Shown here: positions 1-64,000 of the stretch, in pieces
How positions within the stretch are numbered: position 1 is the first letter of the stretch
Layout: the number at the start of each line of letters is the position of its first letter
Origin: Saccharopolyspora montiporae
GTDB taxonomy: Bacteria > Actinomycetota > Actinomycetes > Mycobacteriales > Pseudonocardiaceae
Length of the DNA stretch: 64,000 nucleotides
NCBI RefSeq assembly: GCF_015209505.1
Contig: NZ_JADEYC010000012.1
Coordinates: forward strand, 1-64,000
Reading direction: 5' to 3'
Made by a program: the position numbers and the translations under genes
The notes under the pieces: model-generated
The model's input: the letters and a program-made list of their open reading frames with translations, nothing else
What the model was told of the DNA's origin: nothing
Database searches by the model: none

Positions 1-158
1 AGCACGGATTCCGGCACGTCGACGGCGCACCGGTCGGCCCGCAGGTCTTCGAGGAGATGCGCCGCTCCGCCGACCCCGGGGTGGCCGAATTCCTCGACCT
101 CGCCCGCATCAAGCCGAATACCCTCGGCAACACCCGGATGCTCCTCGAACTCGGCTGA
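1..158 (+). CDS. C-terminal end of a gene that starts outside the window, product unknown
   Basis: Codons starting at position 3 read through 51 residues to a TGA at 156-158, with the strong GC third-position bias of a real gene. The tail is Glu/Arg/Leu rich and ends LLELG. I do not recognise the family from so short a fragment. The next gene starts 124 bp downstream, so this is probably the end of a separate transcription unit. Confidence 0.6.
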   Translation, partial: HGFRHVDGAPVGPQVFEEMRRSADPGVAEFLDLARIKPNTLGNTRMLLELG

Positions 159-282
159 CCGGCCGTAACCCGACCGGACGAGTGCCGTCGACCGTTGATG
201 TACGGCCGCCGCGCAACCGCGACGCACACGCGGGGTTGCCGATATAACACTCCTCGTGATCACCAGCACCGAGGAGGAGCCC

Positions 283-840
283 GTGCACGCACCGTCCACC
301 ATCCGCCGCACCGCCACCGCCGGGGCCGCAACCGCGGCGGCTCTGCTGCTCACCGCAGGTGCAGCGCAGGCCGACCTCGATCCCGAACGGCTGCGGCAGG
401 TCACCGATCAGTACCTGTTCGAACTGGAGCTCGCCGAGTTCACCGCCGTCCGGGAACAGCAGCCGCATCCGGACCAGCTGGACTGGACCTCGGACAGCTG
501 CTCGCTGTCCCCGGACGAACCGCTCGGCCACGACTTCGCCACCAGCTGCGACCGGCACGACTTCGGCTACCGCAACTACACCCGGCAGGAGCGGTTCACC
601 GAACCGAACCGGGAGTTGATCGACGACCGCTTCCGCGACGACATGTACTCGGTCTGCGGCGGCGATCCGCTGTGCCGGGGGACCGCGGACGTGTACCACT
701 TCGCGGTGCGCCAGTTCGGCGGGGTCGCCAACTCGACCGCCCAGGCCATCGAGATGGCCCAGATCGAACCCGGACGCGGGGCCGACGGCGGATTCCGGGC
801 CACCGACGCGCGCGGCGAGCGGGTGCACCTGCCGGGCTGA
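283..840 (+). CDS. Secreted prokaryotic phospholipase A2
   Basis: A 185-residue exported protein predicted to hydrolyse the sn-2 ester of phospholipids outside the cell. Residues 1-28 form a signal peptide: an Arg-containing start, an Ala/Leu-rich core and an AQA cleavage site. The mature part carries the PLA2 signature SCDRHDFGYRNY (Cys, then the catalytic His-Asp pair), and four cysteines are visible, as expected for the bacterial/fungal PLA2 family, which has two disulfides. I chose GTG 283 because GAGGAGGAG sits 3-11 bases upstream. An in-frame GTG at 256 would add nine residues ahead of the signal peptide and has no ribosome binding site. The gene converges on ftsK, with a hairpin between them. 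Family assignment is firm; the substrate is inferred. Confidence 0.88.
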   Translation: MHAPSTIRRTATAGAATAAALLLTAGAAQADLDPERLRQVTDQYLFELELAEFTAVREQQPHPDQLDWTSDSCSLSPDEPLGHDFATSCDRHDFGYRNYTRQERFTEPNRELIDDRFRDDMYSVCGGDPLCRGTADVYHFAVRQFGGVANSTAQAIEMAQIEPGRGADGGFRATDARGERVHLPG

Positions 841-849
841 GGCTCCACC

Positions 850-889
850 GATCGGTGCGGCGGCCGGGCCCGGACCCGTCGCACCGATC
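850..889. terminator. Hairpin between convergent PLA2 and ftsK genes
   Basis: A perfect 10-bp inverted repeat (GATCGGTGCG at 850-859, CGCACCGATC at 880-889) encloses a 20-base GC-rich loop that itself contains CCGGGCCCGG. It lies 10 bp after the PLA2 stop and about 90 bp past the ftsK stop on the other strand, so it could end both transcripts. There is no T-tract, as is common in high-GC actinobacteria. Confidence 0.6.
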
Positions 890-979
890 ACGCGGGATGA
901 AAGGGCGGTCCCCGCAACCGGTTCCGTTCGGCGCGATCCGGAGCACGGAAAGCCCCGGGGAGACGACGTTCCCGCGACG

Positions 980-3520
980 TCAGGACTCCTCGTCGGCCTC
1001 CGGTGGTGGTCCACCGCGGATGGCGGTGAGCGCACCGTCGAGCTCGTCCGGCTTGACCAGCACCTCGCGCGCCTTGGATCCCTCGGAAGGTCCCACCACG
1101 CCACGGGATTCCAGCAGGTCCATCAACCGTCCGGCCTTGGCGAACCCCACCCGCAGCTTGCGCTGCAGCATCGAGGTCGAGCCGAACTGGCTGGTGACCA
1201 CGAGCTCGGTGGCTTGCAGCAGGACGTCGAGGTCGTCGCCGATGTCCGAGTCGACCTGCTTGCTCTCGCCCTGCTTGGCGGTGGTGACGCCCTCGGTGTA
1301 ATCCGGTTCGGCCTGCTCCTTGGTGAACGCGACGATCCGGTGGATCTCGTCGTCGCTGACGAACGAGCCCTGCACCCGGGCGGGCCGGGATCCGCCCATC
1401 GGCAGGTAGAGCGCGTCGCCCATGCCGATGAGCTTCTCCGCGCCGGGCTGGTCCAGGATCACCCGCGAGTCGGTCAGCGAGGAGGTGGCGAACGCCAGCC
1501 GGGACGGGACGTTCGTCTTGATGAGCCCGGTGACCACGTCGACCGACGGGCGCTGCGTGGCGAGCACGAGGTGGATGCCCGCGGCGCGCGCCTTCTGCGT
1601 GATCCGCACGACCGCGTCTTCGACGTCGCGCGGCGCGGTCATCATCAGGTCGGCCAGCTCGTCCACGATCGCCAAGATGTAGGGGTATGGCCGGTATTCG
1701 CGTTCGCTGCCGGGTGGTGCGGTGATCTCCCCGCTGCGCACCTTCGCGTTGAAGTCGTCGATGTGCCGCACCCGGTTGGCCTGCATGTCCTGGTAGCGCT
1801 GCTCCATCTCCTCGACGAGCCAGGCGAGCGCGGCGGCGGCCTTCTTCGGCTGGGTGATGATCGGCGTGATCAGGTGCGGAATGCCCTCGTACGGCGTGAG
1901 TTCGACCATCTTCGGGTCGATCAGGACCATCCGCACCTCCTGCGGAGTGGCCCTGGCCAGCAGTGAGACCAGCATCGAGTTCACGAAGCTCGACTTGCCC
2001 GAACCCGTCGAACCGGCCACCAGCAGGTGCGGCATCTTCGCCAGGTTGGCGGTGACCATGTGGCCCTCGATGTCCTTGCCCAGCCCCATGACCAGCGGGT
2101 GCGAATCATCGGCCGCCTTGGGCGAGCGCAGCACGTCGCCGAGCCGCACCATCTCCCGGTCGGTGTTGGGCACCTCGATGCCGACCGCCGACTTGCCCGG
2201 GATCGGCGCGAGCAGCCGCACGTTGTCCGTGGCCGCGGCGTAGGCGATGTTCTTGGTCAGCTGGGTGATCTTCTCGACCTTGACCCCGGGCCCCAGCTCG
2301 ACCTCGTAGCGGGTGACCGTCGGCCCGCGGACGAATCCGGTCACCTGGGCGTCGATGTTGAACTGCTCCAGCACCCCGGTGATGGCCTCGATCATCGCGT
2401 CGTTGGCCTTGCTGCGGGTCTTGGGCGGTTCGCCGTCGGTGAGCACGTCCAGCGTCGGCAGCCGGTAGTCGCCCTCCACATCCCGGCTGATGGTGATCTT
2501 GTCGTCCGGAGCGGACGCCTGCTCCGGGGCGGCTGCGGGAACGGCGGAGGGCTCGGTCTTGTCCTTGCCGGAGCGCTTGCTCGTGTCCTTGCCGGACCGC
2601 TCCGCCTTCTCCGGCTCCGCCGACTCGTCCAGCGGCAGCTCCGGCTGCTCGGACATGGCCGCCTGGCGCCGCTTCGCCGGCCTACGCAGCTTGACGTCGG
2701 TGGGCTCGCCCTCGGAGGTACCGGCCTCCGGCCGCGTGTCCTCGCCGAACCGGCGGATCCGCGCGGGCACCTCGCGGACCGGCGTGCCGGTGAGCAGCAG
2801 CAGCCCGAACACCCCCACCAGCAGCAGCACCGGAACGGCCACCCACGCGGTGAGCCCGTGCGCGAGCGGTCCGCCCGCCACGAAGCCGAGAGCACCGCCC
2901 GCGTGCGCCCATTCGGCGGTCTCCAGCGGGGACCCGGACAGGATGTGCAGGGTGCCCAGCGTGGTGAAGACCAGCAGCAGGCTGCCGAGCACCACGCGCG
3001 GACGGGCTTCCGGGCTGGTCTCGGTGCGCATCAGCAGCACGGCGACCGCCAGCAGCACCACCGGCAGCACCACAGCCGCGGAACCGATGACCGAACGCAG
3101 CGCCCAGTCCAGCCATTGCCCGACGGGACCACCGGCCCGCCACCACACACCGGCGGCGGCCACCACGGCGATCGTCAGGGAGAACAGCGCCAGCCCGTCC
3201 CTGCGGTGGGCGGCGTCGAGTTCGCGGGTCCGGCCGAGCGCCCGCACGACGCTGCCCAGCCCCCGCGCGAAACCGCCCTGGCGCGCGGACTTCCTCGTCG
3301 CGGTAGAACGCTTCCGCGAGCCGGAGCTGCGCTGGGCCGGTGCGTGCGTCGAACCGGACCGCGGCTTGCTGCTGGTCGACGTTTTCGTCCCGGACGACTT
3401 CTTCCCGGACGACTTGGTGCCGGATGTGGCCCTGGATTTCGACGATCCGCCCCCGGAACCAGCGGAGGCGGATCCCCCGCGCGTTGCGTTGCGTCCCCCG
3501 CTCGATGTCCGGCTCGCCAT
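980..3520 (-). CDS. ftsK: DNA translocase FtsK/SpoIIIE
   Basis: An 846-residue septal DNA pump that moves chromosome ends through the closing division septum. The first ~90 residues are Ser/Lys/Arg rich. About four membrane segments follow, then a charged linker, and then the motor: Walker A GSTGSGKS near residue 505-515, the DPKMVELTPYEGIPHL block, Walker B IVDELADLMM. The C-terminal gamma domain (QFGSTSMLQRKLRVGFAKAG) is the winged helix that reads KOPS-like guide sequences in the family. I start at ATG 3520 (MASRTS). An in-frame upstream ATG at 3640 would extend into the divergent acyltransferase start, so I reject it. Its position downstream of rnj/dapA on the same strand is the usual actinobacterial order. 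Confidence 0.95.
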   Translation of the reverse strand: MASRTSSGGRNATRGGSASAGSGGGSSKSRATSGTKSSGKKSSGTKTSTSSKPRSGSTHAPAQRSSGSRKRSTATRKSARQGGFARGLGSVVRALGRTRELDAAHRRDGLALFSLTIAVVAAAGVWWRAGGPVGQWLDWALRSVIGSAAVVLPVVLLAVAVLLMRTETSPEARPRVVLGSLLLVFTTLGTLHILSGSPLETAEWAHAGGALGFVAGGPLAHGLTAWVAVPVLLLVGVFGLLLLTGTPVREVPARIRRFGEDTRPEAGTSEGEPTDVKLRRPAKRRQAAMSEQPELPLDESAEPEKAERSGKDTSKRSGKDKTEPSAVPAAAPEQASAPDDKITISRDVEGDYRLPTLDVLTDGEPPKTRSKANDAMIEAITGVLEQFNIDAQVTGFVRGPTVTRYEVELGPGVKVEKITQLTKNIAYAAATDNVRLLAPIPGKSAVGIEVPNTDREMVRLGDVLRSPKAADDSHPLVMGLGKDIEGHMVTANLAKMPHLLVAGSTGSGKSSFVNSMLVSLLARATPQEVRMVLIDPKMVELTPYEGIPHLITPIITQPKKAAAALAWLVEEMEQRYQDMQANRVRHIDDFNAKVRSGEITAPPGSEREYRPYPYILAIVDELADLMMTAPRDVEDAVVRITQKARAAGIHLVLATQRPSVDVVTGLIKTNVPSRLAFATSSLTDSRVILDQPGAEKLIGMGDALYLPMGGSRPARVQGSFVSDDEIHRIVAFTKEQAEPDYTEGVTTAKQGESKQVDSDIGDDLDVLLQATELVVTSQFGSTSMLQRKLRVGFAKAGRLMDLLESRGVVGPSEGSKAREVLVKPDELDGALTAIRGGPPPEADEES

Positions 3521-3638
3521 GGGCCACACGGTATCTCCAGCCACCTCTCGCGTCACAACAGCCGCAGCAGGCCCCGGTCCTGCGGGCTGCGCGGTGCGGG
3601 CTGTTGCGGCGTCGTCGCGCGTGCGATCCTCGACCATC

Positions 3639-4475
3639 ATGGTTGCCCTGCCCTCGTCCCCGAACGACCCGACACGCCGAGTCGACCCGGAGCAGCTGTA
3701 CCGCAGCGCTCCCCGGTTGTGGCGGGCGGCGCTGCGGGTGGACCGCCTGGTGGTGGCGGCCACCGGCCGGCTGGAGGTCAGCGGGGACGTGACCGACGCG
3801 GTGCGCGGCGGTCCGGTGCTGCTGGCGGCCAACCACATCGGCAACGTCGACGCGCTGGTGCTGATGGCGGCCTGCGCGCGGCAGCGGATCCCGGTGCGCT
3901 TCCTGGCCACCGGCGGCCTGTTCGACACCCCGGTCCTCGGGCACCTGCTGCGCGCGACCGGTCACGTCCGCGCCGATCGCGGCACCCGGACGGTCGCCGA
4001 GGCGCTCGACCGGGTCGTGCACGCGCTGGCCGACGATCCCCGCCCGGTGCTGGTCTACCCGGAGGGCCGGATCAGCCGGGAACCCGGGCTGTGGCCGGAA
4101 CGCGGCAAGACCGGCATCTCCCGGATGGCGCTGGCCTCGGGCGCCGCGGTGATCCCGGTCAGCCAGTGGGGCGCGCACGAGGCGATCGACTACGGGGCGG
4201 TACGCCCGGGCAGCGCCCGGGACATCCTGGCACTGGCCGGTTCCTGGGTGCGCGCGCTGCGCAGGCGTCCGCGGCTGCGGGTGCACTTCGGCGCTCCGGT
4301 GGACCTGTCCGGGCTGTCAGCCGAACGCACCGGGGACGCCGCTCGCGCCCGGGACCGCATCATGCGGGCGATCACCGCGGGACTGGTGGAGCTGCGCCCG
4401 GACGAACCGGACACCCCGGCCCACGTCGACCCGACCCGGCCCACCACGGGCAAGCGCAGTCCGTGGCGGCCCTGA
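3639..4475 (+). CDS. 1-acyl-glycerol-3-phosphate acyltransferase family protein (PlsC-like)
   Basis: A 278-residue acyltransferase expected to transfer an acyl chain onto a lysophospholipid or related acceptor at the inner membrane face. The block I motif HX4D is present as NHIGNVD near residue 66, and the block III glycerol-phosphate motif appears as YPEGRIS about 75 residues later. No long transmembrane helix stands out apart from a hydrophobic stretch after the HX4D motif, so it is probably peripheral. ATG 3639 is 118 bp from the divergent ftsK start. The gene ends only 3 bp before the convergent permease stop, so the two 3' ends must overlap in RNA. The acyl acceptor cannot be told from sequence; mannoside and lysophosphatidate acyltransferases look alike. 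Confidence 0.82.
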   Translation: MVALPSSPNDPTRRVDPEQLYRSAPRLWRAALRVDRLVVAATGRLEVSGDVTDAVRGGPVLLAANHIGNVDALVLMAACARQRIPVRFLATGGLFDTPVLGHLLRATGHVRADRGTRTVAEALDRVVHALADDPRPVLVYPEGRISREPGLWPERGKTGISRMALASGAAVIPVSQWGAHEAIDYGAVRPGSARDILALAGSWVRALRRRPRLRVHFGAPVDLSGLSAERTGDAARARDRIMRAITAGLVELRPDEPDTPAHVDPTRPTTGKRSPWRP

Positions 4476-4478
4476 CCG

Positions 4479-5816
4479 CTACCCGGACCGCCCCCGGCGC
4501 AGGGCCAGCTGGTTGAGCCCCCAGAACACGAGACCGGTACCGAGCAGCACCGCGACCACGACGTACTCGGCCGGATCGCGACCGGTCAGCGGGCTGGCGA
4601 AGAACGCGCAGCTGAGCGCGCCGAGCACCGGAACCGCCGTGGGCGCGCGGAAGTGCTCGTGGTCGGCGGGTTCCCGCCGCAGCACCAGCACCGCGACGTT
4701 GACCACCGCGAACACGATCAGCAGCAGCAGCGAGGTCGTCCCGCCCAGTGCCGAGATGTCCAGCGCCGCGACCAGTCCGATGCCGAGCAGGCTGGTGAAC
4801 AGGATCGCCGCCCAGGGCGTGCGGCGGGTGCGGTGCACCGTGCCGAAGGCGGCCGGGATGAGCCCTTCCCGCGCCATCCCGTACAGCAACCTGCTGGCCA
4901 TCATCATGTTGATCAGCGCCGAGTTGACCACCGAGAACAGCGCGATCGCCGCGAAGGCCAGCAGCGGGAACCACGGCGCCCCGGCGCGGACGACCTCCAG
5001 CAGCGGCGCGGTGGAGCCCGCCAGCACGTGCACCGGGACCAGCAGCGACGACGCGACGGCCACCAGCAGGTAGATGGCCGCGCAGATGACGATCCCGGTG
5101 AGGATCGCCCGCGGGAAGATCCGCACCGGATCCCGGGTCTCCTCGACCATGTTCACCGAATCCTCGAATCCGACCAGCGAGAAGAAGGCCAGCGCGGTGG
5201 CCGAGGTCACGCCGAAGAACACGCCCGCCTCGGAGTTGACCTCCAGCAACCGCGCGGGTTCGCCCGCGCCCTGCACGACCGCGAGGAACCCGACGGCGAT
5301 CACCACGAGCAGCCCGGTGAGCTCGACGGCGGTCAGCAGCACGTTGAGCTTCACCGATACGCCCACGCCGCGGAAGTTGATCACCGCGATCAGGGCCAGG
5401 AAGCCGAAGGCGACCAGACTCTCCGGCGCGCTGACGAATTCCTGCAGGTAGTCCCCGCTGAACGCTTCCGCCGCCGAGGCCGCCGAGGTGATCCCGGAGC
5501 ACATCACCGCGAAGGCGACCAGGAACGTGAGCAGGTGCACGCCGAACGCGCGGTGGGTGTACAGCGCAGCCCCGGCCGCCCGCGGGTACTTGCCCACGAG
5601 TTCGAGGTAGCTGAACGCGGTCAGGAAGGCCAGCGCGAAGGCGATGAGGAAGGGCAGCCACAGGGCACCGCCGACCAGCCCGGCGACCTTGCCGGTCAGC
5701 GAGTAGATGCTCGCCCCGAGGATGTCGCCCACCACGAACAACAGCAGCAGCTTGGGTCCCATGACGCGGGCCAGCTGCGGCTCGCCGTCCCGTTCCGGGG
5801 TGACCGTCGTCGACAT
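4479..5816 (-). CDS. APC-superfamily amino acid permease
   Basis: A 445-residue integral membrane transporter with about 12 hydrophobic segments. The N-terminal segment has the APC-type unwound helix GDILGASIYSLTGKVAGLVGG, followed by a Pro/Phe-rich TM2 (LWLPFLIAFALAF) and the conserved SLVGFEDSVNMVEE stretch of the basic/APA branch. This places it among proton-coupled amino-acid or amine transporters; substrate not determinable. ATG 5816 gives the usual short polar N-terminus. It is transcribed divergently from an aminotransferase across a 222-bp region with repeated TGCAA half-sites, which suggests the two serve the same amino compound. That link is inferred from position only. Confidence 0.87.
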   Translation of the reverse strand: MSTTVTPERDGEPQLARVMGPKLLLLFVVGDILGASIYSLTGKVAGLVGGALWLPFLIAFALAFLTAFSYLELVGKYPRAAGAALYTHRAFGVHLLTFLVAFAVMCSGITSAASAAEAFSGDYLQEFVSAPESLVAFGFLALIAVINFRGVGVSVKLNVLLTAVELTGLLVVIAVGFLAVVQGAGEPARLLEVNSEAGVFFGVTSATALAFFSLVGFEDSVNMVEETRDPVRIFPRAILTGIVICAAIYLLVAVASSLLVPVHVLAGSTAPLLEVVRAGAPWFPLLAFAAIALFSVVNSALINMMMASRLLYGMAREGLIPAAFGTVHRTRRTPWAAILFTSLLGIGLVAALDISALGGTTSLLLLIVFAVVNVAVLVLRREPADHEHFRAPTAVPVLGALSCAFFASPLTGRDPAEYVVVAVLLGTGLVFWGLNQLALRRGRSG

Positions 5817-5946
5817 GGCAACGGAGTTTGCCTCAGTGACGTATGAGACAACAATAGTTCGCGCATTACGAGCTCGCTGCATCGCCGTTTCCGTCGGCGC
5901 ACCACGAGGATTTCGCTGACCAGCGGATCGAACCCACGAGGAGGCG

Positions 5947-5995
5947 TGCAACTCAGTTTGCAGGGTCCTCTTGCAGTGCATGCCGCGTCGTGCAA
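5947..5995. promoter_or_regulatory. Cluster of TGCAA/TTGCA half-sites between permease and aminotransferase
   Basis: Four half-sites occur in 49 bp: TGCAA 5947-5951, TTGCA 5958-5962, TTGCA 5971-5975 and TGCAA 5991-5995. The outer pair and the inner pair are each arranged as inverted repeats. The region between the divergent starts (5817-6038) is also richer in A+T than its surroundings. Paired half-sites like these suit an Lrp/AsnC- or GntR/MocR-type dimer controlling both genes. No regulator gene is adjacent, so the protein is unknown. Confidence 0.4.
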
Positions 5996-6038
5996 GCCTC
6001 GAATCGGATGACTAGCGTCCGGGGAGGAGCGCGGAACA

Positions 6039-7280
6039 TTGACCCGGCACTCGGCAACACTCGCCGTCAACGAGCGACTGCAGGCCAAGCGGAACGCCGG
6101 CGAGGAGGTGCTGCACCTGGGCTTCGGCGAAGCGGGCCTGCCGGTACCGCCGGGCGCGGCCGAGGTGCTGGCCCGGTCGGCCGGGCACAACGCGTACGGA
6201 CCGGTCGCCGGTTCCGAACGGGCGCGCCGCGCGGCGGCCGGCTTCTTCGACCGCCGAGGACTGCCCACCGATCCCGACCGGGTCCTGTTCGCCCCGGGCA
6301 GCAAGGCGCTGCTGTTCGGCCTGCTCGCCGCACTACCGGGCGGGGTCGTGCTGCCGCAGCCGTCCTGGGTCAGCTACGCGGCGCAGGCCGCGCTGCTGCA
6401 CGAGCGGATCCACTGGGTACCGGTCCCCGCCGAGGCCGGCGGCGTGCCCGATCCGGATCTGCTGGAACGGGCCCTGGTCCGGGCCGAGGCGGACGGACAG
6501 CGGCCAAGCAGCCTGGTGCTCACGCTGCCGGACAACCCGACCGGCACCCTCGCCCCGCCGGACCTGGTGCGCCGGGTGTGCGCGGTCGCCGAACGGCACG
6601 ATCTGCTGGTCATCTCGGACGAGATCTACCGGGATCTGGCTACCGGGGAGCTGCGCAGCCCGGCCGAGCTGCTGCCCGAACGCACCGTGGTCACCTGCGG
6701 GCTGAGCAAGAGCACGGCACTCGGCGGCTACCGCATCGGGTTCGCCCGGCTGCCGACCGGCGAACTCGGCGCGCGGCTGCACGAGGAGCTGCTCGGGATC
6801 GCCAGCGAGATCTGGTCCGGCCTGGCCGCGCCGATGCAGGACGTCGCCGCCTGGGTGCTGGACGATCCCGCCGAGGTCACCGAGCACATCGCCGCGTCCA
6901 GCCGCCTGCACCGCGCGGTGGCCGGAGCCGTGCACGCGGAGTTCCGGACGGCGGGCGCGGTCTGCCGCGAGCCCACCGCCGCGTTCTACCTCTACCCGGA
7001 CCTGGAACCGCTGCGCCCCGCGCTGGCCGCACGCGGCGCGGACACCGGACCCGCGGTCGCCGAACTGCTGCTCGACCGGCACGGCGTGGGCGTGCTCGCC
7101 GGCGCCGAATTCGGCGATCCGGAGCACGCGCTGCGTTTCCGGGTGGCCACCAGCCTGCTCTACGGCGAAACCCCCGAGCAGCGCAGGCAAGCACTGCACA
7201 GCCGAGACCCGTTGGCACTGCCGTGGATCCGCGGCTCGCTCGACAACCTGCGCGCGGCACTGCGGGATGTGGCCGGCTGA
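6039..7280 (+). CDS. Class I/II pyridoxal-phosphate aminotransferase
   Basis: A 413-residue fold-type I PLP enzyme. Visible landmarks are the N-terminal substrate-arm LGFGEAGLPVP, the cofactor-stacking region, DNPTG (Asn contacts the PLP phosphate side), SDEIYRDL (Asp pairs with the pyridine nitrogen, Tyr with O3') and the Schiff-base lysine in GLSKSTALGGYRIGF. A C-terminal Arg (RFRVATS) would bind the substrate carboxylate. The family exchanges an amino group between an amino acid and a 2-oxo acid, so an aspartate/alanine/aromatic-type enzyme is possible. TTG 6039 is chosen because GGGGAGGAG lies about 9 bases upstream. It is divergent from an amino-acid permease and ends at a strong hairpin. 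Confidence 0.87.
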   Translation: MTRHSATLAVNERLQAKRNAGEEVLHLGFGEAGLPVPPGAAEVLARSAGHNAYGPVAGSERARRAAAGFFDRRGLPTDPDRVLFAPGSKALLFGLLAALPGGVVLPQPSWVSYAAQAALLHERIHWVPVPAEAGGVPDPDLLERALVRAEADGQRPSSLVLTLPDNPTGTLAPPDLVRRVCAVAERHDLLVISDEIYRDLATGELRSPAELLPERTVVTCGLSKSTALGGYRIGFARLPTGELGARLHEELLGIASEIWSGLAAPMQDVAAWVLDDPAEVTEHIAASSRLHRAVAGAVHAEFRTAGAVCREPTAAFYLYPDLEPLRPALAARGADTGPAVAELLLDRHGVGVLAGAEFGDPEHALRFRVATSLLYGETPEQRRQALHSRDPLALPWIRGSLDNLRAALRDVAG

Positions 7281-7295
7281 ACCCGCGCACGCGAC

Positions 7296-7331
7296 GGGGC
7301 GCCGGCCTCCCGTACAGGAGACCGGCGCCCC
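7296..7331. terminator. Bidirectional hairpin terminator
   Basis: GGGGCGCCGG at 7296-7305 pairs with CCGGCGCCCC at 7322-7331. After one mismatch the stem continues through CTCC/GGAG, leaving a loop of about six bases. It stands between the aminotransferase stop and the convergent small secreted protein gene, so it can serve both strands. Confidence 0.75.
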
Positions 7332-7356
7332 GTCCGCGGTCCGAAAGGAAGAAGAC

Positions 7357-7596
7357 TCAGTGGTCGTCGATCGGCGCGTTGACACAGTCGGTGTCCTCAG
7401 GCGACCCAACCGAGAGGTTCGCGCCCAGGGCAGCCACGTCGTTGCCGCACAGCTGGACCGGCAAGACGCTGACGTTGTCATCGTTGAGGAGGTTGACCCC
7501 GTCGTTGTCCGCGCTGTCGGCGAACGCCGGAGAACCGATCGCCAACACAGCCGCGGCCGCAGCGGAAACGCCGAGAAGTCGAGTCGTAGTACGCAC
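7357..7596 (-). CDS. Small secreted chaplin-like protein
   Basis: A 79-residue preprotein. Residues 1-27 are a signal peptide (RTTTRLLG, Ala/Val core, AFA cleavage site), leaving a mature peptide of about 52 residues with two cysteines. The mature part has the chaplin-like order VLPVQLCGN...G...C.N (Cys-Gly-Asn, then a second Cys-Val-Asn about 20 residues on). Chaplins coat aerial hyphae and spores in filamentous actinomycetes and assemble as amyloid fibrils. This one is shorter and more acidic (an Asp-rich start and a DDH tail), so it is a divergent member at best. GTG 7596 is preceded by GGAG about 13 bases away. It could also be an unrelated small secreted protein. Confidence 0.6.
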   Translation of the reverse strand: MRTTTRLLGVSAAAAAVLAIGSPAFADSADNDGVNLLNDDNVSVLPVQLCGNDVAALGANLSVGSPEDTDCVNAPIDDH

Positions 7597-7793
7597 CGAA
7601 GACCCCAATCTCCAGAGAGGACATGTCACCGGCGCAATGGACCGCGCTGTTCAGGCGGACACGTTTCCGCGCCGGTGCTTCGTACCTTGGCAGTCACTCC
7701 ACGGGACAGCCCGCTGAGTCCTCCGAACGAGAACCAGGTTCATCCACGGCGGCGAGGAGGTAGACGGTGCGTGACCGGGATCCGGCAGCGGCA

Positions 7794-7818
7794 CTCCGCC
7801 GGATTTCACCCGGCGGAG
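7794..7818 (-). terminator. Hairpin downstream of rnj
   Basis: A perfect 9-bp stem, CTCCGCCGG (7794-7802) with CCGGCGGAG (7810-7818), around a 7-base loop, 8 bp beyond the rnj stop. The remaining 7597-7793 stretch shows no gene and is the promoter side of the chaplin-like gene. Confidence 0.65.
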
Positions 7819-7825
7819 CGGCAAA

Positions 7826-9550
7826 TCAGGATCCGACGGGCAGCACGGTCGGTACGATCATCGGGCGGCGCCGGTAGGTATCGGCCACCCACTTGCCGAC
7901 CACGCGGCGAACGGCCTGCGCGATCCGGTGCGTATCGGTGATGCCCTCGCCCTCGGTGCGCGCGAGCTCCATCTCCACCATGGACACCACGTCGTCCAGT
8001 GCCTTGGGGTCGTCGGAGAAGCCGCGCCCGGAGACCGTCGGCGGCGAGACCGCGCGACCGGTGCCCGCCTCGACCGCCACGGTGATCGCGATGAACCCGC
8101 CCTCGCCGAGGATCAACCGGTCGGACAGCGTCGACTCGCCGACGTCGCCGACCGAGAGCCCGTCCACGTAGACGTGCCCCACCTCGACCCGGCCCGCGAT
8201 GCTGGCGAGCCCGTCGACCAGGTCCACGATCACGCCGTCCTCGGCGATGGCGATGCGGTCCGGCGAGACTCCGGTCAACCGCGCCAGTTCCGCGTTCGCA
8301 CGCAGGTGGCGCCACTCCCCGTGCACCGGCATGACGTTGCTCGGGCGCACCGCGTTGTACAGGTAGAGCAGCTCGCCGGCCGAGGCGTGCCCGGACACGT
8401 GCACCTTGGCCCCGCCCTGGTGCACCACGTCGGCGCCGAGCCGGACGAGCCCGTTGACGACGCCGAACACGGCGGTTTCGTTGCCCGGGATCAGCGAGCT
8501 GGCCAGCACCACGGTGTCGCCGGAACGGATCTTGATCTGCTTGTGCTCGCCGCGGGCCATCCGGGACAGCGCCGACAACGGCTCGCCCTGCGAACCGGTC
8601 GAGACGAACACGACCTGGTCCTCGGGCATCTCCAGCGCCGCGTCCAGGTCCACCAGCAGGCCGTCCGGCACCCGCAGGATGCCGAGGTCGGCGGCGATGC
8701 CCATGTTGCGCACCATCGACCGGCCGACGAAGCAGACCTTGCGGCCGTGCTTGTCGACCACGTCGAGCGCCTGCTGCACGCGGTGCACATGGCTGGCGAA
8801 GCACGCGACGATCACCCGCTGGGTGGCCTTGCCGACCACATCGTCGAGCACCGGGCCAATCTCGCGCTCCGGTGTGACGAACCCCGGGACCTCGGCGTTC
8901 GTGGAGTCCAGCAGGAACAGGTCCACGCCCTCGTCGCCGAGGCGGGAGAACCCGGCCAGGTCGGTGAGCCTGCCGTCCAGCGGCAGCTGGTCGAGCTTGA
9001 TGTCCCCGGAGTGCAGCACGACACCGGCGGGCGTGCGGATGGCCACCGCCAACGCATCCGGGATCGAGTGGTTGACCGCGAAGAATTCCAGATCGAACGG
9101 GCCGTGCTCGCTGCGCTGACCCTCGGCGACCTCGACGAGCACCGGGTCCAGCCGGTGCTCGCGGCACTTGGCGGCCAGCAGGGCCAGCGTGAACGTGGAG
9201 CCCACCACAGGGATGTCCGGGCGCATCTTGAGCAGGAACGGGACCGCGCCGATGTGGTCTTCGTGACCGTGCGTGAGCACCAGCGCGTCGATCTCGTCCA
9301 ACCGGTCCTCGATCGCGGCGAAGTCCGGCAGGATCAGGTCCACGCCGGGCGCGTCGTCCTCGGGGAAGAGCACGCCGCAGTCCACGACCAGCAGCCGCCC
9401 GCCGTGCTCGAACACGGTCATGTTCCGGCCGACCTCACCGATCCCCCCGAGTGCGACCACGCGCAGGCCGCCGGGATCCAGCGGCGGTGGCGCCACCGCC
9501 GAGACCGGGGCTACCGGCTGGGACTCGGTGGCTGTCGGCTTGGTGTTCAA
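7826..9550 (-). CDS. rnj: Ribonuclease J
   Basis: A 574-residue metallo-beta-lactamase/beta-CASP nuclease with both endonuclease and 5'-3' exonuclease activity in RNA decay and rRNA maturation. The zinc-binding motif is THGHEDHIG near residue 93. The remaining metal ligands fall in HSGDIKLDQ and in the beta-CASP C motif VSGHAS. A C-terminal RNase J domain of about 120 residues ends the protein. The start is TTG 9550: it overlaps the dapA TGA (TTGA) and GAGGTGA lies just upstream, so translation is probably coupled to dapA. The 20-25 residues before the metal fold are Pro/Ala rich and not conserved. dapA-rnj-ftsK is the standard actinobacterial order. Confidence 0.95.
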   Translation of the reverse strand: MNTKPTATESQPVAPVSAVAPPPLDPGGLRVVALGGIGEVGRNMTVFEHGGRLLVVDCGVLFPEDDAPGVDLILPDFAAIEDRLDEIDALVLTHGHEDHIGAVPFLLKMRPDIPVVGSTFTLALLAAKCREHRLDPVLVEVAEGQRSEHGPFDLEFFAVNHSIPDALAVAIRTPAGVVLHSGDIKLDQLPLDGRLTDLAGFSRLGDEGVDLFLLDSTNAEVPGFVTPEREIGPVLDDVVGKATQRVIVACFASHVHRVQQALDVVDKHGRKVCFVGRSMVRNMGIAADLGILRVPDGLLVDLDAALEMPEDQVVFVSTGSQGEPLSALSRMARGEHKQIKIRSGDTVVLASSLIPGNETAVFGVVNGLVRLGADVVHQGGAKVHVSGHASAGELLYLYNAVRPSNVMPVHGEWRHLRANAELARLTGVSPDRIAIAEDGVIVDLVDGLASIAGRVEVGHVYVDGLSVGDVGESTLSDRLILGEGGFIAITVAVEAGTGRAVSPPTVSGRGFSDDPKALDDVVSMVEMELARTEGEGITDTHRIAQAVRRVVGKWVADTYRRRPMIVPTVLPVGS

Positions 9551-10497
9551 CGCTGGGTCACCTCTGCTGCTGCGTCCGGATTGACCAGTACGAGACCAGC
9601 ATCCCACAGGTCGCTCGTGATCAACCGAACCTGCTCGTCGGTCGCGGCGGGCAGCGGCAGGCGGGGCTGACCGGTCTCGTACCCGCACAATCGCATGGCG
9701 GTCTTGGCGAAGATGACTCCGCCGACGAAGTTCATCGAGCGGTACACCGGGAGCAGTCCATTGTGGATTTCGCGCGCCGCGGCGACGTCCCCGGATTCGA
9801 AGGAATCCAGCATTCGCCGCAACCGGTCGCCGACCACGTGCCCGATCACGCTGACGAAACCGACCGCGCCGACCGACAACCACGGCAGGTTCAGCGGGTC
9901 CTCACCGGAGTAGTACGCCAGATCCGTCCCGGCCAGCACCTCGCTGCCCGCCATCAGGTCGTGCTTGGAGTCCTTGACCGCCTGGATGCGCGGGTGCTCG
10001 GCGAGCCGCTTGAGCGTGTCCGTCTGAATCGGCACCACCGAGCGCGGCGGGATGTCGTAGAGCATCACCGGCAGGTCGGTGGCATCGGCCACCGTCCAGA
10101 AATGCTGGTAGAGCCCTTCCTGCGGAGGTCGCGAGTAATACGGGGTGACGACCAGCAGCGCGTGCGCTCCGGCCTTCTCCGCCGCGCGCGCCAGCTCCAC
10201 GGAGTGCTCGGTGTTGTTCGTCCCGGCACCGGCCAGCACCGTCGCCCGGTCGCCCACGGCCTCGGCGACGGCTCGCAGCAGCCGCTCCTTCTCCGCGTCG
10301 GTGGTCGTCGGGCTCTCCCCGGTGGTTCCGTTGACCACGAGACCGTCGTTGCCGACGTTGTCGACCAGATGCGTGGCCAACTCCTGGGCCAGGTCCAGAT
10401 CGAGGTTCCCGTCCTGGTCGAACGGGGTGACCATGGCGGTGAGCACACGGCCGAACGGGCGGCCGGGACTGGCGGTCGGACAGGTGGTCATGGCCAT
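9547..10497 (-). CDS. dapA: 4-hydroxy-tetrahydrodipicolinate synthase
   Basis: A 316-residue TIM-barrel aldolase condensing pyruvate with aspartate semialdehyde, the first committed step of lysine and diaminopimelate synthesis. Family landmarks are NGTTGESPTT for the pyruvate carboxylate, the Tyr of LYDIPPRS and the Schiff-base Lys of AVKDSKHD, followed by the GAVGFVSV substrate loop. ATG 10497 has AGGTAA at a good distance; ATG 10491 is a less likely alternative. The stop overlaps the rnj TTG. dapB lies about 8 kb upstream on the same strand, so two lysine-pathway steps are close but not in one transcript. Confidence 0.95.
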   Translation of the reverse strand: MAMTTCPTASPGRPFGRVLTAMVTPFDQDGNLDLDLAQELATHLVDNVGNDGLVVNGTTGESPTTTDAEKERLLRAVAEAVGDRATVLAGAGTNNTEHSVELARAAEKAGAHALLVVTPYYSRPPQEGLYQHFWTVADATDLPVMLYDIPPRSVVPIQTDTLKRLAEHPRIQAVKDSKHDLMAGSEVLAGTDLAYYSGEDPLNLPWLSVGAVGFVSVIGHVVGDRLRRMLDSFESGDVAAAREIHNGLLPVYRSMNFVGGVIFAKTAMRLCGYETGQPRLPLPAATDEQVRLITSDLWDAGLVLVNPDAAAEVTQR

Positions 10498-10665
10498 GAC
10501 GTTACCTAACGACCGCCCAGGTCAACGCGACCGGATCGGCGAACGCGAGACGCCTTCGGAAAACTGCCGCCGCACCCGGCACGCGCCCGGCGGATTTCCG
10601 CGCACCCGGCACCGCGGGCGGGCCGATTTCGCGCACCGGCCCCGCGGCTCGCTTCGGCGGCGGCC

Positions 10666-10682
10666 CGCCCCGCGGCGGGGCG
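10666..10682 (-). terminator. GC hairpin between the TIGR03085-like gene and dapA
   Basis: CGCCCCG and CGGGGCG (7-bp arms, 3-base loop) sit at the core of a longer self-complementary GC-rich block around 10651-10700. The 226-bp gap 10498-10723 shows no gene. The hairpin is about 42 bp past the upstream stop on the minus strand. Confidence 0.5.
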
Positions 10683-10723
10683 CGCGGCCCGCACCGCCGA
10701 GCGAACCCGTCGGAGAACAGCCG

Positions 10724-11347
10724 CTAGAAGGTCCGGCGCAGGTCCTGCATCGCCACCACGTCCGCGTCGTTGCCCTCGAACTCCACCCGGGCCGGGCGGG
10801 AGAAGGCGTGCAACACGAGCTCGCTGGGCTCACCGACGATGCGGACCGTACGCGGACCGCGCTTGGCCTGCAGCTCCGTGCCGTCCGGGCGCCGCAGCAC
10901 CACGCCCACCGGACTGCGGCCGTAGAACACTTTCGCCATCCGGGTCAGCGACTTCCACAGCCCCTCTTCCCGGTCCGCGTCGGTCGGGCGCGGCTGCCAG
11001 TCCGGTTCCGCGCGCCGTACGTCCTCGTGGTGCACGTAGAACTCGGCGGCGTTGACCGTCTCGTCCACGGCGCCGAACGACAGCGGGTTCCACTTCTGCG
11101 GCCCCTGCCGGACCTCGTCCACCAGTTCCGCCCAGGACTTCCCGCGCACCTCGTTCTCCACCCGCTCGCCCCGATCGGCGAGCGCCTTCACGAACTGACC
11201 GGCCATCGCATCCGGGCGGCGCTCGCGCACCACCAGGTGCACCGCGAGGTCCTTGGTCGTCCACCCCGCGCACAGCGTCGGGGCATCGGGACCGACGCGC
11301 TCGAAGAGATCGCTCAATTGCCGACGTTCATCACTGGCCACACCCAT
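10724..11347 (-). CDS. TIGR03085-type metal-binding protein (DinB/mycothiol-dependent maleylpyruvate isomerase-like fold)
   Basis: A 207-residue soluble protein with the layout of the actinobacterial TIGR03085 group: an N-terminal four-helix DinB-like bundle (DLFERVGPDAPTLCAGWTT, then DLAVHLVVRERRPDA) and a histidine pair in EFYVHHEDVRRA that would complete a three-His metal site with the His of DLAVHL. Members resemble mycothiol-dependent enzymes, but no substrate is known. The ATG at 11347 has no Shine-Dalgarno sequence. Instead a TAGAGT -10-type hexamer ends 6 bases before it, which suggests a leaderless transcript. Confidence 0.75.
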   Translation of the reverse strand: MGVASDERRQLSDLFERVGPDAPTLCAGWTTKDLAVHLVVRERRPDAMAGQFVKALADRGERVENEVRGKSWAELVDEVRQGPQKWNPLSFGAVDETVNAAEFYVHHEDVRRAEPDWQPRPTDADREEGLWKSLTRMAKVFYGRSPVGVVLRRPDGTELQAKRGPRTVRIVGEPSELVLHAFSRPARVEFEGNDADVVAMQDLRRTF

Positions 11348-11389
11348 GGGCCCACTCTAGCCACCGGGCGATCCGATCGCCGCGGGTGA

Positions 11390-12880
11390 TCACGCGGTGG
11401 CCGGCGTGCGCAACCGGCTGCCGTCAGCCGCGTAGAGCACGCAGTGCACCTGCTGCGACCCCTCGTCGTCGGTGGTGAAGTCGATCGACCCGGCGTGCCC
11501 GCGCTTGAGGTCCCAGCGCTGCTCGTCCGGGACCAGCGCGGCGAACCGCAGCGTTTCGTCCCGGCCGGGGAACACGATCTGGTCCGACTCGAAATGGCTG
11601 GCGCAGAAGGCCGCGCCGTAGTCCGCCAGGACCTCGGCGCCGGGGTAGCCGACGTCGTCGTCGCCGAACGGGGACCCGGAGGTGAACACCTCGAAGTCGT
11701 GCGACTCCGCGCAGTCGGCCTCGGCGTCGGCGGTCAGCTCCGCCCCGGCCGCGACCTCACCGGAACCGCACTGCCCGGCCTCCAGCTCGAAGGCCGGCAA
11801 TTCGGATTCCTCGCCGTAGAACAGCACCGGGTCCATCGCCTCCGGACCGCCGTCCGGTGCAGCGCTGACCCGGCCGAGCGCGAACGCGGTGCCCAGCAGC
11901 AGCGCACCGACCAGCGCCGCAGCACCGATCAGCCGGCCGCGCGACCGGATGCGCACCGGCACGCGCACCCGGGTGGGGTCGGGCAGCCGGCTCGTCCCGC
12001 CCGGGACGCGGCCGGGAACCGAGTGCGCAGGTTCCTCGGCACCGGATCCCGCCGTCCCCGCCAGCAGCGCGCGCACTCGTTCGGCGGTCAGCCGGGCGTC
12101 CGGATCCGGCACCAGCAAACCGATGATCACCGCGCCGAGCGCGCCGTGCGGCGCGGAAAGCCGGGGCGCCTCGGTGAGCACGGCGTGCAGCGTGGCGGCG
12201 GTGGTCGGGCGCTCGTAGGGCATCCAGCCCTCCAGCGCGAAGAACAGCACCGCGCCCAGCGACCACAGATCGCTCGCCGGCGCGGCATCGGCACCGCGGA
12301 TCCGCTCCGGGGCGATGAACGACGCGGACCCGACGAGGATTCCGCTGCTGGTCAGCCGCGGATCCTCCCGGTCCTGCGCGATGCCGAAATCGGCCAGCTT
12401 GACCCGGTCACCGCACACCATGATGTTGCTGGGCTTGACGTCCCGGTGCACCACGCCGGCGCGGTGCGCCGCGTCCAGCGCGGACAGCAGCTGCTCGGCG
12501 AGCGCCCCGACCTGCGCCGCAGGCAGCGGGCCGTCCCGCTCCACGAGCTCGGCGAGCGTGGGCGCCCGCACCAGCTCCATCACGATGCAGGTGGGGCCGT
12601 CCCCGGTGAGCACGTCGTGCACGGTGACCACGCCCGGATCGCTGAGCCGGCCCGCGGTGCGCACCTCGCGCAGCACGCGCTCCTCGGACACGGCCCGCGC
12701 CTCCGGATCGCGCGTCTCCGGCGGGTGCAGCTCCTTGAGCGCGACGTCACGTCCGATGACCTCGTCGCGGGCCCGCCAGACGACGCCCATCCCGCCGCGT
12801 CCCAGCTCGTCGAGGAGCCGGTACCGGCCACCCACCAGCCGCTGCTGCCCGGTGCCGGGCTCCGGACCGCTTTCCTGCAC
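11390..12880 (-). CDS. Membrane-anchored Ser/Thr protein kinase with extracellular cysteine-containing domain
   Basis: A 496-residue Hanks-type kinase. The cytoplasmic kinase domain covers roughly residues 20-275, with the glycine loop GRGGMGVVW, the ATP lysine in ALKELH, catalytic HRDVKPSN and metal-binding DFG. One transmembrane helix (LIGAAALVGALLLGTAFAL) near residue 320 leads to an extracellular part of about 160 residues with four cysteines. The DCAESHDFEVF stretch outside resembles the Cys...His...Glu core of actinobacterial septum-formation/DUF4190-type domains rather than PASTA repeats. I moved the start to GTG 12880: GGGAGG is 8 bases upstream, whereas the more distal ATG at 12934 has no binding site. 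The signal sensed outside is unknown. Confidence 0.85.
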   Translation of the reverse strand: MQESGPEPGTGQQRLVGGRYRLLDELGRGGMGVVWRARDEVIGRDVALKELHPPETRDPEARAVSEERVLREVRTAGRLSDPGVVTVHDVLTGDGPTCIVMELVRAPTLAELVERDGPLPAAQVGALAEQLLSALDAAHRAGVVHRDVKPSNIMVCGDRVKLADFGIAQDREDPRLTSSGILVGSASFIAPERIRGADAAPASDLWSLGAVLFFALEGWMPYERPTTAATLHAVLTEAPRLSAPHGALGAVIIGLLVPDPDARLTAERVRALLAGTAGSGAEEPAHSVPGRVPGGTSRLPDPTRVRVPVRIRSRGRLIGAAALVGALLLGTAFALGRVSAAPDGGPEAMDPVLFYGEESELPAFELEAGQCGSGEVAAGAELTADAEADCAESHDFEVFTSGSPFGDDDVGYPGAEVLADYGAAFCASHFESDQIVFPGRDETLRFAALVPDEQRWDLKRGHAGSIDFTTDDEGSQQVHCVLYAADGSRLRTPATA

Positions 12881-12999
12881 CGCTCGTTCCTCCCGTGCGC
12901 CGACCGACCGCGACCGCGTCGCGTCGATCTTCATCCAATCAGATGATCACGGCACGATCGGCACGATCCGGGCGATGCGGATCCGCCGGGGCGCGGCGC

Positions 13000-13752
13000 T
13001 CAGCCCTCCGCGACGAACGGGCTGGACGCGACCTCGGAACCGTCCTTGAGCGCGGTGATCTCGAAGTCGCCGAACACGTTCGGCACGGCCTTCTGCAGGT
13101 GCCGCAAGCACTCGACGGCCAGCCAGCGGATCTCCACGTCCGCGTGCTCCGAAGCGCGCATCGCGATGAAGTGCCGCCACGCCCGGTAGTTCCCGGTGAC
13201 CACGATCCTGGTCTCGGTGGCATTGGGCAGCACCGAACGCGCCGCCTGCCGGGCCTGCTTGCGGCGCAGCGTGGCCTTCGGTTCGTCTGCGAACTTCTCC
13301 TGCAGCGCCGCGAGCAGATCGGTGTAGGCGGCCACGCTTGCCTCGGTCGCCGCGGTGAACTTCGCGTGCAACTCCGGGTCCTCGGCGATCACGTCCGGCT
13401 CGACCATCGCCGCGTCGCGCTCGGGCACGTAGCGCTGGGACAGCTGCGAGTAGGAGAAGTGCCGGTGCCGGATCAGCTCGTGGGTCAGCGAGCGGGACAT
13501 CCCGGTCAGGTAGAACGTCACGGTCCCGTGTTCGAGCACCGACAGGTGCCCGACTTCCAGGATGTGCTGCAAATAACCGGAATTGGTCGCGGTTGCCGGG
13601 TTCGGCTTGCTCCACGACTGGTAGCAGGCCCGCCCCGCGAACTCGGCCAGCGCCTGACCGCCGTCCGCATCGGTCGACCACTCGATGTCTTCCGGCGGGA
13701 AGAACTCGGTCTTGCCGATCAACTGCACCTTCGGCCGCACGATCTCGGTCAC
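13000..13752 (-). CDS. thyX: FAD-dependent thymidylate synthase ThyX
   Basis: A 250-residue flavin enzyme making dTMP from dUMP with methylene-tetrahydrofolate and NADPH. The diagnostic RHRX7S motif is intact ([14 protein letters not shown]), with the ELIRHR helix and the C-terminal RNATET-like region ([19 protein letters not shown]) that binds dUMP and FAD. GTG 13752 gives the expected length; further upstream codons in this frame are Arg/Pro-rich noise. Position between dapB and dapA matches many actinobacteria. Confidence 0.95.
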
Positions 13753-13930
13753 GACGGGCGGGCCCCTTCCTGGATCTCCTGCATTCGAACGCCTGCCATC
13801 CCGCCGGCCGGCCTCGCGGCCCCGCCGAGCGGCGGAAGCGGTGTGCGGTGGCGCGGGCGGGCGCTGGACTCCCCTGTTGCCCGCCGAGCGTAACCGCCCG
13901 CACCGACGATCCGGCCGCGGCACCGGATGA

Positions 13931-13980
13931 CACCAGGAAGCCGGTTGCACGACGTCATACCTGGTGCCATTCTGATGTCA
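13931..13980 (+). promoter_or_regulatory. Probable leaderless promoter and operator of the ribbon-helix-helix gene
   Basis: TTGCAC (13945-13950) and CATTCT (13968-13973) are spaced 17 bp apart like -35 and -10 boxes. The second ends 6 bases before the ATG, which puts the transcript start at the start codon. A 7-bp inverted repeat, CACCAGG 13931-13937 and CCTGGTG 13960-13966, brackets the -35 box. An operator here would fit autoregulation by the DNA-binding product. Prediction only. Confidence 0.45.
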
Positions 13981-14510
13981 TGGATTTGAGCCCGTACCTC
14001 GACCAGCTGCGCGCGGATCTGAGTTCGGCGGCCTCCGCCGGCGATGAGCAGACCAGGCACACCGCCGCAGTGCTGTCCGCGGCCCTGGAACCGGCCGCGC
14101 GGTTGGCGGTGATGAACGCGCTGTCCGACCTCGCCGCGGAAGTCACCACCCAGCTGGACGGCCAGGTGGTCGACGTCCGGCTGGACGGCCGCGATGTGCG
14201 TGTGGTGGTCAGCGGTGGTCCGGACTCCCCGGCGACCGAGCACGAAGAACCGCTGCCGCCTCCGCCGAACCTGGACAGCGGCGATATCAGCCGCATCACG
14301 CTGCGGCTGCTCGACGAGATCAAGGGCCAGGCCGAGCAGGCCGCATCCACCCAGGGCGTCTCGCTGAACACCTGGGTCGCCCAAGCAGTCCAGACGGCGC
14401 TGCGCGGCGGCGCCGCACGCGGACCGAACCAGAGCGGGACCGGCTCGGGGGCGCCGTCCGGACCGCCGGGAAGCCGGGGTGACCGCATCCGCGGCTGGGT
14501 CCGCCCCTGA
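13980..14510 (+). CDS. Ribbon-helix-helix (HicB/Arc-like) DNA-binding protein
   Basis: A 176-residue protein. The recognisable part is near residues 100-145: ISRITLRLLDEIKGQAEQ...GVSLNTWVAQAVQ, the strand-helix-helix of RHH regulators such as HicB antitoxins and Arc. The N-terminal half (helical, Leu/Ala rich) is not recognised. The tail after residue 145 is Gly/Pro/Ser/Arg rich and ends RIRGWVRP. No toxin such as HicA is adjacent, so I do not call it an antitoxin. The next gene, 63 bp on, is a DUF4097 protein in the same direction, and this pairing may be an operon. No Shine-Dalgarno sequence precedes ATG 13980. Confidence 0.65.
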   Translation: MDLSPYLDQLRADLSSAASAGDEQTRHTAAVLSAALEPAARLAVMNALSDLAAEVTTQLDGQVVDVRLDGRDVRVVVSGGPDSPATEHEEPLPPPPNLDSGDISRITLRLLDEIKGQAEQAASTQGVSLNTWVAQAVQTALRGGAARGPNQSGTGSGAPSGPPGSRGDRIRGWVRP

Positions 14511-14573
14511 CCACTCGGCAGCAGTCGCACCGGCCGTCGGCGAACGGCCCTGATCAGGCGAAAGGCCACGGCG

Positions 14574-15563
14574 ATGAGCACGGAACGGATCCCGGGCGAG
14601 GAACCCGAGGACACCCGGCGCAGGAAGTCGCGCGCGGGACGCGATGATCCGGCCGACCTGGTGCGCACCCAGGACTTCGAGGTCACCGGCCCGATCGGCG
14701 TCGACGTCAACAACGGTCTCGGCCCCATCGAGGTGGAGCTGGTGCCCACCGAGCTCGTGCACGTCGAGGTGCGGCACGACCCGGCGGCCACCGGCCTAGA
14801 CCTGCGCGGCGGGATCGCCGGCCTGCTGAACTGGGTCGGCGAGCAGTTCGGCGAAGCGGGCGCGCGGGCCGGTCTGGACGCCGAGCGGCTGCGCACGCCG
14901 CGGGAGCCGGTCGCCGAGGCCGTCCGGCGCACCCGCATCGACCTGACCGGCAACCGGCTGGCGGTGCGCACCCCCGGCACCGCCCCGCTGCGCGGCGTCC
15001 CGCTCGCGGTGCGCGTGACGGCCCCGGAGTCGTCCAGCGTGAGCATCCACACCAGCTCCGGAGAGGTCGCGGTGACCGGTCGCGCCGGGCGGATCAGCGT
15101 GCAGTCCGGCTCCGGCACGGTCGCCGTCGAGCGCGCCGAAGATCGCGCCACCGTGCGGTCCGGCGCCGGGCAGCTGCGCCTCGGTGACATGGCGGGCGGC
15201 GTGCACGCCCGCAGCGGCAACGGGGACATCGAGATCGGCGAGCTGGCCGCCGCCTCGACCGTGGCCACCGGCAGCGGGGACGTCTGGCTGGGCTCGGTGC
15301 GCGCGGACGTCCTGGTGCGCTCCGGTGGCGGCGACGTGACCGTCTCGGACGCGGCCACCGGTCAGGTGGAGCTGATCACCGGTTCCGGCGAGGTTCACGC
15401 CGCGATCCGCCGAGGCGCGCTGGCCGAGGTCGACCTGTCCTCGTCCACCGGCGCGGCGCGCAGCGATCTGGACGTCACCGACCAGCCGCCCGACGACCAG
15501 GCCGGGCTCCGGATCTACGGCCGCAGCGGCACCGGCGACGTCGTGCTCACCTCGGCGACCTGA
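14574..15563 (+). CDS. DUF4097-family beta-repeat (putative adhesin-like) protein
   Basis: A 329-residue protein. From about residue 140 it is built of short repeats of the type SGSGTVAVERAED, RSGNGDIEIGELA, GSGDVWLGSVRAD and RSGGGDVTVSDAA, each about 17-20 residues with a GSG/GNG turn. This is the right-handed beta-helix pattern of the DUF4097 family. There is no signal peptide and no membrane helix, so it is predicted to be cytoplasmic. The N-terminal 40 residues are charged. DUF4097 genes are often next to DNA-binding proteins or transporters, as here after an RHH gene. The molecular role of the family is not known to me. Confidence 0.75.
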   Translation: MSTERIPGEEPEDTRRRKSRAGRDDPADLVRTQDFEVTGPIGVDVNNGLGPIEVELVPTELVHVEVRHDPAATGLDLRGGIAGLLNWVGEQFGEAGARAGLDAERLRTPREPVAEAVRRTRIDLTGNRLAVRTPGTAPLRGVPLAVRVTAPESSSVSIHTSSGEVAVTGRAGRISVQSGSGTVAVERAEDRATVRSGAGQLRLGDMAGGVHARSGNGDIEIGELAAASTVATGSGDVWLGSVRADVLVRSGGGDVTVSDAATGQVELITGSGEVHAAIRRGALAEVDLSSSTGAARSDLDVTDQPPDDQAGLRIYGRSGTGDVVLTSAT

Positions 15564-15581
15564 CGGCCGAGCGGCGGGGGA

Positions 15582-16790
15582 TCAGCGCAACGCGGGGACG
15601 AGCGCCCCGGCAAGATCCCCGCGCTCGCCCACCACGACGTCGTCCAGTCCCAGCCACTCCGCCATCTCGCGCAGCGCCGCCACCAGCTCGACGACCACCT
15701 CGGCCCGGTCGGTGCCCGGCTCGGCGAACGCACCCGGCACCCGGAGCACCCCGGCCGCGCGGTCGGCCTTCAGGTCCACCCGCGCCACCAACCGGCCGTC
15801 GAGCAGGAACGGGAACACGTAGTACCCGTAGCGCCGACTGGCTTGCGGGACGTAGATCTCGATGCGGTAGCGGAACCCGAACACACGCTCGGCGCGCTGC
15901 CGCTCCCAGATGAGCGGGTCGAACGGGCACAGCAGCGCCCGTCCGGTGATCTCGCGCGGCGCGCGGGCCGCGGTGTGCCGGTACGCGGTGCGGTCCCAGC
16001 CACGCACCGCGACCGGTTCGAGCGCACCGGCCTCGACCAGCTCGGTCACCGCGCGGCGCGAACGCTGCGGATCCAGCCGGTAGTAGTCGCGCAGATCGGG
16101 TTCGGTGGCCACGCCCAGCGCCTGCGCCGACCGCTCCACCAACTCGCGGATCGCGACCTCCTCGTCCGGTTCGGAGCCCAGCACCGACGCGGGCAACACC
16201 CGCTCCGGCAGCTCGTAGAGCCGCTCGAAGCCGCGCCGCGCGCCGGTGGTCAGGTGCCCGGTGGCGAACAGCAGCTCGCAGGCGCGCTTGGTGTCCGTGC
16301 GGTTCCACCACGGACCGCTGCCGCGCCGACGCCCGCCGCCGAGCTCGCGCTCCAACGTGCCTGCGCCCACCGGCCCGAGCCCCTTGACCCCGGCCAGCAC
16401 GTCCTCCACCAGTTGCGGGGCGCGGTCCAGCAGTTCGCGGGCGTGCCTGCGCCACGATCCGCCGTGCTCGCGCATCCGCCAGCGCAGCAGCGGCCAGTCC
16501 TGCACCGGCAGCAGCGACGCCTCGTGCGCCCAGTACTCGGCGAGCAACCGCGGCCGCCGCGGGCCGTGCGACCAGGCGGCGTCGTCGAGGAGTTCGGCGG
16601 CGTACGGCCCGATCCGGCTGAACACCGGCATGTAGTGCGCGCGCACCGCCACGTTCACCGAGTCCAGTTGCAGCAGTTTCGTGCGGGACAGCACCCGGCG
16701 CAGGTGGGTGCGGGTCGGGGCACCGCGCGGCCGCGGATCGGCGAACCCCTGCGCGGCCAGCGCGATGCGCCTGGCCCGGTCGGCGCTCAT
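15582..16790 (-). CDS. Winged-helix DNA glycosylase of the YcaQ/AlkZ family
   Basis: A 402-residue protein of the HTH_42 superfamily, whose characterised members (AlkZ, YcaQ) unhook DNA interstrand crosslinks as DNA glycosylases. The catalytic Q-x-D form of the active-site motif is visible as LLQLDSVNV near residue 38. Other family marks are EYWAHEASLLP, the FERLYELPERVLP segment and LCPFDPLIWER with GYYVFPFLLDGRLVARVDLKADR in the C-terminal half. ATG 16790 is preferred, but GTG codons at 16799 and beyond cannot be excluded because none has a clear ribosome binding site. It ends 18 bp after the convergent DUF4097 stop. Confidence 0.82.
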   Translation of the reverse strand: MSADRARRIALAAQGFADPRPRGAPTRTHLRRVLSRTKLLQLDSVNVAVRAHYMPVFSRIGPYAAELLDDAAWSHGPRRPRLLAEYWAHEASLLPVQDWPLLRWRMREHGGSWRRHARELLDRAPQLVEDVLAGVKGLGPVGAGTLERELGGGRRRGSGPWWNRTDTKRACELLFATGHLTTGARRGFERLYELPERVLPASVLGSEPDEEVAIRELVERSAQALGVATEPDLRDYYRLDPQRSRRAVTELVEAGALEPVAVRGWDRTAYRHTAARAPREITGRALLCPFDPLIWERQRAERVFGFRYRIEIYVPQASRRYGYYVFPFLLDGRLVARVDLKADRAAGVLRVPGAFAEPGTDRAEVVVELVAALREMAEWLGLDDVVVGERGDLAGALVPALR

Positions 16791-16896
16791 GGTCTGCACG
16801 GGCACATCGTGCCAGCGGACCCCGACAGCGCGGTCCGCGCCCGCGCGATCACCCGGCGTGCCTGACCCGGCGCGGCAGCGCGCGTTAGGTTGGGGC

Positions 16897-17469
16897 ATGG
16901 CCGATGCCGATGTGCGCACCGCAGGACCCGCCGACGCCGACGAGATCACGCGCATCCAGGTCAGCACCTGGCGCACCGCCTACCGGGAACTGCTGCACCC
17001 GGACGTGCTGGACGGGCTGGATCCGGACACCGCGCGCAACGCTTGGCGGCAGACGCTGGTCGACGGACCGGCCGCCGTGCTGCTGGCGACCGAGGGCGGT
17101 GTCCCGGTCGGGTTCTGCGCGAGCGGCCCCGCCCCGGAACCCGAAGCGGCCGCCGCCGACGGCGCGATCCCGGACGACCTGGCGGACACGGTGCTGGTCA
17201 GCACGCTTCTCGTGGAACCCCGCTGGGGCAGGCGCGGGCACGGTGGCCGGTTGCTCGCCGCCGCCGCCCAGCAGGCGACCCTGCGCGGTGCCGCGCGCGG
17301 AATCACCTGGGTCCCGGAAGCCGACGCGGCCTCGACCGCGTTCTTCCGGCACGCGGGCTGGGACCCGGACGGCACGGTGCGCACCCTGGACGCGGGAGGG
17401 ATCCCGTTGCGCGAACTGAGGCTGTCCGGCAGCTTGGACCTGCATCTGACCACGGCCGCGGCGGGCTGA
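16897..17469 (+). CDS. GNAT-family N-acetyltransferase
   Basis: A 190-residue acetyltransferase. The acyl-CoA binding loop is PRWGRRGHGGRLLAAAAQQA (the R/Q-x-x-G-x-G/A motif A), preceded by a beta strand VLVSTLLVEP and followed by motif B AFFRHAGWDPDG. The substrate is not predictable. TAGGTT ends 5 bases before ATG 16897 with a CTGACC box 18 bp further up, so the message may be leaderless. A small membrane-protein gene follows in the same direction. Confidence 0.8.
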   Translation: MADADVRTAGPADADEITRIQVSTWRTAYRELLHPDVLDGLDPDTARNAWRQTLVDGPAAVLLATEGGVPVGFCASGPAPEPEAAAADGAIPDDLADTVLVSTLLVEPRWGRRGHGGRLLAAAAQQATLRGAARGITWVPEADAASTAFFRHAGWDPDGTVRTLDAGGIPLRELRLSGSLDLHLTTAAAG

Positions 17470-17528
17470 CCTGCCGGAACTCCCGCGCCGCTGCGCCGGG
17501 TGCACCCACCTTTCCCCGGGGGGTCGCG

Positions 17529-18017
17529 TTGCTCGCCGTGCTCGGTCTGCTGTCCGCGACGTTCGGCGTCGCGATGTGCTCGGCCGTGCTCCCGCTGATC
17601 AGCATCGAACTGTTCACGCTCGGCGTGGTGCTGCACGGGACCGATGTGCCCTGGTGGATCCTGGCGCTGGTCATCGCCGCCGGGCAGATCGCGGGCAAGC
17701 TGCTGCACTACGGCGCCGCCCGTGGAGCGATCCGGCTGCCCGCGCTGCTGACCCGCCGCGGTCGCGCGCCGCACGAGGGCACCTGGCGCAGCAGGCTGGA
17801 GTCGTTCCGCACCCGCTGCCGGCGGCGTCCGGTGTGGACCGGCGGAGTGCTGCTGATCAGCGCGCTGGCCAGCCTGCCGCCGTTCGCCGCAATGGCGATG
17901 GTGGCCGGCTGGGCGAAGGTGCCGATCACGCTGTTCCTGGTCACCGGGTTCGCGGGACGATTCGCGCGGTTCGGCGCGCTGGCCGCGGCCCCGGCTGCGA
18001 TGGGTCCGCTGCTCTGA
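17529..18017 (+). CDS. Small multi-pass membrane protein (VTT/DedA-like)
   Basis: About 162 residues with three or four hydrophobic segments: residues ~1-30, ~40-60 (WWILALVIAAGQIAGKLLHY), ~105-130 and ~135-160. A basic cytoplasmic stretch rich in Arg lies in the middle. The GQIAGKLLHYGAARGA segment and the final GFAGRFARFGALAAAPA resemble the VTT (SNARE-associated Golgi/DedA) fold, but the match is not strong. TTG 17529 is preceded by a G-run (GGGGGG) 5-10 bases away; GTG 17538 is the alternative. Probably cotranscribed with the GNAT gene 59 bp upstream. Confidence 0.6.
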   Translation: MLAVLGLLSATFGVAMCSAVLPLISIELFTLGVVLHGTDVPWWILALVIAAGQIAGKLLHYGAARGAIRLPALLTRRGRAPHEGTWRSRLESFRTRCRRRPVWTGGVLLISALASLPPFAAMAMVAGWAKVPITLFLVTGFAGRFARFGALAAAPAAMGPLL

Positions 18018-18023
18018 CGCCGG

Positions 18024-18521
18024 TCAGTGCTGCTCAGGCCCGGTCGACGTCTCCCGCCGTTCGAGGTCGATGGCGTGCCGCATGGTCTTGCGGCCCCGGT
18101 TGCGGTCCCCGGCAAGGTCGTAGGCCTGGGCCAGCGCGAACCACGGGCGCCAGTCGTCCGGATCGGCCTCCACCGCGGCCTGGCAGGACGCGAACCACTC
18201 GTCGGCGGCGTCCCGCCGCACCCGGCCGGACGGCAACGTGGGCAGGTGCGAGACGTCGGGCAGCGCGTCCTCGTCGTGCAGCCTGCGCGCGAGGCGCTCG
18301 GTGTTCGCCCCGAACCGCAGCTGGTCGGCGACCAGCACGCCGCCGAGCACCGGCAGCACGAAGATGGCCAGCCCGAGCAGCACGAACACCGGCTGCCCGC
18401 TGGCGATCATGGTGATCGCCCGCTCGCCCATCAACACCAGGTAGACCAGCAGCGCCAGCGCCACCACGAACGACGACGTGCGGGCGTTGAGCAGCCTGCG
18501 ACCCCGGTTGTCCTTCGCCAC
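18024..18521 (-). CDS. Two-helix membrane protein with TPR-like C-terminus
   Basis: A 165-residue protein. Two transmembrane helices lie at about residues 17-35 and 45-67. The cytosolic tail contains a single tetratricopeptide-like unit (DDWRPWFALAQAYDLAGDRNRGRKTMRHAIDLER). It starts at GTG 18521 after a G-rich stretch, 44 bp beyond the dapB stop and in the same direction, so it is probably in the dapB transcript. Similar small proteins sit beside dapB in other actinobacteria. No function is known. Confidence 0.65.
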   Translation of the reverse strand: MAKDNRGRRLLNARTSSFVVALALLVYLVLMGERAITMIASGQPVFVLLGLAIFVLPVLGGVLVADQLRFGANTERLARRLHDEDALPDVSHLPTLPSGRVRRDAADEWFASCQAAVEADPDDWRPWFALAQAYDLAGDRNRGRKTMRHAIDLERRETSTGPEQH

Positions 18522-18565
18522 GGCTCAGCACCCCCCGACGTGCCGCGATGCGCTCCGCACGGCGG

Positions 18566-19372
<807 letters not shown>

Positions 19373-19412
19373 CTATGCGCCGCACCGCGCGCCCGGCCTG
19401 CGCGGGCCCGGG

Positions 19413-20759
19413 TCACGGCAGGACGCCGTCCGGGAGTTCGGCCGCGTGCTCGAACGGGCCGACGACCGCGGTGGTCAGCGGCCGGCGCAGCAGATCGGCC
19501 GCGACCTCGGCGACGCCGTCCGCGGTGACCTCGTCGATGCGCTGCAGGGTTTGCTCCACGCTGAAGTGCCGCCCGTAGTTGAGCTCGACCTTGCCGATGC
19601 GGCTCATTCGGGCGGCGCTGTCCTCCAGTCCCAGCACGAGAGCTCCGCGCAACTGGGCCTTGCCGCGCTCGACCTCCTGGTCGGCGAGACCTTCGGCGGC
19701 GACCTCGGCCAGCACCTGCCGGATCACGGCACCGACCTCACCGATCCGGTCCGTCGTGCTGCCCGCGTACACCGAGAACGTCCCGGCGTCCGCGTAAGCG
19801 CTGGTGCCCGAATACACCGAGTAGGCCAGTCCGCGGCGCTCGCGGACCTCCTGGAACAGCCGCGAGCTCATCCCGCCGCCCAGAGCGGCGTTGAGCACAC
19901 CCAGCGCGAAGCGGCGCTCGTCGTACCGGTCCGGCGCCCGGCAGCCCAGCAGCAGGTGCGCCTGCTCGGTGTCGTCCGGGTGCAGCACCAGCGGCTGCTG
20001 GCGGGGCAGGCGGGTGCGGCCGCCGCGCGGAGGCGTCGGACTGATGTCCCCGCTCAGCCGCTCACCCAGCGCCTTGCGCACCCGGCGCACCACCGCCGCG
20101 TGCTCGACGTTGCCGGACGCGGCCAGCACCATCCGCGGCATCGTGTACGAGCGGCGGTAGAAGCCGTGCACCCGCGCGCGGGTCATCGCGCTGATCGACT
20201 CCTCGGTGCCCAGCACGGACCGGCCGAGCGGGTGCTCACCGAGCACCGCCGAGGTGAACGATTCGTAGAGCAGGTCCTCGGGATCGTCGTCGCGCATCGC
20301 GATCTCTTCGAGCACCACGCCCCGCTCGACCTCGACATCGGATGCGGCGTTGACCGCGTCGAACACCACATCGCAGAGCAGGTCCACCGCCAGCGGCAGG
20401 TCTTCGTCGAGCACGTGCGCGTAGTAGCAGGTGTGCTCCTTGGCGGTGAACGCGTTGAGCTCCCCGCCGACCGCGTCGACCTCCTGCGCGATGTCCATCG
20501 CGCTGCGCCGGGCGGTGCCCTTGAACAGCAGGTGCTCCAGGTAGTGCGCCGCCCCGGCTTGCGGCGGCCGCTCGTCCCGGGATCCGACGCCGACCCAGAT
20601 GCCCACCGACGCCGACCGGACACCCGGAACCGGCTCGGTGACCACGCGCAACCCGCCCGGGAGCACGGTGCGCCGGACGTCGGCACCGTCACCGCCCTTG
20701 GCCAGCGTCCGGGTGGTCCCCGGCCGTTGCAGGTGTGCCGAGCGCGTCTGCTGCCTCAT
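19413..20759 (-). CDS. M16-family zinc metallopeptidase
   Basis: A 448-residue pitrilysin-type peptidase of the processing-peptidase branch. The inverted zinc motif is HYLEH (HxxEH) near residue 70, with the distal Glu about 76 residues later in LEEIAMRDDDPEDLLYES. The C-terminal half carries the R-Y pair region ERRGLAYSVYSGTSAYADAG of the family. ATG 20759 is chosen because the residues above it are not conserved. It lies directly downstream of pnp after a strong hairpin, an order conserved in actinobacteria. Substrates in bacteria are largely unknown. Confidence 0.88.
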   Translation of the reverse strand: MRQQTRSAHLQRPGTTRTLAKGGDGADVRRTVLPGGLRVVTEPVPGVRSASVGIWVGVGSRDERPPQAGAAHYLEHLLFKGTARRSAMDIAQEVDAVGGELNAFTAKEHTCYYAHVLDEDLPLAVDLLCDVVFDAVNAASDVEVERGVVLEEIAMRDDDPEDLLYESFTSAVLGEHPLGRSVLGTEESISAMTRARVHGFYRRSYTMPRMVLAASGNVEHAAVVRRVRKALGERLSGDISPTPPRGGRTRLPRQQPLVLHPDDTEQAHLLLGCRAPDRYDERRFALGVLNAALGGGMSSRLFQEVRERRGLAYSVYSGTSAYADAGTFSVYAGSTTDRIGEVGAVIRQVLAEVAAEGLADQEVERGKAQLRGALVLGLEDSAARMSRIGKVELNYGRHFSVEQTLQRIDEVTADGVAEVAADLLRRPLTTAVVGPFEHAAELPDGVLP

Positions 20760-20872
20760 GTCCCCAGCCGTGTGTCGCCGATCAGGTGCGGGCGGGTCGC
20801 CCGGCACAACGATACGACCCGCGCCCGGCCGGCCGCGGCGCCCCGCGACCGGCTCCCGCCACGCACAGCAGC

Positions 20873-20905
20873 GCGGCCCGCCCCGGACGATCCGGGACGG
20901 GCCGC
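20873..20905 (-). terminator. pnp terminator hairpin
   Basis: A 15-bp stem with a single mismatch (20873-20887 with 20891-20905) closed by a 3-base loop, about 20 bp beyond the pnp stop. It separates pnp from the M16 peptidase gene. Confidence 0.75.
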
Positions 20906-20924
20906 GTCGGGACTGCTCAGCGGA

Positions 20925-23189
20925 TCACTCCTCGGCGGTGTCCGCCTCGGCGGCCTCCGCGGATTCCTCGCCGCCCTCGGCGCCCTCGGCGCCTTCCTCG
21001 TCGACCAGCACCAGGCTGATCTTGCCGCGGCTGTCGATGTCGGCGATCTCCACGCGCAGCTTGTCGCCGACGTTGACCACGTCCTCGACCTTGCCGATGC
21101 GCTTGCCGTTGCCCAGCTTGGAGATGTGCACCAGGCCGTCCTTGCCCGGCAGCAGCGAGACGAACGCGCCGAACGCGGCCGTCTTGACGACCGTGCCCAG
21201 GAAGCGCTCGCCGACCTTGGGCAGCTGCGGGTTGGCGATGGCGTTGATCTTGTCGATCGCGGCGTCCGCGGACGGACCGTCGGCGGCACCGACGTAGATC
21301 GTGCCGTCGTCCTCGATGGTGATCTCGGCGCCGGTCTCCTCGGTGATCGTGTTGATCATCTTGCCCTTGGGCCCGATGACCTCGCCGATCTTGTCCACCG
21401 GGATGTTGAGCGCGGTCACCCGCGGCGCGTGCGGGCTCATCTCGTCCGGCGAGCCGATGGCCTCGGCCATCACGTCCAGGATGGTCAGCCGCGCGTCCCG
21501 CGCCTGGCCCAGGGCCTGCGCCAGCACCTCGGACGGGATGCCGTCCAGCTTGGTGTCCAGCTGCAGGGCGGTGACGAACTCCGAGGTGCCCGCCACCTTG
21601 AAGTCCATGTCACCGAAGGCGTCCTCCGCGCCGAGGATGTCGGTCAGCGCCACGTACTGGGTCTGGCCGTCGACCTCGTCGGAGACCAGGCCCATCGCGA
21701 TGCCCGCGACCGGGGCCTTGAGCGGGACACCGGCGTTGAACAGGGACAGCGTCGAAGCGCAGACCGAGCCCATCGAGGTCGACCCGTTGGAGCCCAGCGC
21801 CTCGGACACCTGCCGCAGCGCGTACGGGAAGTCGTCCCGGGACGGCAGCACCGGCAGCAGCGCCCGCTCGGCCAGCGCACCGTGCCCGATCTCCCGGCGC
21901 TTCGGGCTGCCCACCCGGCCGGTCTCCCCGGTGGAGAACGGCGGGAAGTTGTAGTGGTGCATGTACCGCTTCGTCGTCTCCGGGGACAACGAGTCGATGG
22001 TCTGCTCCAACCGCAGCATGTTCAGCGTGGACACACCCATGATCTGGGTCTCGCCGCGCTCGAACAGGGCCGAACCGTGCGCCCGCGGGATCACGCCCAC
22101 CTCGGCGGACAGGCTGCGGATGTCGGTGAGGCCGCGGCCGTCGATGCGCACCTGGTCGCGGATGATGCGCTGGCGCACCTGCTTCTTGGTCAGCGCCTTG
22201 AACGCGGCGCCGACCTCCTTCTCCCGGCCCGCGAACTGCTGGCCTTCCTCGACGCCGACCTTGTCCAGCACCTGGGCCTTGACCTCGTCGAGCCGGTCCT
22301 CGCGCTCCTGCTTGCCGCTGATCTTGAGCGCCTCGGCCAGCTCACCGGCACCGGCCTGCTCGACCGCGGTGTAGATGTCCTCGGCGTAGGCCGGGAACAC
22401 CGGGTAGTCCTCGGTGGACTTGCCGCCCGCCTGCGCCAGCTGCTGCTGGGCCTCGCACAAGGTGCGGATGAACGGCTTGGCGGCCTCCAGGCCCTCGGCG
22501 ACGACCTCTTCGGTCGGCGCCTGCACGCCCTCGGCCAGCAGCTCGGTGGTGTTCTCGGTGGCCTCGGCCTCGACCATCATGATCGCCACGTCGTCGCCCA
22601 CGATGCGGCCGGCGACGACCATGTTGAACACGGCCCGCTCCAGCTGGTCGTGCGACGGGAAGGCGACCCACTGGCCGTCGATCAGGGCCATCCGGGTGCC
22701 GCCGATCGGGCCGGAGAACGGCAGGCCGGACAGCTGGGTGGAGGCCGACGCGGCGTTGATCGCCAGCACGTCGTACAGGTCGTTCGGGCGCAGGCTCATC
22801 ACCGTGACCACGACCTGGACCTCGTTGCGCAGGTTGTCCACGAAGGTCGGGCGCAGCGGCCGGTCGATGAGCCGGCAGGTCAGGATCGCGTCGGTGGAGG
22901 GGCGCCCCTCCCGGCGGAAGAACGAGCCCGGGATGCGCCCGGCCGCGTACATCCGCTCCTCGACGTCGACGGTCAGCGGGAAGAAGTCGAAGTTCTCCTT
23001 CGGCTGCTTGGACGCCGTGGTGGCCGACAGCAGCATCGTCTCGTCGTCCAGGTAGGCGGCGACGCTGCCCGCGGCCTGCTTCGCCAGCCTGCCCGTCTCG
23101 AAGCGGACGGTGCGCGTGCCGAACGCGCCGTTGTCCAGCACGGCAGTGGCTTCGTACACGCCCTCGTCGATCGACTGGGGTTCGGTCAA
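20925..23189 (-). CDS. pnp: Polyribonucleotide nucleotidyltransferase (PNPase)
   Basis: A 754-residue phosphorolytic 3'-5' exoribonuclease that in actinobacteria also makes RNA tails. Two RNase PH-like cores are visible: the first holds [11 protein letters not shown], the second the phosphate-binding [10 protein letters not shown] and the metal-binding [18 protein letters not shown]. They are followed by KH ([20 protein letters not shown]) and S1 ([19 protein letters not shown]) domains and an acidic Ala/Glu tail. TTG 23189 is supported by GAGGAG 8-9 bases upstream. rpsO is immediately upstream, as in most bacteria. Confidence 0.96.
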
Positions 23190-23391
23190 GATCTACTCCT
23201 CGTTCCGGCGAGTCCCACGGGCGCGGAAACGGGGTCCGACGAGGCCGGCCATCGATCGAAGCCCTCGGGCGCGTCGAGGACGTGCCCGGGAGCCACTACC
23301 GAGGACCGGCGGACGACTGGTTTCCCGGCCACCGTGGGCGCTCTGTTGTTCGTACGGCGGCGCCGCAGCGCCGTCCGGTGCTTCACGCACC

Positions 23392-23420
23392 GAGGGGAGC
23401 GGCCGACGACCGCTCCCCTC
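23392..23420 (-). other. rpsO-pnp intergenic RNA hairpin
   Basis: An 11-bp perfect stem, GAGGGGAGCGG (23392-23402) with CCGCTCCCCTC (23410-23420), and a 7-base loop just past the rpsO stop. In other bacteria the equivalent position holds an rpsO terminator or an RNase processing site that controls pnp; either role is plausible here. Confidence 0.65.
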
Positions 23421-23429
23421 CGGTGTTCG

Positions 23430-23699
23430 TCAACGACGCAGACCGAGCCGCTGGATCAGCGAACGGTACCGCGCGATGTCCACCTTGATCAGGTAGTTGA
23501 GCAGACGGCGGCGCCGACCGACCATCAGCAGCAGACCACGACGCGAGTGGTGGTCGTGCTTGTGCTGCTTCAGGTGCTCGGTCAACCCGACGATCCGCTT
23601 GGTCAGCAGCGCAACCTGCGCCTCCGGCGAACCCGTGTCGCCGTCCTTGAGGCCGTACTCGGCCAGGATCTGCTTCTTCTCCGCAGTGGACAAAGCCAC
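23430..23699 (-). CDS. rpsO: 30S ribosomal protein S15
   Basis: An 89-residue primary 16S rRNA-binding protein, the exact family length. Landmarks are [35 protein letters not shown] and the C-terminal [15 protein letters not shown] 23699 is preceded by GGGGAG. The 319-bp stretch 23700-24018 upstream has no gene. It contains AGGATA on the plus strand at 23990-23995 (TATCCT on the coding strand), a possible -10 box for rpsO. Confidence 0.97.
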
Positions 23700-24018
23700 G
23701 AGCTGACTCCCCTTGTTGATTGTCCCGTGCCACTTGCACCCGTCGGGCCACATCCGCCCTCGTCGGGCCGGTGGGCTCCCCGAAGCGCCGACCAGCGGCG
23801 GCTCCCGGTGAGTACCGTTCGGCTCGACCACGGGTCACGACCGGTGGCCGACGCGGACCGCCAGCACTGCTACGTACGAGCTGCGACGCACACGTCTCGC
23901 CCCGAGGGCGGAACGGATCTGCCGCGCGGGCGAACGGTCGAGCCACCGCGGATCCCGGCCACCACGGACTGCAGCCGGATCCACCGTTCAGGATAGCAGG
24001 GGGACCAACGCCCCGGAT

Positions 24019-24579
24019 TCACCCCGAGCGTCCGCGGGTCACCGGCACGCGGTGCACCGTGCGGTACTCGCGACCGCCCGCGCGCTGCTCGCTGCGCACC
24101 AGGGCGAGTTCGTCCGCGGTCCACCAGGGACCGGCGTAGCCGTCCAGCAGACCGGTCAACGCTGCGCGGTCGGCCCGCCCGGCCGCCCAGCGCGCGACGG
24201 TCAGGTGCGCCCGGTGCGCCTCCGGATCGCCGCCGGCGGCCCGCACCAGCTCGCGCAGGGCCCGCCCGTCCTCGGCGCCGGCCGGCCGCACCCCCGCCCA
24301 GAGGACACCGCGGAACACTCCGGCCCCGGCCACCCGCAGCGCGGGCGGGTACGCCGCCGCGCGGGCAGCCCCGGCCTCCAGCCGCTCGGCGAGGTCGTGC
24401 TCATCGGCATCGTCGCCGTGGAAGCACAGCGTCAGATGCCAGCGCGCGGACGGCACGAAGCGGAACGTGCGCAGCCCTGCCGTGGCCGCGGCGACCCGGT
24501 GCTCGTCGAGCGCGGCCAGCGCCGCCACCAGGTCGTCGACCGCCTCCGCGGACGGCCACAGCGCGGTGAACAACCGCAC
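24019..24579 (-). CDS. thpR: RNA 2',3'-cyclic phosphodiesterase (2'-5' RNA ligase family, ThpR)
   Basis: A 186-residue 2H-phosphoesterase. Both catalytic H-x-T-x motifs are present: HLTL near residue 49 and HLTV about 80 residues later. The N-terminus RLFTALWPS matches the family start. Enzymes of this type hydrolyse 2',3'-cyclic phosphates and can join tRNA halves in vitro; the natural substrate is unclear. GTG 24579 has GGGAGG 7 bases upstream. The start lies only 16 bp past the XRE stop, so the two genes form a small operon. Confidence 0.85.
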   Translation of the reverse strand: MRLFTALWPSAEAVDDLVAALAALDEHRVAAATAGLRTFRFVPSARWHLTLCFHGDDADEHDLAERLEAGAARAAAYPPALRVAGAGVFRGVLWAGVRPAGAEDGRALRELVRAAGGDPEAHRAHLTVARWAAGRADRAALTGLLDGYAGPWWTADELALVRSEQRAGGREYRTVHRVPVTRGRSG

Positions 24580-24595
24580 GGTTCGCCTCCCGTCG

Positions 24596-25078
24596 CTACC
24601 CGTCGCCGTTGGCCGCCCGGCGGAGCAGGCCGGCCAGGCCCGGGTGCCCCGCCTCCAGCAGTTCGGCGGCCGACTCCAGCTCACTGGGCCGCGCCAGCTC
24701 GCGCAGCACCGGCCAGCAGACTTCCTCCCCGTTGGCCGCCGCGACCGGCAGGTTGTCCCTGCCCAGCGACGGCCGCGAGTTCCGCACGTCCTCCAGCGCT
24801 TGGTCGATCGCCTCGGCCTCCCCAGCCGCCACTCCCGGGATCAGCACCTTGCGCTCCAGGATGACCAGGCGGGCCAGCACCGAGGGATTCCCGATCTTGG
24901 CCCGGCGCCCGCTCATCACCTGGCTCAGCATGGGCGCGCTGATGCCCAGCACCTCGGCCAACTGGGCCTGCGAGATCCGGAATGCCACGACCAGGCGCCG
25001 CACCCGGTCGCCGAGCGGCTCGCCGTACCACTGGCGCTGTAACGCCAGGTTCCGCTGGACGGTCCTGCCCTCCGCCAA
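24596..25078 (-). CDS. XRE-family helix-turn-helix regulator
   Basis: A 160-residue protein with one XRE domain: RVRRLVVAFRISQAQLAEVLGISAPMLSQVMSGRRAKIGNP holds helices 1-4, with QAQLAEVLGIS and APMLSQVMSGR as the helix-turn-helix. The C-terminal ~90 residues are Leu/Glu/Ala rich and end in AANGDG; no known effector domain is visible. TTG 25078 follows GGGGAG at 5 bases. It precedes thpR in an operon. Direct repeats just upstream are a candidate autoregulatory site. Confidence 0.75.
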   Translation of the reverse strand: MAEGRTVQRNLALQRQWYGEPLGDRVRRLVVAFRISQAQLAEVLGISAPMLSQVMSGRRAKIGNPSVLARLVILERKVLIPGVAAGEAEAIDQALEDVRNSRPSLGRDNLPVAAANGEEVCWPVLRELARPSELESAAELLEAGHPGLAGLLRRAANGDG

Positions 25079-25091
25079 CTTCGCTCCCCAG

Positions 25092-25117
25092 TGTTGTCGG
25101 ATGTCCCGCTGTTGTCG
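25092..25117. repeat. Direct repeat TGTTGTCG upstream of the XRE gene
   Basis: TGTTGTCG occurs at 25092-25099 and again at 25110-25117, 18 bp apart, 14-40 bp upstream of the XRE start codon. Same-face direct repeats this close to a regulator gene are often its own operator. The rest of 25118-25398 is GC-rich with no supported gene. Confidence 0.35.
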
Positions 25118-25398
25118 ATATGCCGCTCTCGTCGAACGTGCCGCGCGGCGGCCCCGGGGGTCTGCGCGAGCTCGGACGTCCCGCGCCGCGCGACGCGACC
25201 CCGATGCCGCGACCCCGATACCTGCGACACGTGCCGGGGAACCGGCGCCGGAGTCCGGGCGCCCTCCACCGGGAACCGCGTCCGAGCACGGCGCCGCGCC
25301 CCGAATCCTGCCACGTCACGGCACACGCGGTGCCGGGTTCGCCGATCTGCCCCAGCACGCCCCACGCACGACCCTGCCGGTGCGGGGTCCGGCCGGTC

Positions 25399-26385
25399 TC
25401 ACCGCGGCGTGCCGAGCACGCGCCGGGTCTCGACGACGTCCTCGTTCATCTGCGCGATCAGCGCGTCGACCCCGTCGAAGCGCTCCATGGACCGGAGCCT
25501 GGCCACGAAGTCGAGATCCACGTGCTCGCCGTAGAAGTCGGTGTCCACGTCCAGCACGTAGGACTCCACCGTGCGCTCGGTCCCGGAGAACGTGGGATTG
25601 CTGCCCACCGACACCGCGGCGGCCAGCGTCCGCCCCTGCTCGGCCGACCCCCGGCGGCGATGGGTGAACCAGCACGCGTACACCCCGTCGGCCGGGATGG
25701 CGGCGTGCGGCGGTGTGGACAGGTTGGCCGTGGGGAAACCCAGCTCGGCCCCGCCGCGGCCCGCCCCGCGGACCACGATGCCCTCCAACCGGTGGCTGCG
25801 CCCCAGCGCGGATGCCGCCGCGACCACGTCCCCGGCATCGATGCAGGCCCGGATGTAGGTCGACGAGAAGGTCACCGCGGGATCGTCCGCCTCGTCGCCG
25901 CGGCGCACCGGACCGGCGACCAGCGCATCGGAGGCCACCTCGAACCCGAACCGCTCGCCCAGCTCGGCCAGCAGCCCGATGTCGCCGGCCGCCTTGTGCC
26001 CGAAGGTGAAGTTCTCGCCGACCACGATCTCGGCCGCGTGCAGCCGCTCCACCAGGATCGAGTGCACGAACTCCTCCGGGGGGACCCGGGACAGCTCGCG
26101 CGTGAACGGCACGACGCAGAACACATCCACCCCGAGCTGCTCGGCCAGTTCGGCCCTGCGGCGCAGCGTGGTCAGCTGCGCCGGATGGCTGCCCGGGCGC
26201 ACGACCTCGGACGGATGCGGGTCGAAGGTGACCAGCACGCACGGCAGGTCCCGCTTGCGGGCTCGCTGCACGGCGTGCGCGATGAGCTGCTGATGCCCTC
26301 GATGCACCCCGTCGAACACGCCGATGGTGACCACGCACCGGCCCCAGTCACCGGGGAGCTGTTCCAAACCGCGCCAACGCTGCAC
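25399..26385 (-). CDS. ribF: Bifunctional riboflavin kinase/FMN adenylyltransferase
   Basis: A 328-residue enzyme converting riboflavin to FMN and FAD. The N-terminal adenylyltransferase has GVFDGVHRGHQQL near residues 20-32 and the later FSSTYIR. The C-terminal kinase shows GRGGAELGFPTANL and the GVYACW strand, followed by VSVGSNPTF and VESYVLD. GTG 26385 gives the customary QRWRGL start seen in actinobacterial RibF. The gap to the truB stop is 64 bp, same strand. Confidence 0.95.
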   Translation of the reverse strand: MQRWRGLEQLPGDWGRCVVTIGVFDGVHRGHQQLIAHAVQRARKRDLPCVLVTFDPHPSEVVRPGSHPAQLTTLRRRAELAEQLGVDVFCVVPFTRELSRVPPEEFVHSILVERLHAAEIVVGENFTFGHKAAGDIGLLAELGERFGFEVASDALVAGPVRRGDEADDPAVTFSSTYIRACIDAGDVVAAASALGRSHRLEGIVVRGAGRGGAELGFPTANLSTPPHAAIPADGVYACWFTHRRRGSAEQGRTLAAAVSVGSNPTFSGTERTVESYVLDVDTDFYGEHVDLDFVARLRSMERFDGVDALIAQMNEDVVETRRVLGTPR

Positions 26386-26449
26386 GGCTGGCAAGCCTAC
26401 TGCTCCGCCCGCGGGCTCCACCGCACCGTCCGGAATCGGCGACCGCGGG

Positions 26450-27358
26450 TCATCCCGCGGGGACGATCACCAGCACCGGCTTGGCCGCGCGACCCCGATC
26501 CTGCACCAGTGCCACCGCCCGGCCGCGCGGGTCGAACATCCCGTAGGTGCCGTCCACCCCGGCGGCGGTGACCTGCTGGCCGTGCGACAGCGCCCGCGCG
26601 GTGCGCTCGTCGACGTCGCGCCGCGGGAAAGCCGCCTCGACGGCCCGATCGATGTCCAGGGACAGCCCGGGCTCGTCCGCCAGGTGGTCCAGCGTGCGGG
26701 CGGTGGCCAGCCCGAACGGGCCGACCCGGGTCCGGCGCAGCTCGCCCAGGTGCCCGCCGACACCCAGCGCGGCGCCGAGGTCGCGGGCCAGCGCACGCAC
26801 GTACGTGCCCGAGGAGCACTCCACCAGCACGTCCAGCTCCGTGCTGCTCGCGCAGCGGCGCAGCGCGAGCAGGTCGAACCGGGTCACCGAGACCGGGCGG
26901 GCCGCCAGTTCCACCTGCTCACCCGCGCGGGCCAGCTCGTAGGCGCGGCGCCCGTCGACCTTGACCGCGCTCACCGCGCTCGGCACCTGCTGGATGTCCC
27001 CGGTCAGCTCGGCGATCCCGGCGCGCACCGCCTCCTCGCCGACTGCGCTGCCGTCCGCCTCGGCGAGGACCTCGCCCTCGGCGTCGTCGGTCGTGGTCGA
27101 GGCACCGAGCCGGATCGTGGCCAGGTACGCCTTGGTGTCCAGAGCCAGGTGCCCGAGCAGCTTGGTGGCCCGTTCCAGCCCCAGCACCAGCACTCCGGTG
27201 GCCATCGGGTCCAGGGTGCCCGCATGGCCGACGCGCCGGGTGCCCATAATCCGCCGCACCCGGGAGACGACATCGTGCGAGGTCATCCCGGCGGGCTTGT
27301 CCACGATCAGCAGACCGGGGTCGACAGCGGTGGCGGGAGTGCGGGCGCGTTCGGACAC
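26450..27358 (-). CDS. truB: tRNA pseudouridine(55) synthase
   Basis: A 302-residue enzyme that makes the T-loop pseudouridine in tRNA. The catalytic aspartate lies in HAGTLDPMATGVL. Upstream is the DKPAGMTSHDVVSRVR motif, and GTYVRALARDLG is the conserved RNA-binding segment. The C-terminal ~70 residues form a PUA-like end. GTG 27358. Its place between the MATE exporter and ribF, downstream of infB-rbfA, is typical. Confidence 0.96.
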   Translation of the reverse strand: MSERARTPATAVDPGLLIVDKPAGMTSHDVVSRVRRIMGTRRVGHAGTLDPMATGVLVLGLERATKLLGHLALDTKAYLATIRLGASTTTDDAEGEVLAEADGSAVGEEAVRAGIAELTGDIQQVPSAVSAVKVDGRRAYELARAGEQVELAARPVSVTRFDLLALRRCASSTELDVLVECSSGTYVRALARDLGAALGVGGHLGELRRTRVGPFGLATARTLDHLADEPGLSLDIDRAVEAAFPRRDVDERTARALSHGQQVTAAGVDGTYGMFDPRGRAVALVQDRGRAAKPVLVIVPAG

Positions 27359-27411
27359 GGCTGCCCATCATCCTCGACGCGCTCCGCTCGCCGGCGGCCG
27401 GGGAGCCCGGA

Positions 27412-28731
27412 TCAGCTCCCGGCCCGGACGGCACCCACCCGCGCCCACTTCCCCGACCGGGCCCGGAGCAGCAAGGTGACCAGCCGGAGCACCATGAACA
27501 GCGACAGCCCGGTCCAGATCCCCATGAGCCCCCAGCCGAACGCCAGCGACAGCCAGATCATCGGCAGGTAGCCGATCACCGCGCTCAGGATCGTGGCCGT
27601 GCGCAGGTAGGCGGCGTCCCCGGCGCCGAGGAAGACGCCGTCCAGCGCGAAAACGACCCCGGCCACCGGCTGCAGCCCGACGAAGAACCACCACGCCGCG
27701 GGCACCACCGCCAGCACCGCCGCATCGGCCGTGAACAGCGGGGGCAGCACACCGGCCAGAGCCGCGAACAGCGTTCCCAACAGGATGCCGAAACCCAGCC
27801 CGTACCAAGTGATCTGCCGGGCGATGCTCTTCGCGCGCGGAGCCGAGCCGGCCCCCAACGCCGCCCCGACCAGCGACTGCGCAGCGATCGCCAACGAGTC
27901 CAGCACCAGGGACAGGAACGTCCACAGCTGCCAGACCACCTGGTGCGCGGCCGCCGTTTCCGCACCGGTCCGGGCGGCGACCGAGGTCGCGGACAGGAAG
28001 CACGCTTGGAAGGCCAGCGTGCGCAGCACCAGGTCCCGGCCGAGCCCGAGTTGGGCGCGCATCTGCGCCGGAACGGGCCGCAGCGGGACCCGCTCGACGA
28101 TCAGCGCCCGGATGAACAGGGACGCGGCGATCGACTGGCCGACGAGGTTGGCCACCGCGGAGCCTTCCAGTCCCCACCCGACCGGATAGACCAGCACCGG
28201 GCACAGCACCGCGGACACGCCGTTGCCCGCGAGCACGTAGCGCAGCGGGCGGACCGTGTCCTGCACACCGCGCATCCAGCCGTTGCCGGCCAGGGTCACC
28301 AGGACCATCGGCGCTCCGCACAGCGCCACCCGCAACCAGGACGCCGCGGCATCGGCCACCGGGCCCGGACCGGCGAGCAGTTCGGCCACCGGGACGGCCA
28401 GCAGTTGGGCCAGCACCAGCAGCACCGCGCCGACACCGAGGCCCAACCAGGTCGCCTGCACGCCCTCGGCCACGGCCGCCGCGCGCTGCCCCGCGCCGTG
28501 CAACCGGGCGGTGCGCGCCGTCGTGCCATAGCTGAGGAACGTCAGCTGGGTGGACACGAGGGTGAACAGCGTGCCGCCCAGGGACAGCCCGGCCAGTGGC
28601 ACGGCACCCAGATGCCCGACCACCGCGGTGTCCACCAGCACGTACAGCGGTTCGGCGGCCAGCACGCCAAGGGCAGGCACCGCCAGCCCCAGCAGACGCC
28701 GCGGCGCGACGCGCTCGGCAGGATCGGACAC
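27412..28731 (-). CDS. MATE-family efflux transporter (DinF-like)
   Basis: A 439-residue, 12-helix exporter. MATE landmarks are LVDTAVVGHLGAVPLAGLSLG in the first two helices and the repeat of this fold after residue ~220 (AARTGAETAAAHQVVWQLW). The family exports cationic drugs or metabolites in exchange for Na+ or H+. GTG 28731 has GGGAG at 6 bases. A MATE gene between nrnA and truB is common in actinobacteria. The substrate is unknown. Confidence 0.9.
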   Translation of the reverse strand: MSDPAERVAPRRLLGLAVPALGVLAAEPLYVLVDTAVVGHLGAVPLAGLSLGGTLFTLVSTQLTFLSYGTTARTARLHGAGQRAAAVAEGVQATWLGLGVGAVLLVLAQLLAVPVAELLAGPGPVADAAASWLRVALCGAPMVLVTLAGNGWMRGVQDTVRPLRYVLAGNGVSAVLCPVLVYPVGWGLEGSAVANLVGQSIAASLFIRALIVERVPLRPVPAQMRAQLGLGRDLVLRTLAFQACFLSATSVAARTGAETAAAHQVVWQLWTFLSLVLDSLAIAAQSLVGAALGAGSAPRAKSIARQITWYGLGFGILLGTLFAALAGVLPPLFTADAAVLAVVPAAWWFFVGLQPVAGVVFALDGVFLGAGDAAYLRTATILSAVIGYLPMIWLSLAFGWGLMGIWTGLSLFMVLRLVTLLLRARSGKWARVGAVRAGS

Positions 28732-28812
28732 GGCAACTCCCAGCAGACAACCCCGGCGGGACCGCGGGAAGGCTACCGGCGCGCGATCCGGGGGCCGGGG
28801 TGAGGCTCCCGG

Positions 28813-29898
28813 TCAGCCCTCCGCCAGCGCCGCCCGCAGCTCGCGCAGGATCACCGCGGGTTCCGCGCGGGAGGTGAATCCGGAAGCCAACCGGTGCCCG
28901 CCCCCGCCGCACGCGGTCGCGGCACGGCCCACGTCCACCCGGCTGTCCGCACGCAGCGAGACCGACCAGATCCCCGGCGCGGTCTCCTTGAGCACCGCGG
29001 CCACCTCGGCTTCCGACGTGGTCCGCAGGAGGTCGATGACGCTGTCCACGTCCTCCCCGCGCACCCGGCACATCGCCGACCACGGCACGGCCGCGTGCAC
29101 CAGGCCCAGGCCCGCGGCGGCATCCGGTTCCAGATGCGCGTCCGCGAGCACCTCGGACAGCACGCCGAGCCAGGTGAACGGGTGGTCGTCCAGCAACGGG
29201 CGCAGGATCGCGTCCGGGTCGATGCCGGTGGACAGCAGCCGGGCCGCCACCCGGTACGCCTGCACCCCGGCGGCCCGGAAGGAGCGGGTATCGGTCGCCA
29301 GCCCCGCGTAGAGGCAGCGCGCCACCTGCCGGTCGAGCTCACCGCCGAGCTCGTCGACGAGCCGCAGCGCGAGCAGCGCGGTCGCCTCGGCCCGCTCGTC
29401 GATGATGTTGACGGTGCCGTAGCGGGGATTGCCCACGTGGTGGTCGAGGACCACCACCGGACCACCCGCACCAGCGGTCGCGGCGACCCGGTCGGCCAGC
29501 GGGCCGAGCCGTTCCAAGCTGCCGGTGTCGCACACCACGAGCGCGGACGGCGTCGCGGGGACCTGGTGCACCGGGACCAGCAGCCCGTCGGTGTCCAGTG
29601 CGCGCAGCGCTTCCGCCGGTTCCGCGGGCGCGCCGAACGCCACGCGCACCACCGCGCCCTGCCGCTGCAGCACCCGCCCCAGCGCCAACGCGCTGCCGAG
29701 CGCATCGGCATCCGGGTTGACGTGCGCGAACAGCGTCACGTCGGGTGCGGCGGACAGGATCCGGGCCGCTGCGGCGAACTCGCCCGGCTCCGGACCGACC
29801 TGCGGATCACCACCGGGTGGGTCCGCAGCGGGGTCGGTATCGGGCTGCCCGCGCACAGGTTCACCTCCAGACGAGGGCGGCCGCTCGGCCGCCATCAC
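28813..29898 (-). CDS. DHH/DHHA1 phosphoesterase (nanoRNase/pAp phosphatase, NrnA-like)
   Basis: A 361-residue bifunctional phosphoesterase expected to degrade very short RNAs and pAp. Metal-binding motifs are HVNPDADALGSALA, VCDTGS, DHH in VVLDHHVGNPRYG, and a later Asp in GLATDTRSF. The DHHA1 RNA-binding domain ends with GGGGHRLASGF. The first 40 residues are a Pro/Gly/Asp-rich extension. The start is GTG 29898 or ATG 29895; neither has a strong binding site, and rbfA ends 27 bp upstream, so coupling is likely. Confidence 0.9.
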   Translation of the reverse strand: MMAAERPPSSGGEPVRGQPDTDPAADPPGGDPQVGPEPGEFAAAARILSAAPDVTLFAHVNPDADALGSALALGRVLQRQGAVVRVAFGAPAEPAEALRALDTDGLLVPVHQVPATPSALVVCDTGSLERLGPLADRVAATAGAGGPVVVLDHHVGNPRYGTVNIIDERAEATALLALRLVDELGGELDRQVARCLYAGLATDTRSFRAAGVQAYRVAARLLSTGIDPDAILRPLLDDHPFTWLGVLSEVLADAHLEPDAAAGLGLVHAAVPWSAMCRVRGEDVDSVIDLLRTTSEAEVAAVLKETAPGIWSVSLRADSRVDVGRAATACGGGGHRLASGFTSRAEPAVILRELRAALAEG

Positions 29899-29925
29899 CC
29901 AACCGATCCCATGCGGACCCGCCGC

Positions 29926-30441
29926 TCAACCACTCTGTGAGCCACCGCGCAGATCGGCACCCGAAATCGGGTCGGCCCCTGCACCACCGGTGTCCGCACC
30001 GTCATCCGCGGTGTCGGGCTCCTCGTGCTCCGGGCGGTACGGATCGGCGTCCCCCGCGGGCTGGGCTCCGGAGGCCAGCCGCGCGACCTCGGCATCGGCT
30101 TCCTTCGCGCGGGCCAGCAGCTCGTCCATCCGGCGCGCGTTGTCCGGCAGGGTGTCGGCGACGAAGGTCAGCGTCGGGGTGAAGCGCACCCCGGTCTGCT
30201 GCCCGACCCGCGAGCGCAGCACACCGGTGGCGCTGCTCAGCGCGGCCTCGGTCGAGGCGTAGTCGGCGTCATCGCCGAAGACGGTGTAGTAGACGGTGGC
30301 GTCGCGCAGGTCCGGCGTCACCCGGGCGTCGGTGATCGTCACCATCGCCAACCGGGGGTCCTTGACCTCGTGCTCAAGTCCGGAAGCCACGATCTGGGCG
30401 ATGCGCTTGGCCAGCTTGCGGGCGCGTGCCGTATCGGCCAC
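29926..30441 (-). CDS. rbfA: 30S ribosome-binding factor RbfA
   Basis: A 171-residue ribosome maturation factor. The KH-like core spans residues 1-125 ([51 protein letters not shown]...RMDELL). An acidic Asp/Gly/Pro tail of about 45 residues follows, longer than the Escherichia protein and of low complexity. GTG 30441 has a near-perfect AAGGAGGTG binding site. The usual infB-rbfA neighbourhood is kept, with DUF503 inserted between. Confidence 0.94.
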
Positions 30442-30539
30442 GGCGCACCTCCTTCGGATATAGCGATGTTGGGAATGCTTGCTCGGCGGTGCGGGCGGCG
30501 AACCCCACTGAAAGCGGCTGCCCCGCTGCGGACGCGGCG

Positions 30540-30833
30540 TTAGTCATCCGGCCCCAGCATCCGGTGCCTGGCGGAGAGCAGATCCAGTTCCGGGCGCGCG
30601 GCGACGAGCCGCTCGCACGCCTCCAGGACTTCGCGCACGTGCACCGCGTCCCCCGCCACGGCGGCCATGCCCAGCTGGGCCCGCCGGTGCAGGTTCTGGT
30701 CGCCGGTCTCGGCCGCTGCCACGTCGAACCGGCGCCGCAGCTCGGCGATCACCGGTCGCACGGCGGAGCGCTTCTGCTTCAGCGAGTGGACGTCACCGAA
30801 CAGCACGTCCAGCTCCAGCGCTCCCACGTACAT
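30540..30833 (-). CDS. DUF503 family protein (YlxP-like)
   Basis: A 97-residue protein with the complete DUF503 fold: [43 protein letters not shown] and a final helix pair. Its genes sit between infB and rbfA in many Gram-positive bacteria, which suggests a role in ribosome assembly, but no activity is established. ATG 30833 has GAGG about 9 bases upstream. 98 bp separate it from rbfA and 68 bp from infB. Confidence 0.9.
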
Positions 30834-30901
30834 GGGCGTGTCCTCACACTGGGCGGATCCGGGCGGGGACCTGGTCGTCAGGCCCCCGCCCGGCGTCCGG
30901 A

Positions 30902-33895
30902 TCAGGTGCGCGGCTTCTCGCGCATCTCGTAGGTCTCGACGAAGTCGCCGACCTTGATGTCGTTGTACGACCCCAGGGTCAGACCGCACTCGAAACCGTC
31001 GCGGACCTCGGTCGCGTCGTCCTTGAACCTCTTCAGCGAGTTGACCGTGAGGTTCTCGGCGACCACCACGTTGTCGCGCAGCAACCGGGCCTTGGCGTTG
31101 CGCCGCATGATCCCGTCGGTGACCATGCAACCCGCGATGCTGCCCACCTTCGAGGACTTGAAGACCTCGCGGACCTCCGCCCGGCCGAGCTCGTGCTCCT
31201 CGTACTCGGGCTTGAGCATGCCCTTGAGGGCCTGCTCGATGTCCTCGGTGGCGCGGTAGATGACCGAGTAGTACCGGATCTCCACGCCCTCGCGGTTGGC
31301 GACCTCGGCCGCCTTGCCCTCGGCCCGGACGTTGAAGCCCAGGACGATGGTGTTCTCCGCGGTGGCGAGGTTGATGTCCGACTCGTTGATGCCACCGACG
31401 CCCCGGTGGATCACCCGCAGCTCGACCTCTTCACCCACGTCGATCTTCGACAGGGACTCTTCGAGGGCTTCGACCGTCCCCGAGTTGTCACCCTTGATGA
31501 TCAGGTTGAGCTGGTTGGTGTCCTTGAGGACCTTGTCCAGGTCCTCCAGGCTGACCCGCTTGCGCTTGGCGGCGTTGGCGGCCTCGCGCAGCCGGGCACC
31601 CCGGCGGTCGGCGATCTGGCGCGCGGTCCGGTCCTCCTCGACCACGAGGAACGTGTCGCCGGCTCCCGGCACCGAGGTGAACCCGATGACCTGCACCGGC
31701 CGCGAGGGCAGCGCCTCCGGCACGTCCTCGTCGTTCTCGTCGATCATCCGGCGGACACGCCCGTAGGCACCGCCGGCGACCACCGAGTCACCGACCTTGA
31801 GCGTTCCGCGCTGCACCAGCACCGTGGCCACCGGTCCGCGACCGCGGTCCAGGTGCGCCTCGATGGCCACACCCTGCGCGGACATGTTCCGGTTGGCCCG
31901 CAGGTCCAGCGTCGCGTCCGCGGTGAGCAGCACCGCTTCCAGCACGCTTTCGATGTTCTGACCCTGCTTGGCGGAGATGTCCACGAACATCGTTTCGCCG
32001 CCGTACTCCTCGGCGATGAGGTTGTACTCGGTCAGCTGCTGGCGGACCTTGTCCGGGTTGGCGCCCTCGACGTCGATCTTGTTGACCGCGACGACGATCG
32101 GCACGCCCGCGATCTGGGCGTGGTTGATCGCTTCCACCGTCTGCGGCATGACGCCGTCGTCGGCGGCGACCACCAGGACCGCGATGTCGGTCGACTTCGC
32201 ACCGCGAGCACGCATGGCGGTGAACGCTTCGTGCCCCGGGGTGTCGATGAACGTGACCGGGCGCTCGACGCCCTCCAGCTCGGTGACCACCTGGTAGGCA
32301 CCGATGTGCTGGGTGATGCCGCCGGCCTCGCCCGCCTGCACGTTCGCCTTGCGGATGGTGTCCAGCAGCCGGGTCTTGCCGTGGTCGACGTGACCCATCA
32401 CGGTCACCACCGGCGGACGGGCCGCCAGCTGCTCGTCCGAGCTGTTCGGGTCGCCGAAGTTGATGTCGAACGACTCCAGCAGCTCCCGGTCCTCGTCCTC
32501 CGGGCTGACCATCTCGACCTTGTAGTTCATCTCCTGGCCGAGGAGCTCCAGCACCTCGTCGGAGACGGACTGGGTCGCGGTGACCATCTCACCGAGGTGG
32601 AACATCGCCTGCACCAGCGAAGCCGGGTTGGCGTTGATCTTCTCGGCGAAGTCGGTGAGCGAAGCACCGCGGCGCAGGCGCAGCGTGTCGCCGTTGCCGC
32701 GCGGGAGGCGGACGCCGCCGACCGACGGCGCCTGCATGTTCTCCATGTACTCCTGGCGCTTCTGCCGCTTCGACTTGCGACCGCGCTTGGCCGGACCGCC
32801 GGGCCGCCCGAAGGCACCCGCCGTACCGCCACGACCGCCGCCGGGACGACCGCCGCCGCCCGGACGACCGCGGAAACCGCCGCCGGCCGGGGCGCCGCCA
32901 CCACCGGGCGGGCCACCGCCACCGGGACGACCACCGCCGCCACCACCGGGTCCACCGCGACCGCCGCCACCGGGACGACCGCCGCCGGGACCACCGGGTC
33001 CACCGCCGGGACCGCCACGGCCACCGCCGCCACCACGACCAGCACCGGGACCACTGCCGCCGCGCGGCGGGCGGGGCGGCATCATGCCCGGGTTCGGACG
33101 CGGGGGCATCATGCCCGGGTTCGGACGGGAACCGTCGCCCTCACCGCGCGGCTGCGAGCCCGCGGCCGGAGCGGTTCCAGCTCCCTGACCACCCTGCTGG
33201 CCGCCCTGCTGCTGGCCACCGCCCTGGCGCTGCTTGCCGGGACCCTGACCGCCGCCCTGCTTGCCACCGCCCTGGCCGGACCGCGGAGGGCGCTGCTGCG
33301 GCGAACCGCTGCCGACGCCGAACGGGTTGTTGCCGACGCGCGGGGACCGCGGACCGGGCTTGGGGGCCTGCGGACGCGGCGGCACCACACCGGCGTCGCC
33401 CTCGGCGTCGCCGCCCTGCTTCGGACCGGGCTTGGGGCCGGGCTTCGGGCCCGGCTTCGGGCCGGGCTTGGGCTCGGCCTTGGCGGCCGGGGCCTGCTCG
33501 CCCTGCTGCTGGTCACCGGCCGGTTCTGCCTTCGGCTCCGGCTCAGGCTCGGGCTCCGGCTTCGCGCTCGGCCGCGGGCCCGGCTTGGGACCGGGCTTGG
33601 GGCCCGGCTTCGGCCGATCGCCCGCCGGCTGCTCCGGGCGCGGACCGGGCTTGGGCGCGGCCGGGGCCGAACCCTGCTCGGACGCGGCGGGAGCGGACGC
33701 TTCCTTGCCGCCGGACTCGCCCTTCTTCGCCGCGGGCTTGACATACGCGTCCCGCAGCCTGCGCGCGACCGGGGCTTCCACGGTGGACGACGCCGACTTC
33801 ACGTACTCGCCCTGTTCGGCGAGCTTGTTGAGAACTTCCTTGCTGGTTACGCCGAGCTCTTTGGCGAGCTCGTGTACGCGGGCCTTGCCTGCCAC
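30902..33895 (-). CDS. infB: Translation initiation factor IF-2
   Basis: A 997-residue GTPase that brings initiator tRNA to the 30S subunit. The N-terminal IF2_N helix bundle ([23 protein letters not shown]) is followed by about 350 residues of low complexity: PKPGP repeats, GGQQ runs, a duplicated NPGMMPPR unit and a long Gly/Pro/Arg section. A second IF2_N-like motif ([26 protein letters not shown]) precedes the G domain, with [16 protein letters not shown] and NKID. GTG 33895 is preferred over ATG 33907 because GAGGAG sits 4-5 bases before the GTG. Confidence 0.96.
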
Positions 33896-33986
33896 TGCTC
33901 TCCTCATCTGGTGAGGCCGGGCGGCAGTCCCGCACGACCTCGTCCTATCGCCGATGCGCGTTCATGGCTTCAGCTTCACGGCTGAT

Positions 33987-34370
33987 TCATGACGGGTCGA
34001 CCTGCTTTCCTTCTGATGCCTGGCGCGGGACGGATCCCGCGTCGGTCATGACGTGAGCCCCCTGACCCGAGGACCGGCCGCTCAGGTGTTCCTGCACGAC
34101 CGAGGTGTCGACCGGGCCGGCCACGCGCAGCGCGCGCGGAAAAGCCCGCCGACGTTCCGCTCGGCGGAGGCACTTCGGGTCGGGGTGCACCCAGGCGCCC
34201 CGACCCCGCCGCCGACGCCCGGGATCGGGAACCGCAACGGAACCCGACGGACCGGACTCGGCAACCACACGTAGTAGCTCGCTGTTCGACGTGCGGTGAC
34301 GACAACCCACACAGGTACGCACCGGCACCGGCTGCACACCGGCCGCGCCGGACACACTGCTGCGGATCAC
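33987..34370 (-). CDS. YlxR-family RNA-binding protein (DUF448)
   Basis: A 127-residue protein between nusA and infB, the normal YlxR position. It shows the family start RTCVGCRHRTSNSELLRVVAE, the GRGAWVHPDPKCLRRAERRRAFPRALR block that binds RNA, and a polar tail. YlxR proteins are nucleic-acid binders and in some Firmicutes modulate RNase P. GTG 34370 follows GAGGGGAG. Confidence 0.88.
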   Translation of the reverse strand: MIRSSVSGAAGVQPVPVRTCVGCRHRTSNSELLRVVAESGPSGSVAVPDPGRRRRGRGAWVHPDPKCLRRAERRRAFPRALRVAGPVDTSVVQEHLSGRSSGQGAHVMTDAGSVPRQASEGKQVDPS

Positions 34371-34414
34371 CGCTCCCCTCGCGTAGAACTGCCCGTGATT
34401 CTAACCCTAGGACC

Positions 34415-35497
34415 TCACTCGGCCGAACCCACGGTCGGCAGCTCGTCCACCACGGGCTCCAGACCCGGGTCGGCCCCCGTGGGCACCACCGGCGCATTGC
34501 CCGCCGACGTGGTCGGCGAACTGGGATCGGCGTCACTGCGGATGTCGATCCGCCAGCCGGTCAGCCGCGCGGCCAGCCGTGCGTTCTGACCTTCCTTGCC
34601 GATGGCCAGCGAGAGCTGGAAGTCCGGCACGATCACGCGCGCGGTCTTGGTCCGCTCGTCGACGACCTCCACCGAGACTACCTTCGCCGGGGAGAGCGCG
34701 TTGCCGACGAACGTGGCCGGGTCCTCGGAGAAGTCGATGATGTCGATCTTCTCCCCGCCCAGCTCGCTCATGACGTTGCGTACCCGGGCCCCCATCGGTC
34801 CGATGCAGGCACCCTTGGCGTTGACCCCGCTGACCGCCGAACGCACCGCGATCTTGGACCGGTGCCCGGCCTCGCGGGCCACCGCCGGGATCTCCACCGT
34901 GCCGTCGGCGATCTCCGGGACCTCCAGGGCGAACAGCCTGCGCACCAGGTTGGGATGCGTGCGCGAGAGCGTGATCTGCGGGCCGCGCGTGCTGCGCGAG
35001 ACCCCGACCACGTACGACTTCACCCGGGTGCCGTGCTCGTAGTTCTCCCCGGGCACCTGCTCGGCGGTGGGGATGATGCCTTCGCTCTCCCCCACCTGGA
35101 CGATGACCATCCCGCGCGAGTTCGCCCGGGCGTCGCGCTGGATGACGCCGCCCAGGATCTCGCCCTCCTTGGCGGAGAACTCGCCGTAGGTCCGCTCGTG
35201 CTCCGCGTCGCGCAACCGCTGCAGGATCACCTGGCGCGCGGTCGTCGCGGCGATACGGCCGAACCCCTCGGGGGTGTCGTCCCATTCCTCTTCCGCGGTC
35301 CCATCCGGTGCCAGGCTGTGCGCGAGCACCCGGACGATGCCGGTCTTGCGATCGACCTCCACCCGAGCGTGCGGCTGGTGCCCCTCGGTGTGGCGGTAAG
35401 CGGTGAGCAGTGCCGATTCGATCGCTTCAAGGACCGTTTCGAACGGGATGTCCTTGTCGCGTTCAATCGCCCGCAGCGCCGCGATGTCGACGTTCAC
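34415..35497 (-). CDS. nusA: Transcription termination/antitermination protein NusA
   Basis: A 360-residue RNA polymerase-binding factor. It has the N-terminal domain ([20 protein letters not shown]), an S1 domain around [22 protein letters not shown], and two KH domains ([25 protein letters not shown] and [26 protein letters not shown]). A short acidic tail follows, with no extra C-terminal AR repeats. GTG 35497 has GGAGGAG and overlaps the rimP TGA by 4 bp, so the two are translationally coupled. Confidence 0.96.
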
Positions 35498-36051
35498 CTC
35501 GACTCCTCCGTGTCTTCCCGGTCGTCCCCCTGCTGGGAAACGCCGCCCGCAGCCCGGTCGAGCTTCTTCAGCTCCTCCGCCGGTGGTTGCTGGAACTCCA
35601 CCTCGACCACCGCGCGCTCAACCTCACGGTAAGCCACTGTGCGCAGTTCTCCACCGGTCAGCACCAGCACAGCGTCCTCGTCGGCCGCACCCACGCGGGC
35701 GTGCATCGCCGCACCATCGGCCAGCTTGATCTTCACGAGCCGGTTGCGCGCCCGCCGCCAGTGCCGGGGCCGGGTCAGCGGCCGGTCCACGCCGGGCGAG
35801 GTCACTTCGAGGGTGTAGGACCCGGCGAGCACGTGCTCGTGCGCATCCAGGACCTCGGAAACGGCATGGCTGACGTCGGAGATCTCGTCGAGCCCGACCC
35901 CGTCGTCGGAGTCGATCACGACCTTGACCTGCCGGCGCCGGCCGGCCTGCTGCACGTCGAACTCCTCCAGGTCGAAGCCCGTCCGAGACACGGCCTCGGC
36001 CACGACGGGCTCCAGCTGCGCGACGACCTCACCGCGCGGCGGGCTGGACAC
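35494..36051 (-). CDS. rimP: Ribosome maturation factor RimP
   Basis: A 185-residue 30S assembly factor. The central signature is [35 protein letters not shown], followed by the SH3-like C-terminal domain ([24 protein letters not shown]). A charged tail ends TEESR. GTG 36051 has GAGGAG upstream. It heads the rimP-nusA-ylxR-infB unit and is divergent from a lipoprotein/ferritin-like pair across a 261-bp region without other genes. Confidence 0.93.
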
Positions 36052-36312
36052 GTTGGCACTCCTCGGGGTTCGGCTGGCGGTCCTGGCGGACCGGTGGACG
36101 ATGAGCTCGCGGCGGCGGAAACGTCCCGCCCGGTTGCCGGCGCGCGGGACCCGCGACCGGTGCTGCCCGTGCCGGCCGCGGCCGTCCAGCGTATCGCGTC
36201 CGTTCCCGCTGCGGCTCGGCGTGGCACCCTTCGATCGACGGATCGCAGCTGGTACGCGCCGACCGGGCCCGCACCCGATCCGCCGGGCCGATCACTGGCA
36301 GGATGGGTGATC

Positions 36313-36810
36313 GTGGATGCCCCCTCCAGCACCCGGCACACCCGGGCGACCCCGTCCCGCCGGGGTCTGCTCCGCCTGCTCGCGGCGGCACCGGCGCTGG
36401 CGCTGACGGCCACGGCCTGCGCCGGCGACGACGACCCGGATCCGCTGGTCCGCCCGGCCCGCGCCGCGAAGTCCGATGCCGCGCAGGCCCGGGCGATCGC
36501 GCAGCAGCACCCCGAGTTGGCCGAGGCCGCGGAGGAGGTCGACCGGGTCCGCTCGGCGCACGCCCGCTCCCTGCTGCGCGAGATCGACCGGGTCGCCCCG
36601 CGGGACCCGCAGGACCCGTCCCCGGTCCCCGATCCGCCGCCCGGCCGGGCACCGGGGAGTTCGGAGGCCGCGAGCGAGGAGCTGCGCACCGCACTGCACA
36701 CCGCCCAGCGCTCGGCCGCGGACCTGGCCGTCGGCTTGCCCCCGAACCGGTGCGGGCTGGTCGGTTCGGTCGCAGCCGGGTGCGCGAGCCTGCTGGAGGT
36801 ACTCGGATGA
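36313..36810 (+). CDS. Tat-type lipoprotein of unknown function
   Basis: A 165-residue exported protein. The N-terminus has a twin-arginine-like PSRRGLLRLLAAAPALALTATAC: two Arg, a hydrophobic stretch, and a cysteine near residue 35 that could be lipidated. The mature part is helical, Ala/Glu/Arg rich (QHPELAEAAEEVDRVRSAHARSLLREID), has a Pro-rich insert and two more cysteines near the end (NRCGLVG, AAGCASLL). GTG 36313 sits 9 bases after AGGA; GTG 36307 is possible. The stop overlaps the ATG of the ferritin-like gene (ATGA). It could be the surface partner of that protein, but this is inference. Confidence 0.7.
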   Translation: MDAPSSTRHTRATPSRRGLLRLLAAAPALALTATACAGDDDPDPLVRPARAAKSDAAQARAIAQQHPELAEAAEEVDRVRSAHARSLLREIDRVAPRDPQDPSPVPDPPPGRAPGSSEAASEELRTALHTAQRSAADLAVGLPPNRCGLVGSVAAGCASLLEVLG

Positions 36811-37259
36811 GCGACCCCGCACCCGAAGCCGTCGAAGCCCTGCGCAGCGCACTGCAGGCCGAGCACGCGGCGCTGTGGACCTGCGGGCTGGCCACCGCGT
36901 TCGCCGGCGCGGAACGGGTGAGCAGCGCCGTCCACGAGGCGACCGCCCAGCACGAGCGCCTCCGGGACGGCGCCGAGCAAGCGCTGCGCCGCATCGGGCA
37001 GACCCCGCCCGCGGCACGCCCGGCCTACGACGTGGGCAGCAGGCCGGAGGACGAGAACTCGATGATCCGCGTGCTGATCACCGCCGAGACGGACTGCCAG
37101 GTGGGCTGGCGCTCGGTGCTGGACACCGCCGGGGACCGCGGGGTGCGCGAACTCGCCCTGGACGGCCTGACCACCGCGGCCACCCGCGCCACGCGGTGGC
37201 GGATCACCGTCGGCGAGCGCCCGGCGGCCGCACCGCTGCCCGGTGATCCGCGCAGCTGA
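36807..37259 (+). CDS. Ferritin-like DUF4439 protein
   Basis: A 150-residue four-helix bundle protein of the DUF4439 family. Candidate di-iron ligands are the Glu and His of LQAEHAALW, the Glu/His of EATAQHERL and Glu residues in ITAETDCQVGW. Members are found mostly in actinobacteria next to rimP. Whether metal is bound is unknown. The ATG at 36807 overlaps the upstream lipoprotein stop, so the two proteins are coupled and probably act together. Confidence 0.82.
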   Translation: MSDPAPEAVEALRSALQAEHAALWTCGLATAFAGAERVSSAVHEATAQHERLRDGAEQALRRIGQTPPAARPAYDVGSRPEDENSMIRVLITAETDCQVGWRSVLDTAGDRGVRELALDGLTTAATRATRWRITVGERPAAAPLPGDPRS

Positions 37260-37283
37260 GCGCGCGCCGACTGCCGGACCGGG

Positions 37284-38123
37284 TCACTGGTCGTCCTGCT
37301 TCTGCCCGAGGTTGAGCGCGTCCTGGGTGACCTGCAGCAAGGTCGGATCCTTGCGCGGGGTGTCCTGGTCGAAGTACGCGGAGTCGCCGATGACCACGAG
37401 CCTGCCCTGCCGCTCCGATCCGTAGGCGCGATCGCCCAGCGGCGGCATCTCCTCGGTGCCCGCCCGGCCGTCGTCGACCAGGTCGCGGATGTTGCCGGTC
37501 CCGTCCCGGGTGGTGAGCTCGTCCAGGCTGCGTGCGGTCGCCTCGTCCGGCATGAGCACCGTGACCACCGACGTGAGCGCCCGTTCCCCGTCGGGCAGCG
37601 TCGTCGTGTACAGCGCGCGGGTGAGGTGCTCGCACTCGGAATCGCCGAAGAACTCCTGGATGCGGTCGGTGGAGACCTGCTGGCATCCCTGGAACGCCTC
37701 TTCCCGGTGCACCGGCTGGAAGTCGTGCTGGGTCTGCGGCTCCGGTGGCGGAGCCGCCTCCTCGTCACCGCCGGGCCGCACGACCAACCACAGCAGCCCG
37801 GAGATCAGCGACACGGCGAACAGCGCGAGCCCGCGCAGCACCCAACCACCGGGGGTGATCTTGCCGCGCTGCCCGCCGGGTCCCGGACCGCCCACCGGCG
37901 GTTGCTGGTTGGTCGGCGGGTAACCGGGCGGAGGGCCGCCTCCCGGCGGCGGCGCGGGGTGGGCTCCCCCGTGTCCCGGGTGCGGGCCCGGCTGGCCGGG
38001 AGCCGCGAAGGCCGGGCGCGTGGCGTCCGGCGGATTCGTCGGCGCGCGGTCGGGCCTGATCCGGGAATTGTCGCGCCGCAGCGGGGTGGTCTCACGCTGC
38101 GTGTTCGTCTGCGAACCCGGCAT
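37284..38123 (-). CDS. One-pass membrane protein with Pro/Gly-rich cytoplasmic N-terminus
   Basis: A 279-residue protein. Residues 1-90 are Pro/Gly/Gln rich. One helix (GWVLRGLALFAVSLISGLLWLVV) near residues 93-115 is followed by an extracellular part of about 160 residues with two cysteines (FQGCQQ and DSECEH). This architecture, an unstructured inside and an exported domain, is common in actinobacterial cell-envelope proteins of unknown role. ATG 38123 has AGGTG 11 bases upstream. GTG 38153 preceded by TACCGT would give a leaderless alternative ten residues longer. Not recognised further. Confidence 0.65.
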   Translation of the reverse strand: MPGSQTNTQRETTPLRRDNSRIRPDRAPTNPPDATRPAFAAPGQPGPHPGHGGAHPAPPPGGGPPPGYPPTNQQPPVGGPGPGGQRGKITPGGWVLRGLALFAVSLISGLLWLVVRPGGDEEAAPPPEPQTQHDFQPVHREEAFQGCQQVSTDRIQEFFGDSECEHLTRALYTTTLPDGERALTSVVTVLMPDEATARSLDELTTRDGTGNIRDLVDDGRAGTEEMPPLGDRAYGSERQGRLVVIGDSAYFDQDTPRKDPTLLQVTQDALNLGQKQDDQ

Positions 38124-38235
38124 CTCGTCGGGCGCACCTGTTGGATCCGGCACGGGTGAACACGGTAGCGGGTTCCGGCTGCGGAGCGAACACCACGCAG
38201 CTGCCGATCCGGGCACACCCGGTGGCCACCGGGTG

Positions 38236-39291
38236 TCACCCGCGCAGCGCGCGGACCGCCATCCCGAGGTCGCGGCGATCGTTGTACAGGTGGAACGCCA
38301 ATCGGGCCCGTCCCGCGCGCACGGCGCAGCGCACCCCGGCGCCGGTGAGTTCGGCCACCGCGGCCGGGTCGTCGAGCTGCACGATCGCCGATCCCGCAGG
38401 CGGCAGGCCCAGTTCGGCGCGCAGTTCGTCGGCCAGTCCGGCGCAGTGCGCGCGGACCTGCTCCGGATCCAGCTCGGCCAACCAGGGAACCGCGGCCGCC
38501 GCTCCGACCTGCGCCAACCACACCGGGGAGAGGTCCAGGGACCGCGCGTCAGCGGCCAACCGCAGCGGCAGCCCGTAGGTGGTGTCCCAGCGGTCCTCGC
38601 CGGCGAACCAGTTCGCCGCGCCGGGACGCAGCGCCGGGGCCTCCGGATGCGCGGCCAGCCAGGACGCCCCGCGCGGCGACAGCAGCCACTTGTACCCGGC
38701 GCAGACCACCCAATCCGCCCAGTCCAGGCGGGACGGCAGCCAACCGAGCGCCTGGGTGGCGTCCACCAGCACCCGCGTCCCGCCCGCCCGCGCCGCCGCG
38801 CGCAGCGCGTCCAGGTCGGCGAGCCGGCCGTCCGCCGACTGCACCGCGCTGACCGCCACCAGGTCGTGCTCGGCGGCCAGTCCGGGCAGATCGGCCAGCT
38901 CCGCTTCGGTGACCCGCACCCCGCGGTCGGCGTGCGCGGCGAACGGGAAGGTGACGCTGGTGAACTCGCCGCGCGCGGTGAGCACGCTGCTGCCCGGCTG
39001 CAGACCGGCCGCCACCAGGCCGACCAGCTGCGAGACGGTGGCACCCGACGCGATCCGCTCGGCCGGCACACCCAGCAGCCCGGCGAATGCCGCGCGGGCC
39101 CGCTGCACCGACTCGTCGAACTCACCCGCCGTACTGCGCCCGCCGCTCCAGCGCTGCACGGCCTCGGTCACCGCGCGGGCGACGGGAGCGGGCGGAATCC
39201 CGATGCTGGCCGTGTTGAGGTAGCCGTCCGGCACGTCGAACTCGGTTCCGAATGCTGTTCGCACGGACACACCGTCGACCCGTCGGGCCAC
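38236..39291 (-). CDS. Class V aminotransferase-like PLP enzyme
   Basis: A 351-residue fold-type I PLP protein of the cysteine desulfurase/isopenicillin epimerase branch. Landmarks are [14 protein letters not shown] at the start, the cofactor region [30 protein letters not shown], the Asp of [11 protein letters not shown] and the Schiff-base Lys in [15 protein letters not shown]. No catalytic-loop cysteine of the desulfurase type is evident, so an aminotransferase, lyase or epimerase is more likely. The start at GTG 39291 is uncertain; GTG 39270 is equally possible. Divergent from yjbQ across 34 bp. Confidence 0.8.
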
Positions 39292-39325
39292 CGTGGCAAG
39301 ACCCCCGGCGATTTACCGTGGTGAC

Positions 39326-39736
39326 ATGCGGAGCGAGGAGATCGAGGTCCGGACCGGGGCGCACGAGGTCGTGCACGACATGACCGACGAGTGCGGCCGG
39401 TTCCTGCGTTCGGCCGGTGCTGCGGACGGGTTGCTGCACGTCTGGGTCCCGCACGCCACCGCGGGACTGGCCGTCATCGAGACCGGCGCGGGCAGCGACG
39501 ACGACCTGCTCGCCGCGCTGCGCGACCTGCTGCCCAAGGACTCGCGCTGGCAGCACCGGCACGGCTCGCCCGGGCACGGGCGCGACCACGTACTGCCCGC
39601 GCTGGTACCGCCGGACCTGACCGTCCCGGTCCTCGGCGGACGACTCGCGCTGGGAACGTGGCAGTCCGTCTGCCTCGTGGACACGAACGTCGACAACCCG
39701 GTCCGCACGGTGCGGCTGAGCTTCCTGGCGGGCTGA
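39326..39736 (+). CDS. YjbQ/UPF0047 family protein (secondary thiamine-phosphate synthase-like)
   Basis: A 136-residue protein covering the whole UPF0047 family. Conserved elements are GLLHVWVPHATAGLAVIE (His of PHAT), the PKDSRWQHRHGSPGHGRDHVLPAL run of histidines that forms the metal-like site, and LALGTWQSVCLVD. Escherichia YjbQ can supply weak thiamine-phosphate synthase activity; the true role is uncertain. TACCGT ends 6 bases before ATG 39326 and no Shine-Dalgarno sequence is present, so the mRNA is probably leaderless. Confidence 0.88.
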   Translation: MRSEEIEVRTGAHEVVHDMTDECGRFLRSAGAADGLLHVWVPHATAGLAVIETGAGSDDDLLAALRDLLPKDSRWQHRHGSPGHGRDHVLPALVPPDLTVPVLGGRLALGTWQSVCLVDTNVDNPVRTVRLSFLAG

Positions 39737-39766
39737 CCCGCCGCAGCGGCGTGCCAGCATGGTGGC

Positions 39767-40450
39767 GTGACGCGATACGTGCTCTGGGACATCGACCTGA
39801 CCCTGGTGGACGCGCGGGGATTCGGCACCCGCTGGTACGCGCGCGCCCTGGCCGAGGTCACCGGCCTGCAGCTGGAACGCATGCCGGACACCGCCGGGCG
39901 CACCGAACTCGCGATCGCCTCCGACGTGCTGCGCGTGCACGGGGTCGCCGTCGAGGAGACCACGGTGGCCGCGCTGTTCGACGCGCTCGACGCAGCGGTG
40001 GCCGACACCCGGGAGGAACTCGCCCGCGACGGCCGCGCCATGCCCGGTGCGCAGCGGGCCCTGCACGCCGCGTCCGAGGAGTTCGTGCAGACCGCGGTCA
40101 CCGGCAACCTGCACCAGGTCGCGCGGCACAAGGTCGGCGCGTTCGGGCTGGACCGGCACCTGGACCTGGACATCGGCGGGTTCGGCGCGGACTCGGTGCA
40201 CCGGCACGAGCTGATCACCGCCGCGATGGCCAAGGCGGGCGCCAAGCACGGCACCCCACCGGCCGCCGGATCGGTGGTGGTCGTGGGCGACACCCCGCAC
40301 GATGTGGCCGGGGCGCTGCACCACGGGGCCGTGGCGGTCGGCGTCGCCACCGGAGGCAGCAGCACCGATCAGCTGCGCGCGGCAGGGGCCGCGGCGGTGC
40401 TGCCGGATCTCACCGACACCACCGCCGTGCTCGCCGCGCTGCGGTCCTGA
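39767..40450 (+). CDS. HAD-superfamily phosphatase
   Basis: A 227-residue HAD hydrolase. Motif I is LWDIDLTLVD (both nucleophile and acid/base Asp), motif II Thr is in AVTGNLHQVARHK, and the acidic motif IV is VVVGDTPHDVAGA. The helical cap between residues 15 and 85 makes it a subclass I (phosphoglycolate phosphatase-like) enzyme. The substrate is unknown. GTG 39767 lies 30 bp after yjbQ, and the gene ends 6 bp from the convergent proS stop. Confidence 0.85.
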   Translation: MTRYVLWDIDLTLVDARGFGTRWYARALAEVTGLQLERMPDTAGRTELAIASDVLRVHGVAVEETTVAALFDALDAAVADTREELARDGRAMPGAQRALHAASEEFVQTAVTGNLHQVARHKVGAFGLDRHLDLDIGGFGADSVHRHELITAAMAKAGAKHGTPPAAGSVVVVGDTPHDVAGALHHGAVAVGVATGGSSTDQLRAAGAAAVLPDLTDTTAVLAALRS

Positions 40451-40456
40451 CCGGGT

Positions 40457-42202
40457 TCAGCCGCGAACCAGACCGATCAGGTGCCCGACCGCCTGCTCGG
40501 CGGGAACCTCGGTGCGCTCGCCCGAAGCCCGGTCCTTGACCTCCACGACACCGTTGGCCAGGCCCTTGCCCACCACCAGGATCGTGGGCACCCCGACCAG
40601 CTCGGCGTCGGTGAACTTGACGCCCGGTGAGACGGTGCGGTCGTCGAGGATCACCTCGACACCGGCGGTGTCCAGTTCCGCGGCGATGCGCTCGGCGCCC
40701 TCGCGCACGCTGTCGTCCTTGCCCGCGATCACCACGTGCACGTCGGCGGGGGCGAGTTCGCGCGGCCAGATCAGCCCGGACTCGTCGTGGCTCTGCTCGG
40801 CGACCGCGGCGACCAGGCGGGACACGCCGACGCCGTAGGACCCCATGGTGATCCGCTTCGGCTTGCCGTCCTGGCCGAGCGCGTCCAGCGAGATCGCGTC
40901 GGTGTACTTGGTGCCCAGCTGGAAGATGTGCCCGATCTCGATGCCGCGCGCGGTCACCAGCGTGCCTTGGCCGTCCGGGGACGGATCGCCTTCGCGCACC
41001 TCGGCGGCCTCGATCGTGCCGTCCGGCTGGAAATCCCTGCCGCAGACCAGGTCCAGCACATGGTGGTCCGGGCGGTCGGCACCGGTCGCCCACGCGGTCC
41101 CGGGAACCACTCGCGGATCGACCAGGTATCGAACCTCGTTGTCCTGCAGCGCCTTCGGTCCCACGTAGCCCTTCACCAGGAACGGGTTCCGGGCGAAGTC
41201 GGCTTCGTCGAGCAGTTCCACCGCGGCCGGTTCCAGCGACGCTTCCAGCCGCTTCATGTCGACCTCGCGGTCGCCCGGGACGCCGACACCGAGCAGCGAC
41301 CACTCCTCCGCGCCGGGCAGGCGAGTCTTGACCAGCACGTTCTTCAACGTGTCGGCCGCCGTGAACTTCCGCTCGGTGTGCGCGTTGAGGTGGTCGACCA
41401 GGGTCTCGATGGTCGGGGTGTCCGGCGTGTGGTGCACCTCCGCAGCCGGTTTGTCCGCAATGGACTCCGCGGGCGGCGCGGGGGTGGTCACCGCTTCGAC
41501 GTTGGCCGCGAAATCGGACCCGGTGCTGCGCACGTAGGTGTCCTCACCGGTCTCGCTGTCGGCGAGGAACTCCTCGGACGCCGAACCGCCCATCGCACCG
41601 GAAGTCGCCGCGACGATCACGTAGCGCAAACCGACGCGGTCGAAGATGCGGATGTAGGCGTCCCGGTGCAGCTCGTAGCTCACCTGCAGGCCCTCGTCGG
41701 TCGTGTCGAACGAGTAGGAGTCCTTCATGACGAACTCGCGCCCGCGCAAGATCCCCGCCCGAGGGCGCTCCTCGTCCCGGTACTTGGTCTGGATCTGGTA
41801 CAGCACCACCGGGTAATCCTTGTAGGAGCTGTATTCGCCCTTGACCGTCTGCGCGAAGATCTCCTCGTGCGTCGGCCCGAGCAGGTAGTCACCGCCCTTG
41901 CGGTCGTTGAGCCGGAACATGTTCGGCCCGTACTCGGTCCACCGGCCGGTCTGCTCGTAGGGCTCCTTGGGCAGCAGCGCGGGCAGGTGGATCTCCTGGC
42001 CGCCGATGGCGTCCATCTCCTCGCGCACGACCTGCTCGGTCCGGCGCAGCACCCGCAGCCCCAGCGGCAGCCACGAGTAGATCCCGGGGGCGACGCGGCG
42101 CACGTATCCGGCTCGGACGAGCAGCTTGTGACTCGGCACCTCGGCGTCGGCCGGATCCTCGCGCAGGGTACGCAGGAACAGCGTCGACATCCTCGTAATC
42201 AC
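40457..42202 (-). CDS. proS: Prolyl-tRNA synthetase
   Basis: A 581-residue class II synthetase of the long bacterial type. Motif 1 region ([24 protein letters not shown]), motif 2 ([25 protein letters not shown]) and motif 3 ([17 protein letters not shown]) are all present. Between motifs 2 and 3 sits the editing INS domain (roughly residues 235-385), which clears Ala-tRNA-Pro. The anticodon-binding domain closes the protein. GTG 42202 has GAGGAG at 9-10 bases; ATG 42190 is less likely. Divergent from the P450 across 190 bp that hold no gene. Confidence 0.95.
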
Positions 42203-42392
42203 GGTTTCTGGCTCCTCGTCCGGGCTCGTTCGTCAGCAGCAGGGTAGCGACCAGTGCTGCACTCGCCACCAGCGGATACCCGCGCGCGGCGGGATGCGGT
42301 CGCGAAGGTCTTGTGCGCGGCGCGCGGGTGCGGTTACCTCGGGTGAGCGGCACCGCGAGCAGCGGACCGCCCGCCGGCCCGAGGGGGTTGCC

Positions 42393-43691
<1,299 letters not shown>

Positions 43692-43920
43692 GCAAGCCAC
43701 CGATCTTGCTGAGCAGACCTCCCGAAGTTCAGCCGATCAGGTTGTCTTGCGGGTCGGAGCGGGTTCGGCTGCATCCAGCGCGGGGTCCGGGCCCTCTGTA
43801 CGGGCATGGACGAGATGTGTGCCCCGCCGCGGCCCCCGCGGCCGGACGCGGCGGCGTTGGGGCCAGGGCGGACCCGCACCGCCGCGCAAGCCCCGCCGCA
43901 ACGGTCTCTAGGCTGGTGGT

Positions 43921-44664
43921 GTGCTGGTGCTGCTGCCCCCTTCGGAGACCAAGGCGGCCGGAGGCTCCGGCCCCGCGCTGGACCTGGATTCGCTGTCGTA
44001 CCCGGACCTGAACCCGACGCGCCGCAAGCTGCTGGAGGCGCTGTCCACGCTGGCCGACGACGTGCCCGCCAGCCTGGACGCCCTCGGCCTGTCCGAGCGG
44101 CAGGTCGACGAGGTCGCGCGCAACGCCGAGTTGTGGGACGCCCCCACCGCCCCGGCGCTAGAGCGCTACACGGGCGTGCTCTACGACGCCCTGGACGTCG
44201 GCTCGCTGGATCCCGGGCAGCGAGAGCGCGCCGACCGGCGCCTGGCGGTGGCCTCGGCGCTGTTCGGGATGGTGCGCGGGGGCGACCGGATCCCGGGCTA
44301 CCGGTTGTCCGGGGGCAGCTCGCTCCCCGGCGTGGGGTCGCTGCGCTCCACCTGGCGCCCGGTGCTGGAGCCGGTGCTGGCCGAGGGGGACGACCTGCTG
44401 CTGGACATGCGCTCCGGTGCCTACGCGGCGCTGGCGCGGACCCCGCACGCGATCGGCGTGCGGGTGCTGTCCGAGGACCCGAGCGGGAAGCGCAAGGTGA
44501 TCAGCCACCACAACAAGGCGCACAAGGGCGGGCTTGCCCGGGCCCTGGCCCGCTCGCCCGCGGAGCCCGAGTCCGCAGCGGACGTGATCGAGGTCGCCGA
44601 ACAGGCGGGCCTGCACGTGGAGCGCGAGGGCGAGCACGGGCTCTGCGTGGTCGTGCGGACCTAG
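43921..44664 (+). CDS. yaaA: Peroxide stress protein YaaA (DUF328/UPF0246)
   Basis: A 247-residue protein matching the full family: MLVLLPPSETKA at the start, LYDALD, LVASALFGMVRG-like SALFGMV, DRIPGYRLSGG, LLLDMRSGAYAAL and the HHNKAHKGGLARAL signature near the end. Escherichia YaaA lowers free iron under peroxide stress and binds DNA. GTG 43921 follows TAGGCT by 6 bases with no ribosome binding site, a leaderless arrangement. The 229-bp gap before it (43692-43920) has no gene. Confidence 0.85.
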   Translation: MLVLLPPSETKAAGGSGPALDLDSLSYPDLNPTRRKLLEALSTLADDVPASLDALGLSERQVDEVARNAELWDAPTAPALERYTGVLYDALDVGSLDPGQRERADRRLAVASALFGMVRGGDRIPGYRLSGGSSLPGVGSLRSTWRPVLEPVLAEGDDLLLDMRSGAYAALARTPHAIGVRVLSEDPSGKRKVISHHNKAHKGGLARALARSPAEPESAADVIEVAEQAGLHVEREGEHGLCVVVRT

Positions 44665-44693
44665 CGTTCCGGCGCTCCGGCCGACTCAGGCGG

Positions 44694-45941
44694 TCAGGAA
44701 CCGTACAGCCCGGCCACCGGGCCGATGACCACCACCGCGGGTGGCTTGACCTCCTGCGTGCGGACGTCGTCGGCAACCGCGTCGAGCGTGCTGCGCAGTG
44801 CGCGCTGCCCCGGCGTCGTGCCCTCCTGCACCACCGCGACCGGGGTATCACCGGGACGCCCGTTGTCGAGGAGGACTTTCGCGAACTCGCCGATCCGGTG
44901 CACGGCCATGAGCAGTACGAGGGTTCCGCTCAGCCGGGCGAGCGCGGGCCAGTCCACCAGGCTGCGCTCGTCGCCCGGTGCCACGTGCCCGGAGACCACC
45001 ACGACCTCGTGCGCGACTCCGCGGTGCGTGACCGGCACGTCCGCTTCGGCCGGCGCGGCGAAGGCGCTGGTGATACCGGGTACGACCGTCACCGGGACAC
45101 CCGCCTCGGTGCAGGCGAGCAGTTCCTCGAAACCGCGGCCGAACACGTACGGATCGCCGCCCTTCAACCGGGCCACGAACTTGCCGGCGCGCACGCTGTC
45201 GATCAGCGTCCGGTTGATGACCTCCTGGTTGGCGGCTCGCCCGTACGGGATCTTGGAGACATCGACGACCTCCACGTCCGGCCCGAGCTCCTCCAGCAGC
45301 TCGGGCGGAGCGAGGTGATCGGCGAGCACGAGATCGGCCTTGGCGAGCATCCGCCGTCCGCGCACGGTGATCAGGTCGGTGGCCCCGGGGCCGCCGCCGA
45401 TCAGGGCAACCCCGGGCGCCGGGGGCTCGGTGTGCTCGTCCACGACTCCCGACTGCAGCGCTTCCAGCAGGCCGTCGCGCACGGCGGCCGAACGCCGCGG
45501 GCGCCCACCGGCGAGCACGCCCAGCAGCAGACCGTCGTGCTCGGCCGTGGCCGGGGTGACTGCGCTGCCCTGCTCGGCGTTGTCCGAGCGCACGCAGAAA
45601 ACCCTGCTGCGCTCGGCTTCCGCACCGACCGCCGCGTTGACCGGATCCGGGCCCGCCGCGGCGACCGCGTACCAGGCTCCGTCCAGGTCACCGTCCCGGT
45701 ACTCCCGGCGCGACCAGGTGATCTCCCCGGCATCGGCCAGCGCCTCGACGGCCGGGGTCGCCTCCGGGGCGATCACCTCGACGACCGCGCCGGCCCCGAT
45801 CAACCGGGGCAGCCTGCGCTGCGCGACGGGTCCGGCGCCGACGACGACCACCCGCCGCCCGGACAGGTCCAGTCCGGCGAGGTAGTGGTCGTCCCGGGGA
45901 TGTTGTTCAGCTGGTGTGACCATGTGCGTGTCCGTGTCCAT
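44694..45941 (-). CDS. cobA: Uroporphyrinogen-III C-methyltransferase fused to precorrin-2 dehydrogenase-like domain
   Basis: About 415 residues. The N-terminal ~160 residues are a SirC/Met8-like NAD fold (GRRVVVVGAGPVAQRRLPRLIGAGA). The C-terminal ~245 residues are a CobA/SUMT methylase making precorrin-2 from uroporphyrinogen III (LIGGGPGATDLITVRG, DVSKIPYG, ARLKGGDPYVFGRG, GITSAFAAPAEADVPVTHRG). It supplies siroheme and B12 synthesis. Start uncertain: ATG 45941 or ATG 45923, neither with a ribosome binding site. Both lie inside the decayed end of cbiX. The upstream riboswitch at 46725-46850 is probably its control element, now about 0.8 kb away. Confidence 0.88.
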   Translation of the reverse strand: MDTDTHMVTPAEQHPRDDHYLAGLDLSGRRVVVVGAGPVAQRRLPRLIGAGAVVEVIAPEATPAVEALADAGEITWSRREYRDGDLDGAWYAVAAAGPDPVNAAVGAEAERSRVFCVRSDNAEQGSAVTPATAEHDGLLLGVLAGGRPRRSAAVRDGLLEALQSGVVDEHTEPPAPGVALIGGGPGATDLITVRGRRMLAKADLVLADHLAPPELLEELGPDVEVVDVSKIPYGRAANQEVINRTLIDSVRAGKFVARLKGGDPYVFGRGFEELLACTEAGVPVTVVPGITSAFAAPAEADVPVTHRGVAHEVVVVSGHVAPGDERSLVDWPALARLSGTLVLLMAVHRIGEFAKVLLDNGRPGDTPVAVVQEGTTPGQRALRSTLDAVADDVRTQEVKPPAVVVIGPVAGLYGS

Positions 45942-46355
45942 GACCGTGGCAGGTCGGATCGTAGGGGTGGTACGGCGTCTGCGGGCGTCCGGCTTCTCCG
46001 CGAAACCGGGCATCAGCACCCGGTAGGCACCGGTGCCGCAGTCCAGCCGGGTATCGCCGCGCAGGGCTCGCGGTCGCGCTCGACCACGAGGTCGACGAGC
46101 GCAGCGCAATCCCCGCGGTCTCCGGCTACCCGAACGTCGATGTCCGGGTGCGGACGGCGCGTGCTCGCGCGCCCCGGCGACGGCGATCTGCGGGAGACCT
46201 CTCGTGGCACCGGGAGCACGGCGCGACCACGATCCGCTTCGCAGTCGGCTCGCAGACCTGCTCGGTGCTCCCGGGCACATCCGGCGCGGCGAGGGAGCGG
46301 AACGCCGACCCCACGGTCGCGAACCCGCTGGTGTCCGGCAAGGGGCGGGAGACCT
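45907..46355 (-). pseudogene. Remnant of sirohydrochlorin cobaltochelatase (cbiX-like), frameshifted
   Basis: Successive pieces of one CbiX-like protein are spread over three frames. SAFRSLAAPDVPG and KRIVVAP (about 46353-46155) are followed by HPDIDVRVAGDRGDCAALV (46150 to about 46067), then LDCGTGAYRVLMPGFAEK (about 46060-45975), then PYHPYDPTCHGHGHGHAHGH ending at TGA 45907. In known actinobacterial CbiX proteins these blocks occur in exactly this order and end in a His-rich metal-binding tail. At least three one-base shifts, near 46152, 46067 and 45975, and a missing N-terminal half make a functional product unlikely. The intact enzyme inserts cobalt into sirohydrochlorin. Its last codons overlap the cobA start. 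Confidence 0.7.
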
Positions 46356-46369
46356 CGCCCACCGAGTGC

Positions 46370-46468
46370 CGGGCGCAGCCGATCGGCCAGGCCACTCGGT
46401 TCGAGCACCGCGGTGGGTGCGTTGCCCACGAGCCGCACCGCGCCGTCCGGGTGCTGTTCGGCGGTCAT
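46370..46468 (-). pseudogene. Remnant of precorrin-8X methylmutase (cobH/cbiC)
   Basis: Reading from ATG 46468, HPDGAVRLVGNAPTAV and then LADRLRPAL match the region around the conserved GNAPTA loop and the following RPALVIGLP-type helix of CobH. The catalytic histidine region, most of the N-terminus and the C-terminal VGFVGAAESK segment are not found. The reading then runs into the cbiX remnant in another frame, as if a deletion had joined the two genes. Only about 30 residues match, so this is less certain than the cbiX call. Confidence 0.5.
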
Positions 46469-46724
46469 GGGTGTCTCCGGTGGGCTGGCGGGAACGGTGG
46501 ATGCGGTGCACCCCTGGGTCGGCGGATCCCCGACGAGGACCGCCTCGCGCGCGACGAGCGGGCGTCGTTCGGAACCCGGTGTCCACACAGGACTGCCGGA
46601 TCGGTCCGGCGCGACATGCCCGGCATGCGAGGCCACGACCTCCTGGGTTTTCCGCCCGAGGGGCTCGGTTCCGCGCGACGCGGCGCGTCGCGGGGCCGGC
46701 GTGGAGTCGTCCGGTTCCCGGATC

Positions 46725-46850
46725 ATCGCGGTCTCCCCGCCTTCCGGCCGATGCGGCCGTGGCTCGGTGTGGGGCCACTTCCCGGTCACAGCGGCGGGAC
46801 CGTCCCGGTCTCGCACCGGGTTCCTCCACCGCGCGGCCGGTGTATCTTCA
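46725..46850 (-). ncRNA. Cobalamin riboswitch (left block)
   Basis: On the minus strand the conserved core reads AGGAACCCGGTGCGAGACC, then GGGACGGTCCC, then GCCGCTGTGACCGGGAAG, covering 46825 to 46778. This is the cobalamin riboswitch signature; the usual GCCACTG box has one A-to-G change here. The 3' part (GAGCCACGG, then GGCCGGAAGG) is a poor match to the AGTCAGGA segment. It lies upstream of the cobH/cbiX remnants and cobA. TTGACC at 46872-46867 upstream is a possible -35 box. Confidence 0.85.
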
Positions 46851-47015
46851 CCCGCGACGAACCCGAGGTCAAACCTGGTGAATTCGGTCACCCGGCAGTT
46901 CGAGTCACTCCGACAGGTGACACAGCCCTTCCGCCGGTCACCGGAACCGGCGCATGCTGGGAGGCACTCCGGTCCGCACCGGAGCGCGGACCGCCGGGTC
47001 GCCAGGGAGGTCGCC

Positions 47016-47285
47016 ATGAACGAGACCCGAGATATCAGCGTGCACATCCAGGTCGTCGAAGCCGGCGCGAAGACGAGCGCGGACGTGGGGATCACCACCG
47101 GCGGCGGGCAGCCGTTGCACGGGCACGGGACGGCTCGGCGCCATCCGGACGATCCGGAGGTCCCGCAGATCGGCGACGAGATCGCCATCGCCCGCGCCAT
47201 GCTCGAACTGGCGCACAAGATGCTGGACACCGCCGCGCACGACATCGGCGAGCGGATGAATCGCCGGGTGAAGTTGCCCGCCTGA
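47016..47285 (+). CDS. DUF1876 family protein
   Basis: An 89-residue protein of the DUF1876 (Rv2632c-like) family, with the compact alpha-beta pattern ISVHIQVVEAGAKTSADVGI, then GTARRHPDDPEVPQIGDEIAIARAMLELAHKML. Family members are small cytosolic proteins of actinobacteria; the structure of one resembles a double-stranded RNA-binding fold, but no function is proven. ATG 47016 has GGGAGG 5 bases upstream. The stop codon is the first unit of an 18-bp tandem repeat. It stands alone between the two B12 blocks and is transcribed away from them. Confidence 0.85.
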   Translation: MNETRDISVHIQVVEAGAKTSADVGITTGGGQPLHGHGTARRHPDDPEVPQIGDEIAIARAMLELAHKMLDTAAHDIGERMNRRVKLPA

Positions 47286-47372
47286 CCCCGGGCCCCCGCC
47301 TGACCCCGGGCCCCCGCCTGACCCCGGGTCGCCGCCCGGCCCCGGGTCGCCGCCCGGCCCCGGGTCTCCGAC
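47283..47372. repeat. Five tandem copies of an 18-bp unit
   Basis: Units begin at 47283, 47301, 47319, 47337 and 47355. The first two are identical (TGACCCCGGGCCCCCGCC); later ones change TGA to CGG and CCCGCC to TCGCCGCC or TCTCCGAC. Period 18 is a multiple of three. The array includes the DUF1876 stop codon and stands 24 bp before the convergent decarboxylase stop. Each unit carries a CCCCGGG palindrome, so the array may also act as a terminator. Confidence 0.9.
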
Positions 47373-47395
47373 TGACGCGCGGCCGCAGGCGCGGG

Positions 47396-48841
47396 TCAGC
47401 CGAAGAACGCCGCCCGGATCGCGTCCCACGTCGCGTGCACGTGCCGCCGCTCGGTGCCCGCCGCGCCGATCGCCATCCGCACCTGCACGCGACCGTCCAC
47501 TTCGGTATGGGTGAGGTACGCGTTTCCCGCGCTGTTGAGCGCTTCCAGCCGGTCGAGCACACGCCGGTCCGCCGCAGCGGGATCCAGGTCCGGATACCGC
47601 GGCCGGAAGCAGACCAGCCCGAACACCGGTTCTTCCAGCAGTTCGAACCGGTCGTCCGCGGCAACCTCCCCGGCGAACTCCCGCGCGAGCTCGACCCCGC
47701 TGCGGATGTGCTCGCGCAAGCCCTCCGCTCCGTACCAGCGCAGCACCGACCACAGCTTCAGCGCGCGGAACCGGCGCCCCAGCGGCACCTGCCAATCCCG
47801 GTAGTCGATCACCGCCCCGGACTCGCTGGCCGGGTTGCGCAGGTATTCCGGCGTGCTGGACAGCGCCTGCACCAGCGGCCCGCGGTCGGCCACCCACAGC
47901 ACGCTGCAGTCGAAGTTCGTCAGCAACCACTTGTGCGGATCGGTGCAATACGAGTCGGCGCATTCGGCCACACCGTCGCTGATCCACCGCAATTCCGGGC
48001 ACACGGCGGCGACTCCGGCGTAAGCGGCATCCACGTGCAGCCACACGCCCCGTTCGCGGCACACCTCGCCCACCTGGCGGACCGGATCCACCGCGGTGGT
48101 CGACGTGGTACCGATGCTGGCGCACACCAGGGCGGGAACGACCCCGGCCGCGGCGTCGGCGGCGATGGCGCGGTCCAGCTCCTGCGGATCGAGTCCGCGG
48201 GTGCGCGGATCGGTGCCGATCACCCGCACGTTGTCCTCGCCGATCCCGCTGATCCGCGCCGCGCGGGCCAGCGAGGCGTGCGTGTGCTCGGAAACGTACA
48301 TCGCGTAGCGGCCGGTGATCCCCTCCGCGGCGACCCGACCACCGCTCGCGCGGTGCAGCGCGGCCAGGCAAGCGACCAGCGCGGCACCGGACGCGGAGTC
48401 CTGGATGATGCCGCCGCCCGCGGCATCGGTGCGGAAGTGCGGCGGCAGACCCAACAACTCGGCCAGCCAGTCCACCGCCAGCGCCTCCAGCTCGGTGCAG
48501 GCCGGGCTGGTGGCCCAGAGCATGCCCTGCACACCGAGCCCGCTGGACAGCAGATCTCCCAGCACCGCAGGACCACTGGCACCGGACGGGAAGTAGGCGA
48601 AGAACGCCGGGTGCTGCCAATGCGTGATGCCGGGCAGCAGGACCTCGTCCAGGTCGCCGAGCACCTGCTCGAAACCCGTACCGCGTTCCGGCGGATGCGC
48701 GGGCAGTCGGTCGCGCACCCACCCCGGTTCGACCGGGGAACGCACCGGGTACGACTCGATGCCCGCCCGGTAGTCGGCGATCCAGTCGACGACCTGCTTG
48801 CCCAGTTCCCGGAACTCCTCCGGTGACATGTGCCCGCTCAT
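47396..48841 (-). CDS. Group II PLP-dependent (aromatic-L-amino-acid type) decarboxylase
   Basis: A 481-residue decarboxylase. Diagnostic features are THWQHPAFFAYFPSGASGPAVLGDLL near the N-terminus, GIIQDSASGAALVACLAA at the cofactor phosphate site, HTHASLARAA (ring-stacking His), VDAAYAGVAA with the cofactor Asp, and the Schiff-base Lys in DPHKWLLTNFDCSVLWV. This matches aromatic amino acid decarboxylases, which make tryptamine, tyramine or phenethylamine; the substrate is not decided. ATG 48841 is preferred over ATG 48829. It interrupts the B12 genes and has no evident link with them. Confidence 0.88.
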   Translation of the reverse strand: MSGHMSPEEFRELGKQVVDWIADYRAGIESYPVRSPVEPGWVRDRLPAHPPERGTGFEQVLGDLDEVLLPGITHWQHPAFFAYFPSGASGPAVLGDLLSSGLGVQGMLWATSPACTELEALAVDWLAELLGLPPHFRTDAAGGGIIQDSASGAALVACLAALHRASGGRVAAEGITGRYAMYVSEHTHASLARAARISGIGEDNVRVIGTDPRTRGLDPQELDRAIAADAAAGVVPALVCASIGTTSTTAVDPVRQVGEVCRERGVWLHVDAAYAGVAAVCPELRWISDGVAECADSYCTDPHKWLLTNFDCSVLWVADRGPLVQALSSTPEYLRNPASESGAVIDYRDWQVPLGRRFRALKLWSVLRWYGAEGLREHIRSGVELAREFAGEVAADDRFELLEEPVFGLVCFRPRYPDLDPAAADRRVLDRLEALNSAGNAYLTHTEVDGRVQVRMAIGAAGTERRHVHATWDAIRAAFFG

Positions 48842-48965
48842 CCGCCGGAGCCTCGCACGACCCGGCGCGCGGGGTCAGCGGATCAGGGCAACGCCGAGCA
48901 CATCGATCGCGGGGAACGGGCAGATGGGCAGGCACGCGGCGCCGTCGCGGGAGCCGGCGCGCGGA

Positions 48966-50717
48966 TCACTCGGCGGCCATCCACCGGTACCCGCCCGGGG
49001 TGACCATCCGCCCACCGATCACCGAACTCTGCGAGGAGCCGACCAGGACCGTGGTGCACGCGTCGACCTCCGCCGCGTCGAACTCGCCGATCGGTGCGCA
49101 CCACACCCGCGGACCGTCCCGGCTCGCCCTTCGGACGGCCCCGACCGGAGTCGTGGCCGGGCGGTGCTCGGCGAGGATCTGCAGCGCCCGCGGCAGCTGC
49201 CAGTCGTGCTGCCGGGACCGCGGGTCGTAGAAGCACACGGCGAGATCGCCTTCGGCCGCCGCACGCACCCGCCGCTCGATGACCTCCCACGGGGTGTGCC
49301 GATCGGACAGGCTGATCAACGCGTGGTCCTGGCCGAGCGGAGCGCCGAGCAGCGCCGCGGCCGACAGCGCCGCGGTGATGCCGGGTACGCCCACGTACTC
49401 GATGTCCGCACCGGCCCGCTCCAGCGCGGGACCGGCCACCGCGTACACGCCCGCGTCCCCGGAACCGATCAACGCCACCGCATTCCCGCCGCGCGCCAGC
49501 CGGACCGCCTCGGCGGCGAGCTGCTCCGCGGCAGGCCCACCGCTGCGCAGTTCGGTACCCGGGCGCAGCAGGTGCCGGACCTGTTCCAGGCACCGGTCCG
49601 GGCCCACGACGATCGAGGCGCGGCGCAGTTCGGCCTCGGCCCGCGGAGTGCGCAGCTCGCCGTCGCCGGGACCGACCCCGACGATGGCGAGGCGGCCGCG
49701 CGGGCGCACCCGGGCCGCGGCCACCGTCACCTGGTCACCCTTGATCTTCGGCACCGCGAGTTCCACCGGACCGCCCGCGGCGATCTCCTGCGCACCGCGC
49801 AGCGCTGCCGCCTCGGCCACGCTGGGCGTGCCGGCCGCATCGCGCACGGTCTCGCTGGGGTGCGGCACGTCCACCGCGGCCAGCGCGTCGGCCGGGTAGG
49901 TCAGCAGCGGCAGCTCCTCCCCGCCGTCGCGGGAGTGCCAGAACCCCAGGTCCTGAGCCGCCTCCAGGATCCCCCGCTCGTCGGCCTTGCGGTCGACGCT
50001 GGCCAGCGACCGGATCGCTCGCGGGTCCAGCCCGTAGCGCCGCTCCAACGCGGCGACCGCCTCGGTGACCGCGGTGCGCGAAACCCCGCGCATCGAGCCG
50101 ATTCCTACGACGAGCGTGCGCGGGATCAAGCGCAGCACCCGCTCGTCCGGGCGGTCCCGGGCAACGCCGTCGTCGATGACGATCGTCCACATCGGATCCG
50201 GCACATCGGTCCCGACATTGCCGGGCAGCGCGGGAAGTGGGAAACCGAGCGGGTTCTCCAGCCGCACCGGCAGCCCGTCGAGCACGGCCGTTCCGCACTC
50301 GGCCGGGTCTCCGTCGGCGGTGGCGTCGAGCACGCCGACCAGCTCGTCCAGCGGGGTGCTGCCGGTGCTGTCGCCGGCGGTGGTGACGACAGGAGTGCAG
50401 CCCAGCGCATCAGCCACCTGCTCGGCCAGCGCGTGTCCGCGGCGCGCGGGCCCGCCGGTCAGCGCGATCGCGAACCGCTGCGCCTCGTCCACGCACACCA
50501 CGCCCGGATCGGTGTGCACGTCCTGCAGCAGCGGCGCCACGAGGCGCAGCACGGCCTCGCTACCCAGGAAGAACACCGCTGCGTCCAGCCGATCCCATAC
50601 CCGGCGCAGCGCCGGGGCGAGCGGGCCGTCCACGACCATCGCCTCCGGGCCCACGCGGATGGCCAGGTCCGCCGCCGCGCGTCGTCCGGCGGCGGTGACC
50701 GCGAACAGACCGATCAC
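48966..50717 (-). CDS. cobJ: CbiG-CobJ fusion: cobalt-precorrin-5A hydrolase / precorrin-3B C17-methyltransferase
   Basis: A 583-residue two-domain B12 enzyme. Residues 1-330 resemble CbiG (VIGLFAVTAAGRRAAADLA, FFLGSEAVLRLVAPLL, GGPARRGHALAEQVADALG, VGIGSMRGVSRTAV), which opens the ring-A lactone and releases a two-carbon fragment. Residues ~335-583 are the tetrapyrrole methylase CobJ (AIVGVGPGDGELRTPRAEAEL, SGDAGVYAVAGPALE, VPGITAALSAAALLGAPLG). GTG 50717 follows GGAGGAG. The gene is 43 bp after cobL in the same direction. A CbiG domain suggests the cobalt-early type of ring contraction. Confidence 0.9.
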   Translation of the reverse strand: MIGLFAVTAAGRRAAADLAIRVGPEAMVVDGPLAPALRRVWDRLDAAVFFLGSEAVLRLVAPLLQDVHTDPGVVCVDEAQRFAIALTGGPARRGHALAEQVADALGCTPVVTTAGDSTGSTPLDELVGVLDATADGDPAECGTAVLDGLPVRLENPLGFPLPALPGNVGTDVPDPMWTIVIDDGVARDRPDERVLRLIPRTLVVGIGSMRGVSRTAVTEAVAALERRYGLDPRAIRSLASVDRKADERGILEAAQDLGFWHSRDGGEELPLLTYPADALAAVDVPHPSETVRDAAGTPSVAEAAALRGAQEIAAGGPVELAVPKIKGDQVTVAAARVRPRGRLAIVGVGPGDGELRTPRAEAELRRASIVVGPDRCLEQVRHLLRPGTELRSGGPAAEQLAAEAVRLARGGNAVALIGSGDAGVYAVAGPALERAGADIEYVGVPGITAALSAAALLGAPLGQDHALISLSDRHTPWEVIERRVRAAAEGDLAVCFYDPRSRQHDWQLPRALQILAEHRPATTPVGAVRRASRDGPRVWCAPIGEFDAAEVDACTTVLVGSSQSSVIGGRMVTPGGYRWMAAE

Positions 50718-50760
50718 GACGTGCTGCTCCTCCAGTCCGGTTGGCGCCCGTGCGGGCTGC

Positions 50761-51972
50761 TCACCCGTCCGTCGCGGGCTTGCGGGAACCGCACAGCAGC
50801 ACCACCGGATCGGCCGCCTCCAACCGCGAGGAGCCGTCCGGCAGCTCGGCGAGCCTGCTGGCGGCCAGCTGCACGCCGTCGACCTCGTAGTCGGCGGCGC
50901 GCAGCGCCTCGCGAGCCGGGGCCACCCGGTCCAACGCGGCCAGGGCCACCACGACCCGGGACGCACCGACGTGCGCACAGGCGGTGACGACGTCGTTCCC
51001 GCCGCCACCGACGAAAACCGCATCGGGCCGCGGCAGGCCGCGCAACGCCTGCGGTGCGCTGCCCTCCTCGATCCGCACGTCCACCCCGTGCCCGGCGGCA
51101 TTGGTGATCATCCGCACGACCTGGTTCTCGTCGGACTCGATCGCGACCACCGCTGCGCCGAGGCGGGCGCACTCGACGGCCACCGAGCCGGAACCCGCGC
51201 CCACGTCCCACACGAGCGCGCCCGCACGCGGAGCCAACCGTGCCAGCGCCACCGACCGCACCTCGGCCTTGGTGATCATGCCGTCGCGGTGGGAGAACTC
51301 GTCCTCGGACAGCGCCCACCCGGTTTCCGGCGGCAGCGGTTCCCCGCCGGCCGCCCAGCCGCGCGGCGGCACCTCGTCCGGTTCGGCCAGGCACAGCACC
51401 ACGTTCGGCTCCCGCCAGGTTCGCTGCGCCGCATCGGCGGGATCGATCGTCACCACCGACTCGTGCTCCCCGCCGAGGTCCTCGCCCACGACCAGCGTGC
51501 GCCGCCAGCCGGCCAGCCCGGAACCGATCTGCGCGGGACCGGCTTTGGGGGCGGTCAACACCGCGACCGCGTGCCGGGCCCGGCAGACGTTGATGGCGCG
51601 CGTGAGGTCGCGCCCGTACGCGCTGACCACGGCGACGTCGTCCCAGGAGCGCCCGGCGGCGGCCATCAGCCGCTGCACGCTGGAGGTCGCGGGCAGCACC
51701 GAGCAGCGGATGCCGCGCTCGCGCAGCGCCCGCACGGCGCCGAAGAAGCCGGGGTCACCCGAAGCCAGGACCACACCCCGCTCTTCGCCGGACAGCGACG
51801 CCAGGGCGTTGAGCGCGGGGTCCAGCGGGCCGAGTTCGAAGGTCCGCACCTGCGCGGGTGCGTGCGCGCGAAGATGTTTCCCGCCGCCGACCACCAGCTG
51901 CGCGGACTCCAGCACTTCGGCGCTGCCCGGCGGAAGCCGGTCCCCGTCGACACCGATCACCGTGACTGCCAC
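50761..51972 (-). CDS. cobL: Precorrin-6B C5,15-methyltransferase (decarboxylating)
   Basis: A 403-residue two-domain enzyme. The N-terminal CbiE-type methylase (VTVIGVDGDRLPPGSAEVL, GDPGFFGAVRALRE, SSVQRLMAAAGRSWDDVAVVSAYGR) methylates C5. The C-terminal CbiT-type Rossmann methylase (MITKAEVRSVALARL, VWDVGAGSGSVAVECARL, VFVGGGG) methylates C15 and decarboxylates. GTG 51972 has GAGGTG 8 bases upstream. It lies 189 bp downstream of cobM on the same strand. Confidence 0.94.
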   Translation of the reverse strand: MAVTVIGVDGDRLPPGSAEVLESAQLVVGGGKHLRAHAPAQVRTFELGPLDPALNALASLSGEERGVVLASGDPGFFGAVRALRERGIRCSVLPATSSVQRLMAAAGRSWDDVAVVSAYGRDLTRAINVCRARHAVAVLTAPKAGPAQIGSGLAGWRRTLVVGEDLGGEHESVVTIDPADAAQRTWREPNVVLCLAEPDEVPPRGWAAGGEPLPPETGWALSEDEFSHRDGMITKAEVRSVALARLAPRAGALVWDVGAGSGSVAVECARLGAAVVAIESDENQVVRMITNAAGHGVDVRIEEGSAPQALRGLPRPDAVFVGGGGNDVVTACAHVGASRVVVALAALDRVAPAREALRAADYEVDGVQLAASRLAELPDGSSRLEAADPVVLLCGSRKPATDG

Positions 51973-52161
51973 GTCACCCACCTCGCTTCCGTGGCCGCGA
52001 CCACGCGCTCTCCCCGGAAGTCCACCATGCCGACCCGGGCGCGCGGCCTGCGGCGCTACTGTTCGCTGAACCGCTCCCATACTCCTGCGACCGGGCCGCA
52101 CAACCGTTCCGCACACGCCGGGACGACCCCCGGCGGACTGGCACACCACCTCGGCGCGGAG

Positions 52162-53496
52162 TCACTGCTCGCGATCATCCGTCTTGGCCGCGGACGTGTC
52201 CGCTGCGGGCTTCGCGGTCGACCTCGCACTCTTCCTGCCGGCGCTCTGCTTGCCGGTTCCCGTCGACTTCGACGACTTCGCACCGGTTTTCGCCGGAGCC
52301 TTGCCCGACCCGGATCCGGCACCACGGCCCTTCCCGGACGTGCCCGCGGGCTGCTGCACCGGGACCGCAGGTTCGGACTCCGCAGGTTCGGACTCCGCGG
52401 CCTCGCCCTGGGCCGACTCGGACTGGGTCGACTCGGACTGGGTCGACTCGGATGGGGCCGACTCGGATAGGGCGGGTTCCGGCTCTGCCGGGTCGAACAG
52501 GTCGGGCTGGGCCTCCTCGGCATCGCGCTCGGTGGCCTTGGACACCGCGACCCGCGCCGCCCCGCGCGCGGTCTCCTGCCAATCGCGCACGGCCCACCAG
52601 GCCACATCCGAGTCCCGCACCCGGGCGGTTCCGCCCGACTCCGCCCCGGAGTCCGCGCTGCCGGAACCGCCGCGTGCGGGGCTGCGCGTGCCGGTCCACT
52701 CGGCGCGCGGCTCGCGGCTCGGCTGCTCGTCCCCGCGGCGGAGGGCGTGGGAGCGCCCGGCGTGGTACAGGCGCGAGCGGACGCCGCCGGTGGTGAGCCC
52801 GTTGCCGACGAGGAACAGCGTGTGCCGCCAGAGCTTGTGCTCCTTGACCGTGCGGGTGAGCTCGCCGAGCGTGGTGCGCAGGATCAGCTCGTCCGGCCAG
52901 GTCACCTTGTAGGCGACGACGACCGGAGTGTCGTCCGTGTACCCGCCGGCCTGCAATTCCTCCACCATCTGCCCGGTGCGCGCCGCGGACAGGAACAGCA
53001 CCATCGTCGTGCCGTGCTTGGCGAACTCGCGCACCTTCTCCCCGTCGGGCATCGGCGTCTTGCCGCCCTCCAAGCGGGTCAACACCAGCGACTGCGCGAC
53101 CTCGGGCACGGTCAGCTCGCGCCCGACCGACGCGGCGGCGGCGGAGAACGCGGCCACACCGGGCACGATCTCGACCTGCAACGCCATCCGCACGCACACG
53201 TCGTACTGCTCCTGCACCGCGCTCCACAGCGACGGATCGCCGGAGTGCACGCGTGCCACGGCGAGCCGATCGCGTTCGGCGCGGCGGTAGATCTCCAGGG
53301 CCTGCTCGTGGGTGAGCTGCGAGGAGTCGACCAGCTCGGCATCGGCGCGGGCGTGCTCCCGCACGCACTCGGGCGCGACCAGGCTGGCCGCCCACACCAC
53401 GATGTCGGCCTCGGCGATCCGGCGCGCACCGCGCACCGTGATCAGGTCGGCCGCACCGGGCCCGGCACCGATGAACGAAATCCGGCCAGTCACCAT
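52162..53496 (-). CDS. cobM: Precorrin-4 C11-methyltransferase with long C-terminal extension
   Basis: 444 residues, against about 250-260 for the family. Residues 1-250 are a complete CobM (ISFIGAGPGAADLITVRGARRI, HSGDPSLWSAVQEQYD, VPGVAAFSAAAASVGRELTVPEVAQSLVLTR, SAARTGQMVEEL, LYHAG). The remaining ~190 residues contain a possibly folded segment (VAWWAVRDWQETARGAARVAV) and then low-complexity runs: Ser-Glu-Ser-Thr-Gln repeats and a Lys/Ser/Thr/Ala-rich, histone-like tail. ATG 53496 or GTG 53493 is the start, with GAGGAG 4 or 7 bases before. The start overlaps the stop of the cobI remnant. Confidence 0.9.
   Translation of the reverse strand: MVTGRISFIGAGPGAADLITVRGARRIAEADIVVWAASLVAPECVREHARADAELVDSSQLTHEQALEIYRRAERDRLAVARVHSGDPSLWSAVQEQYDVCVRMALQVEIVPGVAAFSAAAASVGRELTVPEVAQSLVLTRLEGGKTPMPDGEKVREFAKHGTTMVLFLSAARTGQMVEELQAGGYTDDTPVVVAYKVTWPDELILRTTLGELTRTVKEHKLWRHTLFLVGNGLTTGGVRSRLYHAGRSHALRRGDEQPSREPRAEWTGTRSPARGGSGSADSGAESGGTARVRDSDVAWWAVRDWQETARGAARVAVSKATERDAEEAQPDLFDPAEPEPALSESAPSESTQSESTQSESAQGEAAESEPAESEPAVPVQQPAGTSGKGRGAGSGSGKAPAKTGAKSSKSTGTGKQSAGRKSARSTAKPAADTSAAKTDDREQ
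52411..52470. repeat. 15-bp tandem repeat inside cobM
   Basis: Four near-identical 15-bp units of the type GGTCGACTCGGACTG encode the SESTQ/SESAQ-like pentapeptides of the CobM tail. Because the unit is a multiple of three, changes in copy number keep the frame. Confidence 0.8.
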
Positions 53497-53795
53497 TGTT
53501 CTCCTCTTCCACCTCTGAGCGGGAGCACTACCGCGGTGGACAGGTACGGGGCAGCGTCCACTTCGGACACATCGGCGCGCGGGAGCACTCGCGCATCCGG
53601 CGTTCCCCGATGCTCGGCGCGGACCGCGCGGTCCAGCACCCCGATCTCGGCGATCGCGAACGCAGCTCGCCGAGCCGGCGGCCACCTTGTGTAGATCACG
53701 ACCGTACCCGGGGCGCGCAACGTCTCCTGCAACGCGGTCGCGTCCCCGCACGACCGGCGGCGCGGGGCGCGGACCGGCTCGCCGGTCAGCGCGCT
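53490..53795 (-). pseudogene. C-terminal remnant of precorrin-2 C20-methyltransferase (cobI)
   Basis: About 100 codons ending at TGA 53490 read GDATALQETLRAPGTVVIYT, then LDRAVRAEHRGTPDARVLP and DAAPYLSTAVVLP. This pattern is the end of CobI/CbiL: the APGTVVVYK-type strand, the helix with LDRAV-x-EH, and the final PYLST strand. The N-terminal two-thirds, including the SAM-binding GPGDPE-type loops, are missing. Codons above about 53795 lack similarity and the protein as a whole could not work. The stop overlaps the cobM start by 4 bp (GTGA), the coupling expected of an intact cobI-cobM pair. Identification rests on pattern recall, not on a search. Confidence 0.6.
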
Positions 53796-53879
53796 ACCGC
53801 GCCGACGCTGCGGTCGTCCGCACGGCTGGCCGCCCGAACCCCCGCACCGCCGGCCGTACAGCGGGTTCCGCAACCAAGG

Positions 53880-53905
53880 GGCAACGGGAATCGAAAACCG
53901 TTGCC
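53880..53905 (-). terminator. Hairpin downstream of cobB
   Basis: GGCAACGG (53880-53887) and CCGTTGCC (53898-53905) form a perfect 8-bp stem with a 10-base A-rich loop, about 75 bp past the cobB stop. On the minus strand the loop contains TTTT. It would uncouple cobB from the cobI remnant and cobM. Confidence 0.55.
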
Positions 53906-53981
53906 ACCCAAAGCATCTCGTTCAGAATGACTCGGTTGCGCAGCTGCGGGCCGCCCGGACTCGCGCTCACTCCGTCGAAGC

Positions 53982-55331
53982 TCACCGCGCGCACGCGGCG
54001 ACGAACCGGGACACCGAGTCCGGCGCCCCGGCCGGATGGGTGTGCAGGTAGGAGGCGTGCACCCCGCCGACGACATACCCCTCCGGACCGCCGTACCGGA
54101 ACCAGGCCGGGCGGTCACCGCTGGCCGGATCCATGGTCGTGCGGTGGAATTCGTGCCCGCTGACGCGCGCTCCTTCCGGGAACAGAGCGGAATCGCTCGC
54201 CGCGACCGCATCGCGGTAGCCGAGGGTCAGCCGCGACGCCATCCGCGCACGCCCCGGGACGACACCGCACAGCGGATGGCCGTCGAGTTCCTCGGCGAGG
54301 TACAGCAGGCCGCCGCACTCGGCCTGCACCGGCGCCCCCGATGCGGCCAGCTCGGCGATCTCACGGCGCAGCGCGGAATTCGCGGACAGCTCGGCAGCGT
54401 GCTGTTCGGGGAAACCGCCGGGCAGCACCAGCCCGCGGGTCCGCTCCGGCAGCCGCTCGTCGCGCAGCGGGTCGACCGCGACGACCTGTGCTCCCGCGGC
54501 TTCCAGCAGCTCCACGTGCTCGGCGTAGGCGAAGGTGAACGCGCTGCCGCCCGCGATCGCGACGACGGGCCGCCGATCAGCAGGTTCGACCTCCGCCGCG
54601 GCGTCCCAGACCGGACCGGGCAGCTCGGGGGCGCTGCGCGCCAGGGACAGCACCGCGTCCAGATCGGTGCCGCGCTCGACGACGTCGGCCATCGCGTCCA
54701 CCGCATCCTGCGCGCGGCGCCCGTGTTCGGCGGCGGTGATCAGCCCGAGGTGCCGCGAAGGCACCACGACCTCCTCGTCCCGGCCCAGCACGCCCAGCAC
54801 CGGCAGGCCAACGCTGTCCGCGGCCTCGCGGAGCACCTGCTCGTGGCGCGGGGAGCCGACCCGGTTGAGCAGCACACCGCCCACCCGGACCTGCGGGCGG
54901 TGACTGCGGAAACCGTGCAGCAACGCAGCGAGGCTGTGCCCGAAACCCTGACCGTCGACGACCAGCACCACCGGCGCGGCCAGCAGTTCGGCGACGTGCG
55001 CGGTGGATCCGGGTGCCACATCCGCGTCCCCGGTGCCGATGCGCCCGTCGAACAGGCCCATCACGCCCTCCACCACCGCGAGCTCGGATCCGGCGCAACC
55101 GTGCCGGAACAGCGGGCCGATGCGCTCCTCGCCGACCAGCACCGGATCCAGGTTGCGCCCCGGCGATCCTGCCGCGAGGCGGTGGTAGCCGGGGTCGATG
55201 AAGTCCGGGCCGACCTTGAACGGGGCCACCCGGGTACCCCGCCGGCGCAGCGCGGCGAGCAGTCCGGTGGCCACGATCGTCTTGCCCTGCCCGGAGGCGG
55301 GGGCGGCGACGACCAGACGCGGGCTCACCAC
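53982..55331 (-). CDS. cobB: Cobyrinate/hydrogenobyrinate a,c-diamide synthase
   Basis: A 449-residue ATP-dependent amidase (CobB/CbiA). The N-terminal dethiobiotin synthetase-like fold has APASGQGKTIVATGLL (P-loop near residue 13) and FKVGPDFIDPGYH, then VEGVMGLFDG. The C-terminal glutamine amidotransferase has LPGGFPE, nucleophile Cys in QAECGGLLYL and the late His of GGVHASYLHTH. GTG 55331 or 55328 is the start; the cobO TGA overlaps it, so the two are coupled. Confidence 0.94.
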   Translation of the reverse strand: MVSPRLVVAAPASGQGKTIVATGLLAALRRRGTRVAPFKVGPDFIDPGYHRLAAGSPGRNLDPVLVGEERIGPLFRHGCAGSELAVVEGVMGLFDGRIGTGDADVAPGSTAHVAELLAAPVVLVVDGQGFGHSLAALLHGFRSHRPQVRVGGVLLNRVGSPRHEQVLREAADSVGLPVLGVLGRDEEVVVPSRHLGLITAAEHGRRAQDAVDAMADVVERGTDLDAVLSLARSAPELPGPVWDAAAEVEPADRRPVVAIAGGSAFTFAYAEHVELLEAAGAQVVAVDPLRDERLPERTRGLVLPGGFPEQHAAELSANSALRREIAELAASGAPVQAECGGLLYLAEELDGHPLCGVVPGRARMASRLTLGYRDAVAASDSALFPEGARVSGHEFHRTTMDPASGDRPAWFRYGGPEGYVVGGVHASYLHTHPAGAPDSVSRFVAACAR

Positions 55332-55939
55332 TCGATTCCCTTCTGCCCCTTCTGCCCATCGTCCATCGGGTGCTTGACCTTGCTGGTCTGCATGACCAGA
55401 TCGGCGGCGTCGATGAGCTGCTGCGGGGCGTAGCGCCCGGTGATCACCACGTGCTGGTGCCCTTCCCTGCGGTTCAGCACGTCGACCACCTCGGCCACGT
55501 CGACCCAGCCCCAGTGCAGCGGATAGGTGAACTCGTCGAGCACGTAGATGCCGTGCTGCTGCTCGCCGATCCGCCGGGCGATCTCCTGCCAGCCCTCCAG
55601 GGCGGCCGCGGCGTGGTCTTCCTCAGTGCCCTTCTTGCGGGACCAGGACCAGCCCTCGCCCATCTTGTGCCACTCGACGGGGCCGCCTTCGCCGGACTGC
55701 TCGTGCAGCCGGCCGAGCGCGCGGAAGGCCGATTCCTCCCCGACGCGCCACTTGGCGGACTTCACGAACTGGAACACGCCGACCGACCAGCCTTGGTTCC
55801 ATCCGCGCAGGGCGAGCCCGAAGGCTGCGGTGGACTTGCCCTTCATCTCACCGGTGTGCACCACGACCAGCGGCCGGTTACGGCGCTGCCGCGTGGTGAG
55901 ACCGTCTGCCGGCACTGCTGTCGGCTGTCCTTGTGGCAT
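55325..55939 (-). CDS. cobO: Corrinoid adenosyltransferase CobO
   Basis: A 204-residue CobA/CobO-type ATP:corrinoid adenosyltransferase, which attaches the 5'-deoxyadenosyl ligand. The P-loop is HTGEMKGKSTAAFG (residues 28-41). Other marks are GVFQFVKSAKWRVGEESAF, VLDEFTYPLHWGWVDV and HVVITGRYAPQQLIDAADLV. ATG 55939 gives the normal start. It overlaps cobB downstream. The 354-bp region between it and chlID (55940-56293) holds a terminator-like hairpin and no gene. Confidence 0.94.
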   Translation of the reverse strand: MPQGQPTAVPADGLTTRQRRNRPLVVVHTGEMKGKSTAAFGLALRGWNQGWSVGVFQFVKSAKWRVGEESAFRALGRLHEQSGEGGPVEWHKMGEGWSWSRKKGTEEDHAAAALEGWQEIARRIGEQQHGIYVLDEFTYPLHWGWVDVAEVVDVLNRREGHQHVVITGRYAPQQLIDAADLVMQTSKVKHPMDDGQKGQKGIEW

Positions 55940-56144
55940 GGATCGACCCCAAGCGGTTGTCCGAGCCCGTCCGGGTTCCCGCCGCGCACTCGCGGACGGC
56001 CGGGCCGAGCTGCTTTCGTTATCTCTTGCGCGCGCCTCCGGCGGCGCAGCCGGTTCCACGTCCGCCGACCCGCACCGGGGCGGTCGCCCATCGGCGAGCC
56101 CGAGCGGGCGGCCGCCGGACCGGTTCCGGTCCTCGCACGTCAAA

Positions 56145-56191
56145 AGCCCCCGCACTCAACCGGCCTGGGGGTCGCCGGGAGCGCGGGGGCT
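56145..56191 (-). terminator. Intrinsic terminator between chlID and cobO
   Basis: On the minus strand AGCCCCCGC (56191-56183) pairs with GCGGGGGCT (56153-56145) across a 29-base GC-rich loop and is followed by a TTTT run (56145-56142). About 30 bases upstream on the same strand is a second small stem, GTCCACC with GGTGGAC. It would stop most riboswitch-controlled transcripts before cobO. Confidence 0.6.
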
Positions 56192-56293
56192 CCTGTGAAG
56201 TCCACCCCTGGGGGTCAGGTGGACAGCGGCCACCGTACCAACCCGTTCACCGGCGAGGCGCGGAATCCGGGGAATCTCGTAACCAAAACGAGA

Positions 56294-58372
56294 TCAAGCT
56301 GCGCGCGCATCACCACCCTGCGCGGCGCGGACGACACCGGCCACGCTGTCGGCCGAGAGCTCTTCCAGCCGCAGGCAGGATCCGCCCATCGCCGCGGCCA
56401 GCCGACCGGCCAGACCGAGGCGCACCGCCCCCGACTCGCAGTCCACGACGACCGAGGCGGCACCGGTCCCGGCGAGCAACCCGGCAGCGCGGAGCGCGTC
56501 ATCGACGGCGGCCCTGCTGCCCGAGCCCGCGGATCCCCCGGTCGGCACGGTCGCCTTGCCGTCGGTGAGCAGCACCAGGAGCGGGCGCCGCTGCGGATCG
56601 CGCATCCGCTCGGTGCGCACCACACCGCGCGTCTTCAGGAGGCCGTCCGCCAGCGGGGTGCGTCCGCCGGTGCGCAGCCCGCGCATCCGCGCAGCCGCCA
56701 CGTCCACCGAGTTGGTGGGCGGCAGCGCCAGTTCGGCGCCCTCGCCGCGGAACGTGACCACGCCGACCTTGTCCCGGCGCTGGTAAGCGTCCAGCAGCAG
56801 GGACAGCACGGCGCCGCTGACGGCCGACATCCGTTCCCGAGCCGCCATCGAGCCGGACGCGTCGACGGCGAACAGCACCAGGTTGCCCTCGCGACCCTCC
56901 CGGACGGCACGCCGGACGTCCCCGCCGCGCAGCACCAATCCCGGACCGGTGCGGCCGCGCTCGACCTGGTGCGGCGCGGCGGCGGCCAGCGTGGACTGCA
57001 GGTGGATCCCGGACCCGTCCGAAGTGGACGATCGGACGGTGCGCCCGGTCCGCGAGCGGGAACGGGACCGCCGCCCGGGGGCTCCGTCGCCCACGCCCGG
57101 CACTTCGAGCAGCCGCGCGCGGAATGCGGGTTCCGGGGCTGCGGGCGAGCGCTCCTTGGGCGCCGTGCCGTTCTCGTCCGGATCGCCTTCCGGCGGCACC
57201 GCACCCGATCCGGAGTCACCGGAGGGACCGCTGGGGTCCTCCGGCGGTCGGCCGCCGCCTCCGTCCGGACCACCACCGCCGTCCGGGCCGTCGCCGTCCG
57301 GGCCACCGTCATCCGGGCCGTCCGGCGGGTCCTGGTCCCCGTCGTCGGCCTGTTCGGCGGCCTCGGACATCGCCTGCTGCAACTGGTCTTCGGACATGCC
57401 GGGCTCGTCGAACGGATCCCGGCGGCGGCGGTGCGGCAGCGCCAGGCGCGCGGCCACTTCCACATCGGCTTCGGCGACCGCCTCGGCTCCGCGCCAGGCG
57501 GCGTGCGCGATGGCGGTGCGCGCGAGCACGAGATCGGCGCGCATGCCGTCGACGTCGAACGAGGCGCACAGCGCGGAGATCCGGCGCACCTCGGAATCGG
57601 GCAGCACGACCGACTCCACCCGACCGCGCGCTGCGGCGATGCTGCCGGCCAGGTCCGCGTCGGCCTCGGCCCACCGGTCGGCGAACCCTTCCGGATCCGC
57701 TTCGAACGCGAGCCTGCGCCGCACCACCTCGGTGCGCGTGGCGACCTCGCGGGAGGCCGAGACCTGCACGGTGAGCCCGAACCGGTCCAGCAGCTGCGGG
57801 CGCAGCTCGCCCTCCTCCGGGTTCATCGTGCCGACGAGCAGGAACGACGCCGCGTGCGACACGGACACGCCCTCCCGCTCGATGTGCGCGCGCCCCATGG
57901 CGGCGGCATCCAGCAGCAGGTCGACCAGGTGGTCGTGCAGCAGGTTCACTTCGTCGACGTAGAGCACGCCGCGGTGCGCGGCCGCGAGCAGACCCGGCTG
58001 GAACGCCCGCACGCCCTCGGTGAGGGCGCGCTCCAGGTCCAGCGAGCCGATCAGCCGGTCCTCCGTAGCCCCCACCGGCAGTTCGACCAGCTGCGCGGGC
58101 CGGTTCTGCCCCTGCACTCGGGTGTGCGGACCGTCCGGGCACTGCGGGTCGGGATCACCGGCCGCGCACCCGAAGCGGCACCCCGTCACCACGTCCACCG
58201 CGGGCAGCAGCGCGGCCAGCGCGCGCACCACGGTCGACTTGGCGGTCCCCTTCTCACCGCGCACCAGCACTCCGCCGATCCGCGGATGCACCGCGTTGAG
58301 CACGAGGGCGAGCCGGAGATCGTCGTGACCGACCACGGCGGAGAACGGGTACCGCGCAGCAGCTGCTGTCAT
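56294..58372 (-). CDS. Fused magnesium-chelatase-like subunits ChlI and ChlD (cobaltochelatase-associated)
   Basis: A 692-residue protein. Residues 1-330 are an AAA+ ATPase of the BchI/ChlI type (Walker [10 protein letters not shown] near 39-47, Walker [35 protein letters not shown]). A Gly/Pro/Asp-rich linker (about 330-430) leads to a ChlD-like C-terminus with a von Willebrand A domain whose metal site is DASGSM near residue 505. In actinobacteria such fusions work with CobN to insert cobalt into hydrogenobyrinate diamide; CobN is not in this window. ATG 58372 follows a cobalamin riboswitch, so B12 should repress it. Confidence 0.9.
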
Positions 58373-58419
58373 GCCAGGTGTTCCTTCCTCGGGTATCGGA
58401 CGCCCCGAATGGCGGGAAC

Positions 58420-58600
58420 AAGGGACGCAGTGTCCTGACTCCCGGTTCAGCGCATCCTCCTGGCCTTCCCAGAACCCTGGCCTTCCCAGAACCTGCTCCG
58501 GTGGCGGGAGTCGGAGAACGCTCCCCGGTCACAGTGGCGCCGACCGTGCCGGATTCGCACCGGCTTCCTGACGCACCCTTGCTTGGACCGCTCTGCATCG
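58420..58600 (-). ncRNA. Cobalamin riboswitch (right block)
   Basis: The minus strand shows the complete signature: AGGAAGCCGGTGCGAATCC (58569 downward), GGCACGGTCG, the B12 box GCCACTGT, GACCGGGGAG, and after a variable arm GAGTCAGGACACTG at 58442-58429. It ends about 55 bases before the chlID ATG, close enough to control ribosome access. The variable arm contains a perfect 17-bp tandem duplication. Confidence 0.93.
58460..58493. repeat. Perfect 17-bp tandem duplication in the riboswitch
   Basis: CTGGCCTTCCCAGAACC at 58460-58476 is repeated without change at 58477-58493. Each copy contains CTGG and CCAG arms able to pair within the unit. It falls between the GGGGAG and AGTCAGGA conserved segments, a part of the riboswitch that tolerates length changes. 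Confidence 0.95.
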
Positions 58601-58718
58601 TCGCAGAACCGCCGCAGCGCACCCAAGCTCCCGCAGCAACCGCGAGATCTTCCCCACTGCGGATGGCACACCCGGGCACCGGTCGGAAGCCGCGGGTGAA
58701 CGGCGTCGCGCCGGACGA

Positions 58719-59186
58719 TCACCTGCCGCCGGAGGCGGGCCTGCGCATGTCCACATGCGGGATCCCGTCCTCCAGGTACTGCTCGGCGCACTCGGTGAAT
58801 CCGAAGCCCCGGTAGAAGTCGACGGCGTAGGTCTGGGCGGACAGCACCACAGGTGCGCGCTGGGCCTCGGCCACGGCGGCGCGCATGACCTTGCGCGCGA
58901 GACCGAACCCGCGCGCGTCGGCGGAGGTGCACACCCGGCCGATCCGGACCGAGCCGTCGCCCTCCTCCAGCAGCCGCAGGTAGGCGAGCACGTAGCCGTC
59001 CGCGGAGTCGATCCAGAAGTGCCGCGTGGTCGCTTCCAGATCGCGACCGTCCAGCTCGTGGTACGGACACCCCTGCTCGACCACGAACACGTCGATCCGC
59101 AGGCGCAGCATCCGGTAGAAGTCGGCCGCGTCAAGATCCGCCGTGTAGGCGCGATGCACGGCCGTTGCGAGGGGCTGGAGGGTCAC
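58719..59186 (-). CDS. ElaA-like GNAT acetyltransferase
   Basis: A 155-residue N-acetyltransferase of the ElaA group. Its mark is LRIDVFVVEQGCPYHELDGRDLE near the N-terminus, with the acetyl-CoA loop RVCTSADARGFGLARKVMRAA and the VDFYRGFGF motif at the end. The natural substrate is unknown. GTG 59186 has AGG close upstream. It lies upstream of the riboswitch on the same strand but ends about 120 bp before it. Confidence 0.85.
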   Translation of the reverse strand: MTLQPLATAVHRAYTADLDAADFYRMLRLRIDVFVVEQGCPYHELDGRDLEATTRHFWIDSADGYVLAYLRLLEEGDGSVRIGRVCTSADARGFGLARKVMRAAVAEAQRAPVVLSAQTYAVDFYRGFGFTECAEQYLEDGIPHVDMRRPASGGR

Positions 59187-59293
59187 CTTTGCCTGGATAT
59201 CACAGCTGAGCGCCGCGCAGCGCACTCACCTGCGCGCGGAGTTGTGTACGCCACGCCGGAGCGTCGCCATCCGGACGCGGCGCCGGGCCGAGC

Positions 59294-60112
59294 TCACAGC
59301 TGGGCGGCCAGCTCCGCCGAGTACCCGGACACCTTGGTGTAGACACCCGGCGTGCCCGGCCTGCCGCAGCCCGTGCCGTAGGACACCACCCCGGCGAGCT
59401 CGCCGTCCACGACGAACGGTCCGCCGGAGTCGCCCGCGCAGGCATCGCGCCCGCCTTCGGGCACGCCGGCGCAGAACATCCCGCGCTCGTCGAACTCCGA
59501 GTAGGCGTGCCCGCACTCACGTCCGCTGGTCACCGGCACATCCACCGAACGCAGCACACCGGACGGCGCACCGTCCTCGCTGGTGCGCCCCCAGCCGTAG
59601 ACGGTGCCGGTCGTGCCGGGCCGGTAGGCCGAATCGTCCGCAGCACCGACCACGCCGAGAGGCTGCTGCGGGAGCGGATCGCGCAACGTGAGCACCGCGA
59701 GGTCGTCACCCGAGGTGTAGCCGCGGTATTCGGGATGCACCCAGACGTCCTCGACCTCGGCCACCGAGCCGTTCTGCGAGCTCAGATCCGCCCGGCCCGC
59801 CACGGCGCGCAGCGAGCCCGGGGACCGCTCGTCGCCGGTGACGGAACTCGTGGCGCAGTGCGCCGCGGTGATCACCTTGACCTCGCTCACCAGCGCCCCA
59901 CCGCAGAACTGCCGTCCCGATGAGTCCGTGATCGCGACCGCCCAGGGTGCCTGGTCGGTGGACGTCTCCGCGCCGCCGAGCACCCGGGCCTGCGGTTGGT
60001 CATCGGTCACCGCGGCGGCGGGTACGCCGGTGAGCGCCCCCGCGGCCACCGTCCCGGCGGCCATCGTTCCTGTCAGCAGCAGGCGCAGCGCGGAACCACC
60101 GCGAGACCGCAC
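59294..60112 (-). CDS. Secreted trypsin-like serine protease (S1A), copy 1
   Basis: About 272 residues from GTG 60112. A signal peptide (RSRGGSALRLLLTG...VPAAA) is followed by a short propeptide and the mature start VLGGAE. The catalytic triad is TAAHC, DDLAVL and GDSGGP. Six cysteines form the usual disulfide set, and the S1 pocket Asp is in GRDACAGDSGG, so cleavage after Arg/Lys is expected. A longer reading from GTG 60196 would add 28 residues before the signal peptide and is less likely. A second, related protease lies 1 kb away in the same direction. Confidence 0.85.
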   Translation of the reverse strand: MRSRGGSALRLLLTGTMAAGTVAAGALTGVPAAAVTDDQPQARVLGGAETSTDQAPWAVAITDSSGRQFCGGALVSEVKVITAAHCATSSVTGDERSPGSLRAVAGRADLSSQNGSVAEVEDVWVHPEYRGYTSGDDLAVLTLRDPLPQQPLGVVGAADDSAYRPGTTGTVYGWGRTSEDGAPSGVLRSVDVPVTSGRECGHAYSEFDERGMFCAGVPEGGRDACAGDSGGPFVVDGELAGVVSYGTGCGRPGTPGVYTKVSGYSAELAAQL

Positions 60113-60227
60113 GCCCCCACCCGCTGCACCTTCAGCGTCCTCCACGGCACTTCGCACGCCGGTCCTCCAGAGCAGTTCGTCGGCCGCCGTCCTCACGCGG
60201 CTGGCGACGGCTCACCGTAGTGGCCCG

Positions 60228-60311
60228 ATCACGCGGTGATCACGAGGTGCAGATCACATCTGCACAGGAGGATATTTCGTTAGACTGTCAGTCAGCGAAA
60301 ATATTTCCTCC
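60228..60311. promoter_or_regulatory. Stacked palindromes in the protease-LysE intergenic region
   Basis: Three inverted repeats follow each other: GATCAC-gcg-GTGATC (60228-60242), GTGCAGAT-cac-ATCTGCAC (60247-60265) and GACTG-t-CAGTC (60283-60293). The last is nested in a larger imperfect repeat from GGAGGATATTTCG to CGAAAATATTTCCTCC (60267-60311). The block is AT-rich for this genome. TTAGAC (60280-60285) and TATTTC (60302-60307) are spaced 16 bp like promoter boxes for the LysE gene. TetR-type dimers bind sites of this form. Confidence 0.5.
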
Positions 60312-60492
60312 AGCCCTCGTAGAGCAGAGCAGTTGATCCGGATTACTTGGTCAGGCTGCGGATGTTCCGACGGCTACGGCAGACCCGCCCGGGGGATGAT
60401 CACCGCCCGATCCAGTGAGGCCCAGCCCCACCACGCCGGACCGCGCACCCGCGGCCGGGCGCACCACGACCCGAGAACCGGGAGGAACGACC

Positions 60493-61122
60493 GTGCTCGA
60501 CATGACACCGCTGCCCGCCTTCCTGCTGGCCGCGGCCGTGGTGACCCTGACGCCGGGCGTGGACGCGTTCCTGCTGCTGCGCACTTCGCTGCGCACCGGA
60601 CGCCGCGCCGGGCTGCTGGCGCTCGCCGGCATCCATTCGGCCAGCGCGGTGCAGGTCGCCGTGGTCATCTCGGGGCTCGGAGCACTGATCACCAGCAACC
60701 CAGCGGTGCTCACCGCGCTGAAGTGGATCGGGGCCGGCTACCTCGTCTACCTCGCAGCGACGATCGCGCGCGGGCTGTGGCTGACCCGTCGGGAAGCCGG
60801 CCCCGGAGCACTCGGCGGGGAGGTCGCCGACCCGGCCAACCCGTTCGCCCGCGGTTTCCTGAGCAACATCACCAACCCGAAGATGCTGCTGTTCAGCCTG
60901 GCGTTCCTCCCGCAGTTCATCGGCGCGGCCGCGCAGCCGACCGCCCAGCTCGTGTTCCTCGGGGTGGTCTTCCTCGTCGTGGCCGCGATCTGGGAACTGG
61001 CCATCGTGCTCGGCGCTGCGCGCATCGCCGGCCGACTGCGCCGCCCCGGGGTGGCCAGGTCGCTGGACGCGGTCAGCGCGACCGCCTTCCTGACCATCTC
61101 GGTGGGTCTGGTCGCCGGCTGA
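60493..61122 (+). CDS. LysE/RhtB-family amino acid exporter
   Basis: A 209-residue membrane protein with about six helices. LysE-family marks are AVVTLTPGVDAFLLLRTSLRTGRRAG in the first helix pair and NPFARGFLSNITNPKMLLFSLAFLPQF in the middle. Members export amino acids such as lysine, threonine or homoserine, or small metabolites; the substrate is unknown. GTG 60493 is chosen because GGAGGA lies 6 bases upstream; ATG 60502 is too far. No LysG-type regulator is adjacent. Confidence 0.88.
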   Translation: MLDMTPLPAFLLAAAVVTLTPGVDAFLLLRTSLRTGRRAGLLALAGIHSASAVQVAVVISGLGALITSNPAVLTALKWIGAGYLVYLAATIARGLWLTRREAGPGALGGEVADPANPFARGFLSNITNPKMLLFSLAFLPQFIGAAAQPTAQLVFLGVVFLVVAAIWELAIVLGAARIAGRLRRPGVARSLDAVSATAFLTISVGLVAG

Positions 61123-61174
61123 CCCGGGCCGCGGTCCGGCGCACCGCCGCGACCCGGGGTCGAGCCGGACCGGA

Positions 61175-61981
61175 TCAGGTCAGCTGGGCCTGGATATCCT
61201 GGTGGTAGCGCGCGACCTCGGTGTACACACCGGGCTCGCCTGGCCGGGCGCACCCGTTGCCGAACGAGACGATCCCGATCAGCCGATCACCGGCCACCAG
61301 CGGTCCGCCGGAATCGCCCTGGCAGCTGTCCACCCCGCCCTGCGGCACGCCCGCGCAGACCATCGCGTCCGCGGTGAACGATCCGCTGTAGGCCCGGCCG
61401 CACTCCTCGTCGGAGACCAGTGGCACGTCCGCGCGCCGCAGGACGTCGGATTGCGATCCGCCCTCCTCGGTCGCGCCCCAGCCGTACACCTGGGCTTGCG
61501 TGCCCGGTTGATACAGCCCGCGGTCCTGCGGCCCTGCGGGCTCCAGCGGGGGTTCGGGTACCTCGCCGGCCAGGGTCAGCACGGCGACATCGGCTCCGCT
61601 GCCGGGTTCGGTGAACTCCGGGTGGACCCAGATGTCGGCGACGTCGACGGTGGTGCCGGCCTGGGAGTTCTTGTCCTCCCGCCCGGAGACCACCCGCAGG
61701 GTGGAAGGCGTCTCCCCGGTCATGCAGTGCGCAGCGGTGATGACCTTGTTCGCCCGGGCGATGGTGCCACCGCAGAACTGGTTGCCCTGCGCGTCGACCA
61801 GGAACGCGACGAAGGGGCTGTCCGCGATGCCCGTCGGCTGGCCGCCCACGATCGGTGGCGCCTTGGCCGAAACCGGATCCTGGTCGACCGCACCCACCGG
61901 CGCAGCCAGCAGAGCCGAGGACAACACCCCTGCGGCCAGCACTCCCAACGCGGAGAAAATGCGGCATCGTGCACGTGCCAT
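61175..61981 (-). CDS. Secreted trypsin-like serine protease (S1A), copy 2
   Basis: A 268-residue preprotein. A signal peptide (residues 1-31, ending PVGA) and a short propeptide precede the mature IVGGQP start. The triad is TAAHC, ADVAVL and GDSGGP. The Asp of GVDSCQGDSGG predicts trypsin-type specificity. The C-terminal RPGEPGVYTEVARY helix is complete. ATG 61981 has GGAGG at 7 bases. It resembles copy 1 throughout, so the two probably arose by duplication, with the LysE gene between them on the other strand. Confidence 0.9.
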   Translation of the reverse strand: MARARCRIFSALGVLAAGVLSSALLAAPVGAVDQDPVSAKAPPIVGGQPTGIADSPFVAFLVDAQGNQFCGGTIARANKVITAAHCMTGETPSTLRVVSGREDKNSQAGTTVDVADIWVHPEFTEPGSGADVAVLTLAGEVPEPPLEPAGPQDRGLYQPGTQAQVYGWGATEEGGSQSDVLRRADVPLVSDEECGRAYSGSFTADAMVCAGVPQGGVDSCQGDSGGPLVAGDRLIGIVSFGNGCARPGEPGVYTEVARYHQDIQAQLT

Positions 61982-62106
61982 TTCGCTGCCTCCTCACCCG
62001 GAGCAACCCGGCGCGGTCGGCTCGACCGGCCCCCTCCGGCTCGACAAAGTGTCCACGAAGAAGAGGGGGACGGCCCGCCGATGGATACACCCCGACCGAT
62101 CACCGC

Positions 62107-62120
62107 CACCTGATCAGGTG
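62107..62120. promoter_or_regulatory. 14-bp perfect palindrome
   Basis: CACCTGATCAGGTG lies about 126 bp upstream of the protease copy 2 start and just past the dehydrogenase stop. A half-copy, GATCACC, stands next to it at 62098-62104. It could be a regulatory site or part of a terminator. The rest of 61982-62197 shows no gene. Confidence 0.35.
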
Positions 62121-62197
62121 ATCCACAGCGCGGGGCACATCACTCGGCGGAACGACTGGCTCGTCCACTTCGGACTGATCGGCGGCGCGTATCCGGC

Positions 62198-63109
62198 TCA
62201 GTAACCGGCTTCGCGATCCACGAGCCCCAGCAGCGGCTCACCGGCCATCCGGCGGCGGACATTCTCCTCCACGCGCCTGGCCAGGGCGGGCATCAGCAGC
62301 GAAGCGGGATTGGCCTGGTGCGGCGAGATAATCGCGCGCGGGTGGTCGAACAGCGGATGCCCGGCCGGCAGCGGTTCCGGCTCGGTGACGTCCAGGGCCG
62401 CACCGCCGATGCGCTCCTCGTCCAACGCCGCCACCAGCGCCTCGGTGTCCACCAGCGAGCCGCGCGCCACGTTGATCAGCCACGCGCCCGGTTTCATCGA
62501 CTCCAGCGCGGCCCGGTCGATCAGCCGGTCGGTCTCCGCGGTCGCCGGCGCCGCCACCACGACGAAGTCGGACTCCGCGAGAACGGTGCGCAGACCCTCG
62601 GGATCGGCCGCCCGCCAGGTCTGCTCGGCACCGGCGACCGGTTTGCCCGAGCGGTTGGTCGCCAGCACCCGCACGCCGAACGGCCGCAGCAGCCCGATCA
62701 GCGCCCGGCCGATCCCGCCGGCACCGACGATGCCGACGGTCGATCCGAACAGGCCGCGCATGCCCTCCGGCGCCGTCCACTCGTGCGCCCGGGCCATGCG
62801 GTGCAACTGGCGCGCGCCGGTGAGCATCAGCCCGAGCGAGTGCTCGGCGACCGTCTCCGCGTAGGTGCCCACCGCCGAGGTGAACGTGATGCCCTCGCGC
62901 AGGGCGCCCGCAGCCACCCACGGCTCGATGCCGGCGAACGGGAGCTGCACCCATTCCAGGCCCGGGTGGTCGTACTCCGCGAACCGCTCGGGCCCGGCTC
63001 CGAACCAGACCAGCGCCGAAGCCTCTTCCAGCGGCGCCGTTTCGGCCCCCGCGTCGAGCACCGCGCGCTTGAGCTCGGGGGTTTCCACCGGACCAATGTG
63101 GACGTGCAC
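62198..63109 (-). CDS. D-2-hydroxyacid dehydrogenase (NAD-dependent)
   Basis: A 303-residue member of the D-isomer 2-hydroxyacid dehydrogenase family. The NAD fold is TVGIVGAGGIGRALIGLL. The catalytic Arg lies in NVARGSLVD, the Glu in ALDVTEPEPLP and the His in ISPHQANPA (the usual H-T/Q form). LVWFGAGPERF and LQLPFAGIE-like WVQLPFAGIEPW form the substrate domain. It reduces a 2-oxo acid, but which one is open. GTG 63109 has GGAG at 7 bases. Divergent from the PEBP gene across 252 bp without other genes. Confidence 0.88.
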   Translation of the reverse strand: MHVHIGPVETPELKRAVLDAGAETAPLEEASALVWFGAGPERFAEYDHPGLEWVQLPFAGIEPWVAAGALREGITFTSAVGTYAETVAEHSLGLMLTGARQLHRMARAHEWTAPEGMRGLFGSTVGIVGAGGIGRALIGLLRPFGVRVLATNRSGKPVAGAEQTWRAADPEGLRTVLAESDFVVVAAPATAETDRLIDRAALESMKPGAWLINVARGSLVDTEALVAALDEERIGGAALDVTEPEPLPAGHPLFDHPRAIISPHQANPASLLMPALARRVEENVRRRMAGEPLLGLVDREAGY

Positions 63110-63361
63110 TGCTTCTCCAATGCTGAGTGGTGACCGGGCGCAGCCTAGTCACTCCGGCGGGCGACCGGCCACCGGCGTACCCACCGGCGTCGCGTTCGCG
63201 AGCTCGCCGAGTTGACCCGGTCCGGGGACGGTTGTTCTAGGGTGGCACCGGTGATCGCGCACCGTTGACGCGGACCGGCTCGCCGCCGGCGGGCACGGCC
63301 CCCCGCCCGGTGCGCTCCGCGGTGGATCGACCGCCGCCCTCGGAGATGAGGAGGATGCTGC

Positions 63362-63904
63362 ATGAGCCTGGAACGCCCCGTCGACCCGGACCCGTACTCG
63401 CTGCTGCCCCCGGTCCCGGCCTTCACCGTCACGTCCACCGACGTGACCGATGGCCAGCCGATGAGCCAGGACCACGCCTACGACGGCATGGGCGCGGGTG
63501 GCGGGAACGTGTCCCCGCAGCTGAGCTGGGAGGGATTCCCGGAATCCGCGAAGAGCTTCGTGGTGACCTGCTTCGACCCGGATGCCCCGATCCCCGGTGG
63601 CTTCTGGCACTGGGTCCTGGTGGACGTGCCGGTGTCGGTGACCGAGCTGTCCCGCGACGCCGGTTCGCGGGACGGCGGTGTCCCGGAAGGAGCCTTCCAC
63701 GTCGCCAACGACCTCGGTGAGCGGGCGTTCGGCGGCGCTGCCCCGCCGCCCGGCGACCGGCCGCACCGCTACTACTTCGTGGTGCACGCCGTGGACACCG
63801 ACAAGCTCGGCGTCGACGAGAACGCCAGCCCGGCGGTGGTGAGCTTCAACCTCGCGTTCCACACCGTGGCGCGCGCGGTGATCACGCCCACCTACCAGGC
63901 GTGA
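63362..63904 (+). CDS. YbhB/YbcL family Raf-kinase-inhibitor-like (PEBP) protein
   Basis: A 180-residue PEBP-fold protein. The anion-binding pocket motifs are [21 protein letters not shown] (Asp-Pro-Asp and Trp-His) and [13 protein letters not shown]. Start [23 protein letters not shown] and the [18 protein letters not shown] loop are typical of actinobacterial members. There is no signal peptide. The function of bacterial PEBPs is not settled. ATG 63362 follows GATGAGGAGG. Confidence 0.92.
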
Positions 63905-63911
63905 TCCCCCG

Positions 63912-63947
63912 GCACCGGGGCCGCCGCGCTGCGGCCGTCCCCGGTGC
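63912..63947 (+). terminator. Terminator hairpin after the PEBP gene
   Basis: GCACCGGGG (63912-63920) pairs with CCCCGGTGC (63939-63947); the 18-base loop has its own CCGC/GCGG stem. It begins 7 bp after the stop codon. The last 53 bases of the window show no gene. Confidence 0.75.
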
Positions 63948-64000
63948 TCCCGCGCCCACCCCCCGGTTCACCCGGTCGCGCTGAATCCACGCGGCGGTCC

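Follow-up and report, generated by a model that had tools for sequence, protein, structure and literature searches.

Gene decay after redundancy is a general, known kind of event. The closest described counterparts of the locus studied here are the CobI/CbiL family (TIGR01467) and the CobIJ fusion of actinobacteria; cobIJ has been named among the cobamide genes of Mycobacterium tuberculosis (PMC12713380). We analyzed a stretch of 64,000 nt from Saccharopolyspora montiporae (contig NZ_JADEYC010000012.1, positions 1 to 64,000; the window), in which a cob cluster, locus A, runs on the minus strand in the order cobO, cobB, gap, cobM, cbiET, and cbiG-cobJ. The gap holds a stub of the 3' third of cobI (53490..53744, minus strand) with 61-70% identity to intact relatives. 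The stub resembles CobI/CbiL in that its last third aligns at positions 158-228 of TIGR01467 and its place matches that of the relatives' intact cobI, but it differs in that the middle is missing, the N-terminal part is degraded, the frame is disturbed, and the score falls far under the cut-off. We consider it very probable that the stub is a pseudogene of the locus A cobI, that the CobIJ of a second cluster (locus B) made this gene redundant, and that cobI was lost by deletion and decay.

A cobI remnant between cobB and cobM

The neighbors of the stub are all encoded on the minus strand. Upstream lies cobB (cobyrinic/hydrogenobyrinic acid a,c-diamide synthase, 53982..55331; NCBIfam NF002204 and TIGR00379 over cut-off), preceded by a gene at approximately 55325..55957 that we take to be cobO by synteny, with matches at the same place in relatives, and by 56294..58372, presumably a chlID-type chelatase subunit fusion, matched close to the equivalent place in most relatives. 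A cobalamin riboswitch (58428..58570; Rfam RF00174, 69.2 bits) lies upstream of the locus A genes and is one of three over the gathering score, the others being at 46705-46825 (minus strand) and at 5344-5523 (minus strand) of L009; two of these belong to locus A, and the third lies in locus B, where cobN begins. Downstream lie the locus A copies of cobM (precorrin-4 C11-methyltransferase, 52162..53496; TIGR01465 over cut-off), cbiET/cobL (50761..51978; TIGR02467 over cut-off, TIGR02469 just below it), and cobJ, the last in a cbiG-cobJ fusion (48966..50651) assigned by synteny and by Pfam CbiG_N, CbiG_C, and TP_methylase over cut-off. CobM has a long low-complexity C-terminal tail (52162-52720, minus strand); the protein measures 402-513 aa across 22 genomes, and a WWAVRDWQ-like motif recurs in this tail in many of the sequences listed.

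The sequence-only reading had proposed that the frame before cobM is the C-terminal third of CobI, and the profile search bore this out. TIGR01467 (cobI_cbiL) was the sole NCBIfam family to match the 127-aa frame 53490-53873 (minus strand) at E up to 1 (E 0.011, profile positions 158-228 of 230), and a Pfam search of the same frame gave no match at E up to 1. The 84-aa core of the tail matched TIGR01467 at E 0.0045 in NCBIfam, with two weaker matches to another CobI model (E 0.085) and a transposase model (E 0.13). The two TIGR01467 scores, 15.2 and 16.4 bits, lie below the whole-protein cut-off of 163.25 bits. In a database of 75 loci, the tail was 60.7-70.2% identical to the intact CobI of ten relatives at the same place (E 2e-23 to 5e-28). 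Its stop codon, TGA (53492-53490), overlaps the cobM start as ATGGTGA, and all ten intact relatives are alike in this, so the overlap described earlier also held. The tail is shorter than had been thought, given that CobI-like sequence ends at 53744 and not at 53795. As for a syntenic pseudogene, an intact ortholog lies at the equivalent place in 10 of 22 genomes of the genus. Judged by homology and place, the stub is a pseudogene of a stand-alone cobI (precorrin-2 C20-methyltransferase) that once lay between cobB and cobM in locus A.

In the DNA alignment, the two ends of cobI are still present in the window (5', about 110 nt; 3', about 250 nt), and the middle is absent. The degraded 5' end (53872..53985, minus strand), whose GTG overlaps the cobB stop as GTGA, was recognized by alignment to ten intact cobI genes and by a shuffle test, in which it aligned above dinucleotide shuffles for four of five references (z 5.5-9.7), the fifth giving z 1.6. 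The block between the two ends was not outstanding against dinucleotide shuffles (z 0.2 to 1.7). Thus, the claim that only the C-terminal third survives was right about the lost middle but missed the degraded 5' end after cobB. The tail itself carries +1 and -1 indels that cancel each other, with GGRRLGELR in the neighboring frame, and the frame from the old cobI start runs into a stop at 53796-53794, about 300 nt upstream of cobM. The stub is therefore disabled by a deletion, by these indels, and by an early stop, and a complete in-frame N-terminal part is absent; none of the three frames read on the minus strand between cobB and cobM was found to contain an intact cobI start, one of the two findings named beforehand as speaking against a remnant.

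A hairpin had been noted after cobB, and it does exist (8-bp arms at 53880-53887 and 53898-53905 within 53880..53905, minus strand), but it sits inside the decayed cobI 5' end. We rejected it as a terminator, given that no terminator-like site was found in this stretch and that the stretch folds no more stably than shuffles (z -0.39).

It is extremely improbable that the stub is an assembly or sequencing artefact. The genome is a draft (4.16 Mb in 51 contigs, 92.5% complete), but eleven other genomes of the genus, two of which (G003 and G020) are single-contig assemblies, are eroded at this place too, and their lesions differ.

A second cob cluster and the history of the loss

The search for an intact cobI or cobIJ elsewhere in the genome, suggested in the sequence-only reading, was successful. 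The sole CobI over cut-off is encoded on contig C45 (51456-52151, 209.6 bits) in a frame of 515 codons whose second half is CobJ. This frame belongs to locus B, with the order cobN, cobG, cobH, cobIJ, cobK, cbiD, cobM2, and cbiET2, several of these names being our own reading of the frames. Like the CobIJ fusion of actinobacteria, the locus B protein carries the CobI enzyme domain and presumably does the former job of the stub; unlike the stub, it is intact, shares one frame with CobJ, and lies in a separate cluster. Identity between its CobI part and the stand-alone CobI of the ten relatives is low, at about 29-32%.

Each of the 22 Saccharopolyspora genomes has exactly one CobI match at E 1e-20, over cut-off in every case, and CobN, CbiD, and CobH are each matched somewhere in all 22. 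In ten genomes, CobI lies directly upstream of cobM, between cobB and cobM, and no second CobM was found at E 1e-30. In the other twelve, the genome of the window included, CobI is part of a long frame with cobJ, and a second CobM is present at 43-45% identity. The gap between cobB and cobM measures 730-733 nt in the ten intact genomes versus 169-529 nt in the twelve eroded ones. The same twelve have lost cbiD between cobM and cbiET, where 149-284 nt are left (184 nt in the window) compared to 1126-1261 nt in the ten. What remains of cbiD in the window is a 3' stub adjoining cbiET (51978..52159, minus strand), which matches the corresponding end of cbiD in the ten intact relatives at 76-82% nucleotide identity (E 3e-39 at best). 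Two blocks of the cbiD stub, CGGCGTGTGCG and GCAGTAT, seem by eye to be well conserved among the eroded genomes, the latter reading GGAGTAT in the window. Across the 22 genomes, then, the presence of locus B and the loss of both cobI and cbiD from locus A are associated one to one, and inventories of B12 genes must count both loci. As a separate observation, the CobN matches at G006:C1:8078602-8081900 occupy two frames that overlap, which would be the pattern of a gene broken by a frameshift.

Among 140 sampled genomes of the family, CobI was matched at E 1e-20 in 129, over cut-off in 128, and not at all in 11; one genome (G032) has only a CobI fragment. Second, weak CobI matches below cut-off occur in three genomes (G108, G135, and G155), and no other cob genes were found near them in the 7-9 kb fetched around each. 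Locus B was present in 14 of 14 genomes of other genera that were fetched, a sample chosen for long CobI frames.

These data suggest a mechanism in which locus B, by encoding CobI within CobIJ, would have rendered the cobI and cbiD of locus A redundant, and both would then have been lost through internal deletion and point decay. That CobIJ replaced the locus A CobI, and that redundancy caused the loss, is what we infer from this sequence comparison, and the pattern across the genus fits repeated loss after redundancy. Redundancy alone does not explain why cobI and cbiD in particular were lost, given that cobM, cbiET, and cobJ stayed duplicated. A counterpoint within the family is G113, which keeps two CobI over cut-off in two clusters (L172 and L173), each with cobI adjoining cobJ. 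The dN/dS of the locus A cobJ was 0.92 between G008 and G017 (L135 and L136); this gene is perhaps the next redundant one to decay.

The same end state could have been reached by a different history. Both clusters may have been ancestral in the genus and differentially lost, some lineages losing cluster B and others the cobI and cbiD of cluster A, a history to which we give somewhat less than an even chance. A tree of locus A (CobO, CobB, CobM, and CbiET; 22 genomes and 5 outgroups, one row without CobO) needs five changes to account for the loss, at least three of them forced by well-supported branches, which fits repeated loss. The genomes without locus B do not form one clade in it, which agrees with differential loss. 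So does a tree of locus B that, when pruned to its twelve Saccharopolyspora genomes, broadly resembles the locus A tree by eye, as does the finding of locus B in all of the other-genus genomes fetched, albeit under the selection for long CobI frames. However, in the locus B tree the window's genome (G000) groups with G001, and four genomes of other genera separate this pair from the other ten copies of the genus, a pattern compatible with two or more origins of the cluster. That tree is a quick one with SH-aLRT support only and a midpoint root, built from 12 genomes of the genus plus 14 from elsewhere that had been selected for long CobI frames.

Possible coupling to cobM and the blocks retained in the stubs

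The start of cobM is likelier to be the ATG at 53496, kept in all 22 genomes, than the GTG at 53493, kept in 19. The sequence-only reading had held that cobM translation was once coupled to cobI and now relies on its own GAGGAG. The former pairing stands, but a former dependence on coupling and a new reliance on GAGGAG found no support here: this Shine-Dalgarno (53501..53506, minus strand) and the ATGGTGA after it also precede cobM in the ten relatives with intact cobI, so the site was not newly gained. The Shine-Dalgarno is kept in 12 of 12 eroded genomes, whereas the CobI frame leading into cobM has been lost in two of them, with 10 open codons left in G003 and a shifted frame in G011. From these comparisons, it seems that cobM does not require a coupled upstream frame.

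A more specific form of the coupling idea is that the tail has been kept as a short translated leader that carries translation into cobM. Between stops, its frame spans 143 open codons, and the ATGGTGA at its end is preserved; in the ten eroded genomes other than G003 and G011, cobM is still entered by a frame of 60 to 220 codons. By a simple counting method of our own, dN/dS of the tail was 0.19-0.30 against three intact references, compared to 0.07-0.11 for three intact pairs, and its differences from G018 fall mostly at third positions (26 at position 3, compared to 6 at position 1 and 13 at position 2). The open frame, the dN/dS well below 1, and the third-position differences suggest that the tail either decayed late or keeps some constraint. 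We nevertheless consider a leader very unlikely, given that the Shine-Dalgarno was kept in G011 and G003 despite the loss of the frame, that the window's tail has suffered indels, that translation from the old start would stop about 300 nt short of cobM, and that GAGGAG precedes cobM in intact relatives too. The cobM gene itself is still under protein selection, as indicated by dN/dS of 0.09-0.52 in 14 genome pairs; the highest values (0.40-0.52) came from three pairs within the group G003, G004, G013, and G020. The 3' end of cobI would not have been retained for its peptide or for coupling. It may instead have outlasted the rest of the gene by holding DNA that the downstream gene needs, namely, the cobM Shine-Dalgarno and perhaps a 13-mer.

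This 13-mer, GTCCGAAGTGGAC (GTCC-N5-GGAC; 53556..53568, minus strand), lies 75 nt before the cobM GTG in most eroded genomes; leaving aside the Shine-Dalgarno, no block of the eroded stubs is better conserved. When 13-nt windows were compared over the last 150 nt before cobM in the twelve eroded genomes, one sharp divergence minimum outside the Shine-Dalgarno appeared, 0.04 at the 13-mer, while the same stretch diverges by 0.16 among the ten intact genomes. Pooled divergence in the eroded genomes was 0.036 for the word, 0.214 between the word and the Shine-Dalgarno, 0.09 for the Shine-Dalgarno block, 0.424 for the upstream stub, and 0.319 for fourfold sites of three neighboring genes; the corresponding values in the intact genomes were 0.159, 0.136, 0.064, 0.116, and 0.337. 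The word is exact before cobM in 10 of 12 eroded versus 2 of 10 intact genomes (Fisher p 0.008, kinship ignored), with one mismatch in seven of the remaining intact genomes and three in G019. The twelve eroded genomes are not independent, and the 13-mer was picked from the alignment before testing. When one genome was taken per loss lineage (G000, G021, G008, G004, and G001, our own choice), three of five were exact, and the divergence was 0.08 versus 0.16 in the intact genomes. Two Crossiella loci without a detected cobI tail likewise have an exact copy before cobM, as do two other-genus loci with intact cobI (L059 and L062).

On the cbiET side, we searched 300 nt in the intact genomes and the whole gap in the eroded ones. 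Exact copies of the word precede cbiET in 4 of the 12 eroded genomes, and copies with a single mismatch in another 4; in the last four, the best match has 3 to 6 mismatches, and the window's genome, with 5 at best, has no copy. In all ten intact genomes, a near-copy (1-2 mismatches) lies within cbiD, 260-277 nt upstream of cbiET, so the sites on this side were not newly gained.

Beyond the stubs, the window holds three exact copies of the word, at 53556-53568 (minus strand), 57017-57029 (plus strand), and 62163-62175 (minus strand). In the whole genomes of G000 (that of the window), G011, G018, G005, and G004, it occurs 23, 73, 46, 54, and 84 times, respectively, compared to 0 times in all five for the reversed word and 0, 5, 6, 3, and 4 times for the synonymous form with GAG for GAA. 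Among 111 genomes drawn from the order, it was found in 48, comprising 13 of 13 genomes of the family of the window (1 to 133 copies) and 35 of 98 outside it, of which three have at least 20 copies (G057, 56; G040, 21; G186, 20). The word is strongly overrepresented in the five genomes of the genus that were counted and in some related genera. It may have another cause, however, given that 20 of 30 copies look coding in a rough frame test, 15 of them sharing a phase whose translation is SEVD. No extended consensus was found around 30 distinct copies. A k-mer test on the loci of this study was dropped because these loci are orthologs of each other, and a sigma-70 promoter in the stub was likewise rejected, the one scan match in 53400-54100 being on the other strand and the spacing of the conserved blocks differing in G003 by our own reading. 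Literature searches gave no match to the 13-mer in either orientation, no bacterial genome motif among the titles listed for the 11-mer, and, among the matches listed, no account of the cobI stub or of the GTCCGAAGTGGAC word.

We tentatively put forward, as a minority possibility, that the stub persists as regulatory DNA and that GTCCGAAGTGGAC, a 13-bp hyphenated inverted repeat, is under constraint at the DNA level as a putative site for a DNA-binding protein, such as a regulator or a nucleoid protein. If confirmed as a binding site, the word would point to a new DNA-binding system in the family and a few relatives. What merits testing in this finding is the set of retained DNA blocks, and the various states of cobI and cbiD decay provide a natural experiment on which bases beside a downstream gene persist.

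Comparison with known gene decay

In summary, the kind of event that we describe is known, and its regularity within the genus is striking. As in other cases of gene decay after redundancy, there is an intact substitute, erosion is graded, and more than one loss is seen here. Locus A differs from such cases in the two short, sharply conserved blocks of its retained 3' stubs.
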